NCBI GenBank assembly: GCA_943789105.1
Contig: CALSSW010000002.1
Span: 164,950 to 228,949, forward strand
Length of the DNA: 64,000 nucleotides
From: an uncultured Ulvibacter sp.
GTDB lineage: Bacteria > Bacteroidota > Bacteroidia > Flavobacteriales > Flavobacteriaceae
Direction of reading: 5' to 3'
Made by a program: the position numbers and the translations under genes. Under the pieces are notes generated by a model. The model was not told the DNA's origin and ran no database searches. It was given only the letters and a program-made list of their open reading frames with translations. Shown here one piece after another: positions 1 to 64,000 of this stretch. How positions within the stretch are numbered: position 1 is the first letter of the stretch; every line of letters starts with the position of its first letter.

Positions 1-1
1 G

Positions 2-1927
2 CAGACTCAGCAATTACAAAACCAAGAAAACGCAATAAAGTCCATGGACGCAGCTTTACAAGAGTTAAAAAACCAAGACAAGCGCCTAGAACAACTAGAG
101 CAATTACAAAAAGAAAAAGAGTCCCTTAACTGGAACGATAAAAAGAAACTAGAAGATGTTGTAAGGCGCCAAAAGGAGCAAGAAAAAATGATGCAGCAGT
201 TTTCAAAACAACTACAAGAGAGTTTAGAAAAGTTTCAGCCAGAGAATAAAGAAAAAGACCCCTTTAAGCAACAGCTCGAGAAAAGACTTCAAGAGAATCA
301 AGAACAATTAAAAGAAAACGAAAAACTACTTCAAGAGCTAGAGGAGCTACAAGACAAAATCTCTCAAGAGGCGCTTACAGAAAAACTAGAAAAAGCCGCT
401 AATAAAAATAAAAATCAAGAAAAAAACTTAGAACAACTCATAGAACTAACCAAGCAGTACTATGTGACTAAAAAAAGCGAAAAGCTTTCAGAAGAACTAT
501 TTAAATTAGGAGTAGAGCAGCGTAAACTGGCAGAAAAACAAGAACAGCAGAACACCAAACAGGCTCAAGAAAAAATCAATAAAAAGTTTGAGAAATACAA
601 ACAGGAACTTGAAGAGCTAAAAAAAGAGAACGAAACATTAAAATCTCCCATGAAGCTCCCACAAGATAAAGTGGGTGAAAAAGAGGTGGATCGTCAGCAG
701 CAACAGGCAACTCAAAAACTCGAAAAACAAAATAAAGCAGGCGCAAAACAAAACCAAAAAAAGGCGGGTAAAAAAATGCAAGAAATGGGCCAACAAATGA
801 TGATGGCCCTATCTGGATCTCAAGGAGAACAAATAGAGGAGGATCTGGCTATGTTGCGTCAAATTCTGGACAATTTGATTGTGTTTTCTTTTAGGCAAGA
901 AGCGTTAATGGAGGATTTTAAATTAACACAGTACGGAAACCCGCTATTTGGAAAACGCTTAAATATTCAAAACGACTTAAAGCAAAATTTTCAGCACATA
1001 GACGATAGTTTATTTTCTCTTTCACTGCGCCAACCCGCCATTGGCCAGAAAATAAATGAGTCTATAACACAGGTTCATTACAATCTTAAAAAGGCTATGG
1101 AGCGTCTTGCAGAAAACCAGATTCCTAAAGGAGTTGGATCACAGCAATACACTGTTACCGCTACCAATAATTTGGCAAACCTGCTCACCAATTTGCTTAC
1201 TAGTATGCAGCAACAACAAATGGGCCAAGGTTCTGGAAGCGGCAAACAAGGAATGCCAAAACCCGGCCAAGGGCAAGGAGAGGGTTTCCAGCTTCCTGAC
1301 ATTATTGAAAAGCAAAAAAGCCTGGCCGAAAAAATGCAAGAAGGCATGGGCGAAAAAGGTAAAGAGGGTAAAGAAGGAGAACAAGGCGAGGGAGAAGGTG
1401 AAGGTAAAGGAGAAGGAGAGGGTCAAGGTAGTGGAGAGGGCCAAGGTCAGAGAGACGGAGGCAACGGAAGCCCCGGCAACCAACCAAACGCTTCTCCAAC
1501 CAACCAAAGCGAAAACAATGATGCCGAGCTCTTTGAGATTTATAAACAGCAGCAGCAATTACGACAAGACCTAGAAGATAGGCTCAGTAAATTAGGCCTT
1601 GAGGGCCTTGGGGGACAACTCATAAAAAAAATGCAGGGAATAGAGCAACAACTCCTAGATAAGGGTTTTAACCGGGGTACTTTAGAGAAAATGCTTAACC
1701 TGCAGTATGAACTATTAAAACTAAAAGAGGCAGATTTAAAACAAGGTCAAGAGTCTAGGCGCGAATCTATTAGCAACCGAAAAACATATACCAATACCAC
1801 GGGTTTATCTGCAGACCAAATCAAAAAATATTTTAACACTACTGAAATTTTAAATCGAGAAGCGCTTCCTTTGCGTCAAGAATATAAAGAAAAGGTACAA
1901 TCCTATTTTAAGAAAAACAATGATTGA
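2..1927 (+). CDS. DUF4175-like long coiled-coil protein, 3' part (5' end lies outside window)
   Basis: Frame is open to the window edge upstream of the ATG at 44; K/E/Q-rich coiled coil with a G/E/Q low-complexity tract; sits directly before ybeY with a 4-codon-scale overlap, as in other flavobacteria. Confidence 0.7.
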   Translation, partial: QTQQLQNQENAIKSMDAALQELKNQDKRLEQLEQLQKEKESLNWNDKKKLEDVVRRQKEQEKMMQQFSKQLQESLEKFQPENKEKDPFKQQLEKRLQENQEQLKENEKLLQELEELQDKISQEALTEKLEKAANKNKNQEKNLEQLIELTKQYYVTKKSEKLSEELFKLGVEQRKLAEKQEQQNTKQAQEKINKKFEKYKQELEELKKENETLKSPMKLPQDKVGEKEVDRQQQQATQKLEKQNKAGAKQNQKKAGKKMQEMGQQMMMALSGSQGEQIEEDLAMLRQILDNLIVFSFRQEALMEDFKLTQYGNPLFGKRLNIQNDLKQNFQHIDDSLFSLSLRQPAIGQKINESITQVHYNLKKAMERLAENQIPKGVGSQQYTVTATNNLANLLTNLLTSMQQQQMGQGSGSGKQGMPKPGQGQGEGFQLPDIIEKQKSLAEKMQEGMGEKGKEGKEGEQGEGEGEGKGEGEGQGSGEGQGQRDGGNGSPGNQPNASPTNQSENNDAELFEIYKQQQQLRQDLEDRLSKLGLEGLGGQLIKKMQGIEQQLLDKGFNRGTLEKMLNLQYELLKLKEADLKQGQESRRESISNRKTYTNTTGLSADQIKKYFNTTEILNREALPLRQEYKEKVQSYFKKNND

Positions 1928-2336
1928 ATTTTACTCAGAAACAGCTTTTAAAATTGAAAACACCAAGCCGCTAAGCCGCTGGATCTCTAAAATTATCCTG
2001 CACGAAAACCACGAGCTTGGGGAACTTACCTATGTGTTTTGTGATGACGAGTATTTGCACAAGTTAAATTTGCAGTTTTTAAATCACGACACCCTTACAG
2101 ACATTATAAGTTTTGACAACTCTTTGGGGAAACAAATTCATGGAGAGGTATATATATCCATAGAGCGAGTTAAAGAAAACGCTAGTATCTATGGGGTTGC
2201 TTTTCTTGAAGAACTGCACCGAGTTATAATTCACGGGGTTCTTCATTTTTGCGGCTACCAAGATAAAAGCGAAAAACAACAAGAGGTTATGACGGGCAAA
2301 GAAAATGAGGCCTTAGGCCTAAGAACATTTATATAG
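1920..2336 (+). CDS. ybeY: Endoribonuclease YbeY (rRNA maturation)
   Basis: HGVLHFCGYQD motif (HGxLHxxGYDH-like zinc site), 138 aa, overlaps upstream stop. Confidence 0.93.
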   Translation: MIEFYSETAFKIENTKPLSRWISKIILHENHELGELTYVFCDDEYLHKLNLQFLNHDTLTDIISFDNSLGKQIHGEVYISIERVKENASIYGVAFLEELHRVIIHGVLHFCGYQDKSEKQQEVMTGKENEALGLRTFI

Positions 2337-2391
2337 ATCCTTGAAAATCAATAGATTATGTATTTAGTTGCTTGACTATAAGATAATTAAC

Positions 2392-2399
2392 TATCTTTG
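2392..2399 (+). promoter_or_regulatory. Bacteroidetes -7 promoter element (TATCTTTG) upstream of mnmG
   Basis: Match to TAnnTTTG in the ybeY-mnmG gap. Confidence 0.55.
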
Positions 2400-2420
2400 C
2401 GCCCGCTTTAATACCCTTGC

Positions 2421-2440
2421 ATTGTTCCACGTGGAACAAT
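2421..2440. promoter_or_regulatory. parS-like ParB binding palindrome, copy 1
   Basis: Perfect 20-bp palindrome ATTGTTCCACGTGGAACAAT containing TGTTCCACGTGGAACA, the pseudomonad-type parS sequence. Confidence 0.8.
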
Positions 2441-2458
2441 TAATAAAATCAATTAAAA

Positions 2459-4330
2459 ATGTTTGAAAAAGAATACGATGTTATTGTAGTGGGTGGTGGT
2501 CACGCGGGCTCTGAAGCAGCCGCAGCCGCAGCCAACCTTGGGTCAAAAACCCTTCTCATTACAATGAATTTACAAAACATCGGACAAATGTCTTGTAATC
2601 CTGCCATGGGCGGCATTGCAAAGGGTCAGATTATTAGAGAGATAGATGCCCTTGGAGGATATAGCGGCATAGTAAGTGACAATACAGCTATTCAGTTTAA
2701 AATGTTAAATAAATCTAAGGGTCCCGCCATGTGGAGCCCTAGGGTGCAGAGCGATAGAATGAGATTTGCAGAAGCTTGGAGATTGATGTTAGAGGGCACC
2801 AAAAATCTAGATTTTTATCAAGAAATGGTGTCTGGCATTTTGATTGAGGGAGAAAAAATTGTAGGCGTGAAGACTTCTTTAGGAATTGAGGTTCGGGGCA
2901 AAACAGTAGTGCTAACCAACGGAACCTTTTTAAATGGCTTAATACATATCGGGGAAAAGCAATTTGGCGGAGGAAGAGCCGGAGAAAAAGCTGCCCACGG
3001 AATAACAAAAGAATTGGTAGACCTAGGTTTTGAATCTGGCAGGATGAAAACTGGAACACCTCCAAGGGTCGATGGAAGATCGCTTGATTTTTCTAAAATG
3101 ATTGTACAGCCAGGAGATGAGTCTCCAGAGAAATTTTCTTATTTAAAAAGCACAAAACCTCTTATCCATCAGCGCGATTGCCACATGAGTCATACCAGTT
3201 TAGAGGTTCATGATTTGCTTCGTGAGGGTTTTGATCGGTCTCCAATGTTTAATGGAGCAATTAATAGTGTTGGACCAAGGTATTGCCCCTCTATAGAAGA
3301 CAAAATTAACCGTTTTGCAGATAAGGAATCACATCAATTATTTGTGGAGCCAGAAGGATGGGATACTGTAGAGTATTACGTTAATGGGTTTTCTACTTCA
3401 TTGCCAGAAGATGTTCAATTCAAAGCGTTAAGAAGTGTTAAGGGCTTTGAAAATGTTAAGTTCTTTAGGCCTGGATATGCTATTGAGTATGATTTTTTTC
3501 CACCCACACAACTTCGCCACACACTAGAAACAAAAAACATAAAAGGCTTATTTTTTGCTGGCCAGATTAACGGCACAACCGGCTATGAAGAAGCAGCTTC
3601 TCAGGGCCTAATGGCCGGAATAAACGCACACCTAAAGGTTAAAGAGCAACAACCCCTTATCATACAAAGAAACCAGGCGTACATTGGAGTGTTAATTGAT
3701 GATTTAATCACCAAAGGCACAGATGAGCCTTATAGAATGTTTACCTCTCGAGCAGAGTACAGAACCTTATTGCGACAAGACAACGCAGATTTTAGACTCA
3801 CCCCAATGTCTCACAACATTGGGCTTGCTAGCGATGAGCGCCTTAGATTAATGGAACAAAAAAAGCAAAAAAGCGAAGCGTTTATCGGTTTTTTTAAAGA
3901 AACTAGTGTTGCTCCAGAGCTTATAAACCCTATTTTAGAGGCAAAAAAGTCTGCCACAATAAAGCAAAGCGACAAGCTTTTTAAACCACTTTCTAGGCCC
4001 AATATAACGATGCATGATATGCAAAAAATCGACTTTGTATCTTCCTATATCGATAAGCACGATCTGGATCATGAGGTGCTCCAACAAACTGAGATACAGA
4101 TTAAATACGCAGGTTATATTGCCAAAGAGAAAAACAATGCAGATAAACTCAATAGATTAGAAGGGATTAAAATTCCTGAAAGCTTTGATTATTCAAAGCT
4201 AAAATCCTTGTCTTATGAGGCAAAAGAAAAACTAAGCGCTATTAAACCCGTGACGGTTTCACAGGCGTCTAGAATTAGCGGCGTTTCACCAAATGATATC
4301 TCTGTAATGCTTGTTTATATGGGCAGGTAA
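2459..4330 (+). CDS. mnmG: tRNA uridine-5-carboxymethylaminomethyl(34) synthesis enzyme MnmG
   Basis: GGGHAGSEAA FAD motif, CNPAMGGIAKG, TGTPPR, full length 623 aa. Confidence 0.98.
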   Translation: MFEKEYDVIVVGGGHAGSEAAAAAANLGSKTLLITMNLQNIGQMSCNPAMGGIAKGQIIREIDALGGYSGIVSDNTAIQFKMLNKSKGPAMWSPRVQSDRMRFAEAWRLMLEGTKNLDFYQEMVSGILIEGEKIVGVKTSLGIEVRGKTVVLTNGTFLNGLIHIGEKQFGGGRAGEKAAHGITKELVDLGFESGRMKTGTPPRVDGRSLDFSKMIVQPGDESPEKFSYLKSTKPLIHQRDCHMSHTSLEVHDLLREGFDRSPMFNGAINSVGPRYCPSIEDKINRFADKESHQLFVEPEGWDTVEYYVNGFSTSLPEDVQFKALRSVKGFENVKFFRPGYAIEYDFFPPTQLRHTLETKNIKGLFFAGQINGTTGYEEAASQGLMAGINAHLKVKEQQPLIIQRNQAYIGVLIDDLITKGTDEPYRMFTSRAEYRTLLRQDNADFRLTPMSHNIGLASDERLRLMEQKKQKSEAFIGFFKETSVAPELINPILEAKKSATIKQSDKLFKPLSRPNITMHDMQKIDFVSSYIDKHDLDHEVLQQTEIQIKYAGYIAKEKNNADKLNRLEGIKIPESFDYSKLKSLSYEAKEKLSAIKPVTVSQASRISGVSPNDISVMLVYMGR

Positions 4331-4335
4331 TAACC

Positions 4336-4353
4336 TTGTTCCACGTGGAACAA
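4336..4353. promoter_or_regulatory. parS-like ParB binding palindrome, copy 2
   Basis: Perfect 18-bp palindrome TTGTTCCACGTGGAACAA 5 nt after the mnmG stop; same core as the copy at 2421. Confidence 0.78.
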
Positions 4354-4380
4354 CCTTTTTTAAAATTCTAATAATTTCAT

Positions 4381-5226
4381 TTGAAGACTCCAAAGGAATC
4401 GATATATATTTCAACCAAAGACTATTTCAAATCTCAAGAAGCGTTTGATTTGGTGCTGGACTCTTCTAGAGAAATTTTAAAAACAACACCCCAACCAGCA
4501 CCAGAGGATTTGGCGGGTTATTACCAGAGCCAAGCGTATATTTCTCACTCAAATACCCAAAAAGGAATTGTTCCCTTTTTGTATGGTATGGTGCAAAAAT
4601 GGTCTTTAAAAACCAAAAGCAATCTTATTAATTCGTTCTCAAATAACAAGGGTACTCTTTTGGATATTGGAGCAGGTACCGGTAATTTTTGCAAGATTAT
4701 AAAACAAAATTCTTGGGAAGTCTACGGGGTTGAACCCAGTGAAAAAGCGAGAGAAATTGCTGCCCAAAAAAATATTTTTCTACAGCAAAGCATCCAAGAC
4801 TTTAAAGGCCAACAGTTTGACGCGGTAACACTCTGGCACGTGCTTGAGCACCTTCCAGATTTAGAAAACACTATCACGGCAATTCAAAAACTATTAAAAC
4901 CAGAAGGTGTATTAATAGTTGCTGTTCCAAACTATAATTCTTTTGATGCAAAACACTATAAAAGATTTTGGGCTGGTTATGATGTGCCAAGACATTTGTG
5001 GCACTTTTCTCAAAAAAGCATGAACAAGCTGTTTTCTGAAAACATGAAGCTGCTCAAAACAAAGCCAATGATTTTTGACTCTTTTTATGTAAGTCTTCTC
5101 TCAGAAAAATACAAAACCGGTAATTCATTTGCCATCAAGGCTTTTTGGATTGGTTTTTGGTCAAATATGCGAGCCTTAAAAACCAAAGAGTACTCTTCGC
5201 TTATATATTGCTTCAAAAAAGCTTAA
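4381..5226 (+). CDS. Class I SAM-dependent methyltransferase
   Basis: LLDIGAGTGNFC motif I, LWHVLEHLPD; apparent TTG start. Confidence 0.88.
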   Translation: MKTPKESIYISTKDYFKSQEAFDLVLDSSREILKTTPQPAPEDLAGYYQSQAYISHSNTQKGIVPFLYGMVQKWSLKTKSNLINSFSNNKGTLLDIGAGTGNFCKIIKQNSWEVYGVEPSEKAREIAAQKNIFLQQSIQDFKGQQFDAVTLWHVLEHLPDLENTITAIQKLLKPEGVLIVAVPNYNSFDAKHYKRFWAGYDVPRHLWHFSQKSMNKLFSENMKLLKTKPMIFDSFYVSLLSEKYKTGNSFAIKAFWIGFWSNMRALKTKEYSSLIYCFKKA

Positions 5227-5388
5227 AACAGCCCTTGGGGGCTTTTAGCACAACCAAAACAGTTAAGCCAGCTATACATGTGGGTTTTTTACAAAACACC
5301 CCTACATCGCTTTATTTGGCCCCATCTTTAATAGACAAATCAAATACAGTTAAACAAAAGCAATAGAAATCACTTATCGTAAGTTGTG

Positions 5389-6537
5389 TTACGGCTTAGC
5401 ATGAAGAAGCCGCGTGAGTTTAATGGAGAGATCTGTAAAAATAATTTTAGCATTTCCATTTCGTTCAATGTGGTAAGAGGCAGTTTCTAACGCTTCAGAA
5501 ATCTCAAAAATATTGTTTTGATGCACAAAAGGCGCAAATTTCTCTATAGAGAAATTTGTGTTAGGGGCATCAAACAAAAGCAAACTATCTGCCGTGTAGT
5601 TTTTAAGCATTGCTTGCCTGAAGGTTTCTTGGCAATAGCCTAAAAACTTTTTTTGTGTTTCCCGACCTTGTGTTGCAATTTCTTCGCTCCATGAAATAAG
5701 TGCATTGATAGAGCTTTTATTCCCTTTAGCTTTAAAGGCAGTGCGCACCCAATCAACAAACCAATTTTCGAAAACAGTGCCATCACCGAGGTTGCTCAAT
5801 AGATTCAAAGCTTGGTGATAATCTCCATTAGACATACTACTAATTTTTTTTGCTTTTTTGCTTTCAACATGTTTGTCTTCAATGAGTTGACTAGAAATTA
5901 CATTTTCTGGGAGCAACGGAAATTGTAGTTTTTGACACCTGGATTGTATGGTGCCTAAGATATGCTCCTGGTGCTCTGTTAATAATAAAAGAACGGTTTT
6001 TTGTGGTGGTTCTTCAACTAATTTTAAAATTTTATTTGCACAGGCTATGTTCATTCTGTCTGCCATCCAAATAATCATGATTTTGTGACCCCCTTCGTAG
6101 GCTTTTAAAGACAATGTTTTAAGCATTTGTTTTGCCTCATCGACATTTATGTTTCCTTGCTTTTTTTCTATACCCAAGTATGCTAGCCAGTCATACAAAG
6201 TACCATATGTGTTCTCTAAAGCAAACGCCCTCCACTGTTCCATAAATAGCGCAGAAAAAGGGTGCTTCTTAACCCTTTGATTTGTGTTTACAGGAAATAC
6301 AAAATGTAGATCTGGGTGCGCAAGATGCGCTACTTTGGTCACGCAACTTTCATGTGCCTTTGTTCCAGTGGTGTGGTTGCTGGCTAAAATGGCTTGTGCA
6401 TACGCCAAAGCCATAGGCAATAAGCCACTTCCCGCCTTACCCACAAAGAGTTGAGCGTGAGGAATTCTACCATTTTCTATGCTTTTAAGCAAATGGTTTT
6501 TAATGTGTGTTTGGCCTAATATGTTTGAAAAAAGCAT
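5389..6537 (-). CDS. holB: DNA polymerase III delta' subunit
   Basis: N-terminal FSNILGQTHIKNHL...GRIPHAQLFVG, KILKLVEEPPQ, SRCQKL; clamp-loader AAA+ pattern. Confidence 0.88.
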   Translation of the reverse strand: MLFSNILGQTHIKNHLLKSIENGRIPHAQLFVGKAGSGLLPMALAYAQAILASNHTTGTKAHESCVTKVAHLAHPDLHFVFPVNTNQRVKKHPFSALFMEQWRAFALENTYGTLYDWLAYLGIEKKQGNINVDEAKQMLKTLSLKAYEGGHKIMIIWMADRMNIACANKILKLVEEPPQKTVLLLLTEHQEHILGTIQSRCQKLQFPLLPENVISSQLIEDKHVESKKAKKISSMSNGDYHQALNLLSNLGDGTVFENWFVDWVRTAFKAKGNKSSINALISWSEEIATQGRETQKKFLGYCQETFRQAMLKNYTADSLLLFDAPNTNFSIEKFAPFVHQNNIFEISEALETASYHIERNGNAKIIFTDLSIKLTRLLHAKP

Positions 6538-6607
6538 CTACAAATGTAGGGAAATATTACACACACTACATCCAAAAAAATCTAGTATTACTTGCCGGTA
6601 AAAACTG

Positions 6608-6615
6608 TATATTTG
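6608..6615 (+). promoter_or_regulatory. -7 promoter element TATATTTG upstream of pgk
   Basis: Match to TAnnTTTG, 19 nt before the pgk ATG. Confidence 0.5.
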
Positions 6616-6633
6616 CGCCACTAAAGACCAACT

Positions 6634-7821
6634 ATGAAAACAATACAAGACATTAATTTTAAAAACAAAAAAGCACTAATAAGGGTAGATTTTAACGTAC
6701 CTCTAAACAAAGACCTTGTTGTTACAGATACCACCAGAATAGAGGCAGCAAAAACAACTATTTTAAAAATTTTGAAAGACGGTGGCAGTTGCGTGTTACT
6801 ATCTCACCTTGGAAGACCTAAAAACAAAGAGCTTGAGTTTTCATTGCAACACATCATTGAGGCCGCAAGCAGGGTTTTAGGCGTCCCCGTTTTGTTTGCC
6901 CCAGATTGTGTTGGAGACACTGCACAAACGGCAGTAGCAAGACTAAAGCCATCAGAGGTGTTGCTGTTAGAAAATGTAAGGTATTACAAAGAAGAAACCG
7001 CAGGAGATCCGGATTTTGCAAAAAAACTCTCCAAACTTGGAGATATTTATGTAAACGATGCCTTTGGTAGCGCACACCGAGCGCACGCATCAACTGCAGT
7101 TATCACAGAAAATTTCCCAAAAGATAAATGCTTTGGCGCCCTACTTGCTTCAGAAATAAAAAGCCTTGAAAAGGTGTTAGGCGACAGTAAAAAACCGGTT
7201 ACCGCAGTTATTGGTGGCGCAAAAGTGTCTTCAAAAATAATGGTAATAGAGAATATTTTAGATAAAATTGACCATCTTATTATTGGTGGCGGCATGGCCT
7301 TTACGTTTATAAAAGCACAAGGAGGAAATATTGGCGACTCTCTTGTTGAGGATGACAAACAAACACTTGCACTACAAATTTTAAAGATGGCCAAAGAAAA
7401 GGGGGTAGAAGTCCACCTCCCTGTAGATGTTATTGCCGCAGATAAATTTTCTGAAAAGGCCAATACACAAATAACCCCTATCACCATCATTCCTGAAGGT
7501 TGGATGGGCCTTGATTCTGGGCCACAATCAAATAGTAATTTTGCTCATGTGATTTCAAAATCAAAGACAATTTTATGGAACGGCCCTGTTGGTGTCTTTG
7601 AAATGGAGCTGTTTTCTGGCGGAACAATTTCCTTAGGAAATGCAATTGCAAAGGCAACCCAACAAGGAGCTTTTTCTCTTGTTGGAGGTGGAGACTCTGT
7701 TGCTGCGGTAAAGCAATTTAACCTGAGTGATAAGGTGAGTTACGTTTCTACAGGCGGCGGCGCAATGCTTGAAATGCTTGAGGGCAAGACCCTTCCGGGA
7801 ATACAAGCAATACTTGACTAA
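6634..7821 (+). CDS. pgk: Phosphoglycerate kinase
   Basis: RVDFNVPL, LLSHLGRP, AVIGGAKVSSK, WNGPVGVFE, GGGDSVAA. Confidence 0.98.
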   Translation: MKTIQDINFKNKKALIRVDFNVPLNKDLVVTDTTRIEAAKTTILKILKDGGSCVLLSHLGRPKNKELEFSLQHIIEAASRVLGVPVLFAPDCVGDTAQTAVARLKPSEVLLLENVRYYKEETAGDPDFAKKLSKLGDIYVNDAFGSAHRAHASTAVITENFPKDKCFGALLASEIKSLEKVLGDSKKPVTAVIGGAKVSSKIMVIENILDKIDHLIIGGGMAFTFIKAQGGNIGDSLVEDDKQTLALQILKMAKEKGVEVHLPVDVIAADKFSEKANTQITPITIIPEGWMGLDSGPQSNSNFAHVISKSKTILWNGPVGVFEMELFSGGTISLGNAIAKATQQGAFSLVGGGDSVAAVKQFNLSDKVSYVSTGGGAMLEMLEGKTLPGIQAILD

Positions 7822-7934
7822 ATATCCGTTTGCCCAAGAGGGCTATTGATCTTTTTTAAAAAGTACCACACAGGTGCTTGAATTGCTTATTTTTGAGTAA
7901 AATTTTGGCAACATATTTGCGTTGCTATATATGT

Positions 7935-9527
7935 ATGAAACATCTCTTGTGTTGTATTGTTTTTCTATTTTGCGCTGTTGGTAATAGCCAAGACTCTTTG
8001 GCCTACCATCAAAACAAGCGGCAAGACCCTGTTCTTAAATTAACCCAAACCCAAGATTCTTTATACCCTAGCAACGCACAAGCTAAAGCCACTACACAGG
8101 CCAAGGAGGGGGCTATACACTCTTTGGACATAAACCCTTTGGAGGCTTTGCTAGATAGTACAAAAATTAAACTTCAAGACATGGCCCTGGCAAGGCGCTA
8201 TGACAGTCTTTGGCTTGACGAGCTTTATAGCAACGACATGTTTGAGCAAATTTATGGCAGTATCACCACCATGACCTATGAGCACGTAGAGTATGTTGAG
8301 CTTCCAACAGACACCCTAAAAGCTCGCCTTGCTGAAATTAACAGCAGAACACCTTTTAATGTTGAGTATAATCCAGCGCTAGAGAGTGTAATTAAAAACT
8401 ACCTTAAAAATCGGCGATCAACCATGGGCCGCCTCATGGCGCTGAGCGACTATTATTTTCCAATGTTTGAGCAGGCTTTAGACAGCTATAATATACCTCT
8501 GGAGCTTAAGTATCTTGCAATTGTAGAGTCTGCCTTGCGCCCAACAGCAACCTCTAGAGTAGGCGCCACAGGGCTTTGGCAGTTTATGTTTAGCACAGGT
8601 AAAATGTTTGGGCTGAACGTTAACAGCTATGTTGATGACAGAAGCGACCCACTAAAAGCAACCCAGGCTGCTTGTAAATACCTGCAGGCACTGCACAAAC
8701 GCCTTGGTGATTGGGATTTGGCGCTGGCTGCATATAATTCTGGACCAGGGAATGTTTCTAAGGCCATTAGAAGATCTGGTGGCCTAATAAATTATTGGAA
8801 CATTCGCCAACATCTTCCGCGCGAAACCGCAGGCTACGTCCCGGCTTTTTTAGCAACGATGTATATTTTTGAGTACTCAAAACAGCACGGATTTAAAAGT
8901 GATGGGCCAAAAATACCCTATATAGCCACAGACACAATTCATATAAAAAAACAAATTGCCTTAGCCCATGTGGCAGACCTCACAGATATTAATCTTGCAG
9001 AAGTGGAGTTTTTAAATCCACAATATAAGCTAGGGATTATCCCTGTGGTAAAAAACCAGACATATACGCTCCGTTTACCTATAGATAAGGTTGGAGTTTT
9101 TGTGTCTAACCAAGACACCATATACGCATACGCACAGCAGGCATTTAATAAAAGAGAAAAACCCCTGCCTGAGCTAAATGATTTAGACAAAAAAATATAT
9201 TATAAGGTGAAAAGTGGAGATTATTTAGGAAAAATAGCCGCTAGATTTGGTGTGAAGGTAAGCCAGATAAAAAGGTGGAATAGCCTTAGAAATAATAATT
9301 TAAGAGCTGGAAAACGCCTGGTAATATTTCCGAGAAAAACACCAAGTGTTGTTCAAAAAAAACAATCCAGCAAGGAGCTAAACGCCAAAACATACACGGT
9401 AAAAAAAGGTGATTCTCTTTGGAGTATAGCACAACTATATCCTGGAGTTAGTGTGGCAGATATTAAAAAGAAAAACAATCTTAAAAGCGTCAAATTAAGC
9501 CCAGGTATGAAGCTTACAATTTTATAG
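7935..9527 (+). CDS. Lytic transglycosylase (MltD-like) with LysM domains
   Basis: SLT motif ESALRPTATSRVGATGLWQFM, AAYNSGPGNV; two C-terminal LysM units; start chosen at ATG 7935 (signal peptide MKHLLCCIVFLFCAVG). Confidence 0.92.
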   Translation: MKHLLCCIVFLFCAVGNSQDSLAYHQNKRQDPVLKLTQTQDSLYPSNAQAKATTQAKEGAIHSLDINPLEALLDSTKIKLQDMALARRYDSLWLDELYSNDMFEQIYGSITTMTYEHVEYVELPTDTLKARLAEINSRTPFNVEYNPALESVIKNYLKNRRSTMGRLMALSDYYFPMFEQALDSYNIPLELKYLAIVESALRPTATSRVGATGLWQFMFSTGKMFGLNVNSYVDDRSDPLKATQAACKYLQALHKRLGDWDLALAAYNSGPGNVSKAIRRSGGLINYWNIRQHLPRETAGYVPAFLATMYIFEYSKQHGFKSDGPKIPYIATDTIHIKKQIALAHVADLTDINLAEVEFLNPQYKLGIIPVVKNQTYTLRLPIDKVGVFVSNQDTIYAYAQQAFNKREKPLPELNDLDKKIYYKVKSGDYLGKIAARFGVKVSQIKRWNSLRNNNLRAGKRLVIFPRKTPSVVQKKQSSKELNAKTYTVKKGDSLWSIAQLYPGVSVADIKKKNNLKSVKLSPGMKLTIL

Positions 9528-9547
9528 TAACAAGTTAATTCTTTTGT

Positions 9548-10522
9548 ATGAAACCCATCTATATTTTATTTATCTCGTTTATTACTTTAGCTGCTTGCGG
9601 GGATACAACAACCGCTACTATAAAGTACAAACAACCCTCTGTGGGCAAGATTAACACCTTGCAAGTAGTCACGCCCAACACCCTTTGGGAAGCCGCTGTT
9701 GGTGACCAGATACTTGCTAGTTTTGCTTCCCCAACACCAGGGCTGCCTCAAGACGAGCCCCTATTTTCTATAAGCCAATTACCGCCAGAGGCTTTTAGCG
9801 GCTTTGTAAAAACAGCTCGATTGTTTTTGCATGTTTCTATTGGAGAAAAAGACACCCTAGTGATTAGAAAAAACCCATATGCAAAACCTCAAACAGGTGT
9901 TTTTATAACAGCACTCACTCAAGAGAAGTTGGTTGGTATAATTAAGAAAAACACCCCTAAAATTATTAAGGAGTTTAAGCGTTCAGAAATTAAAGAAAGG
10001 CAAAGACGCACTAAAAAATCAAAACTAAGGCTAGATTCCTTACCTTCTGCTTTCGGTCTAACTCTTGAGATACCCTCTGCCTATCATATTGCCAAATCTG
10101 AGGCAGATTTTTATTGGATACGTAAAGCCCTCAAATCTGGACACACTAATATTATAATCTATCAAGTTCCCTTAAATACAATTTTACAAGACAGCACGGC
10201 TCTTAGGGCAATAATTAAAATGAGAGACGCTATTGGTATTAAGCAATTGCCAGTTGAGGATGGTGATAAATTTATTACAGAAGAAGCCTACCCTCCTTAT
10301 ATTCTAGAAACAACCATCAACAATAAATTTGCTTTTGAAACCAAAGGAACCTGGGAAATAAAAAACCAATGGATGGCAGGCCCTTTTGTTAATTATGCTG
10401 TAAGGGATACAGCAAATAAAAGGTATCTTATACTAGAGGGGTTTACCTATGCGCCGTCAAGCTCAAAAAGAGATTTGCAACTAGAGCTTGAATCTATTTT
10501 AAAATCTGTAAAGATAAAATAG
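9548..10522 (+). CDS. DUF4837 family lipoprotein
   Basis: Lipobox LAAC; 324 aa protein resembling flavobacterial DUF4837. Confidence 0.7.
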   Translation: MKPIYILFISFITLAACGDTTTATIKYKQPSVGKINTLQVVTPNTLWEAAVGDQILASFASPTPGLPQDEPLFSISQLPPEAFSGFVKTARLFLHVSIGEKDTLVIRKNPYAKPQTGVFITALTQEKLVGIIKKNTPKIIKEFKRSEIKERQRRTKKSKLRLDSLPSAFGLTLEIPSAYHIAKSEADFYWIRKALKSGHTNIIIYQVPLNTILQDSTALRAIIKMRDAIGIKQLPVEDGDKFITEEAYPPYILETTINNKFAFETKGTWEIKNQWMAGPFVNYAVRDTANKRYLILEGFTYAPSSSKRDLQLELESILKSVKIK

Positions 10523-10576
10523 ATATTCCTCCCTGCTAATTCTAAGACAAATAAACACATAAAACCTCTGCCAGCT

Positions 10577-10933
10577 ATGCAAAAAATATATCACCTTTCT
10601 ACCTGCGACACCTGTAAGAGAATTATCAAAGAACTTGAGCCCTCTAACACGTTTGTTTTTCAAGATATTAAAGAGCAGCATTTAAATATAAAACAATTGG
10701 AGACACTTAGGGAACTTTCAGGGAGCTACCAAGCTTTGTTTAGTAAACGCGCTAGACTTTACAATGAGAGAGCCCTTAAAGAGCAAACCCTTAGTGAAGA
10801 AAACTACAAGAGTTTGATTTTAGAGCACTACACTTTTTTAAAGCGCCCGGTTGTTGTAAATAGTGGGCAAATTTTTATTGGCAACAGCAAAAAAGTAGTT
10901 GCCCAGGCCAAGGCTTCACTTCAAAATAAATGA
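10577..10933 (+). CDS. ArsC/Spx-like glutaredoxin-family protein
   Basis: STCDTCKRI N-terminal CxxC; 118 aa; KRPVVV motif. Confidence 0.8.
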   Translation: MQKIYHLSTCDTCKRIIKELEPSNTFVFQDIKEQHLNIKQLETLRELSGSYQALFSKRARLYNERALKEQTLSEENYKSLILEHYTFLKRPVVVNSGQIFIGNSKKVVAQAKASLQNK

Positions 10934-10972
10934 TGAGCCCTAGGCTACTTACCATTATTGCAGCCTTGTGAG

Positions 10973-11449
10973 CTACTTTAAATCTTTAGGAATTTGCCCA
11001 TGCTTGCGGGTATGTTCTTTTGTAATAATGTAAAAGTCTGCAGTTTTTTCTAGCCCGCTAATACTATTAAAAAGGCTCTCAGGGAGGCTTCTTAGTTTGC
11101 GTTTGGCTAGATCTATCCATCCGCCCATCATCTCACAGCGTGCTATGTTTTTCCCTGCGTGGTCAAAGAAATTATGCTCAAATGAAAAATACATGCCATC
11201 TTTGCTAATCCCTTTAAGAGCTAAACTTACCGTGATTGGTTTTCCTGGAAACACCTCTTTAAAATAAAACATATGCTCGTAAAACACAACAGGACCTATG
11301 TTGTTGGCCGCCATATTGGCTTGCCCAAACCCATTTTCAAGCATATAGCTCAGGCGTGTGTGGCTCATGAAATTTATATAGGCGCTATTGGCCAAGTGCC
11401 TGTTTGCATCAATATCATTCCACCTAATTTCAAATTCTTTTAAATACAT
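10973..11449 (-). CDS. Acyl-CoA thioesterase (4HBT hotdog family)
   Basis: RWNDIDANRHLANSAYINF motif. Confidence 0.85.
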   Translation of the reverse strand: MYLKEFEIRWNDIDANRHLANSAYINFMSHTRLSYMLENGFGQANMAANNIGPVVFYEHMFYFKEVFPGKPITVSLALKGISKDGMYFSFEHNFFDHAGKNIARCEMMGGWIDLAKRKLRSLPESLFNSISGLEKTADFYIITKEHTRKHGQIPKDLK

Positions 11450-11480
11450 GCTGTTGTTGTGTGGTTACTGTTTTGTTTTG

Positions 11481-12317
11481 CTAGCGTTCAATAAAAGCTG
11501 CTACTTTAGTATAAACTTCTTCTGCCTTTAAATCATGCTTTAGCCCGTTGGTAATATATGAGTTTATTTTTGGATGCTTTTTAAGAGCTTTTTCAATGGG
11601 CTCAAAGGGGGTTACTGGATCGTTTTTATCATGAATAACCAGCACAGGCTGTGTTACTTTTTTGAAAAAAGACATTAATTTAACTTCCTGATGAGGTGTT
11701 TTAAAAATAGTATTTACCTTTTTACTTAAATTGGCCACAGAACGATTGGAGAGCCCAAGAATTTCTTTAAAATAAGTAAATACAGCATCCATTCCGGAGG
11801 CCGCCCCCATGACTATAAACTTATTGACATCAACATCGGGACGTATCCCGTAGCAATACCCCATAGCGGTATTGCTAAGAGAGTGACCAATTACAGTGTC
11901 TATAGGCCCAATGTGCTCCAAAGAAGCCTCAATAGCCTGTCTAAACACCTCTAAATTAAGTTTATCTCCTTTTGACATGCCGTGCCCCGGGGCATCAAGT
12001 GCATATATGGTATATTTTTCTTTTTCAAGCAAATTATAGTAGGGTAACCAGCGCTGGGAGTTGCTTTCCCAGCCGTGTAAGAAAAGAATATTTTTTGGGC
12101 CACTGCCCCATTTGTGTAGTACCGCAGAATTTTTTTCAAGTAAAAGTGTGTGTTGTATTGCCTTTTCAAAAAATGCTTTTCCTTTTTCTGAAATACCAGC
12201 TCTGCGGACCTTGCACAACAAATTAAAAGCAAAACGTGCACCCCATATAGGAGCGATAATGGCCGCAGCGTTTAAAAATAAGCCTATTGATTTAGTGATA
12301 ACTTGTTTCATATACAT
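11481..12317 (-). CDS. Alpha/beta hydrolase
   Basis: FLHGWESNSQRW, GHSLSNTA nucleophile-elbow-like, C-terminal LKHDL. Confidence 0.82.
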   Translation of the reverse strand: MYMKQVITKSIGLFLNAAAIIAPIWGARFAFNLLCKVRRAGISEKGKAFFEKAIQHTLLLEKNSAVLHKWGSGPKNILFLHGWESNSQRWLPYYNLLEKEKYTIYALDAPGHGMSKGDKLNLEVFRQAIEASLEHIGPIDTVIGHSLSNTAMGYCYGIRPDVDVNKFIVMGAASGMDAVFTYFKEILGLSNRSVANLSKKVNTIFKTPHQEVKLMSFFKKVTQPVLVIHDKNDPVTPFEPIEKALKKHPKINSYITNGLKHDLKAEEVYTKVAAFIER

Positions 12318-12503
12318 AAAAAGAGAAAACGCGTGATTGGGCCGTTAATTTAACCTGTAGGTTTTTTCCAGCCGCAAAGATACCAATAGCCTTTCTTATA
12401 ACCGGGAATTACTTTCAATGTATTGTGTTGTGCCCTTAAGATGTGTTAAAAGTTTAGTAGTTTTGAGCCTCACCTAAAACCCCTGTCTAGGGATATTGTT
12501 TCT

Positions 12504-13475
12504 ATGCCAATTATAAGATCTGGGTATAAAGCCAAAGGCCTGTTTAAAAGCGGGCATTTTTCTACTATTTATTCTGCCAAATTAAGACCCATTCCTAGGG
12601 TAGCTCAAGTAAGAAAGCGGCTTGAGCTTACCGATGGAGATTTTGTGGATATAGATTGGAGCTATCACGACTCAAAAAGAGCTAAAAGCAATAAAGTAGC
12701 CATACTACTCCATGGCCTTGAGGGAGACGCCCAAAGAGTGTATATGCAAGGGCAAGCCAAGGCTCTTGTTGAAGATGGCTGGGACGTCGCCGCCATGAAC
12801 CATAGAGGATGCAGCGGCGAGGAAAACCGTTTGTACTTGTCTTACAACAGTGGGCGCACCCAAGATTTATCTGAACTGGTAGACCACATACTTACTCAAG
12901 AGCAGTACTCAAAAGTTGCGCTTATAGGTTTTAGTATGGGAGGAAATCTATTGTTAAAATACCTTGGAGAACCCAGAGAGATTACACATAAAATTGTTGC
13001 AGGAATTGCCATCTCTGCTCCTATTGACTTGCCATCTTCCCTAGACTTTTTAATGAAAAAACGCAACAAACCATACACCCTTGTTTTTTTGAAAGATTTG
13101 CGCAATAAGTACAAGAGAAAAATGAAGTTATTTCCTGGGGTGATGACTAAAGAAAAACTCAGCCAAATAAAAACGCTACTTGATTTTGACAATATATACA
13201 CCGCTCCAGCGCATGGATTTAAAAGTGCAGCAGAATACTACCAAAAAAGCAGCGCCTTGCAATTCTTACCCAACATCAAAACGCCTGTTCTTATATTAAG
13301 CGCTGCAAACGACAGTTTCTTGGCCCCTACGTGTTATCCTTTTGATGTTGCAAAACACCATAAAAATATTTACCTTGAAGTTCCAAACACCGGAGGACAT
13401 GTTGGGTTTCATGTAACAAATACAGAGTATTACTCTGAGCTTCGGGTCTTAGATTTTTTAAATTCTATACAATGA
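12504..13475 (+). CDS. YheT-family alpha/beta hydrolase
   Basis: LLHGLEGDAQRVY, MNHRGCSGE, GFSMGGNLLLKYLGE. Confidence 0.88.
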   Translation: MPIIRSGYKAKGLFKSGHFSTIYSAKLRPIPRVAQVRKRLELTDGDFVDIDWSYHDSKRAKSNKVAILLHGLEGDAQRVYMQGQAKALVEDGWDVAAMNHRGCSGEENRLYLSYNSGRTQDLSELVDHILTQEQYSKVALIGFSMGGNLLLKYLGEPREITHKIVAGIAISAPIDLPSSLDFLMKKRNKPYTLVFLKDLRNKYKRKMKLFPGVMTKEKLSQIKTLLDFDNIYTAPAHGFKSAAEYYQKSSALQFLPNIKTPVLILSAANDSFLAPTCYPFDVAKHHKNIYLEVPNTGGHVGFHVTNTEYYSELRVLDFLNSIQ

Positions 13476-13864
13476 TAGCAAACCAATATACAGATCAAAA
13501 CCAGTTATACATGGCCCTTGGTTACTGCGCTTTTATGTTACTTCTTGGGTGGTTGCTTAAAAAATTTCCGCCTAAAAAAATAAATCATTTATACGGCTAT
13601 AGAACCCAAAGGTCAATGAAAAACCAAGCAACTTGGGAGGTAGCTAACACGTATTCCTCCTTAGTTTTCTTTAAAGTCTCTTTGTATAGTTTTTTTATTC
13701 CTGTGGGTCTTTACTTTTTGTATCCACAACTAAACGTATTGATTACCATTGTTACAAATACACTATTATTACTTTGTGTGATTTATGCCACAGAAAAACA
13801 GTTAAAGACCCGTTTTGACACACAAGGAAATCCCTTAGACCAGACACACCAAACAAAGCACTGA
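13472..13864 (+). CDS. SdpI family membrane protein
   Basis: NHLYGYRTQRSMKNQATWEVAN (SdpI C-terminal motif), TM helices. Confidence 0.82.
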   Translation: MIANQYTDQNQLYMALGYCAFMLLLGWLLKKFPPKKINHLYGYRTQRSMKNQATWEVANTYSSLVFFKVSLYSFFIPVGLYFLYPQLNVLITIVTNTLLLLCVIYATEKQLKTRFDTQGNPLDQTHQTKH

Positions 13865-13873
13865 TGATTTGTG

Positions 13874-13881
13874 TACCTTTG
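13874..13881 (+). promoter_or_regulatory. -7 promoter element TACCTTTG upstream of the yicC-gmk-nadD run
   Basis: TAnnTTTG match. Confidence 0.5.
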
Positions 13882-13912
13882 ATGTCACATTAAAACAATA
13901 TATACACAACCC

Positions 13913-14770
13913 ATGATTCAATCCATGACCGGGTACGGCAAACACGTGATACAGTTGCCAACCAAAAAAATAACCGTAGAAATTAAATCTCTTAACAGTA
14001 AAAGTTTAGATTTAAACACCCGGGTTCCTTCTGCCTACAGACAAAAAGAACTAAACATTCGTAAATTGTTAGCATCAGCACTCACGCGCGGAAAAATAGA
14101 TCTGAACCTGTTTGTAGAATCTACAGGAGAACAAACAGCCACCAAGATCAATGAAACAACCCTAAGGCAATACATGGGGCAACTCTCTGAAGTTGTTGCT
14201 GCAGATCAAATAGAGCTTTTAAAAATGGCCGTTAAAATGCCAGATGCCTTCAAAACAGAACGCGAGGAGGTTGACGAAGATGAGTTTTCTGAAATTTTAA
14301 AGGCTGTCACTCAGGCCTTAGTTGAAATAAACATTTATAGAACAGACGAAGGTGAGGTTTTAAAAAATGATTTCTTACAACGCATTGCTATTATTGGTAA
14401 GCATCTAGAAGAGGTTCTTGCAATAGATAGCCAGCGCATAGACGGAGTTAAACAACGCCTGCGTAGCGCAGTAAACGACCTTAAAGAAAAGGTTGATGAA
14501 AACCGCTTTGAACAAGAGTTGATATACTACCTAGAAAAATACGATATCACAGAAGAGAAAGTGCGTCTAGAAAATCATTTAAGTTATTTTAAAGAAGCCG
14601 TTCACAGCGATGATAGTAATGGAAAAAAACTAGGTTTTATTACTCAAGAGATTGGTCGTGAAATTAACACAATTGGGAGTAAAAGTAATTTTGCGCCAAT
14701 GCAACAATTGGTGGTACAGATGAAAGATGAGTTGGAGAAAATAAAAGAACAAGCTTTAAACGTATTATAA
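13913..14770 (+). CDS. yicC: YicC/YloC family endoribonuclease
   Basis: MIQSMTGYGK N-terminus; DVNRE-like IGREINTIGSKS C-terminal motif. Confidence 0.93.
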   Translation: MIQSMTGYGKHVIQLPTKKITVEIKSLNSKSLDLNTRVPSAYRQKELNIRKLLASALTRGKIDLNLFVESTGEQTATKINETTLRQYMGQLSEVVAADQIELLKMAVKMPDAFKTEREEVDEDEFSEILKAVTQALVEINIYRTDEGEVLKNDFLQRIAIIGKHLEEVLAIDSQRIDGVKQRLRSAVNDLKEKVDENRFEQELIYYLEKYDITEEKVRLENHLSYFKEAVHSDDSNGKKLGFITQEIGREINTIGSKSNFAPMQQLVVQMKDELEKIKEQALNVL

Positions 14771-15399
14771 TGGCTACAGGAGGAAAATTAATTGTTTTTT
14801 CTGCGCCCTCTGGAAGCGGAAAAACAACTATTGTACAACATTTGCTGAAACAAGAGAGCCTGAATTTAGAGTTCTCTGTATCTGCGACCTCTCGGGAGGC
14901 TCGCGGAGAAGAACAACACGGCAAAGAATATTATTTTTTAAGTCTTTCGGATTTTAAATCTCACATGAAGCAAGATGATTTTTTAGAGTGGGAAGAAGTG
15001 TACCGCGACAACTTTTACGGGACACTTAATAGTGAGATAGAGCGTATTTGGGCCATGGGTAAGAACGTTATTTTTGATATTGATGTAGTTGGTGGGCTAA
15101 GAATTAAAAGAAAGTTTCCGGAAAGAACCTTGGCTGTTTTTGTGAAGCCTCCAAGTGTTGAGGAACTGAAAATAAGGCTTAAAAACCGAAAAACAGAAAG
15201 TGACGAAAAAATAAATATGCGCATTGCCAAAGCCTCTGTAGAGATGGCAACCGCCCCTAGGTTTGATCATACTATTTTAAATGACACCCTAGAATACGCT
15301 TTGCAAGAAGCAACCAAGTTGGTGGCAAGCCATATTGCTAAACCTTTTTTAAACGCAGCGTCTCTAGATAGTCCTCACTCTATTTTAGAAGAAGAATAA
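14770..15399 (+). CDS. gmk: Guanylate kinase
   Basis: FSAPSGSGKTTIV P-loop, SVSATSREARGEE. Confidence 0.96.
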   Translation: MATGGKLIVFSAPSGSGKTTIVQHLLKQESLNLEFSVSATSREARGEEQHGKEYYFLSLSDFKSHMKQDDFLEWEEVYRDNFYGTLNSEIERIWAMGKNVIFDIDVVGGLRIKRKFPERTLAVFVKPPSVEELKIRLKNRKTESDEKINMRIAKASVEMATAPRFDHTILNDTLEYALQEATKLVASHIAKPFLNAASLDSPHSILEEE

Positions 15400-15990
15400 A
15401 TGACTGGTTCAAAAAAAATAGGCCTCTATTTTGGCACTTTTAATCCTATTCATGTAGGTCATTTGGCCATTGCCAACCACATGGTAGAGTTTAGTGACTT
15501 AGATCAGGTATGGATGGTGGTAACACCTCATAACCCCCACAAAAAGAAAAGCTCTTTACTAGACAATAATCACCGCCTAACCATGGTTGATATTGCCTTA
15601 GAGGAGTACCCAAAAATTAAGTCAAGCACTATTGAGTTTGATTTGCCTCAACCCAATTACACAGTCAACACCTTGGCTTTTTTAGAAGAAAAATACCCTC
15701 GCCAAAATTTTTGTTTAATCATGGGCGAGGACAATCTCAAGAGTTTCCATAAGTGGAAAAACTATGAGGTTATACTTTCTAGATACGAGCTGTTTGTTTA
15801 TCCTAGATTGAGCCCTAACAAAGCAGCCGCTTTGTTAGATAACCACCCAAATATTACTAAGGTATCGGCCCCGATCATGGAGATTTCTTCTACCGCTATT
15901 AGAAATGGAGTTAAAAATCAAAAAAACATTCGCCCTCTGTTGCCCCAAAATGTATGGCAGTATTTGGATGAAATGAACTTTTATAAATAA
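15400..15990 (+). CDS. nadD: Nicotinate-nucleotide adenylyltransferase
   Basis: GLYFGTFNPIHVGHLAIA, ISSTAIRNG. Confidence 0.95.
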   Translation: MTGSKKIGLYFGTFNPIHVGHLAIANHMVEFSDLDQVWMVVTPHNPHKKKSSLLDNNHRLTMVDIALEEYPKIKSSTIEFDLPQPNYTVNTLAFLEEKYPRQNFCLIMGEDNLKSFHKWKNYEVILSRYELFVYPRLSPNKAAALLDNHPNITKVSAPIMEISSTAIRNGVKNQKNIRPLLPQNVWQYLDEMNFYK

Positions 15991-16036
15991 TCCTTGTAGC
16001 AATTTTTGGTTAAAAACACGTTAGTAATTTTGAGAA

Positions 16037-16789
16037 ATGAATTTTAAGTATCCGGGATTTTTTTTTATAGCGCTTATTTTCTGTGGGTGTACCTCAGAGA
16101 TATTTCAGCCCCAACCACGCTCTTTCTCTCAGGGAGATTTATCAAACTGCCTGTCAAGAGATTGCCCAAATATAGCTATTGATTATCTCTTTTATACTCC
16201 CCAGAACAATCGCGAATTACAATTAAACAAGGCTATAACTTCTTTTATTGCCGCGTCTCTGTACCTAGAAGACCCATCAAAAGAGCCGACGGCACTAACC
16301 ATAAATATTGCAGCGCAAGGGTTTGTGGATTCTTATTGGCGTGATCATGCAGAGTTTCCAGATTTGGCAGCAGAATATTTTGTTGAGGCCTCCGTAACCG
16401 AGACGCACAGAGATGAGATATTTTTATCCTTAGAATTTAAACTCTATAAATACACAGGTGGCGCACACGGCTATCGGGATGTTAGCTATATTAATTTTGA
16501 CAAGCAAACCGGTAAGGAGCTAACAAATCAAGCTCTTTTTAAGCATTATGATGCCCTTAGCGAGTTTGCTGAAATTGAGTTTAGAAAAGCATTTACTATT
16601 GCCCAGCAAAGCAGCATCAATGTTAATAACTTTTGGTTCAATGACAATACCTTTACGATGCCCTCTACCCTTGGATTTGTTCAAGACAGTCTGGTACTTC
16701 ACTACAATCAACACGAGATAGCAAGTTATAGAGATGCCCCTGTTATTGTAAGAATCCCCCTTGATCAGGTAAAAGCGTTTATGAAATAA
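16037..16789 (+). CDS. DUF3298/DUF4163 domain lipoprotein
   Basis: YTGGAHGYRDVSYINFDKQTGKELTNQALF typical of RsiV/DUF3298; lipobox FCGC. Confidence 0.8.
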   Translation: MNFKYPGFFFIALIFCGCTSEIFQPQPRSFSQGDLSNCLSRDCPNIAIDYLFYTPQNNRELQLNKAITSFIAASLYLEDPSKEPTALTINIAAQGFVDSYWRDHAEFPDLAAEYFVEASVTETHRDEIFLSLEFKLYKYTGGAHGYRDVSYINFDKQTGKELTNQALFKHYDALSEFAEIEFRKAFTIAQQSSINVNNFWFNDNTFTMPSTLGFVQDSLVLHYNQHEIASYRDAPVIVRIPLDQVKAFMK

Positions 16790-16820
16790 AAAATCACCTC
16801 ATGGCGATGAGATGATTTTT
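16790..16820 (+). terminator. Intrinsic terminator after the DUF3298 gene
   Basis: AAAATCACCTCAT-GGCG-ATGAGATGATTTTT hairpin with one wobble. Confidence 0.75.
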
Positions 16821-16829
16821 AGTGAAGTT

Positions 16830-16850
16830 GTTTGGCCAAGAAGGCCAAAC
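16830..16850. terminator. Second hairpin between convergent genes
   Basis: GTTTGGCC-AAGAA-GGCCAAAC, perfect 8-bp stem. Confidence 0.45.
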
Positions 16851-16900
16851 AGAACAATTAAAACACTTCAAAACAACAGTTTTTTCTATCTTGAAGTTCC

Positions 16901-18313
16901 CTAAAACTTAAAACTTAACCCAGTGTACACCCCAAGGTAATAGGGCTTAAAACTCACAGAGGAGTCTGTATATGGATTTAATTGGTATTTAAACATTGGC
17001 TCTACATTAAGTCTAAACTTGCTTGACATTTTGTAATGCAGTCCAAGCCCTATGTTGCTAGCAAAGCTGATATCAGATAGGTTATTGGCAGACCCAAGAA
17101 CCTCATTGTAGCTGCCTGCGGTTACCGAAACCTCGTTATTTCCTAAAAGTAGTGTGCTAATACCTCCAATGACATCAAGGCCAAAAGCGCTGTCAAAAAG
17201 CGTGTAGCTTAATTCTAAAGGGACTTCGTAATAACTAATGTTTTGGTTTATAAAAGCATCACCGTTTGTTGATTTTGGTGTTATATCACCAAAAGTTCCG
17301 TCTTGGTTTTGACTAGAAAATGTCCCCAAATCTTGAGCTATAACTACAACCCCCTCACTGGCATAATCTATGGTTTTTAACGCCAAGGAGACTGGGCCGT
17401 CACCAAGTTCTATACCGCCAGTGCTATAGCTTAGCGCCACATTACTAATACCAGAGCGGATTTTTAATCTATCACTAAGGGCATAGCGCACCCCGATACC
17501 GTAGCTAATATTTACATCACCGCTTTGGGAGTTGTCTGCAAAACTAGCATCTATAGAAGACCCTTGGCTTAATGTGTTGTAATAAACGGGAGCGATGTTG
17601 GGCGCAATTTCCCAAAGATTGTATTTCGAAGATTTCTTGGCTACCGCCTCTTTAGACTCAAGCTGTTTTTGTTCCTTTATGGCATCAAAAATAGATGTTT
17701 TTTCGGGCGCGTTGGTGTTTGGTTTTTCAGCGGCAACTATTAAAGCGGTGCTGTTAGAAGGCGCTAAAGTCTTGGTGTCTATTATTTCTTTATTTTCTGA
17801 AATAACAGCGGATTTTTCTGGTTTTACAACTGCTACGCTCGAGTTTTTTGTAGGCATAACAAGCTCTTTTTTGATAGCTAATTTTACAGCCGATTTTTCT
17901 GGTTTATTTAAGACAATAATTTCGTTTTTTGACCTCTTAGGATCATTGACTTCTACTTTTGGTGTTATGGTCTGGTTTTGTGTGTCTTTATTTGTTGAAG
18001 TAACCAGCAGCTCGTCTTGCGGCAACCCTATTGTTTTGTCAATATTTGGGCCTGTGTTAGGGACCTGTTCTATATTTTGTTGCTGCTCAACAATGCTATT
18101 GTTTTTGGGGTCATTTAACAAGCTCCCTATAGAAAAGATAAATGCCAAGCTAGCCGCAACACCTGCCGCTCTCCACCAGATAGCAATAACACGATCTTTC
18201 TTATCTTTTTCTAAACGCGCCTGTATCTTATTCCAAACATGAGAAGCCGGAGCCGTCTGGTGATTTGCGAATCGTTCATTAAAGAGTTGGTCTATGTTCT
18301 TTTTTTGTTTCAT
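16901..18313 (-). CDS. Putative dual-membrane anti-sigma factor: anti-sigma-like N-terminus, TM helix, periplasmic linker, C-terminal outer-membrane beta-barrel
   Basis: N-terminal NIDQLFNERFANHQTAPASHVWNKIQARLEKDKKD then TM WWRAAGVAASLAFIFSIGSLL; ~170-aa K/E/T/P-rich linker; C-terminal PorT-like barrel ending ...GVYTGLSFKF; immediately downstream of an ECF sigma gene. Confidence 0.75.
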   Translation of the reverse strand: MKQKKNIDQLFNERFANHQTAPASHVWNKIQARLEKDKKDRVIAIWWRAAGVAASLAFIFSIGSLLNDPKNNSIVEQQQNIEQVPNTGPNIDKTIGLPQDELLVTSTNKDTQNQTITPKVEVNDPKRSKNEIIVLNKPEKSAVKLAIKKELVMPTKNSSVAVVKPEKSAVISENKEIIDTKTLAPSNSTALIVAAEKPNTNAPEKTSIFDAIKEQKQLESKEAVAKKSSKYNLWEIAPNIAPVYYNTLSQGSSIDASFADNSQSGDVNISYGIGVRYALSDRLKIRSGISNVALSYSTGGIELGDGPVSLALKTIDYASEGVVVIAQDLGTFSSQNQDGTFGDITPKSTNGDAFINQNISYYEVPLELSYTLFDSAFGLDVIGGISTLLLGNNEVSVTAGSYNEVLGSANNLSDISFASNIGLGLHYKMSSKFRLNVEPMFKYQLNPYTDSSVSFKPYYLGVYTGLSFKF

Positions 18314-18347
18314 TATTATGCTGTTTTTATCAGCAACGATTTATATA

Positions 18348-18920
18348 CTAGAGGATACTTTTGTTATAGTTGTCAATTTTTGTTTTTAAAATCCCTCTTG
18401 CTCTTGCTAAATTAGATTTTGAGGTTCCGTCACTAATCCCTAATAAGCTTCCAATTTCTTTATGAGAATATCCGTCCATAACATACATGGTAAATACCAG
18501 TCTGTATCTCTGGGGCAACTCTTGAATAATGCTAAGTAAATAATCAAGGGGCAGGCCATTGTCAATAATCTCTTGGTTTGCCGTATCCTCGATTTGCGCT
18601 TCATCATCTATAGCAAACACCTTTTGTTTTCTATATTTTTGAAGCACTGTATTTACAGTAATTCTTTTTATCCAACCCTCAAAAGAGCCCTTTTCTTTAA
18701 ACTGCTCAGCCTTATTAAAAATAGTAATAAAAGCATCTTGCAGGCTGTCTTCTGCCTCTACCTTGTTGGGAGAGTAGCGTAAACAAATTGAGAACAACAC
18801 ACCGCTATAGCGCTTATAGAGCTCTGCTTGTGCCTTAGCGTCCTTCTTTTTACAGCCTTGTATGAGTTGGTCTAAAGTCAAATGTAGTTGCCTTGGTTTG
18901 TTAGTAATTGTTTTACACAA
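18348..18920 (-). CDS. ECF-type RNA polymerase sigma factor
   Basis: Sigma-70 region 2 (ELYKRYSGVLFSICLRYSPNKVEAEDSLQDAFITIF) and region 4 (YSHKEIGSLLGISDGTSKSNLARAR). Confidence 0.93.
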   Translation of the reverse strand: MCKTITNKPRQLHLTLDQLIQGCKKKDAKAQAELYKRYSGVLFSICLRYSPNKVEAEDSLQDAFITIFNKAEQFKEKGSFEGWIKRITVNTVLQKYRKQKVFAIDDEAQIEDTANQEIIDNGLPLDYLLSIIQELPQRYRLVFTMYVMDGYSHKEIGSLLGISDGTSKSNLARARGILKTKIDNYNKSIL

Positions 18921-19084
18921 TACCCTTCAAATTAGTGGTTACTACACCAACTAGATGCTTGATTTTGAAGAGGGTTGCGTAGCGGTTTTTTTATAATAAA
19001 AACACTAGCGCGATTATAACGATTAAAAAAAGATTTTAATATACTTCCCTAAAAAATTAGTCGTTAAAACCAGCAAAAGATACT

Positions 19085-19130
19085 AAAATAAAAACAGGGC
19101 TTGGTTTTATGCAAAACCAAGCCCTGTTTC
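19085..19130 (-). terminator. Strong intrinsic terminator downstream of recA
   Basis: 17-bp perfect stem AAACAGGGCTTGGTTTT/AAAACCAAGCCCTGTTT, 4-nt loop, T-rich tract on minus strand. Confidence 0.85.
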
Positions 19131-19191
19131 AAAACCTTTTAGTACTCCAACCAAGCCAGCAAAGTTTGTCTAGATGTGCTCAAGGAGTTGT

Positions 19192-20205
19192 CTAAGCCTC
19201 TGCTAAGGTCTTGATACACTCTTTTATTTTAATTTCTAGCTCTTCCATAAGTTCTGGGTTGTCTAGCAGTAGTGTCTTTACGGCATCTCTTCCTTGCCCT
19301 AGTTTGGTTTCGTCATAACTAAACCAAGATCCTGCTTTTTTAATGATTTCAAAATCTACCCCAAGATCAATGATTTCTCCAACTTTAGAAATTCCCTTAC
19401 CATACATGATATCAAACTCAACCAATTTAAAAGGAGGGGCCACTTTATTTTTCACAACCTTCACACGTGTTTTGTTTCCTAAAACGCTACCGTTTGTATC
19501 TTTAATTTGAGTAGATCTCCTGATGTCTAGACGCACAGATGCGTAAAATTTTAATGCATTTCCTCCTGTTGTTGTTTCAGGGTTTCCAAACATAACTCCA
19601 ATTTTTTCACGCAACTGGTTGATAAAAATCACGGTGCAATTCGTTTTAGAGATTGATCCCGTTAGTTTTCTTAATGCCTGAGACATTAACCGGGCGTGTA
19701 GCCCCATCTTACTGTCACCCATTTCTCCTTCAATTTCACTTTTTGGCGTTAGCGCCGCCACAGAGTCAATAACAATAATATCAATAGCTCCAGAACGAAT
19801 AAGGTTATCTGCAATTTCTAGGGCTTGTTCTCCATTATCTGGCTGAGAGATGATTAAATTCTCTACGTCTACGCCAAGACTTTCAGCATAGTATCTGTCA
19901 AAGGCGTGCTCTGCATCAATAAAAGCTGCGATTCCTCCCTTTTTTTGCGCCTCAGCAATTGCATGAATTGTTAAGGTTGTTTTTCCAGAAGATTCTGGTC
20001 CATATATTTCAATAACCCGCCCTCTTGGATACCCACCAACGCCTAGGGCCACATCAAGACCTAGTGAACCAGAGGGTATAATATCAACATCAATGATGGC
20101 TTGGTCTCCCATTTTCATTACGGTTCCCTTACCATATGTTTTGTCTAGTTTGTCTAAGGTAAGTTTTAATGCTTTTAATTTTGCGTCTTTTTCTTTCTCT
20201 GCCAT
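19192..20205 (-). CDS. recA: Recombinase RecA
   Basis: [47 protein letters not shown]. Confidence 0.99.
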
Positions 20206-20325
20206 AATGCTTTTTTTTATGTCTTATTTTGATGTTAAAAATAAACCTTCGCTTTACTTCAAACAATCAAATGCTTGCTTGTTTTTTAAAGGTTGTGAAC
20301 AGGTGTTTTATTTATTTAATGTCCA

Positions 20326-20356
20326 CAAATATACAAAAATTTGGAAATATTCCAAA
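20326..20356 (-). promoter_or_regulatory. recA promoter (TTTG-N19-TATATTTG)
   Basis: Minus strand -33 TTTG at 20353-20356 and -7 TATATTTG at 20326-20333 with 19-nt spacer. Confidence 0.7.
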
Positions 20357-20359
20357 TTT
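20337..20359. promoter_or_regulatory. Inverted repeat over the recA promoter, candidate SOS operator
   Basis: AAATTTGGAA-ATA-TTCCAAATTT, perfect 10-bp arms. Confidence 0.55.
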
Positions 20360-20488
20360 TGGAAGAATTCCTTACTATAGATACATGAATTAAGAGTGTT
20401 TAACCCATATTATATTGCTTTGACAGTCTTTTTTTTTACTTTTGGGCTTTAGTATAGTATTCTTTTTAACCCTTAACATTAGTATAGC

Positions 20489-21520
20489 ATGCAACTGTAC
20501 AATACACTAAGTGCCAAAGAAAGAGCCGCTCTTTTAGAACAAGCTGGAGATGCCCGCTTAACTCTTTCCTTTTACCAATATGCCCATATCGGTAATCCAG
20601 AACTTTTTAGAAACCATTTATTTTTAGCCTGGGATTCCTTAGGTGTTTTGGGTCGCATATATGTAGCTAAAGAGGGTATAAATGCACAGCTTTCTGTACC
20701 GGGAAAAAATTTTAGTGAATTTAAAGCTGTGTTGGATGGGATTTATTTTCTGAAAAATTGTAGGTTAAACATTGCGGTGGAGCAAGATTTAAAGTCTTTT
20801 TTAAAGCTAAAAGTAAAGGTGCGCCACAAAATTGTTGCAGATGGGCTTAATGACGCCACCTTTGATGTTACCAATAAAGGAGTACATGTAGATGCAATAA
20901 CTTTTAACGAGCTAATAGAAGATCCAGATACAGTTTTGGTAGACATGCGCAACCACTATGAAAGCGAAATAGGACACTTTAAAAATGCGCTAACCCCAGA
21001 TGTAGACACCTTTAGAGACTCACTAGATGTCATAGAACAAGACTTACAGGATCATAAAGAAGATAAACAATTGGTGATGTATTGCACCGGAGGAATTCGC
21101 TGTGAAAAAGCCAGCGCTTACTACAAGCACAAAGGTTTTAAAAATGTATTTCAGTTGGAAGGCGGAATCATAGAATACACCCGACAGGTGAAAGCTCAAG
21201 GGCTAGAAAATAAATTTTTAGGGAAAAATTTTGTTTTCGATCACAGGCGAAGTGAACGTATTAGCGAGGATGTTATTTCTAACTGTCATCAATGTGGAAG
21301 CCCCTTTGACAGCCATACCAACTGTGCTAATGAGGGGTGTCACCTGTTGTTTATTCAGTGCGATGTTTGCGCAGAAAAAATGGAGCATACCTGTAGTGAT
21401 GAGTGTCATCAAATTATTAAGCTACCCTTTGAGCAACAGAAAGAACTTCGCAAAGGAACTCATGCAAGCAATAAGATATTTAAAAAGGGAAGATCTCAGA
21501 AGCTTCAATTTAAGAAGTAG
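20489..21520 (+). CDS. trhO: tRNA uridine(34) hydroxylase, rhodanese family
   Basis: Rhodanese loop VMYCTGGIRCEKASAYYKHKGF; Cys-rich C-terminal domain. Confidence 0.93.
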   Translation: MQLYNTLSAKERAALLEQAGDARLTLSFYQYAHIGNPELFRNHLFLAWDSLGVLGRIYVAKEGINAQLSVPGKNFSEFKAVLDGIYFLKNCRLNIAVEQDLKSFLKLKVKVRHKIVADGLNDATFDVTNKGVHVDAITFNELIEDPDTVLVDMRNHYESEIGHFKNALTPDVDTFRDSLDVIEQDLQDHKEDKQLVMYCTGGIRCEKASAYYKHKGFKNVFQLEGGIIEYTRQVKAQGLENKFLGKNFVFDHRRSERISEDVISNCHQCGSPFDSHTNCANEGCHLLFIQCDVCAEKMEHTCSDECHQIIKLPFEQQKELRKGTHASNKIFKKGRSQKLQFKK

Positions 21521-21728
21521 TTTATATTTCTGAATTTTTATTCTGTAAGATTTAATACCTTTACATTGTAAACAATAGTGTTTCATTTATTCGAGAGTTT
21601 CTTGGTTTTAATGATTTGTTTATTCAAATACCGTGATGATGTAGCTGAAAAATGAGGTTGATGATTGCATAAGTCTAACGGAAAGCAATAAATAAAAAAA
21701 ACTAAAAACTCCACTATATATAATTATT

Positions 21729-22958
21729 ATGGGCTGTACTAGCTGTGCCTCTGGCGCCGATGGACAACCAAAAGGCTGCAAGAACAATGGTACTTGCGGA
21801 ACCGATGGTTGTAATAAATTAACGGTGTTTGATTGGCTTTCAAATATGTCGCTTCCTGCAAAGATGACTCCCTATACTGGAGTGGAAGTGCGTTTTAAAA
21901 ACGGACGCAAACATTTTTATCAAAACAATGAAAATCTTTCTCTAAGCATTGGCGATATTGTTGCCACTCAAGCAGAATCTGGACACGATATTGGTATTGT
22001 TACTCTCACCGGTGAGTTGGTGCGTGTACAAATGAAAAAGAAAAAAGAAAACCCAGACGCCACCAAGCTGCCAACGCTTTACAGAAAAGCCACACAAAAA
22101 GACATAGACATATGGCAAAAGGTAAGAGACCGTGAAGCAGATATTCAAAAACGCTCCCGAGTCATTGCCATTAGGCTGGGACTACGCATGAAAATTAGTG
22201 ATGTAGAGTTTCAAGGAGATGCCTCTAAAGTTATCTTTTATTACACCGCAGAGGAGCGCGTAGATTTTAGAGAACTAATTAAAGAATTTGCCCGTACGTT
22301 TAATTCTCGTATAGAAATGAAGCAAGTTGGCTTTAGACAAGAAGCAGCTCGCCTGGGAGGTATCGGCTCTTGCGGTAGAGAGCTTTGCTGTTCTACTTGG
22401 CTAACAGACTTTAGGTCTGTAAACACCTCAGCGGCCAGGTATCAACAACTTTCCTTAAATCCTCAAAAACTCGCAGGTCAATGCGGTAAATTAAAGTGCT
22501 GTTTAAACTTTGAGCTGGATACCTATATAGACACCCTAGCAACCTTTCCCAAAAGGGATGTAAAACTCAAAACAGAGAAAGGAAATGCTATTTGTCAAAA
22601 AACCGATATTTTCAAGGGCCTATTGTGGTTTGCTTATGAAAAAGAGGCCATGAACTGGCATGAACTAACCCTTGAAAGGGTTAATGAAATTATTACTGTT
22701 AATAAAAAAGGGAATACCGTTGCCAACCTTGAAGATTATAAAATAGAAACCAAGATTGATGACACCGAGCTTTTCAGTAATGTGGTGGGTCAAGATAGTC
22801 TTACTCGTTTTGATAAACCAAAATCATCACGGCGCAGAAAAAAGAAGAAACGTAATTCTAGGGGGCCAGTAGCAGCAGGATCTACAAAGGCAAAACAGTC
22901 CAATGCTAGAAATAAAAATCGAAACAACCGTAACAAACCCAACAACCCAAAAAAGTAA
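21729..22958 (+). CDS. ricT: PSP1/RicT-family regulatory iron-sulfur protein
   Basis: GGIGSCGRELCCSTWL and CGKLKCCLNFE motifs; Cys-rich N-terminus; basic tail. Confidence 0.88.
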   Translation: MGCTSCASGADGQPKGCKNNGTCGTDGCNKLTVFDWLSNMSLPAKMTPYTGVEVRFKNGRKHFYQNNENLSLSIGDIVATQAESGHDIGIVTLTGELVRVQMKKKKENPDATKLPTLYRKATQKDIDIWQKVRDREADIQKRSRVIAIRLGLRMKISDVEFQGDASKVIFYYTAEERVDFRELIKEFARTFNSRIEMKQVGFRQEAARLGGIGSCGRELCCSTWLTDFRSVNTSAARYQQLSLNPQKLAGQCGKLKCCLNFELDTYIDTLATFPKRDVKLKTEKGNAICQKTDIFKGLLWFAYEKEAMNWHELTLERVNEIITVNKKGNTVANLEDYKIETKIDDTELFSNVVGQDSLTRFDKPKSSRRRKKKKRNSRGPVAAGSTKAKQSNARNKNRNNRNKPNNPKK

Positions 22959-23440
22959 TGTACAACTGTTTTTTTGCAATCCTTTTATCCCTGCTTTTAC
23001 TAGCCTGTGGTCATAGCGCTGTTACCGCAGACACCCTAGCAATTAACCCAGAGGGTTGGCGGGTAAAAGATCCTGCTATTTTTGAGCTGCAAAAGTTAGA
23101 TAGTGTAGCCTCTTATAACACCTTTATCACTGTAAGAAACAACAATAAATATCCTTTTAACAATCTGTTTTTGATTGTTTCATTGCAGCATCCTTATGGA
23201 AAAACAGTGGTAGATACACTTGAGTATAAAATGGCAAGACCAGATGGATCTTGGCTAGGAACGGGTATTGGAAGCGTAAAGGAGAATAAGTTGTTTTATA
23301 AACAAAACCTTGCCTTTACTGAAGCAGGAAATTACACCTTGCATATTTCCCATGCAGTACGCAATAATGGTGAACCGCAAGGCGTTAGCAAACTTGAGGG
23401 CATAACAGATATAGGCTATAGTGTTGAAATGATAAAGTAG
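22958..23440 (+). CDS. gldH: Gliding motility lipoprotein GldH
   Basis: Lipobox LLAC; GldH-like 160-aa protein coupled to ricT and PBP1A. Confidence 0.85.
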   Translation: MYNCFFAILLSLLLLACGHSAVTADTLAINPEGWRVKDPAIFELQKLDSVASYNTFITVRNNNKYPFNNLFLIVSLQHPYGKTVVDTLEYKMARPDGSWLGTGIGSVKENKLFYKQNLAFTEAGNYTLHISHAVRNNGEPQGVSKLEGITDIGYSVEMIK

Positions 23441-23517
23441 TTTTTACACACCCTACAAAATGTAAGAAAACAAGAATGAACTTACATTTCAGACCTTAAT
23501 ACAAAAAGTAGCATAAC

Positions 23518-25833
23518 ATGGCTCAAAAGAAAACCACCAGAAAAAAAAAGAAAACCAAAAAAAAGAGTAGTATCATTCGCTTGTTTTGGCTTTTGTTATT
23601 GGGCGCTGTAGCTGCTGTTGCCTTATTGTTTTTGTTGGCCTCATTTGGTGTATTTGGAAGCCTTCCAGACGAAACAAGTCTTGAAAATCCAGAAAAAAAC
23701 CTCGCTACAGAAATTATCACTACAGACGGAAAGGTTATAGGCAAGTTTTACAAAGAAAACCGAACTCCCGTGGCATACCAGGAGTTGCCAGAGCATCTTA
23801 AAAACGCACTTTTAGCCACCGAAGACATTCGTTTTTATGACCATAGCGGTATCGATCTTCGAGGAACACTTCGTGCAGCTTTTTATCTAGGCAGCAAAGG
23901 AGGGGCCAGTACTATTTCTCAGCAACTAGCAAAGCAATTATTTACAGACCAGGCCTCAAGAAATAAATTTCAACGAGGTATACAAAAAGTTAAAGAGTGG
24001 ATTATTGCAACACGCTTGGAGAGGCGTTACACTAAAAACGAAATACTAACCATGTATTTTAATGAGTATGATTTTTTAAACCAGGCTATTGGAATAGAAT
24101 CTGCGAGTAATATTTATTTTGACAAACCACCAAGTCAGCTCAATGTAAGCGAATCTGCAATGTTGGTTGGGATGTTTAAAAACTCCTCTTTATACAATCC
24201 TTTAAGAAATCCAGAGGGGGTTAAAAATCGCAGGAACGTTGTTTTGTCTCAAATGCAGAAGTATGATTTTATTTCAAAACAGCTTAAAGATAGCCTGCAG
24301 GCAAGGCCCCTAGAGTTTAAATACACCCCGCAAGGACACGTTGAGGGCTTGGCAACATATTTTAGAGAATATGCACGTGCTTTTATGGGAGATTGGACTA
24401 AAAATAATCCAAAAAGCGACGGAACAAACTTTAACATCTATAGAGATGGATTAAAAGTATACACCACCATAAATGCGAGTATGCAAGGCTATGCAGAAAA
24501 GGCAATGAAAAGCCATATGTCTAACCTTCAAAATGAATTTACCAAGCAAAACAAATACAACAAAACCGCTCCTTTTAGAGATGTAGAGCCCGAGGAAATA
24601 GATAGAATAATAAACAACTCCATACGCAGAAGTGAACGCTATAGGGCTATGACCGCAGAGGGAAAAAGCAAAGAAGAAGTTTTTGAAAGCTTTGATAAAA
24701 AACGAAAGATGCGCATTTTCTCTTGGAAAGGAGATATAGACACTATAATGACACCCAGAGATTCAATTAGATACTATAAAAAATACTTGCAGGGCGCTAT
24801 GATGTCTATGAATCCTCAGACGGGAGAAGTGAAGGCTTATGTAGGAGGGATAGATTACAAACACTTTAAGTATGACATGGTTTCAACAGGTAAAAGGCAA
24901 ATTGGATCCACCTTTAAGCCCTTTGTATATGCCACCGCCATAGATCAAATGCACATGTCTCCTTGCGATACACTACCTAACACACCCTACTGTATTCCTG
25001 CTGGAACTAGAGGGAATATGAATGATTGGTGCCCAAAGAATTCTAGTGATAAATATGGCGGAATGCTATCGCTAACAAAAGCCTTGGCCAATTCTGTAAA
25101 CACAGTTACCGCCAGATTAATAGATCGCGTAGGTCCAGAGCCAGTGATCACATTGGTTGAGAAAATGGGGATAGACACAAAAAATATGTTGCCTGTACCT
25201 TCTCTAGCCCTAGGTACACCAGATGTATCTTTATACGAAATGGTAGGAGCCTACAGTACTTTTGCCAACCAAGGAGTATATGTAAAGCCATCGCTGATTA
25301 CTAGAATTGAAGATAAAAACGGTACGGTTTTATACCAGCACACGCCTCAAACTAAAGACGTTATAAGTAGTGAAACGGCCTATGTTGCTATTAATTTATT
25401 ACAAGGTGTTACAGAGGCTGGCTCTGGTTCTAGACTGCGTCATAAAACAGGTGCTAATAGCGCCTATAAATCTGCGGTAACCGGATATCCTTATGAATTT
25501 AAAAACCCAATAGCCGGTAAAACAGGAACCACTCAAAACAATAGTGATGGTTGGTTTATGGGCATGGTTCCTAATCTTGTTACAGGAGTTTGGGTTGGGG
25601 GTGAGGATCGCTCTGTTCATTTCGAGACAACCATGTATGGGCAAGGAGCTACAATGGCACTGCCTGTTTGGGCCCTGTATATGAAAGATTGTTACAGTGA
25701 TGAGCGTTTAGCAATATCAAAAGAAGAGTTTACAGTCCCGCCAGATCTAACCATTGAGGTAGATTGTGAGAAATGGAAAGCACAAACGGTCCCTAAAGAT
25801 ATAGACCAGGTGCCTGATGAATTTGATTTTTGA
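23518..25833 (+). CDS. Bifunctional penicillin-binding protein 1A
   Basis: Transglycosylase ATEDIRFYDHSGID, GASTISQQLAKQL; transpeptidase STFKPFVYATAI, KTGTTQNNSDGWFMG. Confidence 0.97.
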   Translation: MAQKKTTRKKKKTKKKSSIIRLFWLLLLGAVAAVALLFLLASFGVFGSLPDETSLENPEKNLATEIITTDGKVIGKFYKENRTPVAYQELPEHLKNALLATEDIRFYDHSGIDLRGTLRAAFYLGSKGGASTISQQLAKQLFTDQASRNKFQRGIQKVKEWIIATRLERRYTKNEILTMYFNEYDFLNQAIGIESASNIYFDKPPSQLNVSESAMLVGMFKNSSLYNPLRNPEGVKNRRNVVLSQMQKYDFISKQLKDSLQARPLEFKYTPQGHVEGLATYFREYARAFMGDWTKNNPKSDGTNFNIYRDGLKVYTTINASMQGYAEKAMKSHMSNLQNEFTKQNKYNKTAPFRDVEPEEIDRIINNSIRRSERYRAMTAEGKSKEEVFESFDKKRKMRIFSWKGDIDTIMTPRDSIRYYKKYLQGAMMSMNPQTGEVKAYVGGIDYKHFKYDMVSTGKRQIGSTFKPFVYATAIDQMHMSPCDTLPNTPYCIPAGTRGNMNDWCPKNSSDKYGGMLSLTKALANSVNTVTARLIDRVGPEPVITLVEKMGIDTKNMLPVPSLALGTPDVSLYEMVGAYSTFANQGVYVKPSLITRIEDKNGTVLYQHTPQTKDVISSETAYVAINLLQGVTEAGSGSRLRHKTGANSAYKSAVTGYPYEFKNPIAGKTGTTQNNSDGWFMGMVPNLVTGVWVGGEDRSVHFETTMYGQGATMALPVWALYMKDCYSDERLAISKEEFTVPPDLTIEVDCEKWKAQTVPKDIDQVPDEFDF

Positions 25834-25851
25834 GTTATCAAAACTATCAAA

Positions 25852-25888
25852 CAAAAGCCAAAGTATGCATAATGTACTTTGGCTTTTG
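25852..25888 (+). terminator. Intrinsic terminator after PBP1A
   Basis: CAAAAGCCAAAGTA/TACTTTGGCTTTTG perfect 14-bp stem followed by T-rich tract. Confidence 0.8.
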
Positions 25889-25913
25889 TATTTTTATGAA
25901 AAATTAAAGACAC

Positions 25914-26615
25914 ATGATTAATAAAACAGTGGCAAATGCTCAAAAGGCCTGCAGGGGCGTGGAAGACGGAATGACTTTTATGTTAGGAGGTTTTGGTTTG
26001 TGTGGTATTCCAGAAAATGCAATTGCAGAATTGGTGCGCCTTGATGTTAAAAAAGTAACCTGTATCTCTAACAATGCAGGAGTAGATAATTTTGGCCTGG
26101 GCTTATTACTTCAAAAACGTCAAATCAAAAAAATGATTTCTTCTTACGTAGGTGAGAACGCAGAATTTGAGCGCCAAATGTTAAGCGGTGAGCTCGATGT
26201 AGAGCTCATACCCCAAGGGACACTTGCACAGCGCTGTTTGGCTGCACAAAGTGGCATCCCGGCTTTTTATACACCAGCCGGATATGGCACCGAGGTGGGA
26301 GAGGGTAAAGAATCTAGAGACTTTAACGGAAAAATGCACTTACTTGAACACGCCTTTAAAGCGCACTTCTCTTTTGTAAAAGCATGGAAAGGAGACACTG
26401 CAGGAAATTTAATTTTTAAAGGAACTGCAAGAAATTTTAACCCAAATATGTGTGGGGCTGCCAAAATCACAGTAGCTGAGGTTGAGCAGTTAGTTCCAGC
26501 AGGGGAGTTAGATCCAAATCAAATTCATATCCCTGGTATTTTTGTACAACGCATTTTTCAGGGAGAGCACTACCAAAAGCGTATAGAGCAGCGAACTCTA
26601 AGACAACGACACTAA
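25914..26615 (+). CDS. scoA: 3-oxoacid CoA-transferase subunit A
   Basis: GGFGLCGIPENAI, SNNAGVDNFGLG. Confidence 0.93.
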   Translation: MINKTVANAQKACRGVEDGMTFMLGGFGLCGIPENAIAELVRLDVKKVTCISNNAGVDNFGLGLLLQKRQIKKMISSYVGENAEFERQMLSGELDVELIPQGTLAQRCLAAQSGIPAFYTPAGYGTEVGEGKESRDFNGKMHLLEHAFKAHFSFVKAWKGDTAGNLIFKGTARNFNPNMCGAAKITVAEVEQLVPAGELDPNQIHIPGIFVQRIFQGEHYQKRIEQRTLRQRH

Positions 26616-26662
26616 ACAATAATGCTAATCAAATTAAGGGTCCATACATTAAACAAAGAACT

Positions 26663-27316
26663 ATGTTAGATAAAAACCAAATAGCACAGCGCATCGCCCA
26701 AGAGGTAAAGGAGGGCTATTATGTAAACCTAGGTATTGGTATACCTACTTTGGTGGCAAATTTTGTGCGCGATGATATACAGGTAGAGTTTCAAAGCGAG
26801 AACGGCATACTTGGCATGGGCCCTTTTCCTTTTGAGGGAGAGGAAGATGCAGATCTCATAAACGCAGGAAAACAAACCATTACAGCCCTTGAAGGCGCTT
26901 CTTATTTTGACAGCGCCACTAGTTTTTCGATGATTCGTGGTCAACATGTAGATTTAACAATTTTAGGGGCTATGGAAGTGTCTCAAAACGGAGACATTGC
27001 CAACTGGAAAATTCCAGGAAAAATGGTAAAAGGTATGGGCGGTGCCATGGATTTGGTTGCCAGCGCCCAAAACATAATTGTTGCCATGATGCACACCAAT
27101 AGAGCAGGGCAGTCTAAACTATTAAAACAATGTAGCCTCCCTCTAACGGGTGTAAGTTGCGTTAAAAAAATTGTAAGTAACCTTGCTGTTTTAGAAATTA
27201 TAGACGGAAAGTTTAAACTTCTAGAAAGAGCCCCTGGTGTATCTGTTTCAGAAATTCAGCAGGCCACTTTGGGAGATCTTATTATAGAGGGCGAGATTCC
27301 TCAAATGAAGTTTTAA
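26663..27316 (+). CDS. scoB: 3-oxoacid CoA-transferase subunit B
   Basis: NLGIGIPTLVANFV, SENGILGMGPFPFEGEEDADLINAGKQT. Confidence 0.94.
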   Translation: MLDKNQIAQRIAQEVKEGYYVNLGIGIPTLVANFVRDDIQVEFQSENGILGMGPFPFEGEEDADLINAGKQTITALEGASYFDSATSFSMIRGQHVDLTILGAMEVSQNGDIANWKIPGKMVKGMGGAMDLVASAQNIIVAMMHTNRAGQSKLLKQCSLPLTGVSCVKKIVSNLAVLEIIDGKFKLLERAPGVSVSEIQQATLGDLIIEGEIPQMKF

Positions 27317-27324
27317 CCCTCTTT

Positions 27325-29013
27325 TTAAATTCCTTTTGGAATAGAATCTATGAGTTTTTTTGTGTATTGTTTAACCGGGTTTGCATAAATTTCATCTGCA
27401 TCTCCTATCTCTTCTATGGCTCCCATATTCATCACCAATAATTGATCTGCCATATATTTTACCACCGCCAAATCATGAGAAATAAAGATGTAGGTAAAGC
27501 CGAAATCTTCTTTAAGTTCATTTAATAGATTAAGTACTTGTGCCTGCACAGATATATCTAAGGCAGAAACACTCTCATCACAGATGACCAATTTTGGCTC
27601 CATGGCAATGGTTCTTGCAATCCCAACACGTTGGCGCTGCCCTCCAGAGAGCTCGTGGGGATACCTATTAAAATAACTAACCCCTAACCCAACGCGAGAG
27701 AGTAGCTCTATGGCTTTTGCCTTTCGCTGTTTGTTGGAGTTTCCTATGCCATGAACTTCCATGGGCTCAATGATGGCCTGTCCAATAATCTTACGAGGGT
27801 GTAAAGAAGAATATGGGTCTTGAAAAATAAGTTGAATATCTTTGCGCAAGGATCTTAGGTCTTTGCTTTTTAAGGAGGTGATTTCTTTTCCTTTGTAGAA
27901 AATAGATCCTTTTGTAGCTTTTTCAAGTTGTAGAATTACTTTCCCTAGGGTTGATTTTCCACAACCAGACTCGCCCACAAGACCGAGCGTTTCTCCCTCA
28001 AAGACCTCAAAACTAATTCCGTTTACAGCTTTAACTTCTTGTTTTTTACCAAAACCACCAACCTTAGAAAAATAAGATTTAGCCACATTTTCTACTCGTA
28101 ACAAAGGAGTTTTGGTGTATATTTTTTGATGTTTTTTTGCCCGTTGTTGGGAGGTTATACTTTGCGGGATAAAGCTATTATCCTTCATGGAGGCAATGGT
28201 AGGTAGGACCTTGTAACGCACATCTAGTGTAGGTCTTGACCCTAGTAGGGCTTTGGTGTATGGCTTTTTTGGCGCCTCAAATATTTCTTTTACAGTACCC
28301 TTCTCTACAATATCCCCTTTATACATTACAAGTACTCTGTCTGCAAGCTCACAGACCAGTGCCAAATCATGAGAAATAAACAACATACTCATGCCGGTTT
28401 GTTTTTGCAAATCCTTGAGAAGCTGCAAAATTTCTTTCTGTACGGTAACATCCAGTGCTGTTGTTGGTTCATCTGCAATTAATAGCTTCGGCTTGCACGC
28501 AATAGCCATTGCAATAACCACCCGCTGCATCTGTCCTCCACTTATTTGGTGGGGGTAGCTTGTGTACATATCTTGCGGCCTTGGGAGTTTTACTTTTTCA
28601 AACAGCTGTAGCACTTCTTTTTTTACCTGTGAGGCAGCTACTTTTTTGTGATGCAATAATATTTCAGCAACTTGAAAACCACAGGTTAATGAGGGGTTTA
28701 AGGCGCTCATTGGTTCTTGAAATATTATTGCAATATCATTGCCACGAAGCTTAGCAAACTCTTTGGAGCTTAAAGATAGTAAGGAGGTTTCCTCGAAATT
28801 TATATGGCCTTTAATGTGTGTGTGTTTGTCTGAGAGCAAACCCATTATAGCCTTTGATGTCACAGATTTCCCGCTCCCAGATTCTCCTACAATAGCTAAA
28901 ATCTCATTTTCATACAGTGTGAAAGCTATATCGTGAACAACGGAGGTTTTTTGTTTGTTTTTTCCAAAAGAAATGTTTAACCCTAAGACGTCAAGTATTT
29001 TTTTTGTAGCCAT
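27325..29013 (-). CDS. ABC transporter ATP-binding protein, two fused ATPase domains (oligopeptide type)
   Basis: Two Walker A (GESGSGKS, GESGCGKS) and two signature motifs (SGGQMQRV, SGGQRQRV); start chosen at MATKKILDVLG. Confidence 0.92.
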   Translation of the reverse strand: MATKKILDVLGLNISFGKNKQKTSVVHDIAFTLYENEILAIVGESGSGKSVTSKAIMGLLSDKHTHIKGHINFEETSLLSLSSKEFAKLRGNDIAIIFQEPMSALNPSLTCGFQVAEILLHHKKVAASQVKKEVLQLFEKVKLPRPQDMYTSYPHQISGGQMQRVVIAMAIACKPKLLIADEPTTALDVTVQKEILQLLKDLQKQTGMSMLFISHDLALVCELADRVLVMYKGDIVEKGTVKEIFEAPKKPYTKALLGSRPTLDVRYKVLPTIASMKDNSFIPQSITSQQRAKKHQKIYTKTPLLRVENVAKSYFSKVGGFGKKQEVKAVNGISFEVFEGETLGLVGESGCGKSTLGKVILQLEKATKGSIFYKGKEITSLKSKDLRSLRKDIQLIFQDPYSSLHPRKIIGQAIIEPMEVHGIGNSNKQRKAKAIELLSRVGLGVSYFNRYPHELSGGQRQRVGIARTIAMEPKLVICDESVSALDISVQAQVLNLLNELKEDFGFTYIFISHDLAVVKYMADQLLVMNMGAIEEIGDADEIYANPVKQYTKKLIDSIPKGI

Positions 29014-29085
29014 TGTATCAAAGATAGTTAAATCACAGATTGAGACAACACACAATTTTTATTTTCAGTGGCAAACAAATTATAT

Positions 29086-29799
29086 CTACACAGATAAAAC
29101 CTCAGAGACGCTCAACAGGTCTTGGTTTCTTAACTTTAAGATAATTTGAGCCACCGTCACGGTGTCTTTTTCACAGTAGGCAACAATTCTGTCAATGTTT
29201 TTTTCTTTGTAAAACACATCCCGCACCTGCTCCCCTGAGATGTCATTTTTTGGAGATGGGATTCCTAATACATGCGCCATAAGGCTTAGAGACGTAAAGG
29301 TTTTATAGTCACCAAACTTCCATAATTCTAGGGTGTCTAGATGTCGCACCTCCCAAGGTTTTTTGCCAAATAAGTTGAGTTTTTCAGGTAAGTCTATTCC
29401 CAGAATAACCATGCGCCGTGCAATGTAGGGGAAGTCAAACTCTTTGCCATTGTGGGCGCACAGCAGATGGTTTGCTTTGTTAAAATGTGTTTCTAGTAAG
29501 GTTTTAAAGTCTTTTAAAATGTCAACTTCTTCTCCATAGAAACTGGTAACTCTAAAATTTCTGGGGTCTTCTTTTTGCTTGAAATATCCCACAGAAATAC
29601 AAATTATTTTACCAAATTCTGCCCAAATCCCAGCTCTGTCGTAGAACTCCTTGGGCGTGAGGGTTTCTTTTCTTTGGTATTTAGTTTTTGCCTCCCAAAG
29701 GAGTTTTGTGGGGTTGTCTAGCGAGTCGTAATCAGCAAATTGAGGTACAGTTTCAATATCCAGAAATAGGATGTGCTCTAGTTTTAAACGTTTTATCAT
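29086..29799 (-). CDS. 3'-5' exonuclease, PolB-like DnaQ fold
   Basis: LFLDIETVPQ, CAHNGKEFDFPYIARRM, YCEKDTVTVAQIILKL. Confidence 0.88.
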   Translation of the reverse strand: MIKRLKLEHILFLDIETVPQFADYDSLDNPTKLLWEAKTKYQRKETLTPKEFYDRAGIWAEFGKIICISVGYFKQKEDPRNFRVTSFYGEEVDILKDFKTLLETHFNKANHLLCAHNGKEFDFPYIARRMVILGIDLPEKLNLFGKKPWEVRHLDTLELWKFGDYKTFTSLSLMAHVLGIPSPKNDISGEQVRDVFYKEKNIDRIVAYCEKDTVTVAQIILKLRNQDLLSVSEVLSV

Positions 29800-29866
29800 G
29801 ATGATGTGAGCGGGGAGTAGACATTAAAATTACACTATTATTTTTAAATAATAAAACAACAAGCCA

Positions 29867-30850
29867 TTAAAGAAGTCTTATAGCGTCTTTAGCAAAATAA
29901 CTAACAATCATGTGAGCCCCTGCCCTTTTGATGCTTAGTAGCTGCTCCATCATTACAGAGTCATGATCTAGCCATCCCTTTTCTGCTGCAGCTTTTAGCA
30001 TGGCGTATTCTCCGCTTACTTGATATACAGCCACAGGCACATCAACGGCATCTCTTATATCTCTTACAATGTCTAGATAGCACAAGCCTGGCTTTACCAT
30101 TACTATGTCTGCCCCCTCCTCTATATCCATAAGGGTTTCTTTAATAGCCTCTTTTCTGTTTGCAGGGTCCATTTGGTAGGTTTGCTTATCTTTTGGGATA
30201 TTTTTAAGATCAACAGGTGCGCTTTGCAGTGCGTCTCTAAAAGGACCATAAAAAGCGCTTGCATATTTGGCGCTATAACTCATAATACCCGTGTTGTGAA
30301 AGCCTTCTTGCTCGAGCAAAGAGCGGATATCAAAAATACGTCCATCCATCATGTCACTGGGAGCAACAATATCTGCACCTGACGCTGCATGACTTAAGGC
30401 CATTTCTGCTAAAACATTATTTGTAGCGTCATTTTGTATAACCCCATGCTCAACAATACCGTCATGACCATATTTTGAGTACGGATCTAGTGCCACATCA
30501 GTCATAACAAGCATATCTGGGCATAGGTCTTTAATGGCTTTAATGGCTTGCTGCATTAATCCTTGTGGATTTATAGCCTCTATGCCTTTGTTATCTTTTA
30601 AATGCTCTGCAACTTTTACAAATAGTAAGACGCTTTTCAAACCCATATCCCATAACTCAAGTATTTCTTTTTGCATGAGGTCTAAAGAGTACCTATAGTA
30701 GTTTGGCATAGAGGGTATTTCTTGTTTTATGCCCTGGCCCTCAACCACAAATACAGGAACGATAAAATCGGTTGGCGCAATACTTGTTTCTCTCACTAGG
30801 TCTCTGATGGCTTGTGTTGTTCTAAGTCTTCTATTTCTTCTTAGTATCAT
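29867..30850 (-). CDS. hemB: Delta-aminolevulinic acid dehydratase
   Basis: RRNRRLRTTQAIRDLVRET, MVKPGLCYLDIVRD, YQVSGEYAM. Confidence 0.97.
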   Translation of the reverse strand: MILRRNRRLRTTQAIRDLVRETSIAPTDFIVPVFVVEGQGIKQEIPSMPNYYRYSLDLMQKEILELWDMGLKSVLLFVKVAEHLKDNKGIEAINPQGLMQQAIKAIKDLCPDMLVMTDVALDPYSKYGHDGIVEHGVIQNDATNNVLAEMALSHAASGADIVAPSDMMDGRIFDIRSLLEQEGFHNTGIMSYSAKYASAFYGPFRDALQSAPVDLKNIPKDKQTYQMDPANRKEAIKETLMDIEEGADIVMVKPGLCYLDIVRDIRDAVDVPVAVYQVSGEYAMLKAAAEKGWLDHDSVMMEQLLSIKRAGAHMIVSYFAKDAIRLL

Positions 30851-30898
30851 TTTTTTTGTCTTGCGGCATCAGAAGCGGGATCTAATGCCAGGTTAGTA

Positions 30899-31801
30899 TT
30901 AGGCCCAGTTAACAGGGTTTTTAAGCACAGTAATTAATTTTTCCTCCTCACTACCAGGTTCTGGATGGTGGTCATAACGCCACTGCACTGATGGAGGTAG
31001 GCTCATTAAAATACTTTCTATGCGCCCATTGGTTTTTAGACCAAAGAGGGTGCCTTTATCATGCACCAAATTAAACTCTACGTATCTGCCACGGCGTATT
31101 TCTTGCCAATCTTTTTGCTCGGGGGTGTACGGCAATCCTTTTCTTTTTTCTACAATAGGAGTATAGGCGTCAAGGAAGCTGTCTCCAATTTGGGTCACAA
31201 AATTGTACCAGTCTTTGATTTGCATTTTTGTAGATTTTTTACAATAATCAAAAAATAAGCCTCCTACTCCTCGGCCTTCTTCTCTGTGAGGATTGTAAAA
31301 ATAGGCATCACAGCGCGCCTTGTATTTGGGATAAAATAAAAGATCATGAATATCACATGCCGCTTTACAGGTTTGATGAAAATGCTTGGCATCCTTCTCA
31401 AACAAATAATAAGGTGTAAGGTCTTGCCCTCCTCCAAACCACTGATCTATTAAAACACCTTGCTTGTTATACATTTCAAAATAGCGCCAGTTAGCATGCA
31501 CTGTTGGAACCATTGGATTTATTGGATGCAACACCAAACTAAGCCCACAAGCAAAAAAATTAGCTTCTTTTACACCAAAATACGCTTGCATGCTTTCTGG
31601 CAATTCACCAAAGACCTCACTGGTATTCACGCCGCCTTTTTCAAATACATTTCCGTTTTCAATAATTCTAGTGCGCCCTCCGCCGCCCTGGGGCCGCTCC
31701 CAAAGATCTTGTTTAAAAGCAGCTCCTCCATCAATAGCCTCTATTTTAGAGGTAATGGTGTTTTGAAGATCTTTGATATAAGCTACAAATTGTTCTTTCA
31801 T
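30899..31801 (-). CDS. hemF: Oxygen-dependent coproporphyrinogen III oxidase
   Basis: VPTVHANWRYFE, WFGGGQDLTPYYLFE, RGRYVEFNLVHDKGT. Confidence 0.97.
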   Translation of the reverse strand: MKEQFVAYIKDLQNTITSKIEAIDGGAAFKQDLWERPQGGGGRTRIIENGNVFEKGGVNTSEVFGELPESMQAYFGVKEANFFACGLSLVLHPINPMVPTVHANWRYFEMYNKQGVLIDQWFGGGQDLTPYYLFEKDAKHFHQTCKAACDIHDLLFYPKYKARCDAYFYNPHREEGRGVGGLFFDYCKKSTKMQIKDWYNFVTQIGDSFLDAYTPIVEKRKGLPYTPEQKDWQEIRRGRYVEFNLVHDKGTLFGLKTNGRIESILMSLPPSVQWRYDHHPEPGSEEEKLITVLKNPVNWA

Positions 31802-32535
31802 TTTTTTTCTTGAATAAATCTTATAGTTTGTGAGGTTGCAGCCGTTACCGAAAGAGGCAGTACCATTAACACACCAATAACAGGAATAAACAGCATAATT
31901 GTAAATATAATACCATTGCCAATAGCTACACCTTTGTGCCTTTTTACAAAACCAACACTTTCTTTATATCCATAATGGCGCTCTAGTGTGTAATCCATAT
32001 TACCAAAGCCCGCATAGTATGCCTGCACCAAAAACAGAAGCACCGTTGTAATAATATTTAATACCGGAACTAAACTTAAAATAAGCAGTGGTATTGTAAT
32101 GAAAATCTCCATGGTTAAATTCCTGACATTTACGCGAATTCCGCGCCATAATTGAGAGGTGTTGCTGGTGTTTCTATGGATGTGCTTGTCTCCCAAAAAG
32201 TGACGCTCTATTGCAGTAGAGACAGGGCTCATAAATGGAGCGCTTAAGGCCATAACAATGTGTTTGTATACAATTAAACCCAAAACAATGATGAGTATCC
32301 CGCCGAGAATTTCTGCAAAGCTGTGAAATAAGTCAGCTCCCCATTCCCACATCCATAAAAGATCTATGGTGTTAGCAATATTGTCACTCCAGCTCCAGGC
32401 AGATAATGCTATTAAACTTGCTGTAATAAAGCTAATTAAAACAGGAACAGCAAAATATTTCCACAAACCCAAGGTACTAATAAGCCCCAATGCGCTTGCG
32501 TATGCTTTTATGCCTTTAAAGATATTTTGTACCAT
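31798..32535 (-). CDS. EI24/CysZ-like membrane protein
   Basis: Multi-TM protein with DYTLERHYGYKESVGFVKRHKGVAIGNGIIF typical of EI24 domain. Confidence 0.83.
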   Translation of the reverse strand: MVQNIFKGIKAYASALGLISTLGLWKYFAVPVLISFITASLIALSAWSWSDNIANTIDLLWMWEWGADLFHSFAEILGGILIIVLGLIVYKHIVMALSAPFMSPVSTAIERHFLGDKHIHRNTSNTSQLWRGIRVNVRNLTMEIFITIPLLILSLVPVLNIITTVLLFLVQAYYAGFGNMDYTLERHYGYKESVGFVKRHKGVAIGNGIIFTIMLFIPVIGVLMVLPLSVTAATSQTIRFIQEKK

Positions 32536-32546
32536 AGGTTACTGTT

Positions 32547-33035
32547 TTACTCTGTCAAATATACCAACTCATTTTTGTGCTGACGCATTTGCTCAATTTT
32601 TTTTGTTTTTTGTGCTTTTTGACTCATTTTTTGCAATAAATCAATGATTTTTGCCTCTTTTTGCTCTAAATGGTTCAAAAAGAAGATCCTTCCAGTGGCG
32701 TTATTGTGTAAATCCATTTCTTGGTCTAAAATTTCATTTTGAGTCACTTTTTCATACAAATCACCTACTTTTTGGGCCCAAAACACACTTTTTTGCTTGT
32801 TTTTGGTATATTTCATCACTTTTCTACAAATCAGCACATTCCAAAGCGCATGCCTAAATGCATTGGCTTTATTGCTTTTGTGATGGGTATTTTTATATAG
32901 CCGGTCACAAATAAGCAGTGCTTTTTTAGTTGCACTAATGGTTGGGATAATATAAAGTGGGCGTGACAAAAACAGAAGAGATAGCTTTATTAGCTGCCCC
33001 AGATGTAATTGCTTTATGTGCGCCCAGAGATTCAT
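32547..33035 (-). CDS. DUF6973-like protein
   Basis: KANAFRHALWNVLI and EMDLHNNATGR conserved motifs; inside the heme operon. Confidence 0.65.
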   Translation of the reverse strand: MNLWAHIKQLHLGQLIKLSLLFLSRPLYIIPTISATKKALLICDRLYKNTHHKSNKANAFRHALWNVLICRKVMKYTKNKQKSVFWAQKVGDLYEKVTQNEILDQEMDLHNNATGRIFFLNHLEQKEAKIIDLLQKMSQKAQKTKKIEQMRQHKNELVYLTE

Positions 33036-34063
33036 TAGGTTGCTTTATATTCTTTTACCGCTTCAATAAATGCAGCAGCGTTTTCTATAGGAATATTAGG
33101 TAAAATACCATGTCCTAGATTTACAATATATCGATCTTTTCCAAAGGCATCAATCATGTGTTTCACCTGTTTTTTTATCTCCTTAGGCGGGCTAAAAAGT
33201 CTTGTTGGATCAAAGTTGCCTTGCAGGGTAATATTTCCGCCAGTTAAATACCTAGCATTTTGCGCAGAGCATGTCCAGTCTATACCCAAAGCGCTTGCGC
33301 CACTTTTCGCCATTGTATCTAAGGCAAACCAACACCCTTTTCCAAATGCAATCACAGGAGCGTGGTCTTTTAACGCGTCAATAATTTGTTGGATATATTG
33401 CCAAGAAAATTCCCCATAATCAACGGGAGACAACATACCGCCCCAACTATCAAAAACCTGTACAGCATCCACACCAGCCGCTACCTTTTCTTTTAGATAG
33501 GCAATGGTGGTGTCTGTAATTTTTTGAAGCAGCTCATGGGCAGCAAGTGGCTGGGTAAAGCAAAACTGTTTTGCTTTGTCAAAATTTTTACTCCCTTGTC
33601 CTTGCACACAATAACATAAAATAGTCCAGGGGCTTCCCGCAAAACCAATGAGTGGGATATCATCATTGAGTTTTTCTTTGGTCATTTTAATAGCCTCCAT
33701 AACATACCCTAAGCTTTGATGGATGTCTGGAACAATAACCCTATCAAGATCTTTTTGAGACCGAATTGGGCTTGGAAGCCAAGGCCCAATATCTGGTCTC
33801 ATCTCAACAGCGATGTTCATTGCCTGAGGGATCACTAGTATGTCGCTAAATAATATAGCCGCATCCATACCATATCTGCGTATAGGCTGCACAGTAATTT
33901 CACTGGCGAGCTCTGGGGTTTGGCATCGCGTAAAGAAATCATACTTTGCTTTGATTTCCATAAATTCTGGTAAATAACGGCCAGCTTGTCTCATCATCCA
34001 AACAGGAGGTCTATCTACTGTTTCTCCTTTTAAGGCTCTTAAGAATAAATCATTTTTAATCAT
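33035..34063 (-). CDS. hemE: Uroporphyrinogen decarboxylase
   Basis: [36 protein letters not shown]. Confidence 0.98.
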
Positions 34064-34072
34064 ACTATAATT

Positions 34073-34726
34073 TTATAGGGCTTCTATGGTTTTTTCCAAC
34101 ACGCTCTCTATGGTACTTGTTGGCGCAATAACAACACTCTTAAAATGTTTTTTTGCACTAGTTGCTGTTGTTAGTCCAATGCAAACAGCACAGCTATTTT
34201 TTTTTGGTTTATTTTCTGAAATATAGCTCGCTACCCCACTTGGGCTAAAAAACAAGATTCCGTCCCAATTTTGATCAAATTTCTTTGTTTTTAGGACTGT
34301 TTTGTATGTTTTTACCTCAAAAACAGTCATTTTTTCACTTTTTAGCGCTTTTGGAAGCTCTTCTCTTCTGATGGTTCCGCAGAAGTAATAAAAATCGCTT
34401 TTTTTATAGTTTTTAGCTATATTTTGAGCTAATTCTGCTGCATTTTGGCCAATTTCTATCACTTTTAGTCCATTTTCCTCTAAAAATGATTTTGTTTTTT
34501 CCCCAACACAAAAACAGTTTTTAATACTCAAAACCCCTTGGCTTTTTTCTAAGAAAGATCGTACCGCCTGTTGGCTGGTGAAAATGGCATTATCAATAAT
34601 TTCTGGGGCATCAAAATCTAAAAATGTTACAGCAATGGCATCATAATCTACTACATGTACACCCTGCTGCAAGAGCTGGTCTTTTTGAACGGGACTTAGT
34701 TTTTTTGTAGATAAAATACTTTTCAT
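34073..34726 (-). CDS. hemD: Uroporphyrinogen-III synthase
   Basis: FTSQQAVRSF, LFFSPSGVASY, CIGLTTATSAKK; position between hemC and hemE. Confidence 0.9.
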   Translation of the reverse strand: MKSILSTKKLSPVQKDQLLQQGVHVVDYDAIAVTFLDFDAPEIIDNAIFTSQQAVRSFLEKSQGVLSIKNCFCVGEKTKSFLEENGLKVIEIGQNAAELAQNIAKNYKKSDFYYFCGTIRREELPKALKSEKMTVFEVKTYKTVLKTKKFDQNWDGILFFSPSGVASYISENKPKKNSCAVCIGLTTATSAKKHFKSVVIAPTSTIESVLEKTIEAL

Positions 34727-34732
34727 TTCTGG

Positions 34733-35647
34733 CTATAAATTCATGACTGCTTTTATTTCTTTGAGAAGTACATCACCCCCTTTTTGCAATACTTCTTTTG
34801 CAATAGCCTCGCCCGCCTTGGCTGCTAACTGTAGTGAAATAGTTTTTTCTATTGCTATTTTTTTAGTGCCATCAAGGGAGAGTAGGCATCCTTTAAATTG
34901 TATGGCATCACCCTCTATTTTTGCCAGCGCGCCTATTGGGGCAGTACACCCGCCTTCAAGGGTTCTTAAAAAATCCCGTTCTATTTGTGTGCATATTTGT
35001 GATGGGATGTCGTTTAGTTTTTGAGCTGCTTCTATGCAAAAAGGATCATTCTCTAACGCAACAACTGTCATTGCACCTTGCGCCGGGGCAGGGGTCATCC
35101 AGTCAAGGGGGGTATATCTTCTTGGTAATACATCGATACGCTCAAGCCCAGCTTTGGCAAAAATAGCACCTTGCCAAGAATTGTCTTGTAGTTTTTGTAA
35201 ACGGGTGTTTACATTACCGCGCAAATCTACCACTATGTGATTGGGGTATTTGTGTAACCACTGCGCTTTGCGACGTAAAGATCCTGTTGCAATTGTGCAG
35301 GGTTTTGAGTGGTCAATAGTTTCTTTGGTGGCCAAAACATCAAGGGTGCTTGCGCGCTTTAGAACGGCCGCTTGCACAATGCCATTTGGCAGGGCCGTAG
35401 GGACATCTTTTAATGAATGTACTGCAATGTCAACGGTATTGTTTAACATCGCAACATCTAGTGTTTTTGTAAAAATACCGGTGATGCCCAACTCATATAA
35501 AGGGGTATCTAGCTTTAAATCTCCCACAGATTTTACAGGCACAAGTTGTGTTTTATACCCCAAGGCCTGTAACTTGTCTTGAACAGTGTGTGCTTGCCAT
35601 AAAGCAAGTTGGCTATCTCTGGTGCCTATTCTAATTACTTTATTCAT
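34733..35647 (-). CDS. hemC: Porphobilinogen deaminase
   Basis: RIGTRDSQLALWQA, AVHSLKDVPT, RRKAQWL, LEGGCTAPIGA. Confidence 0.98.
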   Translation of the reverse strand: MNKVIRIGTRDSQLALWQAHTVQDKLQALGYKTQLVPVKSVGDLKLDTPLYELGITGIFTKTLDVAMLNNTVDIAVHSLKDVPTALPNGIVQAAVLKRASTLDVLATKETIDHSKPCTIATGSLRRKAQWLHKYPNHIVVDLRGNVNTRLQKLQDNSWQGAIFAKAGLERIDVLPRRYTPLDWMTPAPAQGAMTVVALENDPFCIEAAQKLNDIPSQICTQIERDFLRTLEGGCTAPIGALAKIEGDAIQFKGCLLSLDGTKKIAIEKTISLQLAAKAGEAIAKEVLQKGGDVLLKEIKAVMNL

Positions 35648-36923
35648 GATGCTCCAGGTTTAATTTAAAAATTTGCTCAATTAAACCTGCCGTTTCTGTG
35701 GGGTTGCTAGTGGTGTTTTTTAAGTGGTTGGCAACTTGAGTTGTTATTTTTTGGATGATCCTATCGCTAATGATTTCTGCCTGCTCTTGGTTAAAATCAG
35801 AAATTTTACGGCGTTGATTATCAATCTCGCCGATTTTTATTTCACTCAGTTTGTTTTTTAACGCTTTTATTGTTGGCGCAAAACTCCTGTGTTGCGCCCA
35901 AGTATCAAACTCTGCCTCTATTTCTTTTATGATGTTTTGGGCAAGAGGTATTTGTGATTGTCTATGGGCCAGGGTAGCGTCTGTCACCTTTGAAAGCTCA
36001 TCTAAGTGTATCAGTGTTACGTTAGGGTTTTGTGTAACGTTATTGGCTACATTTTTTGGAATAGATAGATCCAAAATTAAAAGTGGTTTTTTTAGGTATA
36101 ACAGTTCTTTGCTTATAGTGGGCTGCTGTGCTCCTGTAGCAACAATCATGATGTCGCTTTGGGCAATTTCGCTCTGAATATTAGCATAATCCTTTACAAC
36201 CAGATTAAATTTTCCAGCCATCACCTCTGCCTTGGTTTTGGTTCTGTTAATAAGGGTAATATGATCGTTTTTGGTGTGTTTTATAAGATTTTCACAGGTG
36301 TTACGGCCAATTTTTCCAATACCAAAAAGCAGTATATTTTTTTCGCTCACATAGGGTACTCTTGCCATAATGTACTGCACTGCAGCAAAACTCACAGAAG
36401 TTGCGCCAGTAGATATTTCGGTTTCATTTTTAATACGCTTACTGGCCTGTATGACGGCATTTCCAAGACGCTCCATGTAGGGATTTAACATGCTCATTTT
36501 TTTGGAGCGTTTAAGACTGTTACGTAGCTGGCTTATTATTTCAAAATCTCCTAATATTTGACTATCAAGCCCGGTGCCTACTTTAAAAAGATGGGATACC
36601 GCCTTATGGTCTTGGTGCACGTAGGCTACTTTTTCAAACTCTGAAATAGTTCCGGCAGTATGCTCACACAATAACATAACTAAGTCTTTTGCTCTTTGTG
36701 CAAAACCATAAAGCTCTGTTCTGTTACAAGTTGAAATAAGGGTAAGAGACCCTACACCTAATTGTTGGCTGGCAGTTAAAATGGCTTTTTGAGCATTTTC
36801 TGAAACACTAAAGCGCCCTCTTACTTCTGCATCAGCCTTTTTGTAATTAAGGCCAATGGCAAAGAATGTACCCTCAGAAGATGCACCATACGGGCTTTTA
36901 GCGTTGTTTTTCATAGGCCACAA
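35640..36923 (-). CDS. hemA: Glutamyl-tRNA reductase
   Basis: STCNRTELYGF, VGTGLDSQILGDFEI, GIGKIGRN. Confidence 0.96.
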   Translation of the reverse strand: MWPMKNNAKSPYGASSEGTFFAIGLNYKKADAEVRGRFSVSENAQKAILTASQQLGVGSLTLISTCNRTELYGFAQRAKDLVMLLCEHTAGTISEFEKVAYVHQDHKAVSHLFKVGTGLDSQILGDFEIISQLRNSLKRSKKMSMLNPYMERLGNAVIQASKRIKNETEISTGATSVSFAAVQYIMARVPYVSEKNILLFGIGKIGRNTCENLIKHTKNDHITLINRTKTKAEVMAGKFNLVVKDYANIQSEIAQSDIMIVATGAQQPTISKELLYLKKPLLILDLSIPKNVANNVTQNPNVTLIHLDELSKVTDATLAHRQSQIPLAQNIIKEIEAEFDTWAQHRSFAPTIKALKNKLSEIKIGEIDNQRRKISDFNQEQAEIISDRIIQKITTQVANHLKNTTSNPTETAGLIEQIFKLNLEHHE

Positions 36924-36995
36924 GTTGCTCTTGTATTAAAAAGAGAATCTGCAGAGCAAAAATAGATGCAATGACAATCAAAAAACAACGCAAGA

Positions 36996-37016
36996 GGTAT
37001 CATTAATATCGATACC
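36996..37016. promoter_or_regulatory. Inverted repeat in the hemA/araC divergent promoter region
   Basis: GGTATC-N9-GATACC. Confidence 0.35.
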
Positions 37017-37118
37017 CGTTATTTTAATGAGTTATTGCATAAAAAACCGCTGTAAGTCACTATATTGCTCCATATACACAAGAATGGCGCTTTGTTATTT
37101 ATATTAATTCTAAATAAA

Positions 37119-38027
37119 ATGAACCCACAAGACATCTCAAACCTATCAAAAAGTATCGCTCAAGGTATCTATAAAGAAACCATGATTGAGCCTGGGTTTT
37201 ATATTTTAAAGTTCAACAATGAAACACCTGATAATCAGCTATTTAAAAGAGATGTAAATGCAGATTTTATTCAATTTCATTTCTGCGTGAAAGGCTCAGG
37301 ATCTTTTGGTTTTAATAACGGAAATTACAGGTTACCCATTCAAGAGAGCGGCTCTTTACTTTTATACAATCCTCAAAGAGATTTGCCTATTGAAGTAATG
37401 GTGGCTCCAAATTCTTGGGTGATTTCTGTATTACTTCCAATCAAAAAATTTCATACCCTATTTTCTAACGAAACCAACTACATTCCCTTTTTAAGCGGAG
37501 AAAATAAAGAAAGGAAGTATTATAAAGATGCCCAAATTTCTCCCTCTATGGCCATAGTGCTTAACCAGCTGATGAACTACAACCTACACCGCTCTATAAA
37601 GTCCTTATATTTTAAAGGAAAAGCCTACGAGCTGTTGAGCCTTTATTTTAATAGGGAGGAAGATGTGGATGTTGAGCAGTGTCCCTTTTTAGCAGATGAG
37701 CTAAATGTTGTTAAAATTAAAAAAGCCAAACAAATTATGATTGCCCGCATGGCAGAACCCCCAACGCTTCAGGAGTTGGCAGATGAAATACAGCTTCCCA
37801 TTAATAAATTAAAAGAGGGGTTCAAGCAAATTTATGGAGATCCTGTATTTGCTTTTTTGTTTGATTATAAGATGGAAGTTGCCCGGCAACTATTGGCCTC
37901 GGGTTCTCATAATGTGAACGAAGTTGGTCTTAAAGTTGGTTACTCAACGGCAAGTCATTTTATTGCAGCCTTTAAGAAAAATTTTGGCACAACCCCAAAG
38001 AAATTTATTATCGCTCAGGGAGCATAG
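37119..38027 (+). CDS. AraC-family transcriptional regulator
   Basis: C-terminal double HTH: PTLQELADEIQLPINKLKEGFKQIYG...VNEVGLKVGYSTASHFIAAFKKNFGTTPKKF; start chosen at MNPQDISN. Confidence 0.93.
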   Translation: MNPQDISNLSKSIAQGIYKETMIEPGFYILKFNNETPDNQLFKRDVNADFIQFHFCVKGSGSFGFNNGNYRLPIQESGSLLLYNPQRDLPIEVMVAPNSWVISVLLPIKKFHTLFSNETNYIPFLSGENKERKYYKDAQISPSMAIVLNQLMNYNLHRSIKSLYFKGKAYELLSLYFNREEDVDVEQCPFLADELNVVKIKKAKQIMIARMAEPPTLQELADEIQLPINKLKEGFKQIYGDPVFAFLFDYKMEVARQLLASGSHNVNEVGLKVGYSTASHFIAAFKKNFGTTPKKFIIAQGA

Positions 38028-38221
38028 GCCATAAAATGCCAGCACATATTATCTTATTATTATGTTAATCTATATGGGCTACATTTAAGAACCCATATTT
38101 TAAAGTTATTTTTGTGTAAAGTCAAAATATATAGGTGTTTGTAGCGGGTTTTTATTGCTACAGTATTAAAAAATTAAAACAATCTCTCGCGTTAGTCTTG
38201 AGAAGTTATTTAAGAAATTTT

Positions 38222-39262
38222 ATGAAAGGAGTTCTTTTAGTAAACCTAGGGTCGCCAGATAGTACAGATCCTAAAGACGTAAAAAAATATTTGGGTGAGT
38301 TCTTGATGGATGAGCGCGTTATTGACGTGCCTAAATGGGCAAGAACATTGCTTGTAAAAGGAATTGTTTTAAATACAAGACCTAAAAAATCTGCAGCGGC
38401 CTATGCGAAAATTTGGTGGGAGGAAGGTTCTCCCCTCATTGTGCTTTCTGAGCGCTTGCAAAAAAAGGTCCAAGAAAAGGTTTCTATCCCCGTTGCCCTT
38501 GCGATGCGTTACGGCTCAATGACCCTTAAAAAAGGATTACAAGAACTCGTTGATAAAGGGTGTACAGAAATTAAAACCATTCCGCTTTATCCTCAATTTG
38601 CGATGGCCACCACAGAGACCATTGATGTAAAAGTTGATGAGTTGGTTGCCGCCTATTTTCCAAAGGTAACCATTACGCGCACCACTGCTTTTTATCATAA
38701 ACAAGACTACATTAAAGTACTTGCAGAAAGTATTGGAGAAAAGCTCAAAACCATAAATTACGAGCATTTATTGTTTAGCTACCACGGAGTTCCAGAGCGT
38801 CACATAAGAAAAAGTGACATCACCAGCGGAGCCTGTAAAATGGACGGTAAATGTTGCTTTAAAAAAGGCTCCAAGCAACATGAGTTTTGTTACAGGCATC
38901 AATGTGAAATTACGACTGTTAATGTCGCAAAACACTTAAAACTAGAACGCGGCACCTATTCTACCACCTTTCAGTCTCGTCTTGGCTTTGACCCCTGGCT
39001 ACAACCCTATACCGACAGAACAATAGAGCGTATGGGTAAAGAGGGGCTTAAAAAAATGGCGGTAGTTACCCCAGCCTTTGTGAGTGACTGTCTAGAAACA
39101 CTAGAAGAAATAGCCATGGAAGGAGAAGAGATTTTTCACGAAGTTGGTGGAAAAGAATTTAACACTATACCGTGCTTAAATGATAGAGACTCTTTTGCGC
39201 AATTGTTGGCCAATTGGGTTGAAGATTGGCAAACAGTAAACATAGATACCGCGATTGCATAA
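38222..39262 (+). CDS. hemH: Ferrochelatase
   Basis: VLLVNLGSPDSTDPKDVKKYLGEFLMD; LLFSYHGVPERH; start chosen at MKGVLL. Confidence 0.97.
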   Translation: MKGVLLVNLGSPDSTDPKDVKKYLGEFLMDERVIDVPKWARTLLVKGIVLNTRPKKSAAAYAKIWWEEGSPLIVLSERLQKKVQEKVSIPVALAMRYGSMTLKKGLQELVDKGCTEIKTIPLYPQFAMATTETIDVKVDELVAAYFPKVTITRTTAFYHKQDYIKVLAESIGEKLKTINYEHLLFSYHGVPERHIRKSDITSGACKMDGKCCFKKGSKQHEFCYRHQCEITTVNVAKHLKLERGTYSTTFQSRLGFDPWLQPYTDRTIERMGKEGLKKMAVVTPAFVSDCLETLEEIAMEGEEIFHEVGGKEFNTIPCLNDRDSFAQLLANWVEDWQTVNIDTAIA

Positions 39263-40658
39263 ATTCTCCCTAAAGAGAAAAACCTTGAAAAAAAATTCAG
39301 ATTCATTAGGGACTCAACCTATTAGCAGCCTGCTAATAAAGCAAGCAGTTCCTGCCTCTATTGGTATATTAGTCATGTCATTGAACATGATTGTAGATAC
39401 CATCTTTGTAGGACGTTGGATTGGCCCATTGGCAATTTCTGCCATTACCGTTGTTATCCCGATCACTTTTTTTATAGCGGCACTGGGTCTTGCCATTGGT
39501 ATAGGTGGAAGTTCTGTTTTGTCCCGTGCACTGGGTGCTGGGCAACAAACCAAGGCGCTTCGTGTATTTGGAAACATGAGTACCTTGACCTTTTTGTCTT
39601 CCGGGCTACTAGCGGTGCTGGGGCTGCTTTTCCAGGATACCCTCATTAACTTCTTTGGCGCAGATGATAGCTTTAGAGACTTGGCATTAACCTATTACCG
39701 TATTGTGTTGTATGGTATTGTGATGCTAGCCATGTGCATGATGGGTAATAGCGTGATACGTGCAGAGGGCAAACCAAAATTTGCGATGTATGCCATGATG
39801 CTTCCTGCGGTAGGAAACATAGGTATGGATTATCTTTTAATTAATGTCTTGGGTATGGGCATGGAAGGAGCTGCCTGGGCCACTTTTATTAGTTATGGTA
39901 TTTGCTTTAGCTTTATTGTGTGGTTTTTTGTCTTTAAAAGTGAGCTTCGTCTCACTCTACAAAGTTTTTTATTAAACAATACAATTGTAAAAGAAATTAG
40001 CGGTCTTAGTTTTGTCACCCTAGCCAGACAAGGGGTGATTGCAGTGTTAACTATTTTAATAAACAACATACTCATTAGAGTGGGAGATGCTATTGATGTG
40101 GCTAGTTATGGTATTATAAGTAGGGCACTGATGTTTGCGCTGTTTCCTGTTATTGGCGTTAATCAAGGTTTTATGCCTATTGCGGGCTATAATTATGGCG
40201 CTAAAAAATTGCAAAGGGTTCGTGAGGCCATTAACATCTCTATTAAATATTCAGGGATATTGGCGCTGCTTATTTTTACCCTTATCATGCTTTTTGCAGA
40301 ATCTTTTGTAGGTGTTTTTATTAGCGACAAAGCCATAGAAGCCAATAATATTAGAGACAACATAGCCCTTTTAGAAAGAACACCTAATGCACTGCGCTGG
40401 GTGTTTGCAGCCACGCCTGTTATTGTAGTACAGCTCATAGGGTGCTCTTATTTTCAAGCCATAGGGAAGGTAACACCGGCATTACTTCTAAGTTTAACAA
40501 AGCAAGGATTTTTCTTAATCCCCTTAATTTTAATACTGCCAACCTATTTTGGCGTTTGGGGTGTTTGGGTTTCATTCCCTATAGCAGATGTTTGTTCTAC
40601 ACTGGTAACGGGCTATTTTTTAAGGCGCGCCATCAAACACGATTTGTCACAAACATAG
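39255..40658 (+). CDS. MATE family efflux transporter
   Basis: 12-TM protein, MSLNMIVDTIFVGRWIGPLAISAI, GVNQGFMPIAGYNYGAK. Confidence 0.93.
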   Translation: MHKFSLKRKTLKKNSDSLGTQPISSLLIKQAVPASIGILVMSLNMIVDTIFVGRWIGPLAISAITVVIPITFFIAALGLAIGIGGSSVLSRALGAGQQTKALRVFGNMSTLTFLSSGLLAVLGLLFQDTLINFFGADDSFRDLALTYYRIVLYGIVMLAMCMMGNSVIRAEGKPKFAMYAMMLPAVGNIGMDYLLINVLGMGMEGAAWATFISYGICFSFIVWFFVFKSELRLTLQSFLLNNTIVKEISGLSFVTLARQGVIAVLTILINNILIRVGDAIDVASYGIISRALMFALFPVIGVNQGFMPIAGYNYGAKKLQRVREAINISIKYSGILALLIFTLIMLFAESFVGVFISDKAIEANNIRDNIALLERTPNALRWVFAATPVIVVQLIGCSYFQAIGKVTPALLLSLTKQGFFLIPLILILPTYFGVWGVWVSFPIADVCSTLVTGYFLRRAIKHDLSQT

Positions 40659-40694
40659 TTTTTTTAGGTATCTTTAGTTTCCAAAAAATAAGTT

Positions 40695-43600
40695 ATGAAA
40701 GCAATTAAAACAACTTTACTGCTTATTGCAGTTTCTTTTTTTAGCCTCCACAATCAACCCCTAGTAGCCCAAGAGTATGACCAGGCACTTTATGACGCTT
40801 TAGAGTATCGTCTTGTTGGCCCTTTTAGAGGCGGGAGAAGCGCTGCTGTAACAGGCGTGCCAGGCAAACCAAATTTATACTATTTTGGCGCCGCAGGTGG
40901 CGGTGTTTGGGAAACCAAAAACGGGGGAAGAAGTTGGAAAAATATTAGCGACGGCTTTTTTGGAGGCTCTATTGGAGCCATAGAAGTTGCCCAAAGTGAT
41001 GCCAATGTAATTTATGTAGGTGGCGGCGAGAAGACCGTGCGTGGTAATGTGTCTTCGGGCTACGGTATTTGGAAGTCAGAGAATGCAGGAAAAACCTGGG
41101 CACAAGCGGGTCTTAAAGATTCACGTCATGTGCCAAGAATAGTAGTACACCCCACAGATTATAATACGGTGTATGCAGCCGTTATGGGAAATATCTACAA
41201 GCCAACTCAAGAGCGTGGTGTTTATAAAAGCACAGACGGAGGCAGCACTTGGCGTAATACTTTATTTGCCAATGAAAATGCAGGAGCGGTAGATTTAATT
41301 ATGGATCCAAACAATCCAAGAATTTTATACGCCTCTACCTGGAATGTAAAAAGAACTCCTTACAGCCTTAGTAGTGGTGGTGATGGTTCTGCTCTTTGGA
41401 AAAGTGAAGACAGCGGTGAGACTTGGAAAGAAATCTCAACCCACCAGGGCTTTGCAGAGGGTACCCTAGGAATTATTGGCGTAACGGTGTCTCCAGCAAA
41501 TAGCCAGCGCGTTTGGGCTATTGTAGAAAACGAAAAACAAGGCGGCGTTTATAGAAGTGATGACGGAGGAGATTCTTGGACTAAAATTAATGACGAGCGT
41601 AAATTACGCCAACGTGCATGGTATTATACCCGTATTTATGCAGATCCTAAAGACCAGGATATTATGTATGTTTTAAACGTTAGATACCATAAAAGCACTG
41701 ACGGCGGAAAAACCTACAGCACCTATAACGCACCTCATGGAGATCACCACGATTTGTGGATAGCCCCAGAGGATCCTAACAGAATGATCATTGGAGATGA
41801 TGGTGGCGCACAAATAACCTATGATGGCGCCCAGACCTGGAGCACGTATTACAACCAACCCACCTCACAATTTTATAGGGTAACCACAGACAATGCATTT
41901 CCTTACAGGATATATGCCGCCCAACAAGACAATAGCACCATACGTATTGCACACCGCACAGAAGGCCGTAGTATTGGAGAAGACAACTGGGAAGCCACCG
42001 CAGGTGGAGAAAGCGCACATATTGCGGTAGACCCACTGAACAATGATATTGTTTATGGCGGAAGTTATGATGGTTTTTTAACGCGGTATAACCATCAAAA
42101 AAACACGGTACGCAGCATTAGTGTTTGGCCAGATAACCCAATGGGGCACGGTGTTGAGGACATGAAGTATAGATTTCAATGGAATTTTCCTATTTTCTTT
42201 TCTCCTCATAACCCAAAGAAATTATACACCGCGTCCAACCACCTGCACGCAACAACCAATCAGGGAGAAAGCTGGGATTTGTTAAGCCCAGATTTAACAA
42301 GAAACGACCCAGAGAAACAGAAATCTTCTGGGGGGCCTATTACCCAAGACAACACCTCTGTAGAGTATTACTGCACCATTTTTGCAGCAGCAGAGAGCCC
42401 CTTAACACAAGGACTGCTCTGGACTGGAAGTGATGATGGGCTTATCCATGTCTCTAAAAATGGCGGTAAAGACTGGAGCAATGTAACTCCTAAAGGCATG
42501 CCAGAGTGGATGATGATAAACAGCATTGAACCTTCTGTCTTTGACCCAGCAACGTGCTATGTGGCAGCAACCAAATACAAGACGGGAGATTTTAACCCCT
42601 ATTTATATAAAACCACAGATTATGGGGCCTCTTGGGAAAAAATCACAAAAGGGATTAACAAAGAGCACTTTACAAGAGTGGTAAGAGAAGACCCAAATCA
42701 AAAAGGACTCTTGTATGCCGGTACAGAAACGGGCATGTATGTTTCTTTTAATGATGGAGATTCTTGGCAAGAATTTCAACTCAACTTACCCATTGTTCCT
42801 ATCACGGACATAACTATCAAAGACGGAAATTTAATAGTGGCTACCCAAGGGAGAAGCCTCTGGATTGTAGATGATTTAAGCGTGCTGCACCAACTGGCCA
42901 ATGCAAAAAATAAGGGCACGTATTTATTTACCCCAAAAGACACCTATAGAATGGGTGGAGGCTCAAGGGCAGGGTCTTTGACAGAGGGAGCCAACCACCC
43001 AAGCGGGGTGATGACCTATTTTAACCTTGCAAATACTGAAGATAAGAAAGTAACATTGAGTTATTTATCTATGGCAAATGATACTATTAAAAAGTTTAGC
43101 ACTAGTCCAGATAAAATTAAAAATATTGACGCCCTTAGCGTCTCTGGGGGCGCTAATTACCACACTTGGAATATGCGCGGAAAAGGAGCAAAACGACTTC
43201 CCGGCATGATTTTATGGTGGGCAAGCACCAGTGCGCCACAAGCAGTGCCAGGCACCTACAAAGTAGTTCTTGAGGTGACTGGGCAAGATCCGCAAATAAA
43301 AACGTTTACAGTGTTGGCCGATAAAAATGCAGAGACAGATATAGCAGGTATGCAAAAGCAATTTGATTTTATCACAGATGTAAATACTACCGTAGACAGC
43401 GCCCACAGGTCTATAGAGAAAATACGCGCTATTAATGCCCAACTAAAGGCCTTTAAAAAACAACACAAAAGCAATAAGGCCGTACAAGCGCTTGTTGAAA
43501 AAGCAGACAGTTTAAGCCAGCAGTTTAGTGACATAGAAAAAGCCTTGTACCAAACCCAAAATAAAAGTGGGCAAGATCCTTTAAACTTTCCTATTAGGCT

Positions 43601-43805
43601 AACCAACAAACTAGCGCATTTAAACAGCTTGGTAGGAATGGATGATTTTCCGCCCACCACCCAGGATATTGCCGTTAAAGATGCATTAACTGCTGCCATA
43701 CTTACAGAGCTAGGTAAGCTAGATGCGCTTATTGCTGGAGAAATAAAAACTTTTAATGCTGCCTTTAACAAAAACCAACTTAATTATTTATTCATAGAAG
43801 AATAA
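40695..43805 (+). CDS. VPS10/BNR-repeat beta-propeller glycosyl hydrolase-like secreted protein
   Basis: Signal peptide; repeated SxDGGxTW Asp-box motifs; 1036 aa. Confidence 0.9.
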   Translation: MKAIKTTLLLIAVSFFSLHNQPLVAQEYDQALYDALEYRLVGPFRGGRSAAVTGVPGKPNLYYFGAAGGGVWETKNGGRSWKNISDGFFGGSIGAIEVAQSDANVIYVGGGEKTVRGNVSSGYGIWKSENAGKTWAQAGLKDSRHVPRIVVHPTDYNTVYAAVMGNIYKPTQERGVYKSTDGGSTWRNTLFANENAGAVDLIMDPNNPRILYASTWNVKRTPYSLSSGGDGSALWKSEDSGETWKEISTHQGFAEGTLGIIGVTVSPANSQRVWAIVENEKQGGVYRSDDGGDSWTKINDERKLRQRAWYYTRIYADPKDQDIMYVLNVRYHKSTDGGKTYSTYNAPHGDHHDLWIAPEDPNRMIIGDDGGAQITYDGAQTWSTYYNQPTSQFYRVTTDNAFPYRIYAAQQDNSTIRIAHRTEGRSIGEDNWEATAGGESAHIAVDPLNNDIVYGGSYDGFLTRYNHQKNTVRSISVWPDNPMGHGVEDMKYRFQWNFPIFFSPHNPKKLYTASNHLHATTNQGESWDLLSPDLTRNDPEKQKSSGGPITQDNTSVEYYCTIFAAAESPLTQGLLWTGSDDGLIHVSKNGGKDWSNVTPKGMPEWMMINSIEPSVFDPATCYVAATKYKTGDFNPYLYKTTDYGASWEKITKGINKEHFTRVVREDPNQKGLLYAGTETGMYVSFNDGDSWQEFQLNLPIVPITDITIKDGNLIVATQGRSLWIVDDLSVLHQLANAKNKGTYLFTPKDTYRMGGGSRAGSLTEGANHPSGVMTYFNLANTEDKKVTLSYLSMANDTIKKFSTSPDKIKNIDALSVSGGANYHTWNMRGKGAKRLPGMILWWASTSAPQAVPGTYKVVLEVTGQDPQIKTFTVLADKNAETDIAGMQKQFDFITDVNTTVDSAHRSIEKIRAINAQLKAFKKQHKSNKAVQALVEKADSLSQQFSDIEKALYQTQNKSGQDPLNFPIRLTNKLAHLNSLVGMDDFPPTTQDIAVKDALTAAILTELGKLDALIAGEIKTFNAAFNKNQLNYLFIEE

Positions 43806-43831
43806 TCAACCGCTTCCCTTAGCTTTGTATC

Positions 43832-44365
43832 ATGGAATACGATTACATTAAATCTCTACACTTAATTTTTGTGATCACCTGGTTTGCTGGGTTGTTTTAT
43901 ATTGTACGTTTATTTGTGTACCAAATAGAGGCCTATCACAAAGTGTCTCCCGCAAAAGAAATTATAGGAGACCAACTTAAAATTATGGCAAAGCGGTTGT
44001 GGTACATAATTACTTGGCCTTCGTTGTTTTTGGCAGTTGGGTTTGCAATTTGGCTTCTGGTGCTGCGTCCTTTTTATATACAGGAGCCTTGGATGCAGGT
44101 AAAGCTTGGCTTTGTGGTGGCGCTTATATGCTACCATATAAAGTGCCATCTTATTTTCAAAGACTTGCAGCATGACAGGATAAAACACTCTGGAAACTTT
44201 ATGCGTATTTTTAACGAAGGAGCTACTTTTATACTCTTTGCAGTGGTGTTTTTGGTGATTTTAAAGAATGCCGTGAGTTGGATTTACGGCACCATTGGCA
44301 TTATTGTTTTTGCTCTACTGCTACTGCTTGGTCTTAAATTATACAAACGCATACGAGAGCGCTAA
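43832..44365 (+). CDS. hemJ: HemJ/CopD-like protoporphyrinogen oxidase
   Basis: KSLHLIFVITWFAGLFYIVRLFVY, W(M)QVKLGFVVALICYHIKCH, NEGATFILFAVVFLV: HemJ-type 4-5 TM; lies near heme genes. Confidence 0.85.
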   Translation: MEYDYIKSLHLIFVITWFAGLFYIVRLFVYQIEAYHKVSPAKEIIGDQLKIMAKRLWYIITWPSLFLAVGFAIWLLVLRPFYIQEPWMQVKLGFVVALICYHIKCHLIFKDLQHDRIKHSGNFMRIFNEGATFILFAVVFLVILKNAVSWIYGTIGIIVFALLLLLGLKLYKRIRER

Positions 44366-44429
44366 TCCATTTGTTTACAAAAATTTTAGGCCTGTAATTA
44401 TACGTGTTTATATAAAAGCGGTCTAATTA

Positions 44430-45935
44430 TTGTTATCTTTCGATTACCATAACATTTTACAACTAGCACCCTTGAAGTTTTACACACAATCACTGCGAAA
44501 TAGAATCTTTTTATCCATGTTAATACTTGTGGTGTTGGCCTCTATTTTGATTGCTGCCGTAACGGTGTATCAGTACCGAGAAGAGGCAGAAGATTATCAC
44601 CACGATAGGCTGGAGCGAAAGCAGCAGAATATTAAAAAGCACATTAAATACGTGCTTAATGATGCCTCTTATCCAATACAAACAAAGTATATTCCTCTTA
44701 TTTTTAAAGATGAGATTTATGAAATTAATCGAATCCACAACCTGGAGCTAAGCTTCTATGACTTACAGGGAGGCTTGCTTAAAAAGTCAAAAAACTCTAT
44801 TGGCAAAGACACTGTAAGTAAAAACCTGAAAACATATGTGTTAGAGGCCTTACTCAACTCTTCTGAAAAAACTTTTATTGAAGAATTTAAAGCAGCAAAT
44901 CAAAATTATCAATCTTCTTACAGCTTTATTACAGACAGTAACCAAGAGCCATTGGCTATTTTAAATTTATCTTACATAGAAGAAGATGGGTTTATAAAAG
45001 ATGAATTAAAACAGAGCCTCTCTAGATTGGCAGTTGCTTATTTACTTATGTTGGGCATTGCCATAATACTGGCTTATTTCTTATCAAAGTATATTACAAA
45101 GTCACTCAATACAATTTCTCAAAAAATTATTGATACCAGGCTTGACAAGCGCAATAAACGCATTGATGTTTCACAAAACACAACTGCAGAAATCACAAAC
45201 CTAGTAAAGGCCTACAATGGCATGATTGACGAGCTAGAGGTTAGTGCCGCTCAATTGGCTGCAAGTGAGCGAGAAGCGGCGTGGCGAGAGATGGCAAAAC
45301 AAGTTGCTCACGAAATTAAAAACCCCTTGACCCCCATGAGGCTCACCGTACAGAGTTTTCAGAGAAAATTTGATGCTAATCTGCCAGATATTAATGAAAA
45401 AATAAAGGAGTACAGCAACACCCTTATAGAACAAATTGATACCATGAGCTCTATTGCTTCTGCATTTTCAAACTACGCTCAGATGCCAGCCCAAAAAGAC
45501 GAGACCTTAAATGTGGTGAAAATAACCAAACTGGCGCTCGATATTTTTAATGAGGAGTATATTCATTTTACCCCCGGGCAGGATCAAATAATGGCCAGAT
45601 TTGATCGTTCCCAGCTCATACGGGTAATTAACAATCTAGTTAAAAACAGCACCCAAGCCTTGGAGCAGTCTTTACAAGAAAACCCAAGAATTGATGTACG
45701 CGTTTTTATGGAAGATCGCTTTGCTGTTATCACCGTTGAGGATAATGGTGTTGGTATTTCCAAAGACAATAAAGACAAGGTTTTTGAGCCTAAGTTTACC
45801 ACAAAAAACAGCGGTATGGGGCTAGGTCTAGCAATGGTTAAGAGTATTGTAGAGGCTTATGGCGGTAGTATTTCACTGCTATCTTCTCAGGACCAAAACA
45901 CGATTTTTAAAGTATCAATTCCTGCCTTACCCTAA
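44430..45935 (+). CDS. Membrane sensor histidine kinase (NtrY-like)
   Basis: HAMP region; H box QVAHEIKNPLTPMRL; N box INNLVKNSTQAL; GMGLGLAMVK. Confidence 0.93.
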   Translation: MLSFDYHNILQLAPLKFYTQSLRNRIFLSMLILVVLASILIAAVTVYQYREEAEDYHHDRLERKQQNIKKHIKYVLNDASYPIQTKYIPLIFKDEIYEINRIHNLELSFYDLQGGLLKKSKNSIGKDTVSKNLKTYVLEALLNSSEKTFIEEFKAANQNYQSSYSFITDSNQEPLAILNLSYIEEDGFIKDELKQSLSRLAVAYLLMLGIAIILAYFLSKYITKSLNTISQKIIDTRLDKRNKRIDVSQNTTAEITNLVKAYNGMIDELEVSAAQLAASEREAAWREMAKQVAHEIKNPLTPMRLTVQSFQRKFDANLPDINEKIKEYSNTLIEQIDTMSSIASAFSNYAQMPAQKDETLNVVKITKLALDIFNEEYIHFTPGQDQIMARFDRSQLIRVINNLVKNSTQALEQSLQENPRIDVRVFMEDRFAVITVEDNGVGISKDNKDKVFEPKFTTKNSGMGLGLAMVKSIVEAYGGSISLLSSQDQNTIFKVSIPALP

Positions 45936-45978
45936 TCAATTTTAGTATTTTTACGACGCTATTTTATACCAACACATT

Positions 45979-46761
45979 ATGAGTTACACCAACATTTTAT
46001 CCCAAAGCCAAAGTGGTATTACTACCATCACCATCAATAGACCTTCAAAGTTAAATGCTTTAAATAGTCAAACCATAGAAGAGCTTCACACCGCTTTTGA
46101 GAGGGCAGATGCAGATCCTCAAACCAAAGTAATTATCATTACCGGAAGTGGAGACAAAGCTTTTGTTGCTGGTGCAGATATTAGTGAGTTTGCAGATTTT
46201 TCTGTTGCACAGGGAGAAAATTTGGCCGCTCAAGGACAAGCGTTGTTGTTTGACTTTATTGCAAACCTGCAAACACCAGTAATTGCCGCAGTAAATGGAT
46301 TTGCCTTAGGAGGCGGTTTGGAGCTAGCAATGGCTGCACACTTTAGAGTAGCTAGTGACTCGGCAAAGATGGGCCTTCCTGAGGTTTCTTTGGGAGTTAT
46401 TCCTGGCTATGGTGGTACACAGCGATTGCCTCAATTAATTGGCAAAGGACGCGCCATGGAGCTTATCATGACTGCAGGGATGATAGATGCAACAAAAGCT
46501 TATGAATACGGCCTGGTAAATTATGTTACTACTCAAGACGAGCTGCTTGTTTTTGCTCAAAAAATAGCAAGTAAAATAGCTCGTAATTCTTCTGTGGCAA
46601 TTGCAGCTGCAATTAACGCAGTAAATGCAGGTTTTAAGGACGGAGAAAATGGCTTTGATGCTGAAATAACAGAGTTTGGAAAATGTTTTGGCACCGCAGA
46701 TTTTAAAGAGGGGACACAGGCTTTTTTAGGGAAAAGAAAACCTATTTTTCCTGGAGAGTAA
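45979..46761 (+). CDS. Enoyl-CoA hydratase
   Basis: GDKAFVAGADISEF, FALGGGLELAMAAHFRVAS, PEVSLGVIPGYGGTQRLP. Confidence 0.94.
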   Translation: MSYTNILSQSQSGITTITINRPSKLNALNSQTIEELHTAFERADADPQTKVIIITGSGDKAFVAGADISEFADFSVAQGENLAAQGQALLFDFIANLQTPVIAAVNGFALGGGLELAMAAHFRVASDSAKMGLPEVSLGVIPGYGGTQRLPQLIGKGRAMELIMTAGMIDATKAYEYGLVNYVTTQDELLVFAQKIASKIARNSSVAIAAAINAVNAGFKDGENGFDAEITEFGKCFGTADFKEGTQAFLGKRKPIFPGE

Positions 46762-46771
46762 AGCATCACAA

Positions 46772-47440
46772 TTACTTTTCACCACTCCACTCTTGGTAGA
46801 ACTGTTCTAGAAATTTTTCCATAAACTCATGGCGCTCTTGGGCAATTTTTTTGCCTGATGGGGTATTCATTTTATCTTTTAATAGCAGCAGTTTTTCATA
46901 AAAATGATTTATGGTGGGAGCATCAGAGGCCTTATATTGAGCAGCGCTCATGTTTAAATTTGGCTTTATTGACGGATTATAGATGGCTCTATTTTTAAAC
47001 CCTCCATAGTTAAAGGTGCGTGCAATACCGATGGCTCCTATTGCATCTAGCCTGTCTGCATCTTGTATTACCTTTAGCTCTTTGGAGTGAAATGTTTTAA
47101 TGGTATTTCCTCCTTTAAAAGAAACGTTTTCAATTATTTTTATAACATGTGTGATCGTCTCTTGAGATAGCCCTTGAGTTTGTAAAAACGCGTTTGCTTT
47201 TATAGGTCCTATAGATTCATCTCCATCATGAAATTTACTGTCTGCAATATCATGAAGCAACGCCCCTAGCACTACGATGGTCTTATTTACGTTTTCATTT
47301 TTAGAAATCAACAGCGCATTTTTGTAGACCCGCTGTACATGAAACCAGTCATGGCCAGCCTCAGCGCCATTTAATTCTTGCCTTACAAAGGCAGTTGTGT
47401 TGGTAATTAGAATATCAAAGGCTGAGGGTTTTTTTGGCAT
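46772..47440 (-). CDS. HD-domain phosphohydrolase
   Basis: GHDWFHVQRVYKNA, LGALLHDIADSKF, DADRLDAIGAIGIAR. Confidence 0.92.
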   Translation of the reverse strand: MPKKPSAFDILITNTTAFVRQELNGAEAGHDWFHVQRVYKNALLISKNENVNKTIVVLGALLHDIADSKFHDGDESIGPIKANAFLQTQGLSQETITHVIKIIENVSFKGGNTIKTFHSKELKVIQDADRLDAIGAIGIARTFNYGGFKNRAIYNPSIKPNLNMSAAQYKASDAPTINHFYEKLLLLKDKMNTPSGKKIAQERHEFMEKFLEQFYQEWSGEK

Positions 47441-47566
47441 AGTATGTGATTGATAGCGCTTAATAAGACTTTTAACAGAAAATTGACGCCAAAAATTGAA
47501 ACAAATAGGTCTGTTTGTCGTCTAAATATAAATATCGGTAATTTTACTTACAACCAAACAAAAGCT

Positions 47567-49267
47567 ATGAAAAGTGTTTTTAATCCAGGTACAAATTTTT
47601 TTATTCTACTATGTATGTTTTTAAGCACATCTGTGCTTGTGGCTCAGCAAAAAACACTTGTTTCTGGTGTTGTTAAAAATGCAGATGGCCCTATTCAAGG
47701 CGCTACAGTAGCTGTTAAAAATACATTTAACGAGGTGGCAACCAACCAAAAGGGAGAATTTTCTATCAAGGTTACCCAAGATGATACGGTATTTGAAGTA
47801 AGCTCGTTTGCCATGGAATATAAAGAGCTTACCATACAACGAGATACTCCAATGACAATTGAACTGGAATATGATGGCCAACTTCTAGATGAAGTTGTAA
47901 TTAAAGGGCAAAAAAAATCAAAAGATGAATATGTAGAAACAGCTTCTGGCAGAAAAAACAAAAAATCTTTAGGCTATAGTTCTGGTCAGGAAATCACAGA
48001 AGAGGATATTAGAGATACAGACGTTACCGTTTTTGATATTTTGAGAAAAATGCCAGGGGTAGAAATATTTGGTATGCCTGGATTTAATCAATCCATCCTT
48101 TTTACTAGAAATAGAACCATCACATCACAGGCTCCAAGAGTTGTTTTGGACGGCGCATTGTTAGACCAAAGCATACTCAACAATATAAGCCCAAGTGAAA
48201 TTTCATCTATAAAATTATTAAAAGGATTAACCGCCACGCTTCGTTATGGGCAATTAGGTTCTGGAGGGATTATTTTTATTGTCACAAAACTGGGTAAAGG
48301 AAATAGGGTGTCAACAAAAGAGAAAATAAAATCACTGCAAGTTAAAGGCAACGAGTATGTTGAAACAGTGCCTTATTTGGTTACTGTAAATAATAAATCT
48401 AATACCCTAGTTGCCCTAGAAAAAGCTACTACATTTGCCCAGGCCAAAGCTGTTTTTGAAAAACAAGAAAAGACAATAAGCACCATTCCTTTTTATATTG
48501 AGTCTTCTGAATATTTCTTGAAATGGGATAAAGAATACTCCTTTAAAATACTCTCTACCATTGCCTCATTGGCTCCTAACAATGTCAAGGCTTTAAAAGC
48601 ATATGCCTTTATCCTTGAGCAGCGACGAGAGTATAAAAAAGTAGTAAACATCTATACTAGAATACTAAATTTAAGACCAGATAGCGCTCAAAGTTATAGA
48701 GACCTTGCCTTGGCCTATGAGGCCGCAGGAGAATATGAGCTTGCTTTTACCTTATTATACCAGATTGTATACAACACCATACCCAATGTAGACTGTACGC
48801 CAATACAAGAATTGTCCTACAACGAACTTAGACAATTACTTGCCTTTTATAAAAATAAAGTGCCCTTTGAAAAATTGCCTAATGAGCTACTGAGTCTTAA
48901 CTATAAAAAGGACATTAGAATTGTCTTTGAATGGACACAACCCGACGTAGATTTTGATGTTCAGTTTGTAAGTCCTGAACGCAAGTTTTTTAACTGGACA
49001 CACACTAGGTTTGAATCAAAAAACGTACTTCAAGAAGAGGTTTCTCTTGGGTATGCTGTAAAAGAACACATTATTGACGATGCACAAACAGGGCCTTGGA
49101 TTGTTAATATGCAATTTTTATCTACTGAAAGGCCTAAAAACCCTACCTATTTAAAATACACAGTATTTCAAGATTATGGATTGCCTACCCAGACAAAAAA
49201 CACGAAGATTATTGCCATGAAAGACCTTCAAAACAAAGTAACGATAGACCGCTTTGTGAACAAGTAA
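47567..49267 (+). CDS. Carboxypeptidase-regulatory-like + TonB plug domain protein with TPR-like region, no beta-barrel
   Basis: SGVVKNADGPIQGATVAVKNTFNEVATNQKGEFSI; plug FDILRKMPGVEI...SGGIIFIVTK; TPR-like LRPDSAQSYRDLALAYEAAGEYELAFTLLY; total ~566 aa; start chosen at ATG 47567. Confidence 0.8.
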   Translation: MKSVFNPGTNFFILLCMFLSTSVLVAQQKTLVSGVVKNADGPIQGATVAVKNTFNEVATNQKGEFSIKVTQDDTVFEVSSFAMEYKELTIQRDTPMTIELEYDGQLLDEVVIKGQKKSKDEYVETASGRKNKKSLGYSSGQEITEEDIRDTDVTVFDILRKMPGVEIFGMPGFNQSILFTRNRTITSQAPRVVLDGALLDQSILNNISPSEISSIKLLKGLTATLRYGQLGSGGIIFIVTKLGKGNRVSTKEKIKSLQVKGNEYVETVPYLVTVNNKSNTLVALEKATTFAQAKAVFEKQEKTISTIPFYIESSEYFLKWDKEYSFKILSTIASLAPNNVKALKAYAFILEQRREYKKVVNIYTRILNLRPDSAQSYRDLALAYEAAGEYELAFTLLYQIVYNTIPNVDCTPIQELSYNELRQLLAFYKNKVPFEKLPNELLSLNYKKDIRIVFEWTQPDVDFDVQFVSPERKFFNWTHTRFESKNVLQEEVSLGYAVKEHIIDDAQTGPWIVNMQFLSTERPKNPTYLKYTVFQDYGLPTQTKNTKIIAMKDLQNKVTIDRFVNK

Positions 49268-50005
49268 TTACTTGGTGACAATATTTTTTGTAATGATTTG
49301 CTCTGTATCAATTACAAGTTCTTGGGGTGTATGATCTGAAATTTTAATTGCAGGATGCACATGGTGTTTTAAATGCACGCCCAAGCCCATTGGGAAGAAT
49401 CCATGTTTTTGTAACTTCCAAGAATTATTTACTGTAATAGGCACTACATATCCCCCTGGCATTTGCTCAAAGAGGGTTTTTAATCCCCGAACTTTAAAGG
49501 CCTTTGGGGTTCCATCTTTACTTCTAGTTCCTTCAGGAAAGATGACAACACTTCTATTGTTTTTTGCGGCGTATTGGCCTAAATCGATGATTTGCTGTGT
49601 GGCCTGTAATGGTTTTTTTCTATCGATAAGTATCGAGGCTCCATGGGTTAGGTTGTAGGATATGGAAGGAATGCCTCTCCCGAGTTCTTTTTTAGCAATA
49701 AAAGCAGGGTGCAATTTTCTTAGATGCCAAATAATAGAAGGGATATCCCAGGTAGTTTGGTGGTTAGAGACTATGATTAAAGGAACATTTTCTGGAATTT
49801 TCTCTTCAATAGTAAAGCTAAAACGAGTCCCAAGAATATGTAGGACTTTTAGTATGGTCCAGTTTAAAGCATCTACAACTTTTTTGTGTCCTTTGTAGCC
49901 AAAAAAGATAAACCCCACCCATTGCCCTAAATGAAACACTACTAAAGTGCTTGCAAAACACAGATAAAATAAAACACTAATAGGATAGCTTATAATTTTT
50001 AACAA
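49268..50005 (-). CDS. plsC: 1-acyl-sn-glycerol-3-phosphate acyltransferase
   Basis: SNHQTTWDIP, FPEGTRSKDG. Confidence 0.94.
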   Translation of the reverse strand: MLKIISYPISVLFYLCFASTLVVFHLGQWVGFIFFGYKGHKKVVDALNWTILKVLHILGTRFSFTIEEKIPENVPLIIVSNHQTTWDIPSIIWHLRKLHPAFIAKKELGRGIPSISYNLTHGASILIDRKKPLQATQQIIDLGQYAAKNNRSVVIFPEGTRSKDGTPKAFKVRGLKTLFEQMPGGYVVPITVNNSWKLQKHGFFPMGLGVHLKHHVHPAIKISDHTPQELVIDTEQIITKNIVTK

Positions 50006-50046
50006 GGGTGTTTGTGTTTAAAATTTTGTTGAAGGTATAAAAATAA

Positions 50047-50092
50047 AAAATTCCGCTTACCCTAGACAGAGAACGGAATTTTAATAGAATGT
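50047..50092 (-). terminator. Intrinsic terminator after brxA/B-like gene
   Basis: AAAATTCCG ... CGGAATTTT with T-run on minus strand. Confidence 0.6.
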
Positions 50093-50102
50093 TTTTTAAA
50101 GC

Positions 50103-50513
50103 TTAACAGTGCTCGTCAAAAGCTCCTTTTAGATTTTCTGCAATCATATCTGCTTGGCGCCCTTCGATGTGATGACGCTCTAGCATATGTACAAGCTCCC
50201 CATTTTTAAATAAAGCCATAGATGGTGAGCTTGGAGGAAATGGCACCATTTGTGCACGAGCTGCATCTACTGCATCACGATCAACTCCTGCAAATACCGT
50301 TACTAGGTGGTCTGGTTTACTGTCATTTTGTAAAGACATACGAGCTCCTGGGCGAGCATTTGCAGCAGCACAACCACAAACAGAGTTTACGACCACCAGG
50401 GTCGTTCCTTCTTTGCTTAATGCTTCTGTAACGCTTTGTTGTGTATGTAATTCTGTAAACCCAATGCTGGTAAGTTCTTCACGCATGGGTTTAACTAATT
50501 CTGGTGGGTACAT
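50103..50513 (-). CDS. BrxA/BrxB family bacilliredoxin
   Basis: VNSVCGCAAANARPG (CGC active site), 136 aa. Confidence 0.94.
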   Translation of the reverse strand: MYPPELVKPMREELTSIGFTELHTQQSVTEALSKEGTTLVVVNSVCGCAAANARPGARMSLQNDSKPDHLVTVFAGVDRDAVDAARAQMVPFPPSSPSMALFKNGELVHMLERHHIEGRQADMIAENLKGAFDEHC

Positions 50514-50669
50514 ATTTTACTGTTTTAAATTGTTTATCAAGCTACAAAGATACTTAATAACTTCGTTAAAAATTCGCTAAAATTTAAAGGTCTCATAGAA
50601 TTTCAAATCTAGATAATGTAACAATTTAGCGTATAGCTTTACGTATATTTGTATCCTAATTTAGTATAT

Positions 50670-51425
50670 ATGTTTAGTATTTTTGGCGCCGTAGTTGGGT
50701 ATAGTATTTATAGATTTCCGGGAGCTATTGCAGGCTATTTCTTAGGATCTTTTATTGACCAGTATAACAGTAAGAGAAGAAATACATCAGGGCAGCGAGA
50801 TATTTTTAGAGACTTGTTTGATCAACAAAGAGGTAAAACAGTAAACCCTGCAGATTTTGAAATTAATCTTCTGTCTTTAGCGTCATTTGTAATAAAGGCA
50901 GATGGCACCGTGAGCCAAAGTGAGTTAGACTTTGTGCGCCGATACTTTGTCCAGGCCTACGGAAAAGAAAGAGCCAATGCCACTTTTAAAGTATTTAATG
51001 ATGTCATAAAAAAAAGCGATATCTCTGCCAAGGGAATTGCTAGTAAAATTAGGACCAAAACACGCTATGAATCTAGATTACAAATTTTACATTTTTTGTT
51101 TAGCATTGCCAATGCTGACGGTACTGTGACAACCAGCGAGGTTAATATGATCAACCAAATTGCAGGATATCTCTCTATACAATCTGCAGATTTTCATAGC
51201 ATAAAAGCTATGTTTTTTAAGAACCCGGACAGGGCTTATGAAATTTTAGAAATAGACAAAACAGCAACCGTTGCTGAAATTAAAAAAGCCTACCGCACCA
51301 TGGCCAAAAAGTACCATCCAGACAAACTTATAGAGATGGATGAGGCCTATAAAAAAGGCGCCGAGCAAAAGTTTAGAGAAGTTCAAGAATCTTACGAAAG
51401 CCTTCAAAAAGAGCGCGGCTTTTAA
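50670..51425 (+). CDS. DjlA-like TerB + DnaJ domain membrane protein
   Basis: N-terminal [11 protein letters not shown], TerB region with two [20 protein letters not shown] repeats, C-terminal J domain with HPD. Confidence 0.93.
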
Positions 51426-51462
51426 TAGCGTAGTTGTCTAAGCATCATTGCTAGTAAGGTAT

Positions 51463-51486
51463 AATTTTTAGTCTAAGCTAAAAATT
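51463..51486. promoter_or_regulatory. Candidate DtxR/MntR operator
   Basis: AATTTTTAG-TCTAAG-CTAAAAATT perfect 9-bp arms, 28 nt upstream of the -7 element. Confidence 0.5.
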
Positions 51487-51513
51487 AGTTAAGGTGTATT
51501 AAAAAAATAATTT

Positions 51514-51521
51514 TACCTTTG
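51514..51521 (+). promoter_or_regulatory. -7 promoter element TACCTTTG upstream of mntR
   Basis: TAnnTTTG match directly before the start codon. Confidence 0.45.
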
Positions 51522-51525
51522 CCTT

Positions 51526-52182
51526 ATGTACACACTAGCAGAAGAAAATTATATTAAGACCATTTTTCATTTACAACAAACCATAAACGGTGCGGTAAGC
51601 ACTAACGCTATTGCAGACAGCATGGACACCAAGGCCTCTTCTGCAACAGATATGGTGCAAAAGCTGGCAGATAAAAAAGTGCTCTCTTATGTTAAATACA
51701 AAGGCGCTCAACTTACCGAAAAAGGAAAAAAAATAGCTACAAAAATTGTTAGAAAACATCGTTTGTGGGAAGTTTTTCTTGTAGATAAACTTGGGTTCCA
51801 TTGGGATGAGGTTCATGAAATTGCCGAACAATTAGAGCATATTCATTCCACAGAGCTTATCAAACGCCTAGATAGCTTTTTAGGTAATCCAACCTTTGAC
51901 CCACATGGAGATCCTATTCCAGATGAGCTAGGAAATTTTATAAAAACAGAAAAAAAATTACTCTCTCAATTAAACAAAAGCCAGTTTGGTGTTTGCGTGG
52001 GTGTAAAAGAATCTAGCCCAGAGTATTTGCAATATCTAGACAAAAAAAACATAAGTATTGGCACCAAGATCAATGTCTTAGGCAAAGAGTTTTTTGACGG
52101 TTCGATGGTAATTGAAGTAGGGAGAGATCAATTTTTCGTTTCTAAAAAAATCGCAGACAATTTATATGTACAAACAGCATAA
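51526..52182 (+). CDS. DtxR/MntR-family metal-dependent transcriptional regulator
   Basis: N-terminal wHTH YTLAEENYIKTIFHL...ATDMVQKLADKKVLSYVKYKGAQLTEKGKKIA; metal site HRLWEVFLVDKLGFHWDEVHEIAEQLEH; FNPTFDPHGDPIP. Confidence 0.95.
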   Translation: MYTLAEENYIKTIFHLQQTINGAVSTNAIADSMDTKASSATDMVQKLADKKVLSYVKYKGAQLTEKGKKIATKIVRKHRLWEVFLVDKLGFHWDEVHEIAEQLEHIHSTELIKRLDSFLGNPTFDPHGDPIPDELGNFIKTEKKLLSQLNKSQFGVCVGVKESSPEYLQYLDKKNISIGTKINVLGKEFFDGSMVIEVGRDQFFVSKKIADNLYVQTA

Positions 52183-52207
52183 TTATTACAATAATATTTC
52201 AGAAACT

Positions 52208-52993
52208 ATGAAAAAAATAGGGTTACCACTTTTAATGATACTGCTATCCTTGCCTATATTAGCGCAGGAAGAAAGGCCTGAGTTAATTACAGACAGACCA
52301 GATGCTACAGAGTCCCCGAGTGTTGTCCCTCAGGGAGCTTTACAAATAGAGACAGGCGCTTTGTTTACCTCTTTTGAAGAGGATGTTTTGCAAACACAAA
52401 CACAAACGCTAACCTATAATACCACACTGCTAAGATATGGTTTGTTAGATAATCTAGAACTTAGGCTGGGTTGGAATGTTGTTGAGCAAAGCAATAAAAC
52501 TACTGGAGATGGCCTAGCTACAATAGAAAGCGGTTTTTCTCCTTTGCTTTTTGGAATGAAAGTAAACATCGCTCAAGAAAAAGGATGGCTGCCCACCATT
52601 GGCCTTGTTGGTCATCTTTTTTTACCATTTACCGCAAGCGAAGATTTTAAACCACAACACACAAGTATTGATTTTAGATTTGCCTTTGACCACACGCTTT
52701 CAGACAGCTCAAGTATTGCATATAACTTAGGCGCGCAGTGGGAGGCAGATAGCCTTGGAGCGGCCTATATTTATACCCTTGCATACGGTTATAGTATCAC
52801 AGATAGCTTTGGTTTTTATGCCGAGTTGTATGGTGATTTACCAGAAAAAAACAGCTCGAATCATTATTGGGATGCAGGTGTCACCTACCTTATTTTACCT
52901 AACCTGCAATTAGATGCAACCATTGGCACAAGTATTACAAAAGGCCAGGACCTTCTGTTGAGTGGCGGTTTTAGCTATAGAATATTTAAATAA
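52208..52993 (+). CDS. Outer-membrane transporter-like protein (MetA-pathway phenol-degradation-like family)
   Basis: ITDRPDATESPSVVPQGALQIETGA motif; beta-barrel C-terminus. Confidence 0.8.
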   Translation: MKKIGLPLLMILLSLPILAQEERPELITDRPDATESPSVVPQGALQIETGALFTSFEEDVLQTQTQTLTYNTTLLRYGLLDNLELRLGWNVVEQSNKTTGDGLATIESGFSPLLFGMKVNIAQEKGWLPTIGLVGHLFLPFTASEDFKPQHTSIDFRFAFDHTLSDSSSIAYNLGAQWEADSLGAAYIYTLAYGYSITDSFGFYAELYGDLPEKNSSNHYWDAGVTYLILPNLQLDATIGTSITKGQDLLLSGGFSYRIFK

Positions 52994-53000
52994 ATAGCCC

Positions 53001-53906
53001 ATGAAAAAAAGTATTATTTGCCTATGTGTATTACTCTTGTTTGCTTGTAAAAGCCCCACAAAACCCTCTGGTAAACTCAAGGTGGTTGTTACCACAACAA
53101 TGCTTACAGACCTAGTAAAAAATATAGGCGGTGATCTAATTGAACTACAAGGATTAATGGGGGCAGGCGTAGACCCACACCTGTATAAAGCCAGTGAGGG
53201 GGATGTTTCAAAACTATTTAATTCAGATATTATTTTTTATAACGGATTGCATCTAGAAGGAAAACTAGTAGCGGTTTTTGAAAAAATGGATACTCAAAAA
53301 ACAACGGTAGCTTTGGGTGAATTTTTAGCAAAAGACGGCTTGATTGGGTCAGACTATTTTGCTTCTAATTATGATCCTCACGTATGGTTTAACATCCAAT
53401 ACTTTAAGGAGTTCTCAGATAAAGTAACAAGTGTATTATCAGAGAAGGATCCTAAAAATGCAGCCAGTTTTACAGCAAATAACCTAGCATTTCAGCAAGA
53501 ATTGGATCTCTTGCACACGGCGGTTGTAAACACAATTGCTACCCTTGCTCCAGAGAAAAGAATTTTAGTTACGGCTCATGATGCATTTAATTACTTTGGG
53601 AAGGCCTACGGCTTTAAAGTAGTTGGCCTTCAAGGGCTCTCTACCGCTACAGAGGCTGGGGTTCAAGACGTGCAAAAATTATCTGATTACATTATAGCAA
53701 ATAAAGTTAAGGCTATTTTTATTGAAAGTTCTGTGCCAAGAAGAACCATAGAAGCTTTAGAGGCTGCAGTGCTCTCAAAAGGGCATCAGATTTCCATTGG
53801 AGGTTCTTTGTATAGTGATGCGCTTGGAGATGCGGGTTCTGTAGAGGGCACCTATGTTGGAATGTTTCTCTACAATGTAAAGACAATTGTTAACGCCTTA
53901 CAATAA
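53001..53906 (+). CDS. Metal ABC transporter substrate-binding protein (ZnuA/MntC-like)
   Basis: Lipobox LFAC; GAGVDPHLYKA, DPHVWFN, TAHDAFNYFGKAYG. Confidence 0.94.
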   Translation: MKKSIICLCVLLLFACKSPTKPSGKLKVVVTTTMLTDLVKNIGGDLIELQGLMGAGVDPHLYKASEGDVSKLFNSDIIFYNGLHLEGKLVAVFEKMDTQKTTVALGEFLAKDGLIGSDYFASNYDPHVWFNIQYFKEFSDKVTSVLSEKDPKNAASFTANNLAFQQELDLLHTAVVNTIATLAPEKRILVTAHDAFNYFGKAYGFKVVGLQGLSTATEAGVQDVQKLSDYIIANKVKAIFIESSVPRRTIEALEAAVLSKGHQISIGGSLYSDALGDAGSVEGTYVGMFLYNVKTIVNALQ

Positions 53907-53909
53907 CAT

Positions 53910-54647
53910 ATGACACAAAAAATTGCCATACAAGTAGATGATTTAACCGTAGCCTATAATTACAAGCCCGTGTTATGGGATATAGATTTGGTGATCCCTG
54001 AAGGGGTTTTAATGGCTATTGTTGGGCCTAATGGAGCAGGAAAATCTACCCTTATTAAGGCTATTTTAGGTATTATTGAGCCAATTGCGGGTAGTGTGGC
54101 TATCTATGGAGAGCCCTATAAAAAACAACGAAAACTTGTTGCCTATGTGCCTCAAAAAGGGAGCGTAGATTGGGACTTTCCAACCACAGCGCTAGATGTA
54201 GTGATGATGGGAACCTATGGCAGTTTGGGCTGGATTAAAAGACCTGGTCAAAAGCAAACAAAGGCGGCACTAGAAGCCCTTGAAAAAGTAGACATGCTCT
54301 CTTTTAAAAGCAGACAAATTAGCCAGCTAAGCGGCGGGCAACAACAACGTATTTTTTTGGCAAGAGCGTTGGTGCAAAACGCATCAATTTATTTTATGGA
54401 CGAACCCTTTCAAGGGGTTGACGCCTCTACAGAGATAGCGATTATTAACATTTTAAAAGAGTTGCGTAAAGCAGGAAAAACAGTGGTGGTTGTTCACCAT
54501 GATTTACAAACTGTCCCAGAATATTTTGACTGGGTTACGTTTTTAAATGTAAAGAAAATTGCCACCGGAGCGGTAAAAGACATTTTCAATGATAACAACT
54601 TAACCAAGACCTACGGCATTAATTATAAAGTAGCCGTAAATAAATAA
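53910..54647 (+). CDS. Metal ABC transporter ATP-binding protein
   Basis: GPNGAGKSTL, LSGGQQQRIFLARAL. Confidence 0.95.
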   Translation: MTQKIAIQVDDLTVAYNYKPVLWDIDLVIPEGVLMAIVGPNGAGKSTLIKAILGIIEPIAGSVAIYGEPYKKQRKLVAYVPQKGSVDWDFPTTALDVVMMGTYGSLGWIKRPGQKQTKAALEALEKVDMLSFKSRQISQLSGGQQQRIFLARALVQNASIYFMDEPFQGVDASTEIAIINILKELRKAGKTVVVVHHDLQTVPEYFDWVTFLNVKKIATGAVKDIFNDNNLTKTYGINYKVAVNK

Positions 54648-54652
54648 CCTTA

Positions 54653-55777
54653 ATGAGCATCACCGAGTATTTCAACCTGTTATTTACAGACTACACCCTG
54701 CGCACCATTAGCCTAGGGACGTCTGTATTGGGAGCAATTTGCGGAATGCTTGGGAGCTTTGCTGTTTTAAGAAAACAAAGTTTGTTGGGAGATGCTATTT
54801 CGCATGCTGCCTTGCCCGGCATAGCCATTGCGTTTTTAATAACTGGAGCCAAAGACACTAATATCTTACTCTTGGGAGCCTTGGTAAGTGGCTTGATTGG
54901 CGCTTTCTGGATTCGTGGAATGATATCTAAAACACATTTAAAAAGCGATACTGCTTTGGGTCTTGTTTTATCGCTGTTTTTTGGTTTTGGTATGCTGCTT
55001 CTCACCTACATACAAAAACAACCCAATGCCAATCAAGCAGGACTGGACAAGTATTTATTTGGCCAAGCAGCTACTTTAGTAGAGAGTGATGTGTTGCTTA
55101 TGGTACTTGTTACCGCAATAGCCCTTGTGGTTGTACTTTTGTTTTGGAAAGAATTTAAACTTCTACTTTTTGACCAAGACTACGCCAACACACTAGGGTT
55201 TAATACAAGGGTTATCGATATTTTAATTACTTTTTTTATTGTTTTGGCTATTGTAATTGGGCTACAAACGGTAGGAGTTGTTTTAATGAGCGCTATGTTG
55301 TTGGCACCAGCCGCAGCCGCAAGACAATGGACAAGCAGTTTGGCGGTTATGGTTTTTCTTGCCGCTTTAATTGGTGGTTTTTCTGGAGTTTTTGGCACCG
55401 CTATTAGCGCCACACAAAACAACCTCTCTACAGGGCCAGTTATTGTTTTGGTGGCTAGTTTTTTTGTGGTGGTATCTTTTGTTTTTTCTCCCACCCGTGG
55501 GCTTTTGTTTAAGCAAATAAGACTTATAAAAAATAGGCGCGATTTACAGCTCAAAAAAACCCTGCAGTTTATGTATGGTATTGCACAAACCCATGAAAAC
55601 ATTGACCATCCTCACACCATTAGAATATTAAATAATTTTCAAGGTTTTACCAAAAAATCATTGCGTAAAATGGAAGAAAACCAGTGGATATTACTAAACA
55701 AACAACAATGGTCTCTCACTCTAAAAGGGTTTACAGAGGCCCAAAACCTTTTTAATCAACAAACCCAACATGAGTAG
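54653..55777 (+). CDS. Metal ABC transporter permease with C-terminal winged-helix-like extension
   Basis: ABC-3 permease (SLLGDAISHAALPGIA) plus ~80-aa soluble tail after residue ~295. Confidence 0.9.
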   Translation: MSITEYFNLLFTDYTLRTISLGTSVLGAICGMLGSFAVLRKQSLLGDAISHAALPGIAIAFLITGAKDTNILLLGALVSGLIGAFWIRGMISKTHLKSDTALGLVLSLFFGFGMLLLTYIQKQPNANQAGLDKYLFGQAATLVESDVLLMVLVTAIALVVVLLFWKEFKLLLFDQDYANTLGFNTRVIDILITFFIVLAIVIGLQTVGVVLMSAMLLAPAAAARQWTSSLAVMVFLAALIGGFSGVFGTAISATQNNLSTGPVIVLVASFFVVVSFVFSPTRGLLFKQIRLIKNRRDLQLKKTLQFMYGIAQTHENIDHPHTIRILNNFQGFTKKSLRKMEENQWILLNKQQWSLTLKGFTEAQNLFNQQTQHE

Positions 55778-56930
55778 CCCTCAAATAGAAATACAGATTA
55801 TCGCGGCCCTAGTTGCAGTTTCTTGTGCTATTCCAGGGGTATTTTTGGTGTTGCGTAAAATGGCCTTAATTAGTGACGCTATAAGCCACTCTATCTTGCC
55901 AGGAATTGTTTTAGGGTTTTTTATAACACAAGATCTTAATTCTCCATTGTTAATTATTTTAGCAGCTGGAACAGGAATTATCACAGTGGTGCTAGTAGAG
56001 CGCATCCAAAAAACCGGCCTTGTTAAAGAAGATACAGCCATTGGTCTTGTTTTTCCTGCCCTTTTTAGTGTTGGGGTGTTATTAATTGCTAAAAACGCTA
56101 ATGACATTCATCTAGATGTAGACGCTGTATTGCTCGGCGAGCTAGCCTTCGCTCCTTTTGATAGGTTTTTGCTTTTAGGTATAGACGCTGGGCCAAAAGC
56201 TGCCTGGATTATGGGAGTTATTTTACTTATCACCCTTTCGCTGCTGTATTTGTTTTTTAAGGAATTAAAAGTAAGCACTTTTGATGTGGGCTTGTCTTCT
56301 GCTCTTGGGTTTTCTCCGGCTATCTTACATTATGGCTTGATGTCTGTATCTTCTGTTACTGTTGTGGGTGCTTTTGATGCTGTAGGGGCTATACTTGTGG
56401 TAGCTCTTATGATTGCACCAGCTGCAGCAGCGTATTTGCTTACTGCAGATTTAAAAAAAATGCTGTGGCTATCTGTGTTTTTTGGTGTTTTTGCGGCCAT
56501 TAGCGGCTATTGGTTAGCACACTGGCTGGACTCCTCTATTGCAGGGTCTATTACTACAGTACTTGCTTTGGTGTTTTTGCTGGTGTACTTTTTTGCTCCT
56601 AAAAAAGGGCTGTTGTCTGTCATGTATCGCCAAAAACAGCAGCGCACAGAGGTATCCTTGCTTACCTTTTTACTGCACCTTAACAACCATCAAGAAACAC
56701 AAGAAAGGCATATTAATCATTTAAGAGAGCACATTAATTGGCAACAGGTAAAGGCAAATACTGTTGTAGGATTAGCCCTAGATAATAACCTGATTACCAT
56801 CACAAATGAGGTTATTTCTCTAACAACAAAGGGGCTAAGTTTTACCCAAACCGCCCTGGAGTATATCATTACAAATAAAGACGATAAAATAGAACACCTT
56901 AAGGATGACTTCTTTTTGTTTAGAGGGTAG
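55770..56930 (+). CDS. Second metal ABC transporter permease with C-terminal winged-helix-like extension
   Basis: ALISDAISHSILPGIVLGF; ~90-aa soluble tail. Confidence 0.9.
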   Translation: MSSPQIEIQIIAALVAVSCAIPGVFLVLRKMALISDAISHSILPGIVLGFFITQDLNSPLLIILAAGTGIITVVLVERIQKTGLVKEDTAIGLVFPALFSVGVLLIAKNANDIHLDVDAVLLGELAFAPFDRFLLLGIDAGPKAAWIMGVILLITLSLLYLFFKELKVSTFDVGLSSALGFSPAILHYGLMSVSSVTVVGAFDAVGAILVVALMIAPAAAAYLLTADLKKMLWLSVFFGVFAAISGYWLAHWLDSSIAGSITTVLALVFLLVYFFAPKKGLLSVMYRQKQQRTEVSLLTFLLHLNNHQETQERHINHLREHINWQQVKANTVVGLALDNNLITITNEVISLTTKGLSFTQTALEYIITNKDDKIEHLKDDFFLFRG

Positions 56931-56955
56931 CTGTATTTTTAATACCACCACACCT

Positions 56956-57363
56956 ATGAAAAAATTACTATTTATTTTTAGTATCGTGAGTATTATGGTT
57001 TCTTGTCAAGTATTGGCTCAAAAACAAGACACCCCTGAGACTGTTTTTAATATTCCACTTACTAAAACGAGCACACATAACGGGGTCTCTATAACCCTGG
57101 TTGCCGTTATAGAAGATTCTAGATGCCCAAGAGACACCACCTGTGTCTGGGAAGGTAAAGCTTCAGTGAAAATTCTTGTTAGGGCAACTGGTGAAGACCC
57201 ACAAGAGATAACAGTGGTTTTTCAAAACGACTCTCAAAATGTTATTGCCACCACAAACGATACAGTATTTACGGCCCTGAAATTACTTCCGTATCCTGGT
57301 GGGACTACCAGCAAAGAAATAGGGTATCAATTACAAGTTTCCAAGAAAGGAATTAAACTTTAA
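56956..57363 (+). CDS. Small secreted/lipoprotein-like hypothetical protein
   Basis: Signal peptide MKKLLFIFSIVSIMVSC; SRCPRDTTCVWEGKA motif. Confidence 0.7.
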   Translation: MKKLLFIFSIVSIMVSCQVLAQKQDTPETVFNIPLTKTSTHNGVSITLVAVIEDSRCPRDTTCVWEGKASVKILVRATGEDPQEITVVFQNDSQNVIATTNDTVFTALKLLPYPGGTTSKEIGYQLQVSKKGIKL

Positions 57364-57383
57364 AAAAATAGCATACAGCTCTT

Positions 57384-57542
57384 TTAGTGACACCCACAAT
57401 TGTCATTGCCGCATTTTGTGTTACCACCATCAAGGGTGCCAACAGTTTTTTTCTTTTTAGATACAACTGCAGACCACACAAACTTGTTAACCAAATAACC
57501 AGCTGCTGCCAAAAATGTAAAAAGTACAAATAGTTCTTGCAT
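57384..57542 (-). CDS. FeoB-associated Cys-rich membrane protein (52 aa, not in supplied ORF track)
   Basis: Manual translation: MQELFVLFTFLAAAGYLVNKFVWSAVVSKKKKTVGTLDGGNTKCGNDNCGCH*; one TM, CxxxxxCxC tail, directly after feoB. Confidence 0.85.
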   Translation of the reverse strand: MQELFVLFTFLAAAGYLVNKFVWSAVVSKKKKTVGTLDGGNTKCGNDNCGCH

Positions 57543-57548
57543 TGTTAA

Positions 57549-59648
57549 TTATTTAAACCATTGATATGCGCCAAGAGCAGTTATATAAGCAATGGCGGTC
57601 ATTATTATTAATTGCCATAGGGGCCATTTCCAACTATTGGTTTCTCGTTTTACTACAGCAAGTGTACTCATGCACTGCATAGCAAAAGCATAAAAAAGTA
57701 ACAGAGAAACCCCACTAGCAAAATTAAAAAGTGGTTTTCCGGTTTTTACATTGGTTTCTGCGGCCATTCTGTTTTTAATGGTTTCTACATCATCGTTTCC
57801 AACACTATAAATAGTGGCTAGGGTACCCACAAACACTTCTCTTGCCGCAAAGGAGCTGATGAGCGCAATACCAATTTTCCAGTCATAGCCCAGAGGTCTT
57901 ACGGCAGGCTCAATAAACTTACCCGCGTGGCCAATATAACTATGTTCTAGTTTAAATGCTGCTATTTTTGTTTCTAACTGGTTTTGGGAAATAGAAGTTT
58001 CTAGGTTTTCTCGTTGTACGATAGTTGCGGCATTATTAAAATCTCCAGGACCGTAAGAGGCCAATACCCAAAGTATTATAGAGATCGCTAGAATAATTTT
58101 ACCGGCACCAAGTACAAATGACTTTGTTTTTTCTACCACTGTAATACCTACATTTTTAAAAAGAGGTAATTTGTAGTTCGGCATTTCTATTACAAAAAAT
58201 GTTTTACTGCGTATTTGTAACACTTTGTCTAGCATCCATGCAGATATTATTGCCGCTCCAAAACCTAACAAATACATAAACATTAGCGTAAGTGCTTGTA
58301 GGCTAAAGATGCCCAAAACGCGCTGATCTGGGATCACTAAGGCGATAATAATAAGGTACACAGGCAGTCTTGCAGAACAGGTAGTAAAAGGGGTCACTAA
58401 AATTGTGATAAGACGTTCTTTCCAGTTTTCTATATTACGGGTTGCCATAATTGCGGGTATGGCGCAGGCAGTACCTGCGATGAGCGGCACCACACTTTTG
58501 CCACTTAATCCAAAACGGCGCATGACACGATCCATTAAAAATACTACTCGGCTCATATAGCCGCTTTCTTCTAGTATAGATATAAAGAAAAACAAAAAGG
58601 CAATTTGTGGTATAAAAATAATAATACCTCCCAGGCCAGGAATAATACCCTCTGCAATAAGGTTGGTAAAATCTCCGGCAGGCAGAGTGTTTTTTGCCCA
58701 TTCGCCCAGAGAGGCGAACGTGCTGTCTATAAAATCCATGGGGTAGCTACTCCAGTCAAAAATGGCCTGAAAAATTAGCAATAAAACCCCCAAGAAAATG
58801 ACATAGCCCCAAAACGTATGCATTAATACACGGTCTAATTTACCGCGTAAATCTTTGGCATTTTCTTTATCTACTAAAAGTGTTTCTTTAAGCACCTGAT
58901 TTATAAACTGGTAGCGTTTGATGGTTTCTTTTTGTTGTAATCTTTTAAGGTTACTTATACTTTCTGTTTTAAAACTAGTGACCCCTTTGAGTTGGTTTCT
59001 GTCTAGTTTTCCAAAATTTACATCTTGGGTAATAACCAGCCAAAGCTTGTAAATGTCTTGATTTGGGAATGTTTTTCTCAGCCTGTCAAAATACTCTGGG
59101 GCAATACTAGAGGCATTTAAGCAAGGGGTAACAGACAGTCTTTTGTAGTTGGTGATAAGTTTTTTTAAGGCTTCAAACCCCTTATTTTCACGAGAACTAA
59201 TAAGGGCTATTTTTGTTTCTAGGCGCAGTTCTAGTGCTGCAATATCTACCGTGATTGCCTTACGCTTCATGCGGTCTGCCATGTTTATAACCAGTATAGT
59301 GGGGATGCCTAAATCTTTAATTTGAGTAAAGAGCAGTAAATTTCTTTTTAGATTTTCTATGTCTGTAACCACAACGGCAACATCTGGAAAATCTTTGTCA
59401 TTTTTATTAAGCAGCAGCTCAATAACAACATTTTCATCTAAAGAAGAGGCGTTAAGGCTATAGGTTCCTGGCAAATCAAGTACATGTGCTTTTACTCCGC
59501 GGTCTAACCTGCAGATCCCTTGCTTTTTCTCAACAGTAATTCCAGGATAGTTTCCCACTTGTTGGTTTAGCCCAGTGAGTCTATTAAAAACAGATGTTTT
59601 CCCTGTATTAGGATTTCCAATTAGTGCAACGTTAAACTGTTTTGCCAT
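57549..59648 (-). CDS. feoB: Ferrous iron transport protein B
   Basis: ALIGNPNTGKTSVFNRLTG, DLPGTYSL, GTACAIPAIMATR. Confidence 0.98.
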   Translation of the reverse strand: MAKQFNVALIGNPNTGKTSVFNRLTGLNQQVGNYPGITVEKKQGICRLDRGVKAHVLDLPGTYSLNASSLDENVVIELLLNKNDKDFPDVAVVVTDIENLKRNLLLFTQIKDLGIPTILVINMADRMKRKAITVDIAALELRLETKIALISSRENKGFEALKKLITNYKRLSVTPCLNASSIAPEYFDRLRKTFPNQDIYKLWLVITQDVNFGKLDRNQLKGVTSFKTESISNLKRLQQKETIKRYQFINQVLKETLLVDKENAKDLRGKLDRVLMHTFWGYVIFLGVLLLIFQAIFDWSSYPMDFIDSTFASLGEWAKNTLPAGDFTNLIAEGIIPGLGGIIIFIPQIAFLFFFISILEESGYMSRVVFLMDRVMRRFGLSGKSVVPLIAGTACAIPAIMATRNIENWKERLITILVTPFTTCSARLPVYLIIIALVIPDQRVLGIFSLQALTLMFMYLLGFGAAIISAWMLDKVLQIRSKTFFVIEMPNYKLPLFKNVGITVVEKTKSFVLGAGKIILAISIILWVLASYGPGDFNNAATIVQRENLETSISQNQLETKIAAFKLEHSYIGHAGKFIEPAVRPLGYDWKIGIALISSFAAREVFVGTLATIYSVGNDDVETIKNRMAAETNVKTGKPLFNFASGVSLLLFYAFAMQCMSTLAVVKRETNSWKWPLWQLIIMTAIAYITALGAYQWFK

Positions 59649-59902
59649 TATATATTTAGGCTTGTGCTAAGGTCTTGTTTGATAATTTCAATCTCAATTT
59701 GTGCAGCTGTTTCTTTACGAATGGCCAAATGAGCCCCGTTTACAGTAAGGTACATCGGGTCTTGAAAAGGTGCTGTTTGCACAAGAGCTACTTCATTGCC
59801 CGGAAGGCAACCCATTTCTAGGAGTTTAAGAGGCACAACATCTACAGAAAACTCTTTTATTATACCGCGCTGTCCTTGTTTTAATGAAGCAATGGTCGCC
59901 AT
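59648..59902 (-). CDS. feoA: Ferrous iron transport protein A
   Basis: SLKQGQRGIIKEF...LLEMGCLPGNEV; start at 59902 preferred because the promoter overlaps the upstream ATG. Confidence 0.9.
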   Translation of the reverse strand: MATIASLKQGQRGIIKEFSVDVVPLKLLEMGCLPGNEVALVQTAPFQDPMYLTVNGAHLAIRKETAAQIEIEIIKQDLSTSLNI

Positions 59903-59927
59903 TTTATTTAGATTGATTTTAAACAAG

Positions 59928-59958
59928 CAAAAATAATTATTTGAAACCTACCCACAAA
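59928..59958 (-). promoter_or_regulatory. feoAB promoter (TTTG-N19-TATTTTTG)
   Basis: Minus strand -33 at 59955-59958 and -7 at 59928-59935, 19-nt spacer. Confidence 0.65.
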
Positions 59959-60013
59959 GCTTTGAGGGATGTATTGTGAAATTTTAACGCAACAATTAGG
60001 GGGGTAGTCTTTT

Positions 60014-60712
60014 TTAATAATTGATAAGCCCAAAGAAAATGGACTTCTTTGCTTGGTTTTGTAGTACGTCAATATCGTGCAAGATGCGGTCCATCTCTTG
60101 GGTCTGTGTACCATCATAAAACCCCCGAATTCTTCTTTGGGTATCTATTAAAACAAAATTTTCTGTGTGAACAAGCCCTAGTGGGTCCCCAGGGGTTTCT
60201 TTGGCTACCAGATATTGTTTTCTAGCAAGGTTATAAATCTCTTGTTTGCTACCGGTAACTAGATTCCATTTTGTGGGGTTTACCTTTTTTTGTGTGGCGT
60301 ATTTTTTAAGCTGGGAGACCGAGTCAATCTCTGGCATTACCGTATGAGACAAAAGTAGCACCTCTGGGTTGTCTTGAAGCTTATCTTGCAGCTCCAGCAT
60401 ATTGCTGGTCATTAGGGGGCAAATGGTTTGGCATGTGGTAAAGAAAAAGTCTGCCACGTAAATTTTACCATCATAGGTGTCTTGGGTTATGGTTTGGCCT
60501 TCTTGGTTGGTCAAGCTAAAATCTGAGATGGTATGGTATTTTTTTTGGTGTCTTATATCTTGAGCAACTAGGGCTGCACTTACCTGGGAGGGCTGGTAGA
60601 TTGGGAGCACCTCTATGGGGGTAAGTACACTGTAAATAATAGAAATTATAACCACAGACATCATCGTTAAGACAATGGCAAACAGTTTGTATTTTGAAAA
60701 AAATTGAAGCAT
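60014..60712 (-). CDS. SCO1/SenC family protein
   Basis: FFFTTCQTICPLMTSNM metal-binding CxxxC, DTQRRIRGFYDGT. Confidence 0.93.
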   Translation of the reverse strand: MLQFFSKYKLFAIVLTMMSVVIISIIYSVLTPIEVLPIYQPSQVSAALVAQDIRHQKKYHTISDFSLTNQEGQTITQDTYDGKIYVADFFFTTCQTICPLMTSNMLELQDKLQDNPEVLLLSHTVMPEIDSVSQLKKYATQKKVNPTKWNLVTGSKQEIYNLARKQYLVAKETPGDPLGLVHTENFVLIDTQRRIRGFYDGTQTQEMDRILHDIDVLQNQAKKSIFFGLINY

Positions 60713-60937
60713 ATAACTTAAGGCGTGTAGAGTACAAAAATACGACCTAAAATCGATAATAGCTGCTTAGACGGTTTCTTTTTATTGTTACAAAAACAGT
60801 AGAAACAACATTTTTTTTGCACTATATAATAGGTTACTTTTGTGCCCAAGATAAAGTAAGGGTTTTTTATGCAGACTCTTTTTTGATCTGGTTTGAAAGA
60901 AATAAACCAGAAAATAACAATCTATTTTTTTTAAGTT

Positions 60938-62254
60938 ATGAGTCCATTTTTAGTTAAAGCGATACAATTATTACTAAGTCTATCTTTTTTAATCGTTCTT
61001 CACGAGCTAGGGCACTTTATACCCGCCAAACTATTTAAAACTAGGGTAGAGAAATTTTTCTTGTTTTTTGATGTAAAGTTCGCGCTATTTAGTAAAAAAA
61101 TTGGAGATACCGTGTATGGTATTGGCTGGTTGCCACTAGGAGGATATGTTAAGATATCTGGAATGATTGATGAGAGCATGGACAAGGAGCAAATGGCCTT
61201 GCCGCCTCAGCCTTGGGAGTTTAGGTCTAAGCCAGCATGGCAGCGACTCATCATTATGCTTGGCGGGGTTACGGTAAACATCATTGTTGGATTTGTGATT
61301 TACATGGGGATTTTACATTTCTATGGACAAGACATCACAACCAACGAGCAACTACCAGATGGGTTTGCTGTGCACGAGTCTTTTAAAGACTACGGCTTCC
61401 AAGACGGAGATCAAATTCTTAGCCTTAACGGCGAGACCTTTGAAAATGTAACAGCTATTAATAAATATTTGTTTTTACGTGATGTAAACACCATAGAGGT
61501 ATTGCATAATACGGGACAAAAGCAAACCATAGAAATGCCAGAAGACATTGGCGCTATAATGTTTGAAAATGACGTGTTAAGACCCTTCACCCAGAGAGTA
61601 GCTCCAATTTTGGGTGTAATTGGAGACAAGAGTTTTCCAGCGGCGGTGGCAGGATTTAAACTAGACGATACTATTTTGGAGGTAAACGGAACACCTATTG
61701 TATTTTGGCATGAATTCCAGAACCTTGTAAAAGAAAACGGACAAAAAGAAAATGTGTTTTTAATATCTCGTGATGGAGCGCAGCTCACTTTAAAGGCAAC
61801 TCCTAATGAGACAGGACAAATAGGGCTTATGCCATATAGCAGCTCTATACGCAAGGAGTATACCCTTGTAGAGAGTATCACAGGAGGGGTTGGGTATGGT
61901 ATGGACGTCTTGAAAGATTATGTAACTCAGTTTAAGTATGTATTCACTAAAAAGGGAGCCTCACAAGTTGGTGGTTTTGGAGCCATTGGAGGCTTATTTC
62001 CAGACACCTGGGACTGGACAAGTTTTTGGCAAACAACAGCCCTTATCTCTATTATTTTAGCCTTTATGAATATCTTGCCGATCCCTGCGCTGGATGGCGG
62101 GCATGTGATGTTTTTATTATATGAAATGATCAGTGGCCGTAAGCCCAATGATAAATTTATGGAGTATGCCCAAATGCTTGGGTTTTTCTTGCTTATTGCA
62201 CTGGTTTTATTTGCCAACGGGAATGACATCTATAGATACTTCTTTGGGAGCTAA
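60938..62254 (+). CDS. rseP: RIP metalloprotease RseP
   Basis: LHELGHFIPAKLF zinc site, PDZ regions, NILPIPALDGGHV. Confidence 0.97.
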   Translation: MSPFLVKAIQLLLSLSFLIVLHELGHFIPAKLFKTRVEKFFLFFDVKFALFSKKIGDTVYGIGWLPLGGYVKISGMIDESMDKEQMALPPQPWEFRSKPAWQRLIIMLGGVTVNIIVGFVIYMGILHFYGQDITTNEQLPDGFAVHESFKDYGFQDGDQILSLNGETFENVTAINKYLFLRDVNTIEVLHNTGQKQTIEMPEDIGAIMFENDVLRPFTQRVAPILGVIGDKSFPAAVAGFKLDDTILEVNGTPIVFWHEFQNLVKENGQKENVFLISRDGAQLTLKATPNETGQIGLMPYSSSIRKEYTLVESITGGVGYGMDVLKDYVTQFKYVFTKKGASQVGGFGAIGGLFPDTWDWTSFWQTTALISIILAFMNILPIPALDGGHVMFLLYEMISGRKPNDKFMEYAQMLGFFLLIALVLFANGNDIYRYFFGS

Positions 62255-62270
62255 AAAAAACAAAAAAGTA

Positions 62271-62301
62271 TTTGCCGCAGATAAAAATTAATTTATATTT
62301 G
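62271..62301 (+). promoter_or_regulatory. tRNA-Asn promoter (TTTG-N19-TATATTTG)
   Basis: -33 at 62271-62274, -7 at 62294-62301. Confidence 0.65.
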
Positions 62302-62386
62302 CACCCGCCCAAGTATTGTAAGGGTTTCAAACACTTTAAAATTGGGCATTGCTAGAGACAATAGTCTTTATTTTTCTATATGAAAT

Positions 62387-62463
62387 TCCTCTTTAGCTCA
62401 GTTGGTTAGAGCATCTGACTGTTAATCAGAGGGTCCTTGGTTCGAGCCCAAGAAGAGGAGCCA
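62387..62463 (+). tRNA. tRNA-Asn (anticodon GTT), CCA encoded
   Basis: TCCTCTT...AAGAGGA acceptor stem, AGCTCAGTTGGTTAGAGC D-arm, CTGACTGTTAATCAG anticodon arm, GGTTCGAGCC T-arm. Confidence 0.97.
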
Positions 62464-62471
62464 TATTAGAC

Positions 62472-62500
62472 AGGAGGTCATTTTTGACCTCCTTTTTATT
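62472..62500 (+). terminator. Intrinsic terminator after tRNA-Asn
   Basis: AGGAGGTCA-TTTT-TGACCTCCT + T-run. Confidence 0.85.
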
Positions 62501-62583
62501 TTTATTCCTCCGTAAAACCTTGCTGGCCAACATAATAGACTTTATCTCTGGAGTGAAAATGTTGTTGAGCAACTTATAATGAT

Positions 62584-62622
62584 AAAACGGTTATACTTTT
62601 ATAGTGTAGCCGTTTTTTTGTA
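62584..62622 (+). terminator. Second terminator-like hairpin
   Basis: AAAACGGTTATAC...GTGTAGCCGTTTTTTT, two G-U wobbles. Confidence 0.55.
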
Positions 62623-62677
62623 TTAATGACGTAAAGATGTCGTTTTATAATTTTAACCTAAAGAGTAGTTTTGCTTC

Positions 62678-63151
62678 ATGGAATATAAAAACATTATTAA
62701 AGAATTAAGACTAAGACAAGGTTATACTCAAGTTGACTTGGCTGAACTAAGTTCTCTTTCATTGAGAACTATTCAAAGGATTGAGAATAACGAAGTGGAG
62801 CCAACTCCATACTCCTTAAATCAAATAGGAGAAGTTCTTGGGGTTAATTTAAACGAACTTAAAAACAACATTATGAAGCAAAAATCAAAATCAACAAATT
62901 CGTGGAACATTTTATTACACCTATCTTCAATTTTCGGAATAATAACAACTTCCATTATTTGGGTAATTTTTAAAAGAAAAGATGAAATAATTGAATTTCA
63001 GGGAAGGGATGTTATCAATTTTAAATTTAATTGGATTCTCCTTTATATCGTATTTGGAGTGGCCTCGTTACTAATAACCCAATCTTGGGCTTTACTCATA
63101 ATTGCCTTCAGTTTCCTTGTATTCAATTGGATTAATTATCTCAATATATAA
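62678..63151 (+). CDS. HTH (XRE) regulator fused to DUF4870-like membrane domain
   Basis: KELRLRQGYTQVDLAELSSLSLRTIQRIENNEVEPTPYSLNQIGEVLG; C-terminal TM region with EFQGRDVINFKFNW. Confidence 0.88.
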   Translation: MEYKNIIKELRLRQGYTQVDLAELSSLSLRTIQRIENNEVEPTPYSLNQIGEVLGVNLNELKNNIMKQKSKSTNSWNILLHLSSIFGIITTSIIWVIFKRKDEIIEFQGRDVINFKFNWILLYIVFGVASLLITQSWALLIIAFSFLVFNWINYLNI

Positions 63152-63269
63152 TTCCGTTCGGGTAGCTAATAACAAAGACTATACTTATCCCATTTTCATT
63201 AGACTCTTAGGTCACCAATAGATGAGGTTGTGCTGCAACTTTGAATAATAGGGGGAGCGAAAATTAGAA

Positions 63270-63297
63270 GCCTTCACAGCAATGTGAGGGCTTTTTT
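63270..63297 (+). terminator. Terminator-like hairpin in non-coding stretch
   Basis: AGCCTTCACA-GCAA-TGTGAGGGCT + T7. Confidence 0.6.
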
Positions 63298-63387
63298 TAT
63301 AGGCTCTAACCAGTTGTTAAACCTTCTAAAAGGCTTACACTACTTTTATCTATACAACTCAAAGAACAGTATAAAACTACTAAAAAT

Positions 63388-63409
63388 TGACAGACATTTG
63401 ACAGACATT
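63388..63409 (+). repeat. Tandem duplication 2 x 11 bp (TGACAGACATT)
   Basis: Exact direct repeat. Confidence 0.9.
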
Positions 63410-63444
63410 TAAGTTCTTTTCGCCTTTTACAATCTTTAACAACC

Positions 63445-63461
63445 TATGTTGTGCCAACATA
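63445..63461. repeat. Inverted repeat TATGTTG-TGC-CAACATA
   Basis: Perfect 7-bp arms, 3-nt spacer. Confidence 0.7.
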
Positions 63462-63486
63462 TCTGCTCTAAAGAGGAATTTAAGAA

Positions 63487-63517
63487 AGAAAAAACCCCTA
63501 CTAAATAGTAAGGGTTA
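63487..63517 (-). terminator. Terminator of the BspA-like pseudogene
   Basis: Minus strand AACCCTTACT-ATTT-AGTAGGGGTT followed by TTTTTT. Confidence 0.7.
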
Positions 63518-63528
63518 TAGGGAGTTAT

Positions 63529-64000
63529 TTAAGGAGTACAGTTAGTAAAGTTAGGTTGAGGTAGTGTCCAAGATGGAGCGCCATCGCTGAAATTAGTACA
63601 TTCGTAACACTATCAACAGACCAAGAACTTAAGTCTTGGTTGAAAGCTTCAGCAAGAGCGAAACATATATCTCGCATATCGATTCACATCGTTTACTGGT
63701 ATCCCAATTACTTATGTCTTGGTTGAAAGATGTTGCACCGATTAAACATACCCCCCATATCCGATCACATTACTCAACATCCCAAGTGCCCAATAGGTTG
63801 AGTTGAAGGATGACGCACTATCAAACATCTCGTTCATATATCTGACAGAGCTAACATCCCAGAAACTTAAATCTTGATTAAATGCAACTAAATTTCCCCA
63901 GCCAAACATCTCCTCCATAGTTGTAACATTGCTAACATCCCACCCACTAATATTGTCATTAAAAGAAATGTAGAAAAATGGGTTTTCCATATTCGTTATT
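63529..64000 (-). pseudogene. BspA-like (DUF285 repeat) surface protein, frameshifted 3' end, extends beyond window
   Basis: WDVSNVTTMEEMF / FNQDLSFWDVSSV repeats in one frame, then LGTWDV, ATSFNQDISNWDTS, AFNQDLSSWSVDSVTN, and terminal ECTNFSDGAPSWTLPQPNFTNCTP* in shifted frames, with internal stops. Confidence 0.8.

Follow-up and report, generated by a model that had tools for sequence, protein, structure and literature searches.

The window, a stretch of 64,000 nucleotides from an uncultured Ulvibacter sp., carries on its minus strand recA (19192..20205), a gene for an ECF sigma factor (18348..18881) and a 470-codon gene (16901..18313), in that order and with 34 bases between the last two. 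The earlier note had described an ECF sigma gene followed by that of a 470-aa protein; both ORFs are present, and Pfam recognises regions 2 and 4 of the sigma factor (Sigma70_r2, 2.3e-16; r4_2, 1.1e-16). The open frame of the sigma gene extends to a TTG at 18920, but translation probably begins at the TTG at 18881, which gives a protein of 177 aa, because orthologues beyond the window's closest relatives begin there. On the plus strand, a convergent gene (16037-16789) encodes a PdaC/DUF3298-domain protein with a lipoprotein-like N-terminus; only the closest relatives retain it next to the pair. Of 80 named loci, 79 have recA upstream of the pair, and the contig of the remaining one is cut. We regard recA as a conserved neighbour and do not claim it as a functional part of the system.

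A structure prediction of the full 470-aa protein, built with 79 orthologues in the alignment (AlphaFold, pLDDT 72 overall), recovers all parts of a putative dual-membrane anti-sigma factor. Residues 1-41 (18191..18313, minus strand, as are all parts of this gene) form two short helices, 7-15 and 24-36, in line with the earlier proposal of a cytosolic anti-sigma domain. The single hydrophobic segment of the protein follows as a helix at residues 45-63 (18125..18181), preceded by basic and followed by acidic residues in a positive-inside pattern that predicts an inner-membrane anchor. Residues 64-206 (17696..18124) make up a predicted periplasmic tether, with pLDDT mostly below 50 over about residues 69-203, a disordered stretch of ~140 residues. 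The earlier note had read this region as a low-complexity K/E/T/P linker; its composition is better described as rich in N, T, K, S and E. A predicted periplasmic helix with the sequence SIFDAIxEQK (residues 208-222; 17648..17692), seen in both model and alignment, lies just ahead of the C-terminal domain (residues 234-470; 16904..17614), an OmpA-like outer-membrane barrel ending in FKF. Its eight main strands run from 234 to 469 with pLDDT mostly above 90, and a long segment separates strands 283-307 and 353-374. A Foldseek search with the model retrieves OmpA barrels as its best PDB matches, with a TM-score of up to 0.74 on the target. Pfam finds only OMP_b-brl, at 2.2e-6, just under the cut-off.

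This layout, for which the earlier note had pointed to the Dma proteins, matches their published definition: an N-terminal anti-sigma domain, a TM helix, a disordered tether and a C-terminal barrel, with an adjacent ECF sigma factor (PMC13088901). Cell-surface signalling of the FecR type was considered and rejected, as neither Pfam nor NCBIfam reports a FecR domain for the pair and none of the adjoining ORFs encodes a TonB receptor.

Conservation was assessed over 80 sequences, comprising the window's protein and named flavobacterial orthologues. The majority frequency is 0.62 in the N-domain (first 41 residues), 0.58 in the barrel and 0.30 in the tether. P22 and W27 are invariant in the N-domain (80/80 rows), and every row ends in F, nearly always as [FY][KR]F or IKF, which extends the terminal Phe noted earlier to the whole set. 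The sigma gene lies directly upstream of the anti-sigma gene in all 80 named loci and in 40 of 40 others. These observations bear on the plainest alternative, raised in the earlier note as its own refutation, that the protein is an ordinary outer-membrane barrel with no regulatory role and that its hydrophobic segment is a cleaved signal peptide. The barrel is the only part that Pfam recognises, and an AXA-like triplet occurs near the end of the TM helix in 48 of the 80 rows. However, the N-region, 41 residues long and with P22 and W27 invariant, is unlike the n-region of a signal peptide, the pairing with the ECF sigma factor is strict, and relatives that lack the barrel retain the same N-domain and sigma factor. 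Since the N-domain is conserved like the barrel and the tether is not, and since both the terminal F and the upstream sigma gene are found in 80 of 80 cases, a cleaved signal is unlikely on sequence grounds, and we give the ordinary-barrel reading very little credence.

The barrel-less homologues (L065-L070, L292) are 224-273 aa long and adjoin related sigma factors, and the tree suggests that the barrel was lost or gained more than once among them. In three further proteins the anti-sigma N-domain is fused to vWA/YfbK_C domains, each beside an ECF sigma gene (L280:1939-4623, L284:3166-5289, L285:3925-6453); one of the three also has a TonB plug domain, so that the sensor part appears to have been swapped. 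Because the N-domain is found on both kinds of protein, each with a sigma factor, it behaves as a module that travels with the sigma factor. A mirror-tree comparison of distances shows no excess coupling between the two: the sigma factor correlates with windows of the barrel as well as with the N-domain.

The tether differs greatly in length among the orthologues. The region corresponding to residues 63-212 spans 117-321 aa in the 80 sequences, and its only conserved stretch is the juxta-barrel helix. From TM helix to barrel the distance is 133-339 aa, a contour of about 48-122 nm, of which even the minimum (~48 nm, 133 aa) is longer than a periplasm. Two alternatives assign the tether an active part. 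In the first, it would be cut constitutively during biogenesis to give a separate inner-membrane anti-sigma factor and an outer-membrane barrel. Cell-surface signalling offers known examples of anti-sigma factors that cleave themselves, and the tether should be cuttable because it is predicted to be unstructured. The absence of any conserved cleavage motif in the tether across the 80 sequences, where the juxta-barrel helix alone is conserved, speaks against such a split, which we consider improbable. In the second, separation of the membranes by blebbing or plasmolysis would pull the tether taut and release the sigma factor mechanically. One chain would indeed link both membranes, and in Bacteroides thetaiotaomicron loss of Dma, which represses its sigma factor, increases vesiculation (PMC13088901). 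Because the TM-to-barrel length ranges so widely, the orthologues share no common length threshold at which tension could act, and we judge a tension sensor to be quite unlikely.

Relatives of the 470-aa protein occur in 85 of 149 related genomes, so it is not a chance ORF. Within Flavobacteriaceae it is present in 75 of 90 genomes, and few genomes outside the family carry it at that sensitivity; a profile search across the class finds relatives in 226 of 295 genomes. The viral contigs searched contain no relative. Named orthologues include those of Patiriisocius, Ulvibacter, Aquimarina, Maribacter, Zobellia, Bizionia, Lacinutrix, Olleya and Kordia.

Upstream of the sigma gene lies a predicted autoregulatory ECF promoter, GCAACCCTCTTCAAAATCAAGCATCTA (18952..18978, minus strand), with the pattern GCAACC-N15-CATCTA. 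Counted with slight variation allowed in the last box, the motif precedes the operon in 74 of 80 loci, and near-matches occur in five more. The 2.1-Mb genome of the window contains only two perfect sites, against 0.18 expected from base composition: that of the pair itself and one before a 35-codon ORF (L096:5026-5133; C4 of the window's genome). This ORF encodes a single-TM microprotein that is conserved in related genomes, with a ratio of synonymous to nonsynonymous counts of 1.4 compared to 0.27 under neutrality (six sequences). Members of its family, 28-36 aa in length with a single TM helix and the pattern LL.FS.N..T.P, stand directly behind the motif at L096, L099, L151, L152, L154, L345, L359, L360 and L363. 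A weaker match in the window's genome (C1:500531) precedes a 125-aa membrane-protein ORF located before pyrG.

At other sites in relatives, the downstream gene encodes a lipoprotein in 24 of 54 distinct cases under a strict rule, compared to 1.8% at random positions; the 54 sites were chosen from a list as likely promoters, so this proportion should not be read as an unbiased rate for whole genomes. In 47 of the 80 loci a second site points away from recA, and it often leads into an ORF of 24-30 aa ending in C..[DE]GG. The synonymous/nonsynonymous ratio of these ORFs, 0.96 against a neutral 0.29, indicates that they are coding. They are divergent from recA, typically read M[KR]FFK...NCKADGG and lie before trhO (L135-L149, L161-L240; for example L204:1636 and L225:1616, minus strand); an NCBIfam scan of one copy gives no match. 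Judged from the motif, the targets are predicted to be mainly lipoproteins and the 28-36-aa microproteins. We infer that this sigma factor recognises the site, and in genomes with paralogous sigma factors the motif may be common to several of them.

An additional lipoprotein gene, encoding ~135 aa, lies between recA and the sigma gene in 58 of the 80 named loci (L182-L239). Counting strong matches only, it is found in 52 of 75 genomes of Flavobacteriaceae that have the pair and in 0 of 15 that do not (Fisher p = 3e-7); the window's own genus lacks it. A pLDDT-90 model predicts a confident beta-sandwich, and two cysteines are invariant besides the lipid-bearing one. The protein has no match in Pfam or, at E <= 0.001, among PDB folds. 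Its identification as NigD was rejected: the matches are weak and mostly to the signal peptide, and none is found in Pfam.

We consider it probable that the pair is a flavobacterial branch of the Dma/EcfO-Reo systems, in which the sigma factor is held until the outer membrane is damaged and is then released. Residues 1-41 would hold the sigma factor at the inner face of the inner membrane, where the TM helix anchors the protein, while the slack, disordered tether would cross the periplasm and the eight-stranded barrel would be inserted into the outer membrane by BAM. The sigma factor would stay bound as long as the outer membrane is intact and holds a folded barrel. Damage to the outer membrane, or failed assembly of the barrel, would expose the periplasmic part to proteases, possibly through the C-terminal [FY]KF signal itself, and the anti-sigma factor would be lost. 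Once free, the sigma factor would transcribe its own operon, as well as genes encoding surface lipoproteins and small peptides of the membrane. The most likely function, in our analysis, is that the pair senses outer-membrane integrity and regulates itself. Against this reading speak the lack of excess coupling between sigma factor and N-domain, the absence of the operon lipoprotein from the window's genus and of NigD1/2 from its genome, and the presence of just two perfect promoter sites in that genome.

The barrel could instead act as a ligand-gated surface receptor, its loops binding an external molecule such as a glycan. A ligand of this type was proposed for Dma2, which affects polysaccharide utilisation loci in B. 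thetaiotaomicron (PMC13088901), and the model has a long segment between strands 283-307 and 353-374. However, no susCD genes adjoin the pair, whose family-wide neighbour is recA, and we think a ligand-gated receptor very improbable. By parallel logic, outer-membrane damage is our preferred signal because the pair of Phocaeicola vulgatus drives surface lipoproteins, as the flavobacterial pair is predicted to do. More tentatively, and with rather less than even confidence, we suggest that Flavobacteriaceae use the pair as their core sigma system for outer-membrane stress. It would be a counterpart of sigmaE/RseA in a single polypeptide, whose own C-terminal outer-membrane-protein signal would report BAM failure by misassembly, with a regulon largely of surface lipoproteins and two unannotated families of ~30-residue peptides.

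Little is understood of how Bacteroidota detect damage to the outer membrane, and the only dual-membrane anti-sigma factors studied so far come from gut Bacteroidales. Most of the Flavobacteriaceae examined have a conserved version that is linked to recA and has a promoter readable from sequence; this brings the question to culturable marine genera and to named target genes. Under the motif stand two families of conserved coding ORFs of 28-36 aa, which are candidate components of a small-peptide response induced by stress.

Profile searches place the flavobacterial pair within a known kind of system. Genomes carrying NigD1/2 have sigma/anti-sigma pairs beside nigD (L314-L318) that are found with the flavobacterial profile, and the search also links fused sigma-TM-barrel proteins with the layout of Dma3 (L319, L320). 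The barrel profile matches the nigD-linked, Bacteroidaceae-like set with 98.5% probability (E 3.4e-15), where the labels Bacteroidaceae-like, Dma1 and Reo rest on NigD and gene neighbourhood as a proxy for a by-name comparison with Dma1/2. A two-helix N-domain is common to both groups, and in a tree the window-type sigma factors, candidates for the ECF21 family to which the neighbours of Dma proteins belong, group with the nigD-linked ones, apart from two other ECFs. Because the nigD-linked pairs and the Dma3-like fusions are homologous by profile, the flavobacterial pair, on sequence, belongs to the Dma/EcfO-Reo kind.

Dma1/Das1, Dma2/Das2 and Dma3 of B. thetaiotaomicron share its four-part architecture and adjacent ECF sigma factor. 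In contrast to Dma, the flavobacterial pair is linked to recA, has its own promoter motif, which does not recur before the nigD-linked Bacteroidaceae-like pairs, and has other lipoproteins and microproteins as predicted targets. No NigD1/NigD2-family match is found in the window's genome (about 83% complete); with the NigD model, no genome of the phylum sample exceeds the cut-off, while genomes of the class sample do. BcpT and bacteroidetocin A induce the EcfO-Reo pair of P. vulgatus, which has nigD lipoproteins under its control, and the inducers reported for EcfO-Reo of Bacteroides fragilis and P. vulgatus are toxins, bacteroidetocin A and oxygen (PMC9308784, PMC13114119). Like EcfO-Reo, the flavobacterial system has an anti-sigma factor predicted to reach from the cytosol to the surface and, here by prediction, a pair that is autoinduced and a regulon of surface lipoproteins, although its predicted regulon genes are not nigD. 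Our literature search found no paper on the flavobacterial version, as the earlier note had supposed. As far as the literature found shows, the novelty lies in the family-wide linkage of the locus to recA, in its promoter and in the lipoproteins and microproteins predicted as targets, and not in the design, which was known before.

In E. coli, the sigmaE-RseA-DegS system makes an ECF sigma factor depend on the state of assembly of outer-membrane proteins. The flavobacterial pair resembles it in proposed logic only, and we claim no homology to RseA or DegS. In contrast to that system, the reporter barrel and the anti-sigma factor would be united in a single flavobacterial polypeptide.
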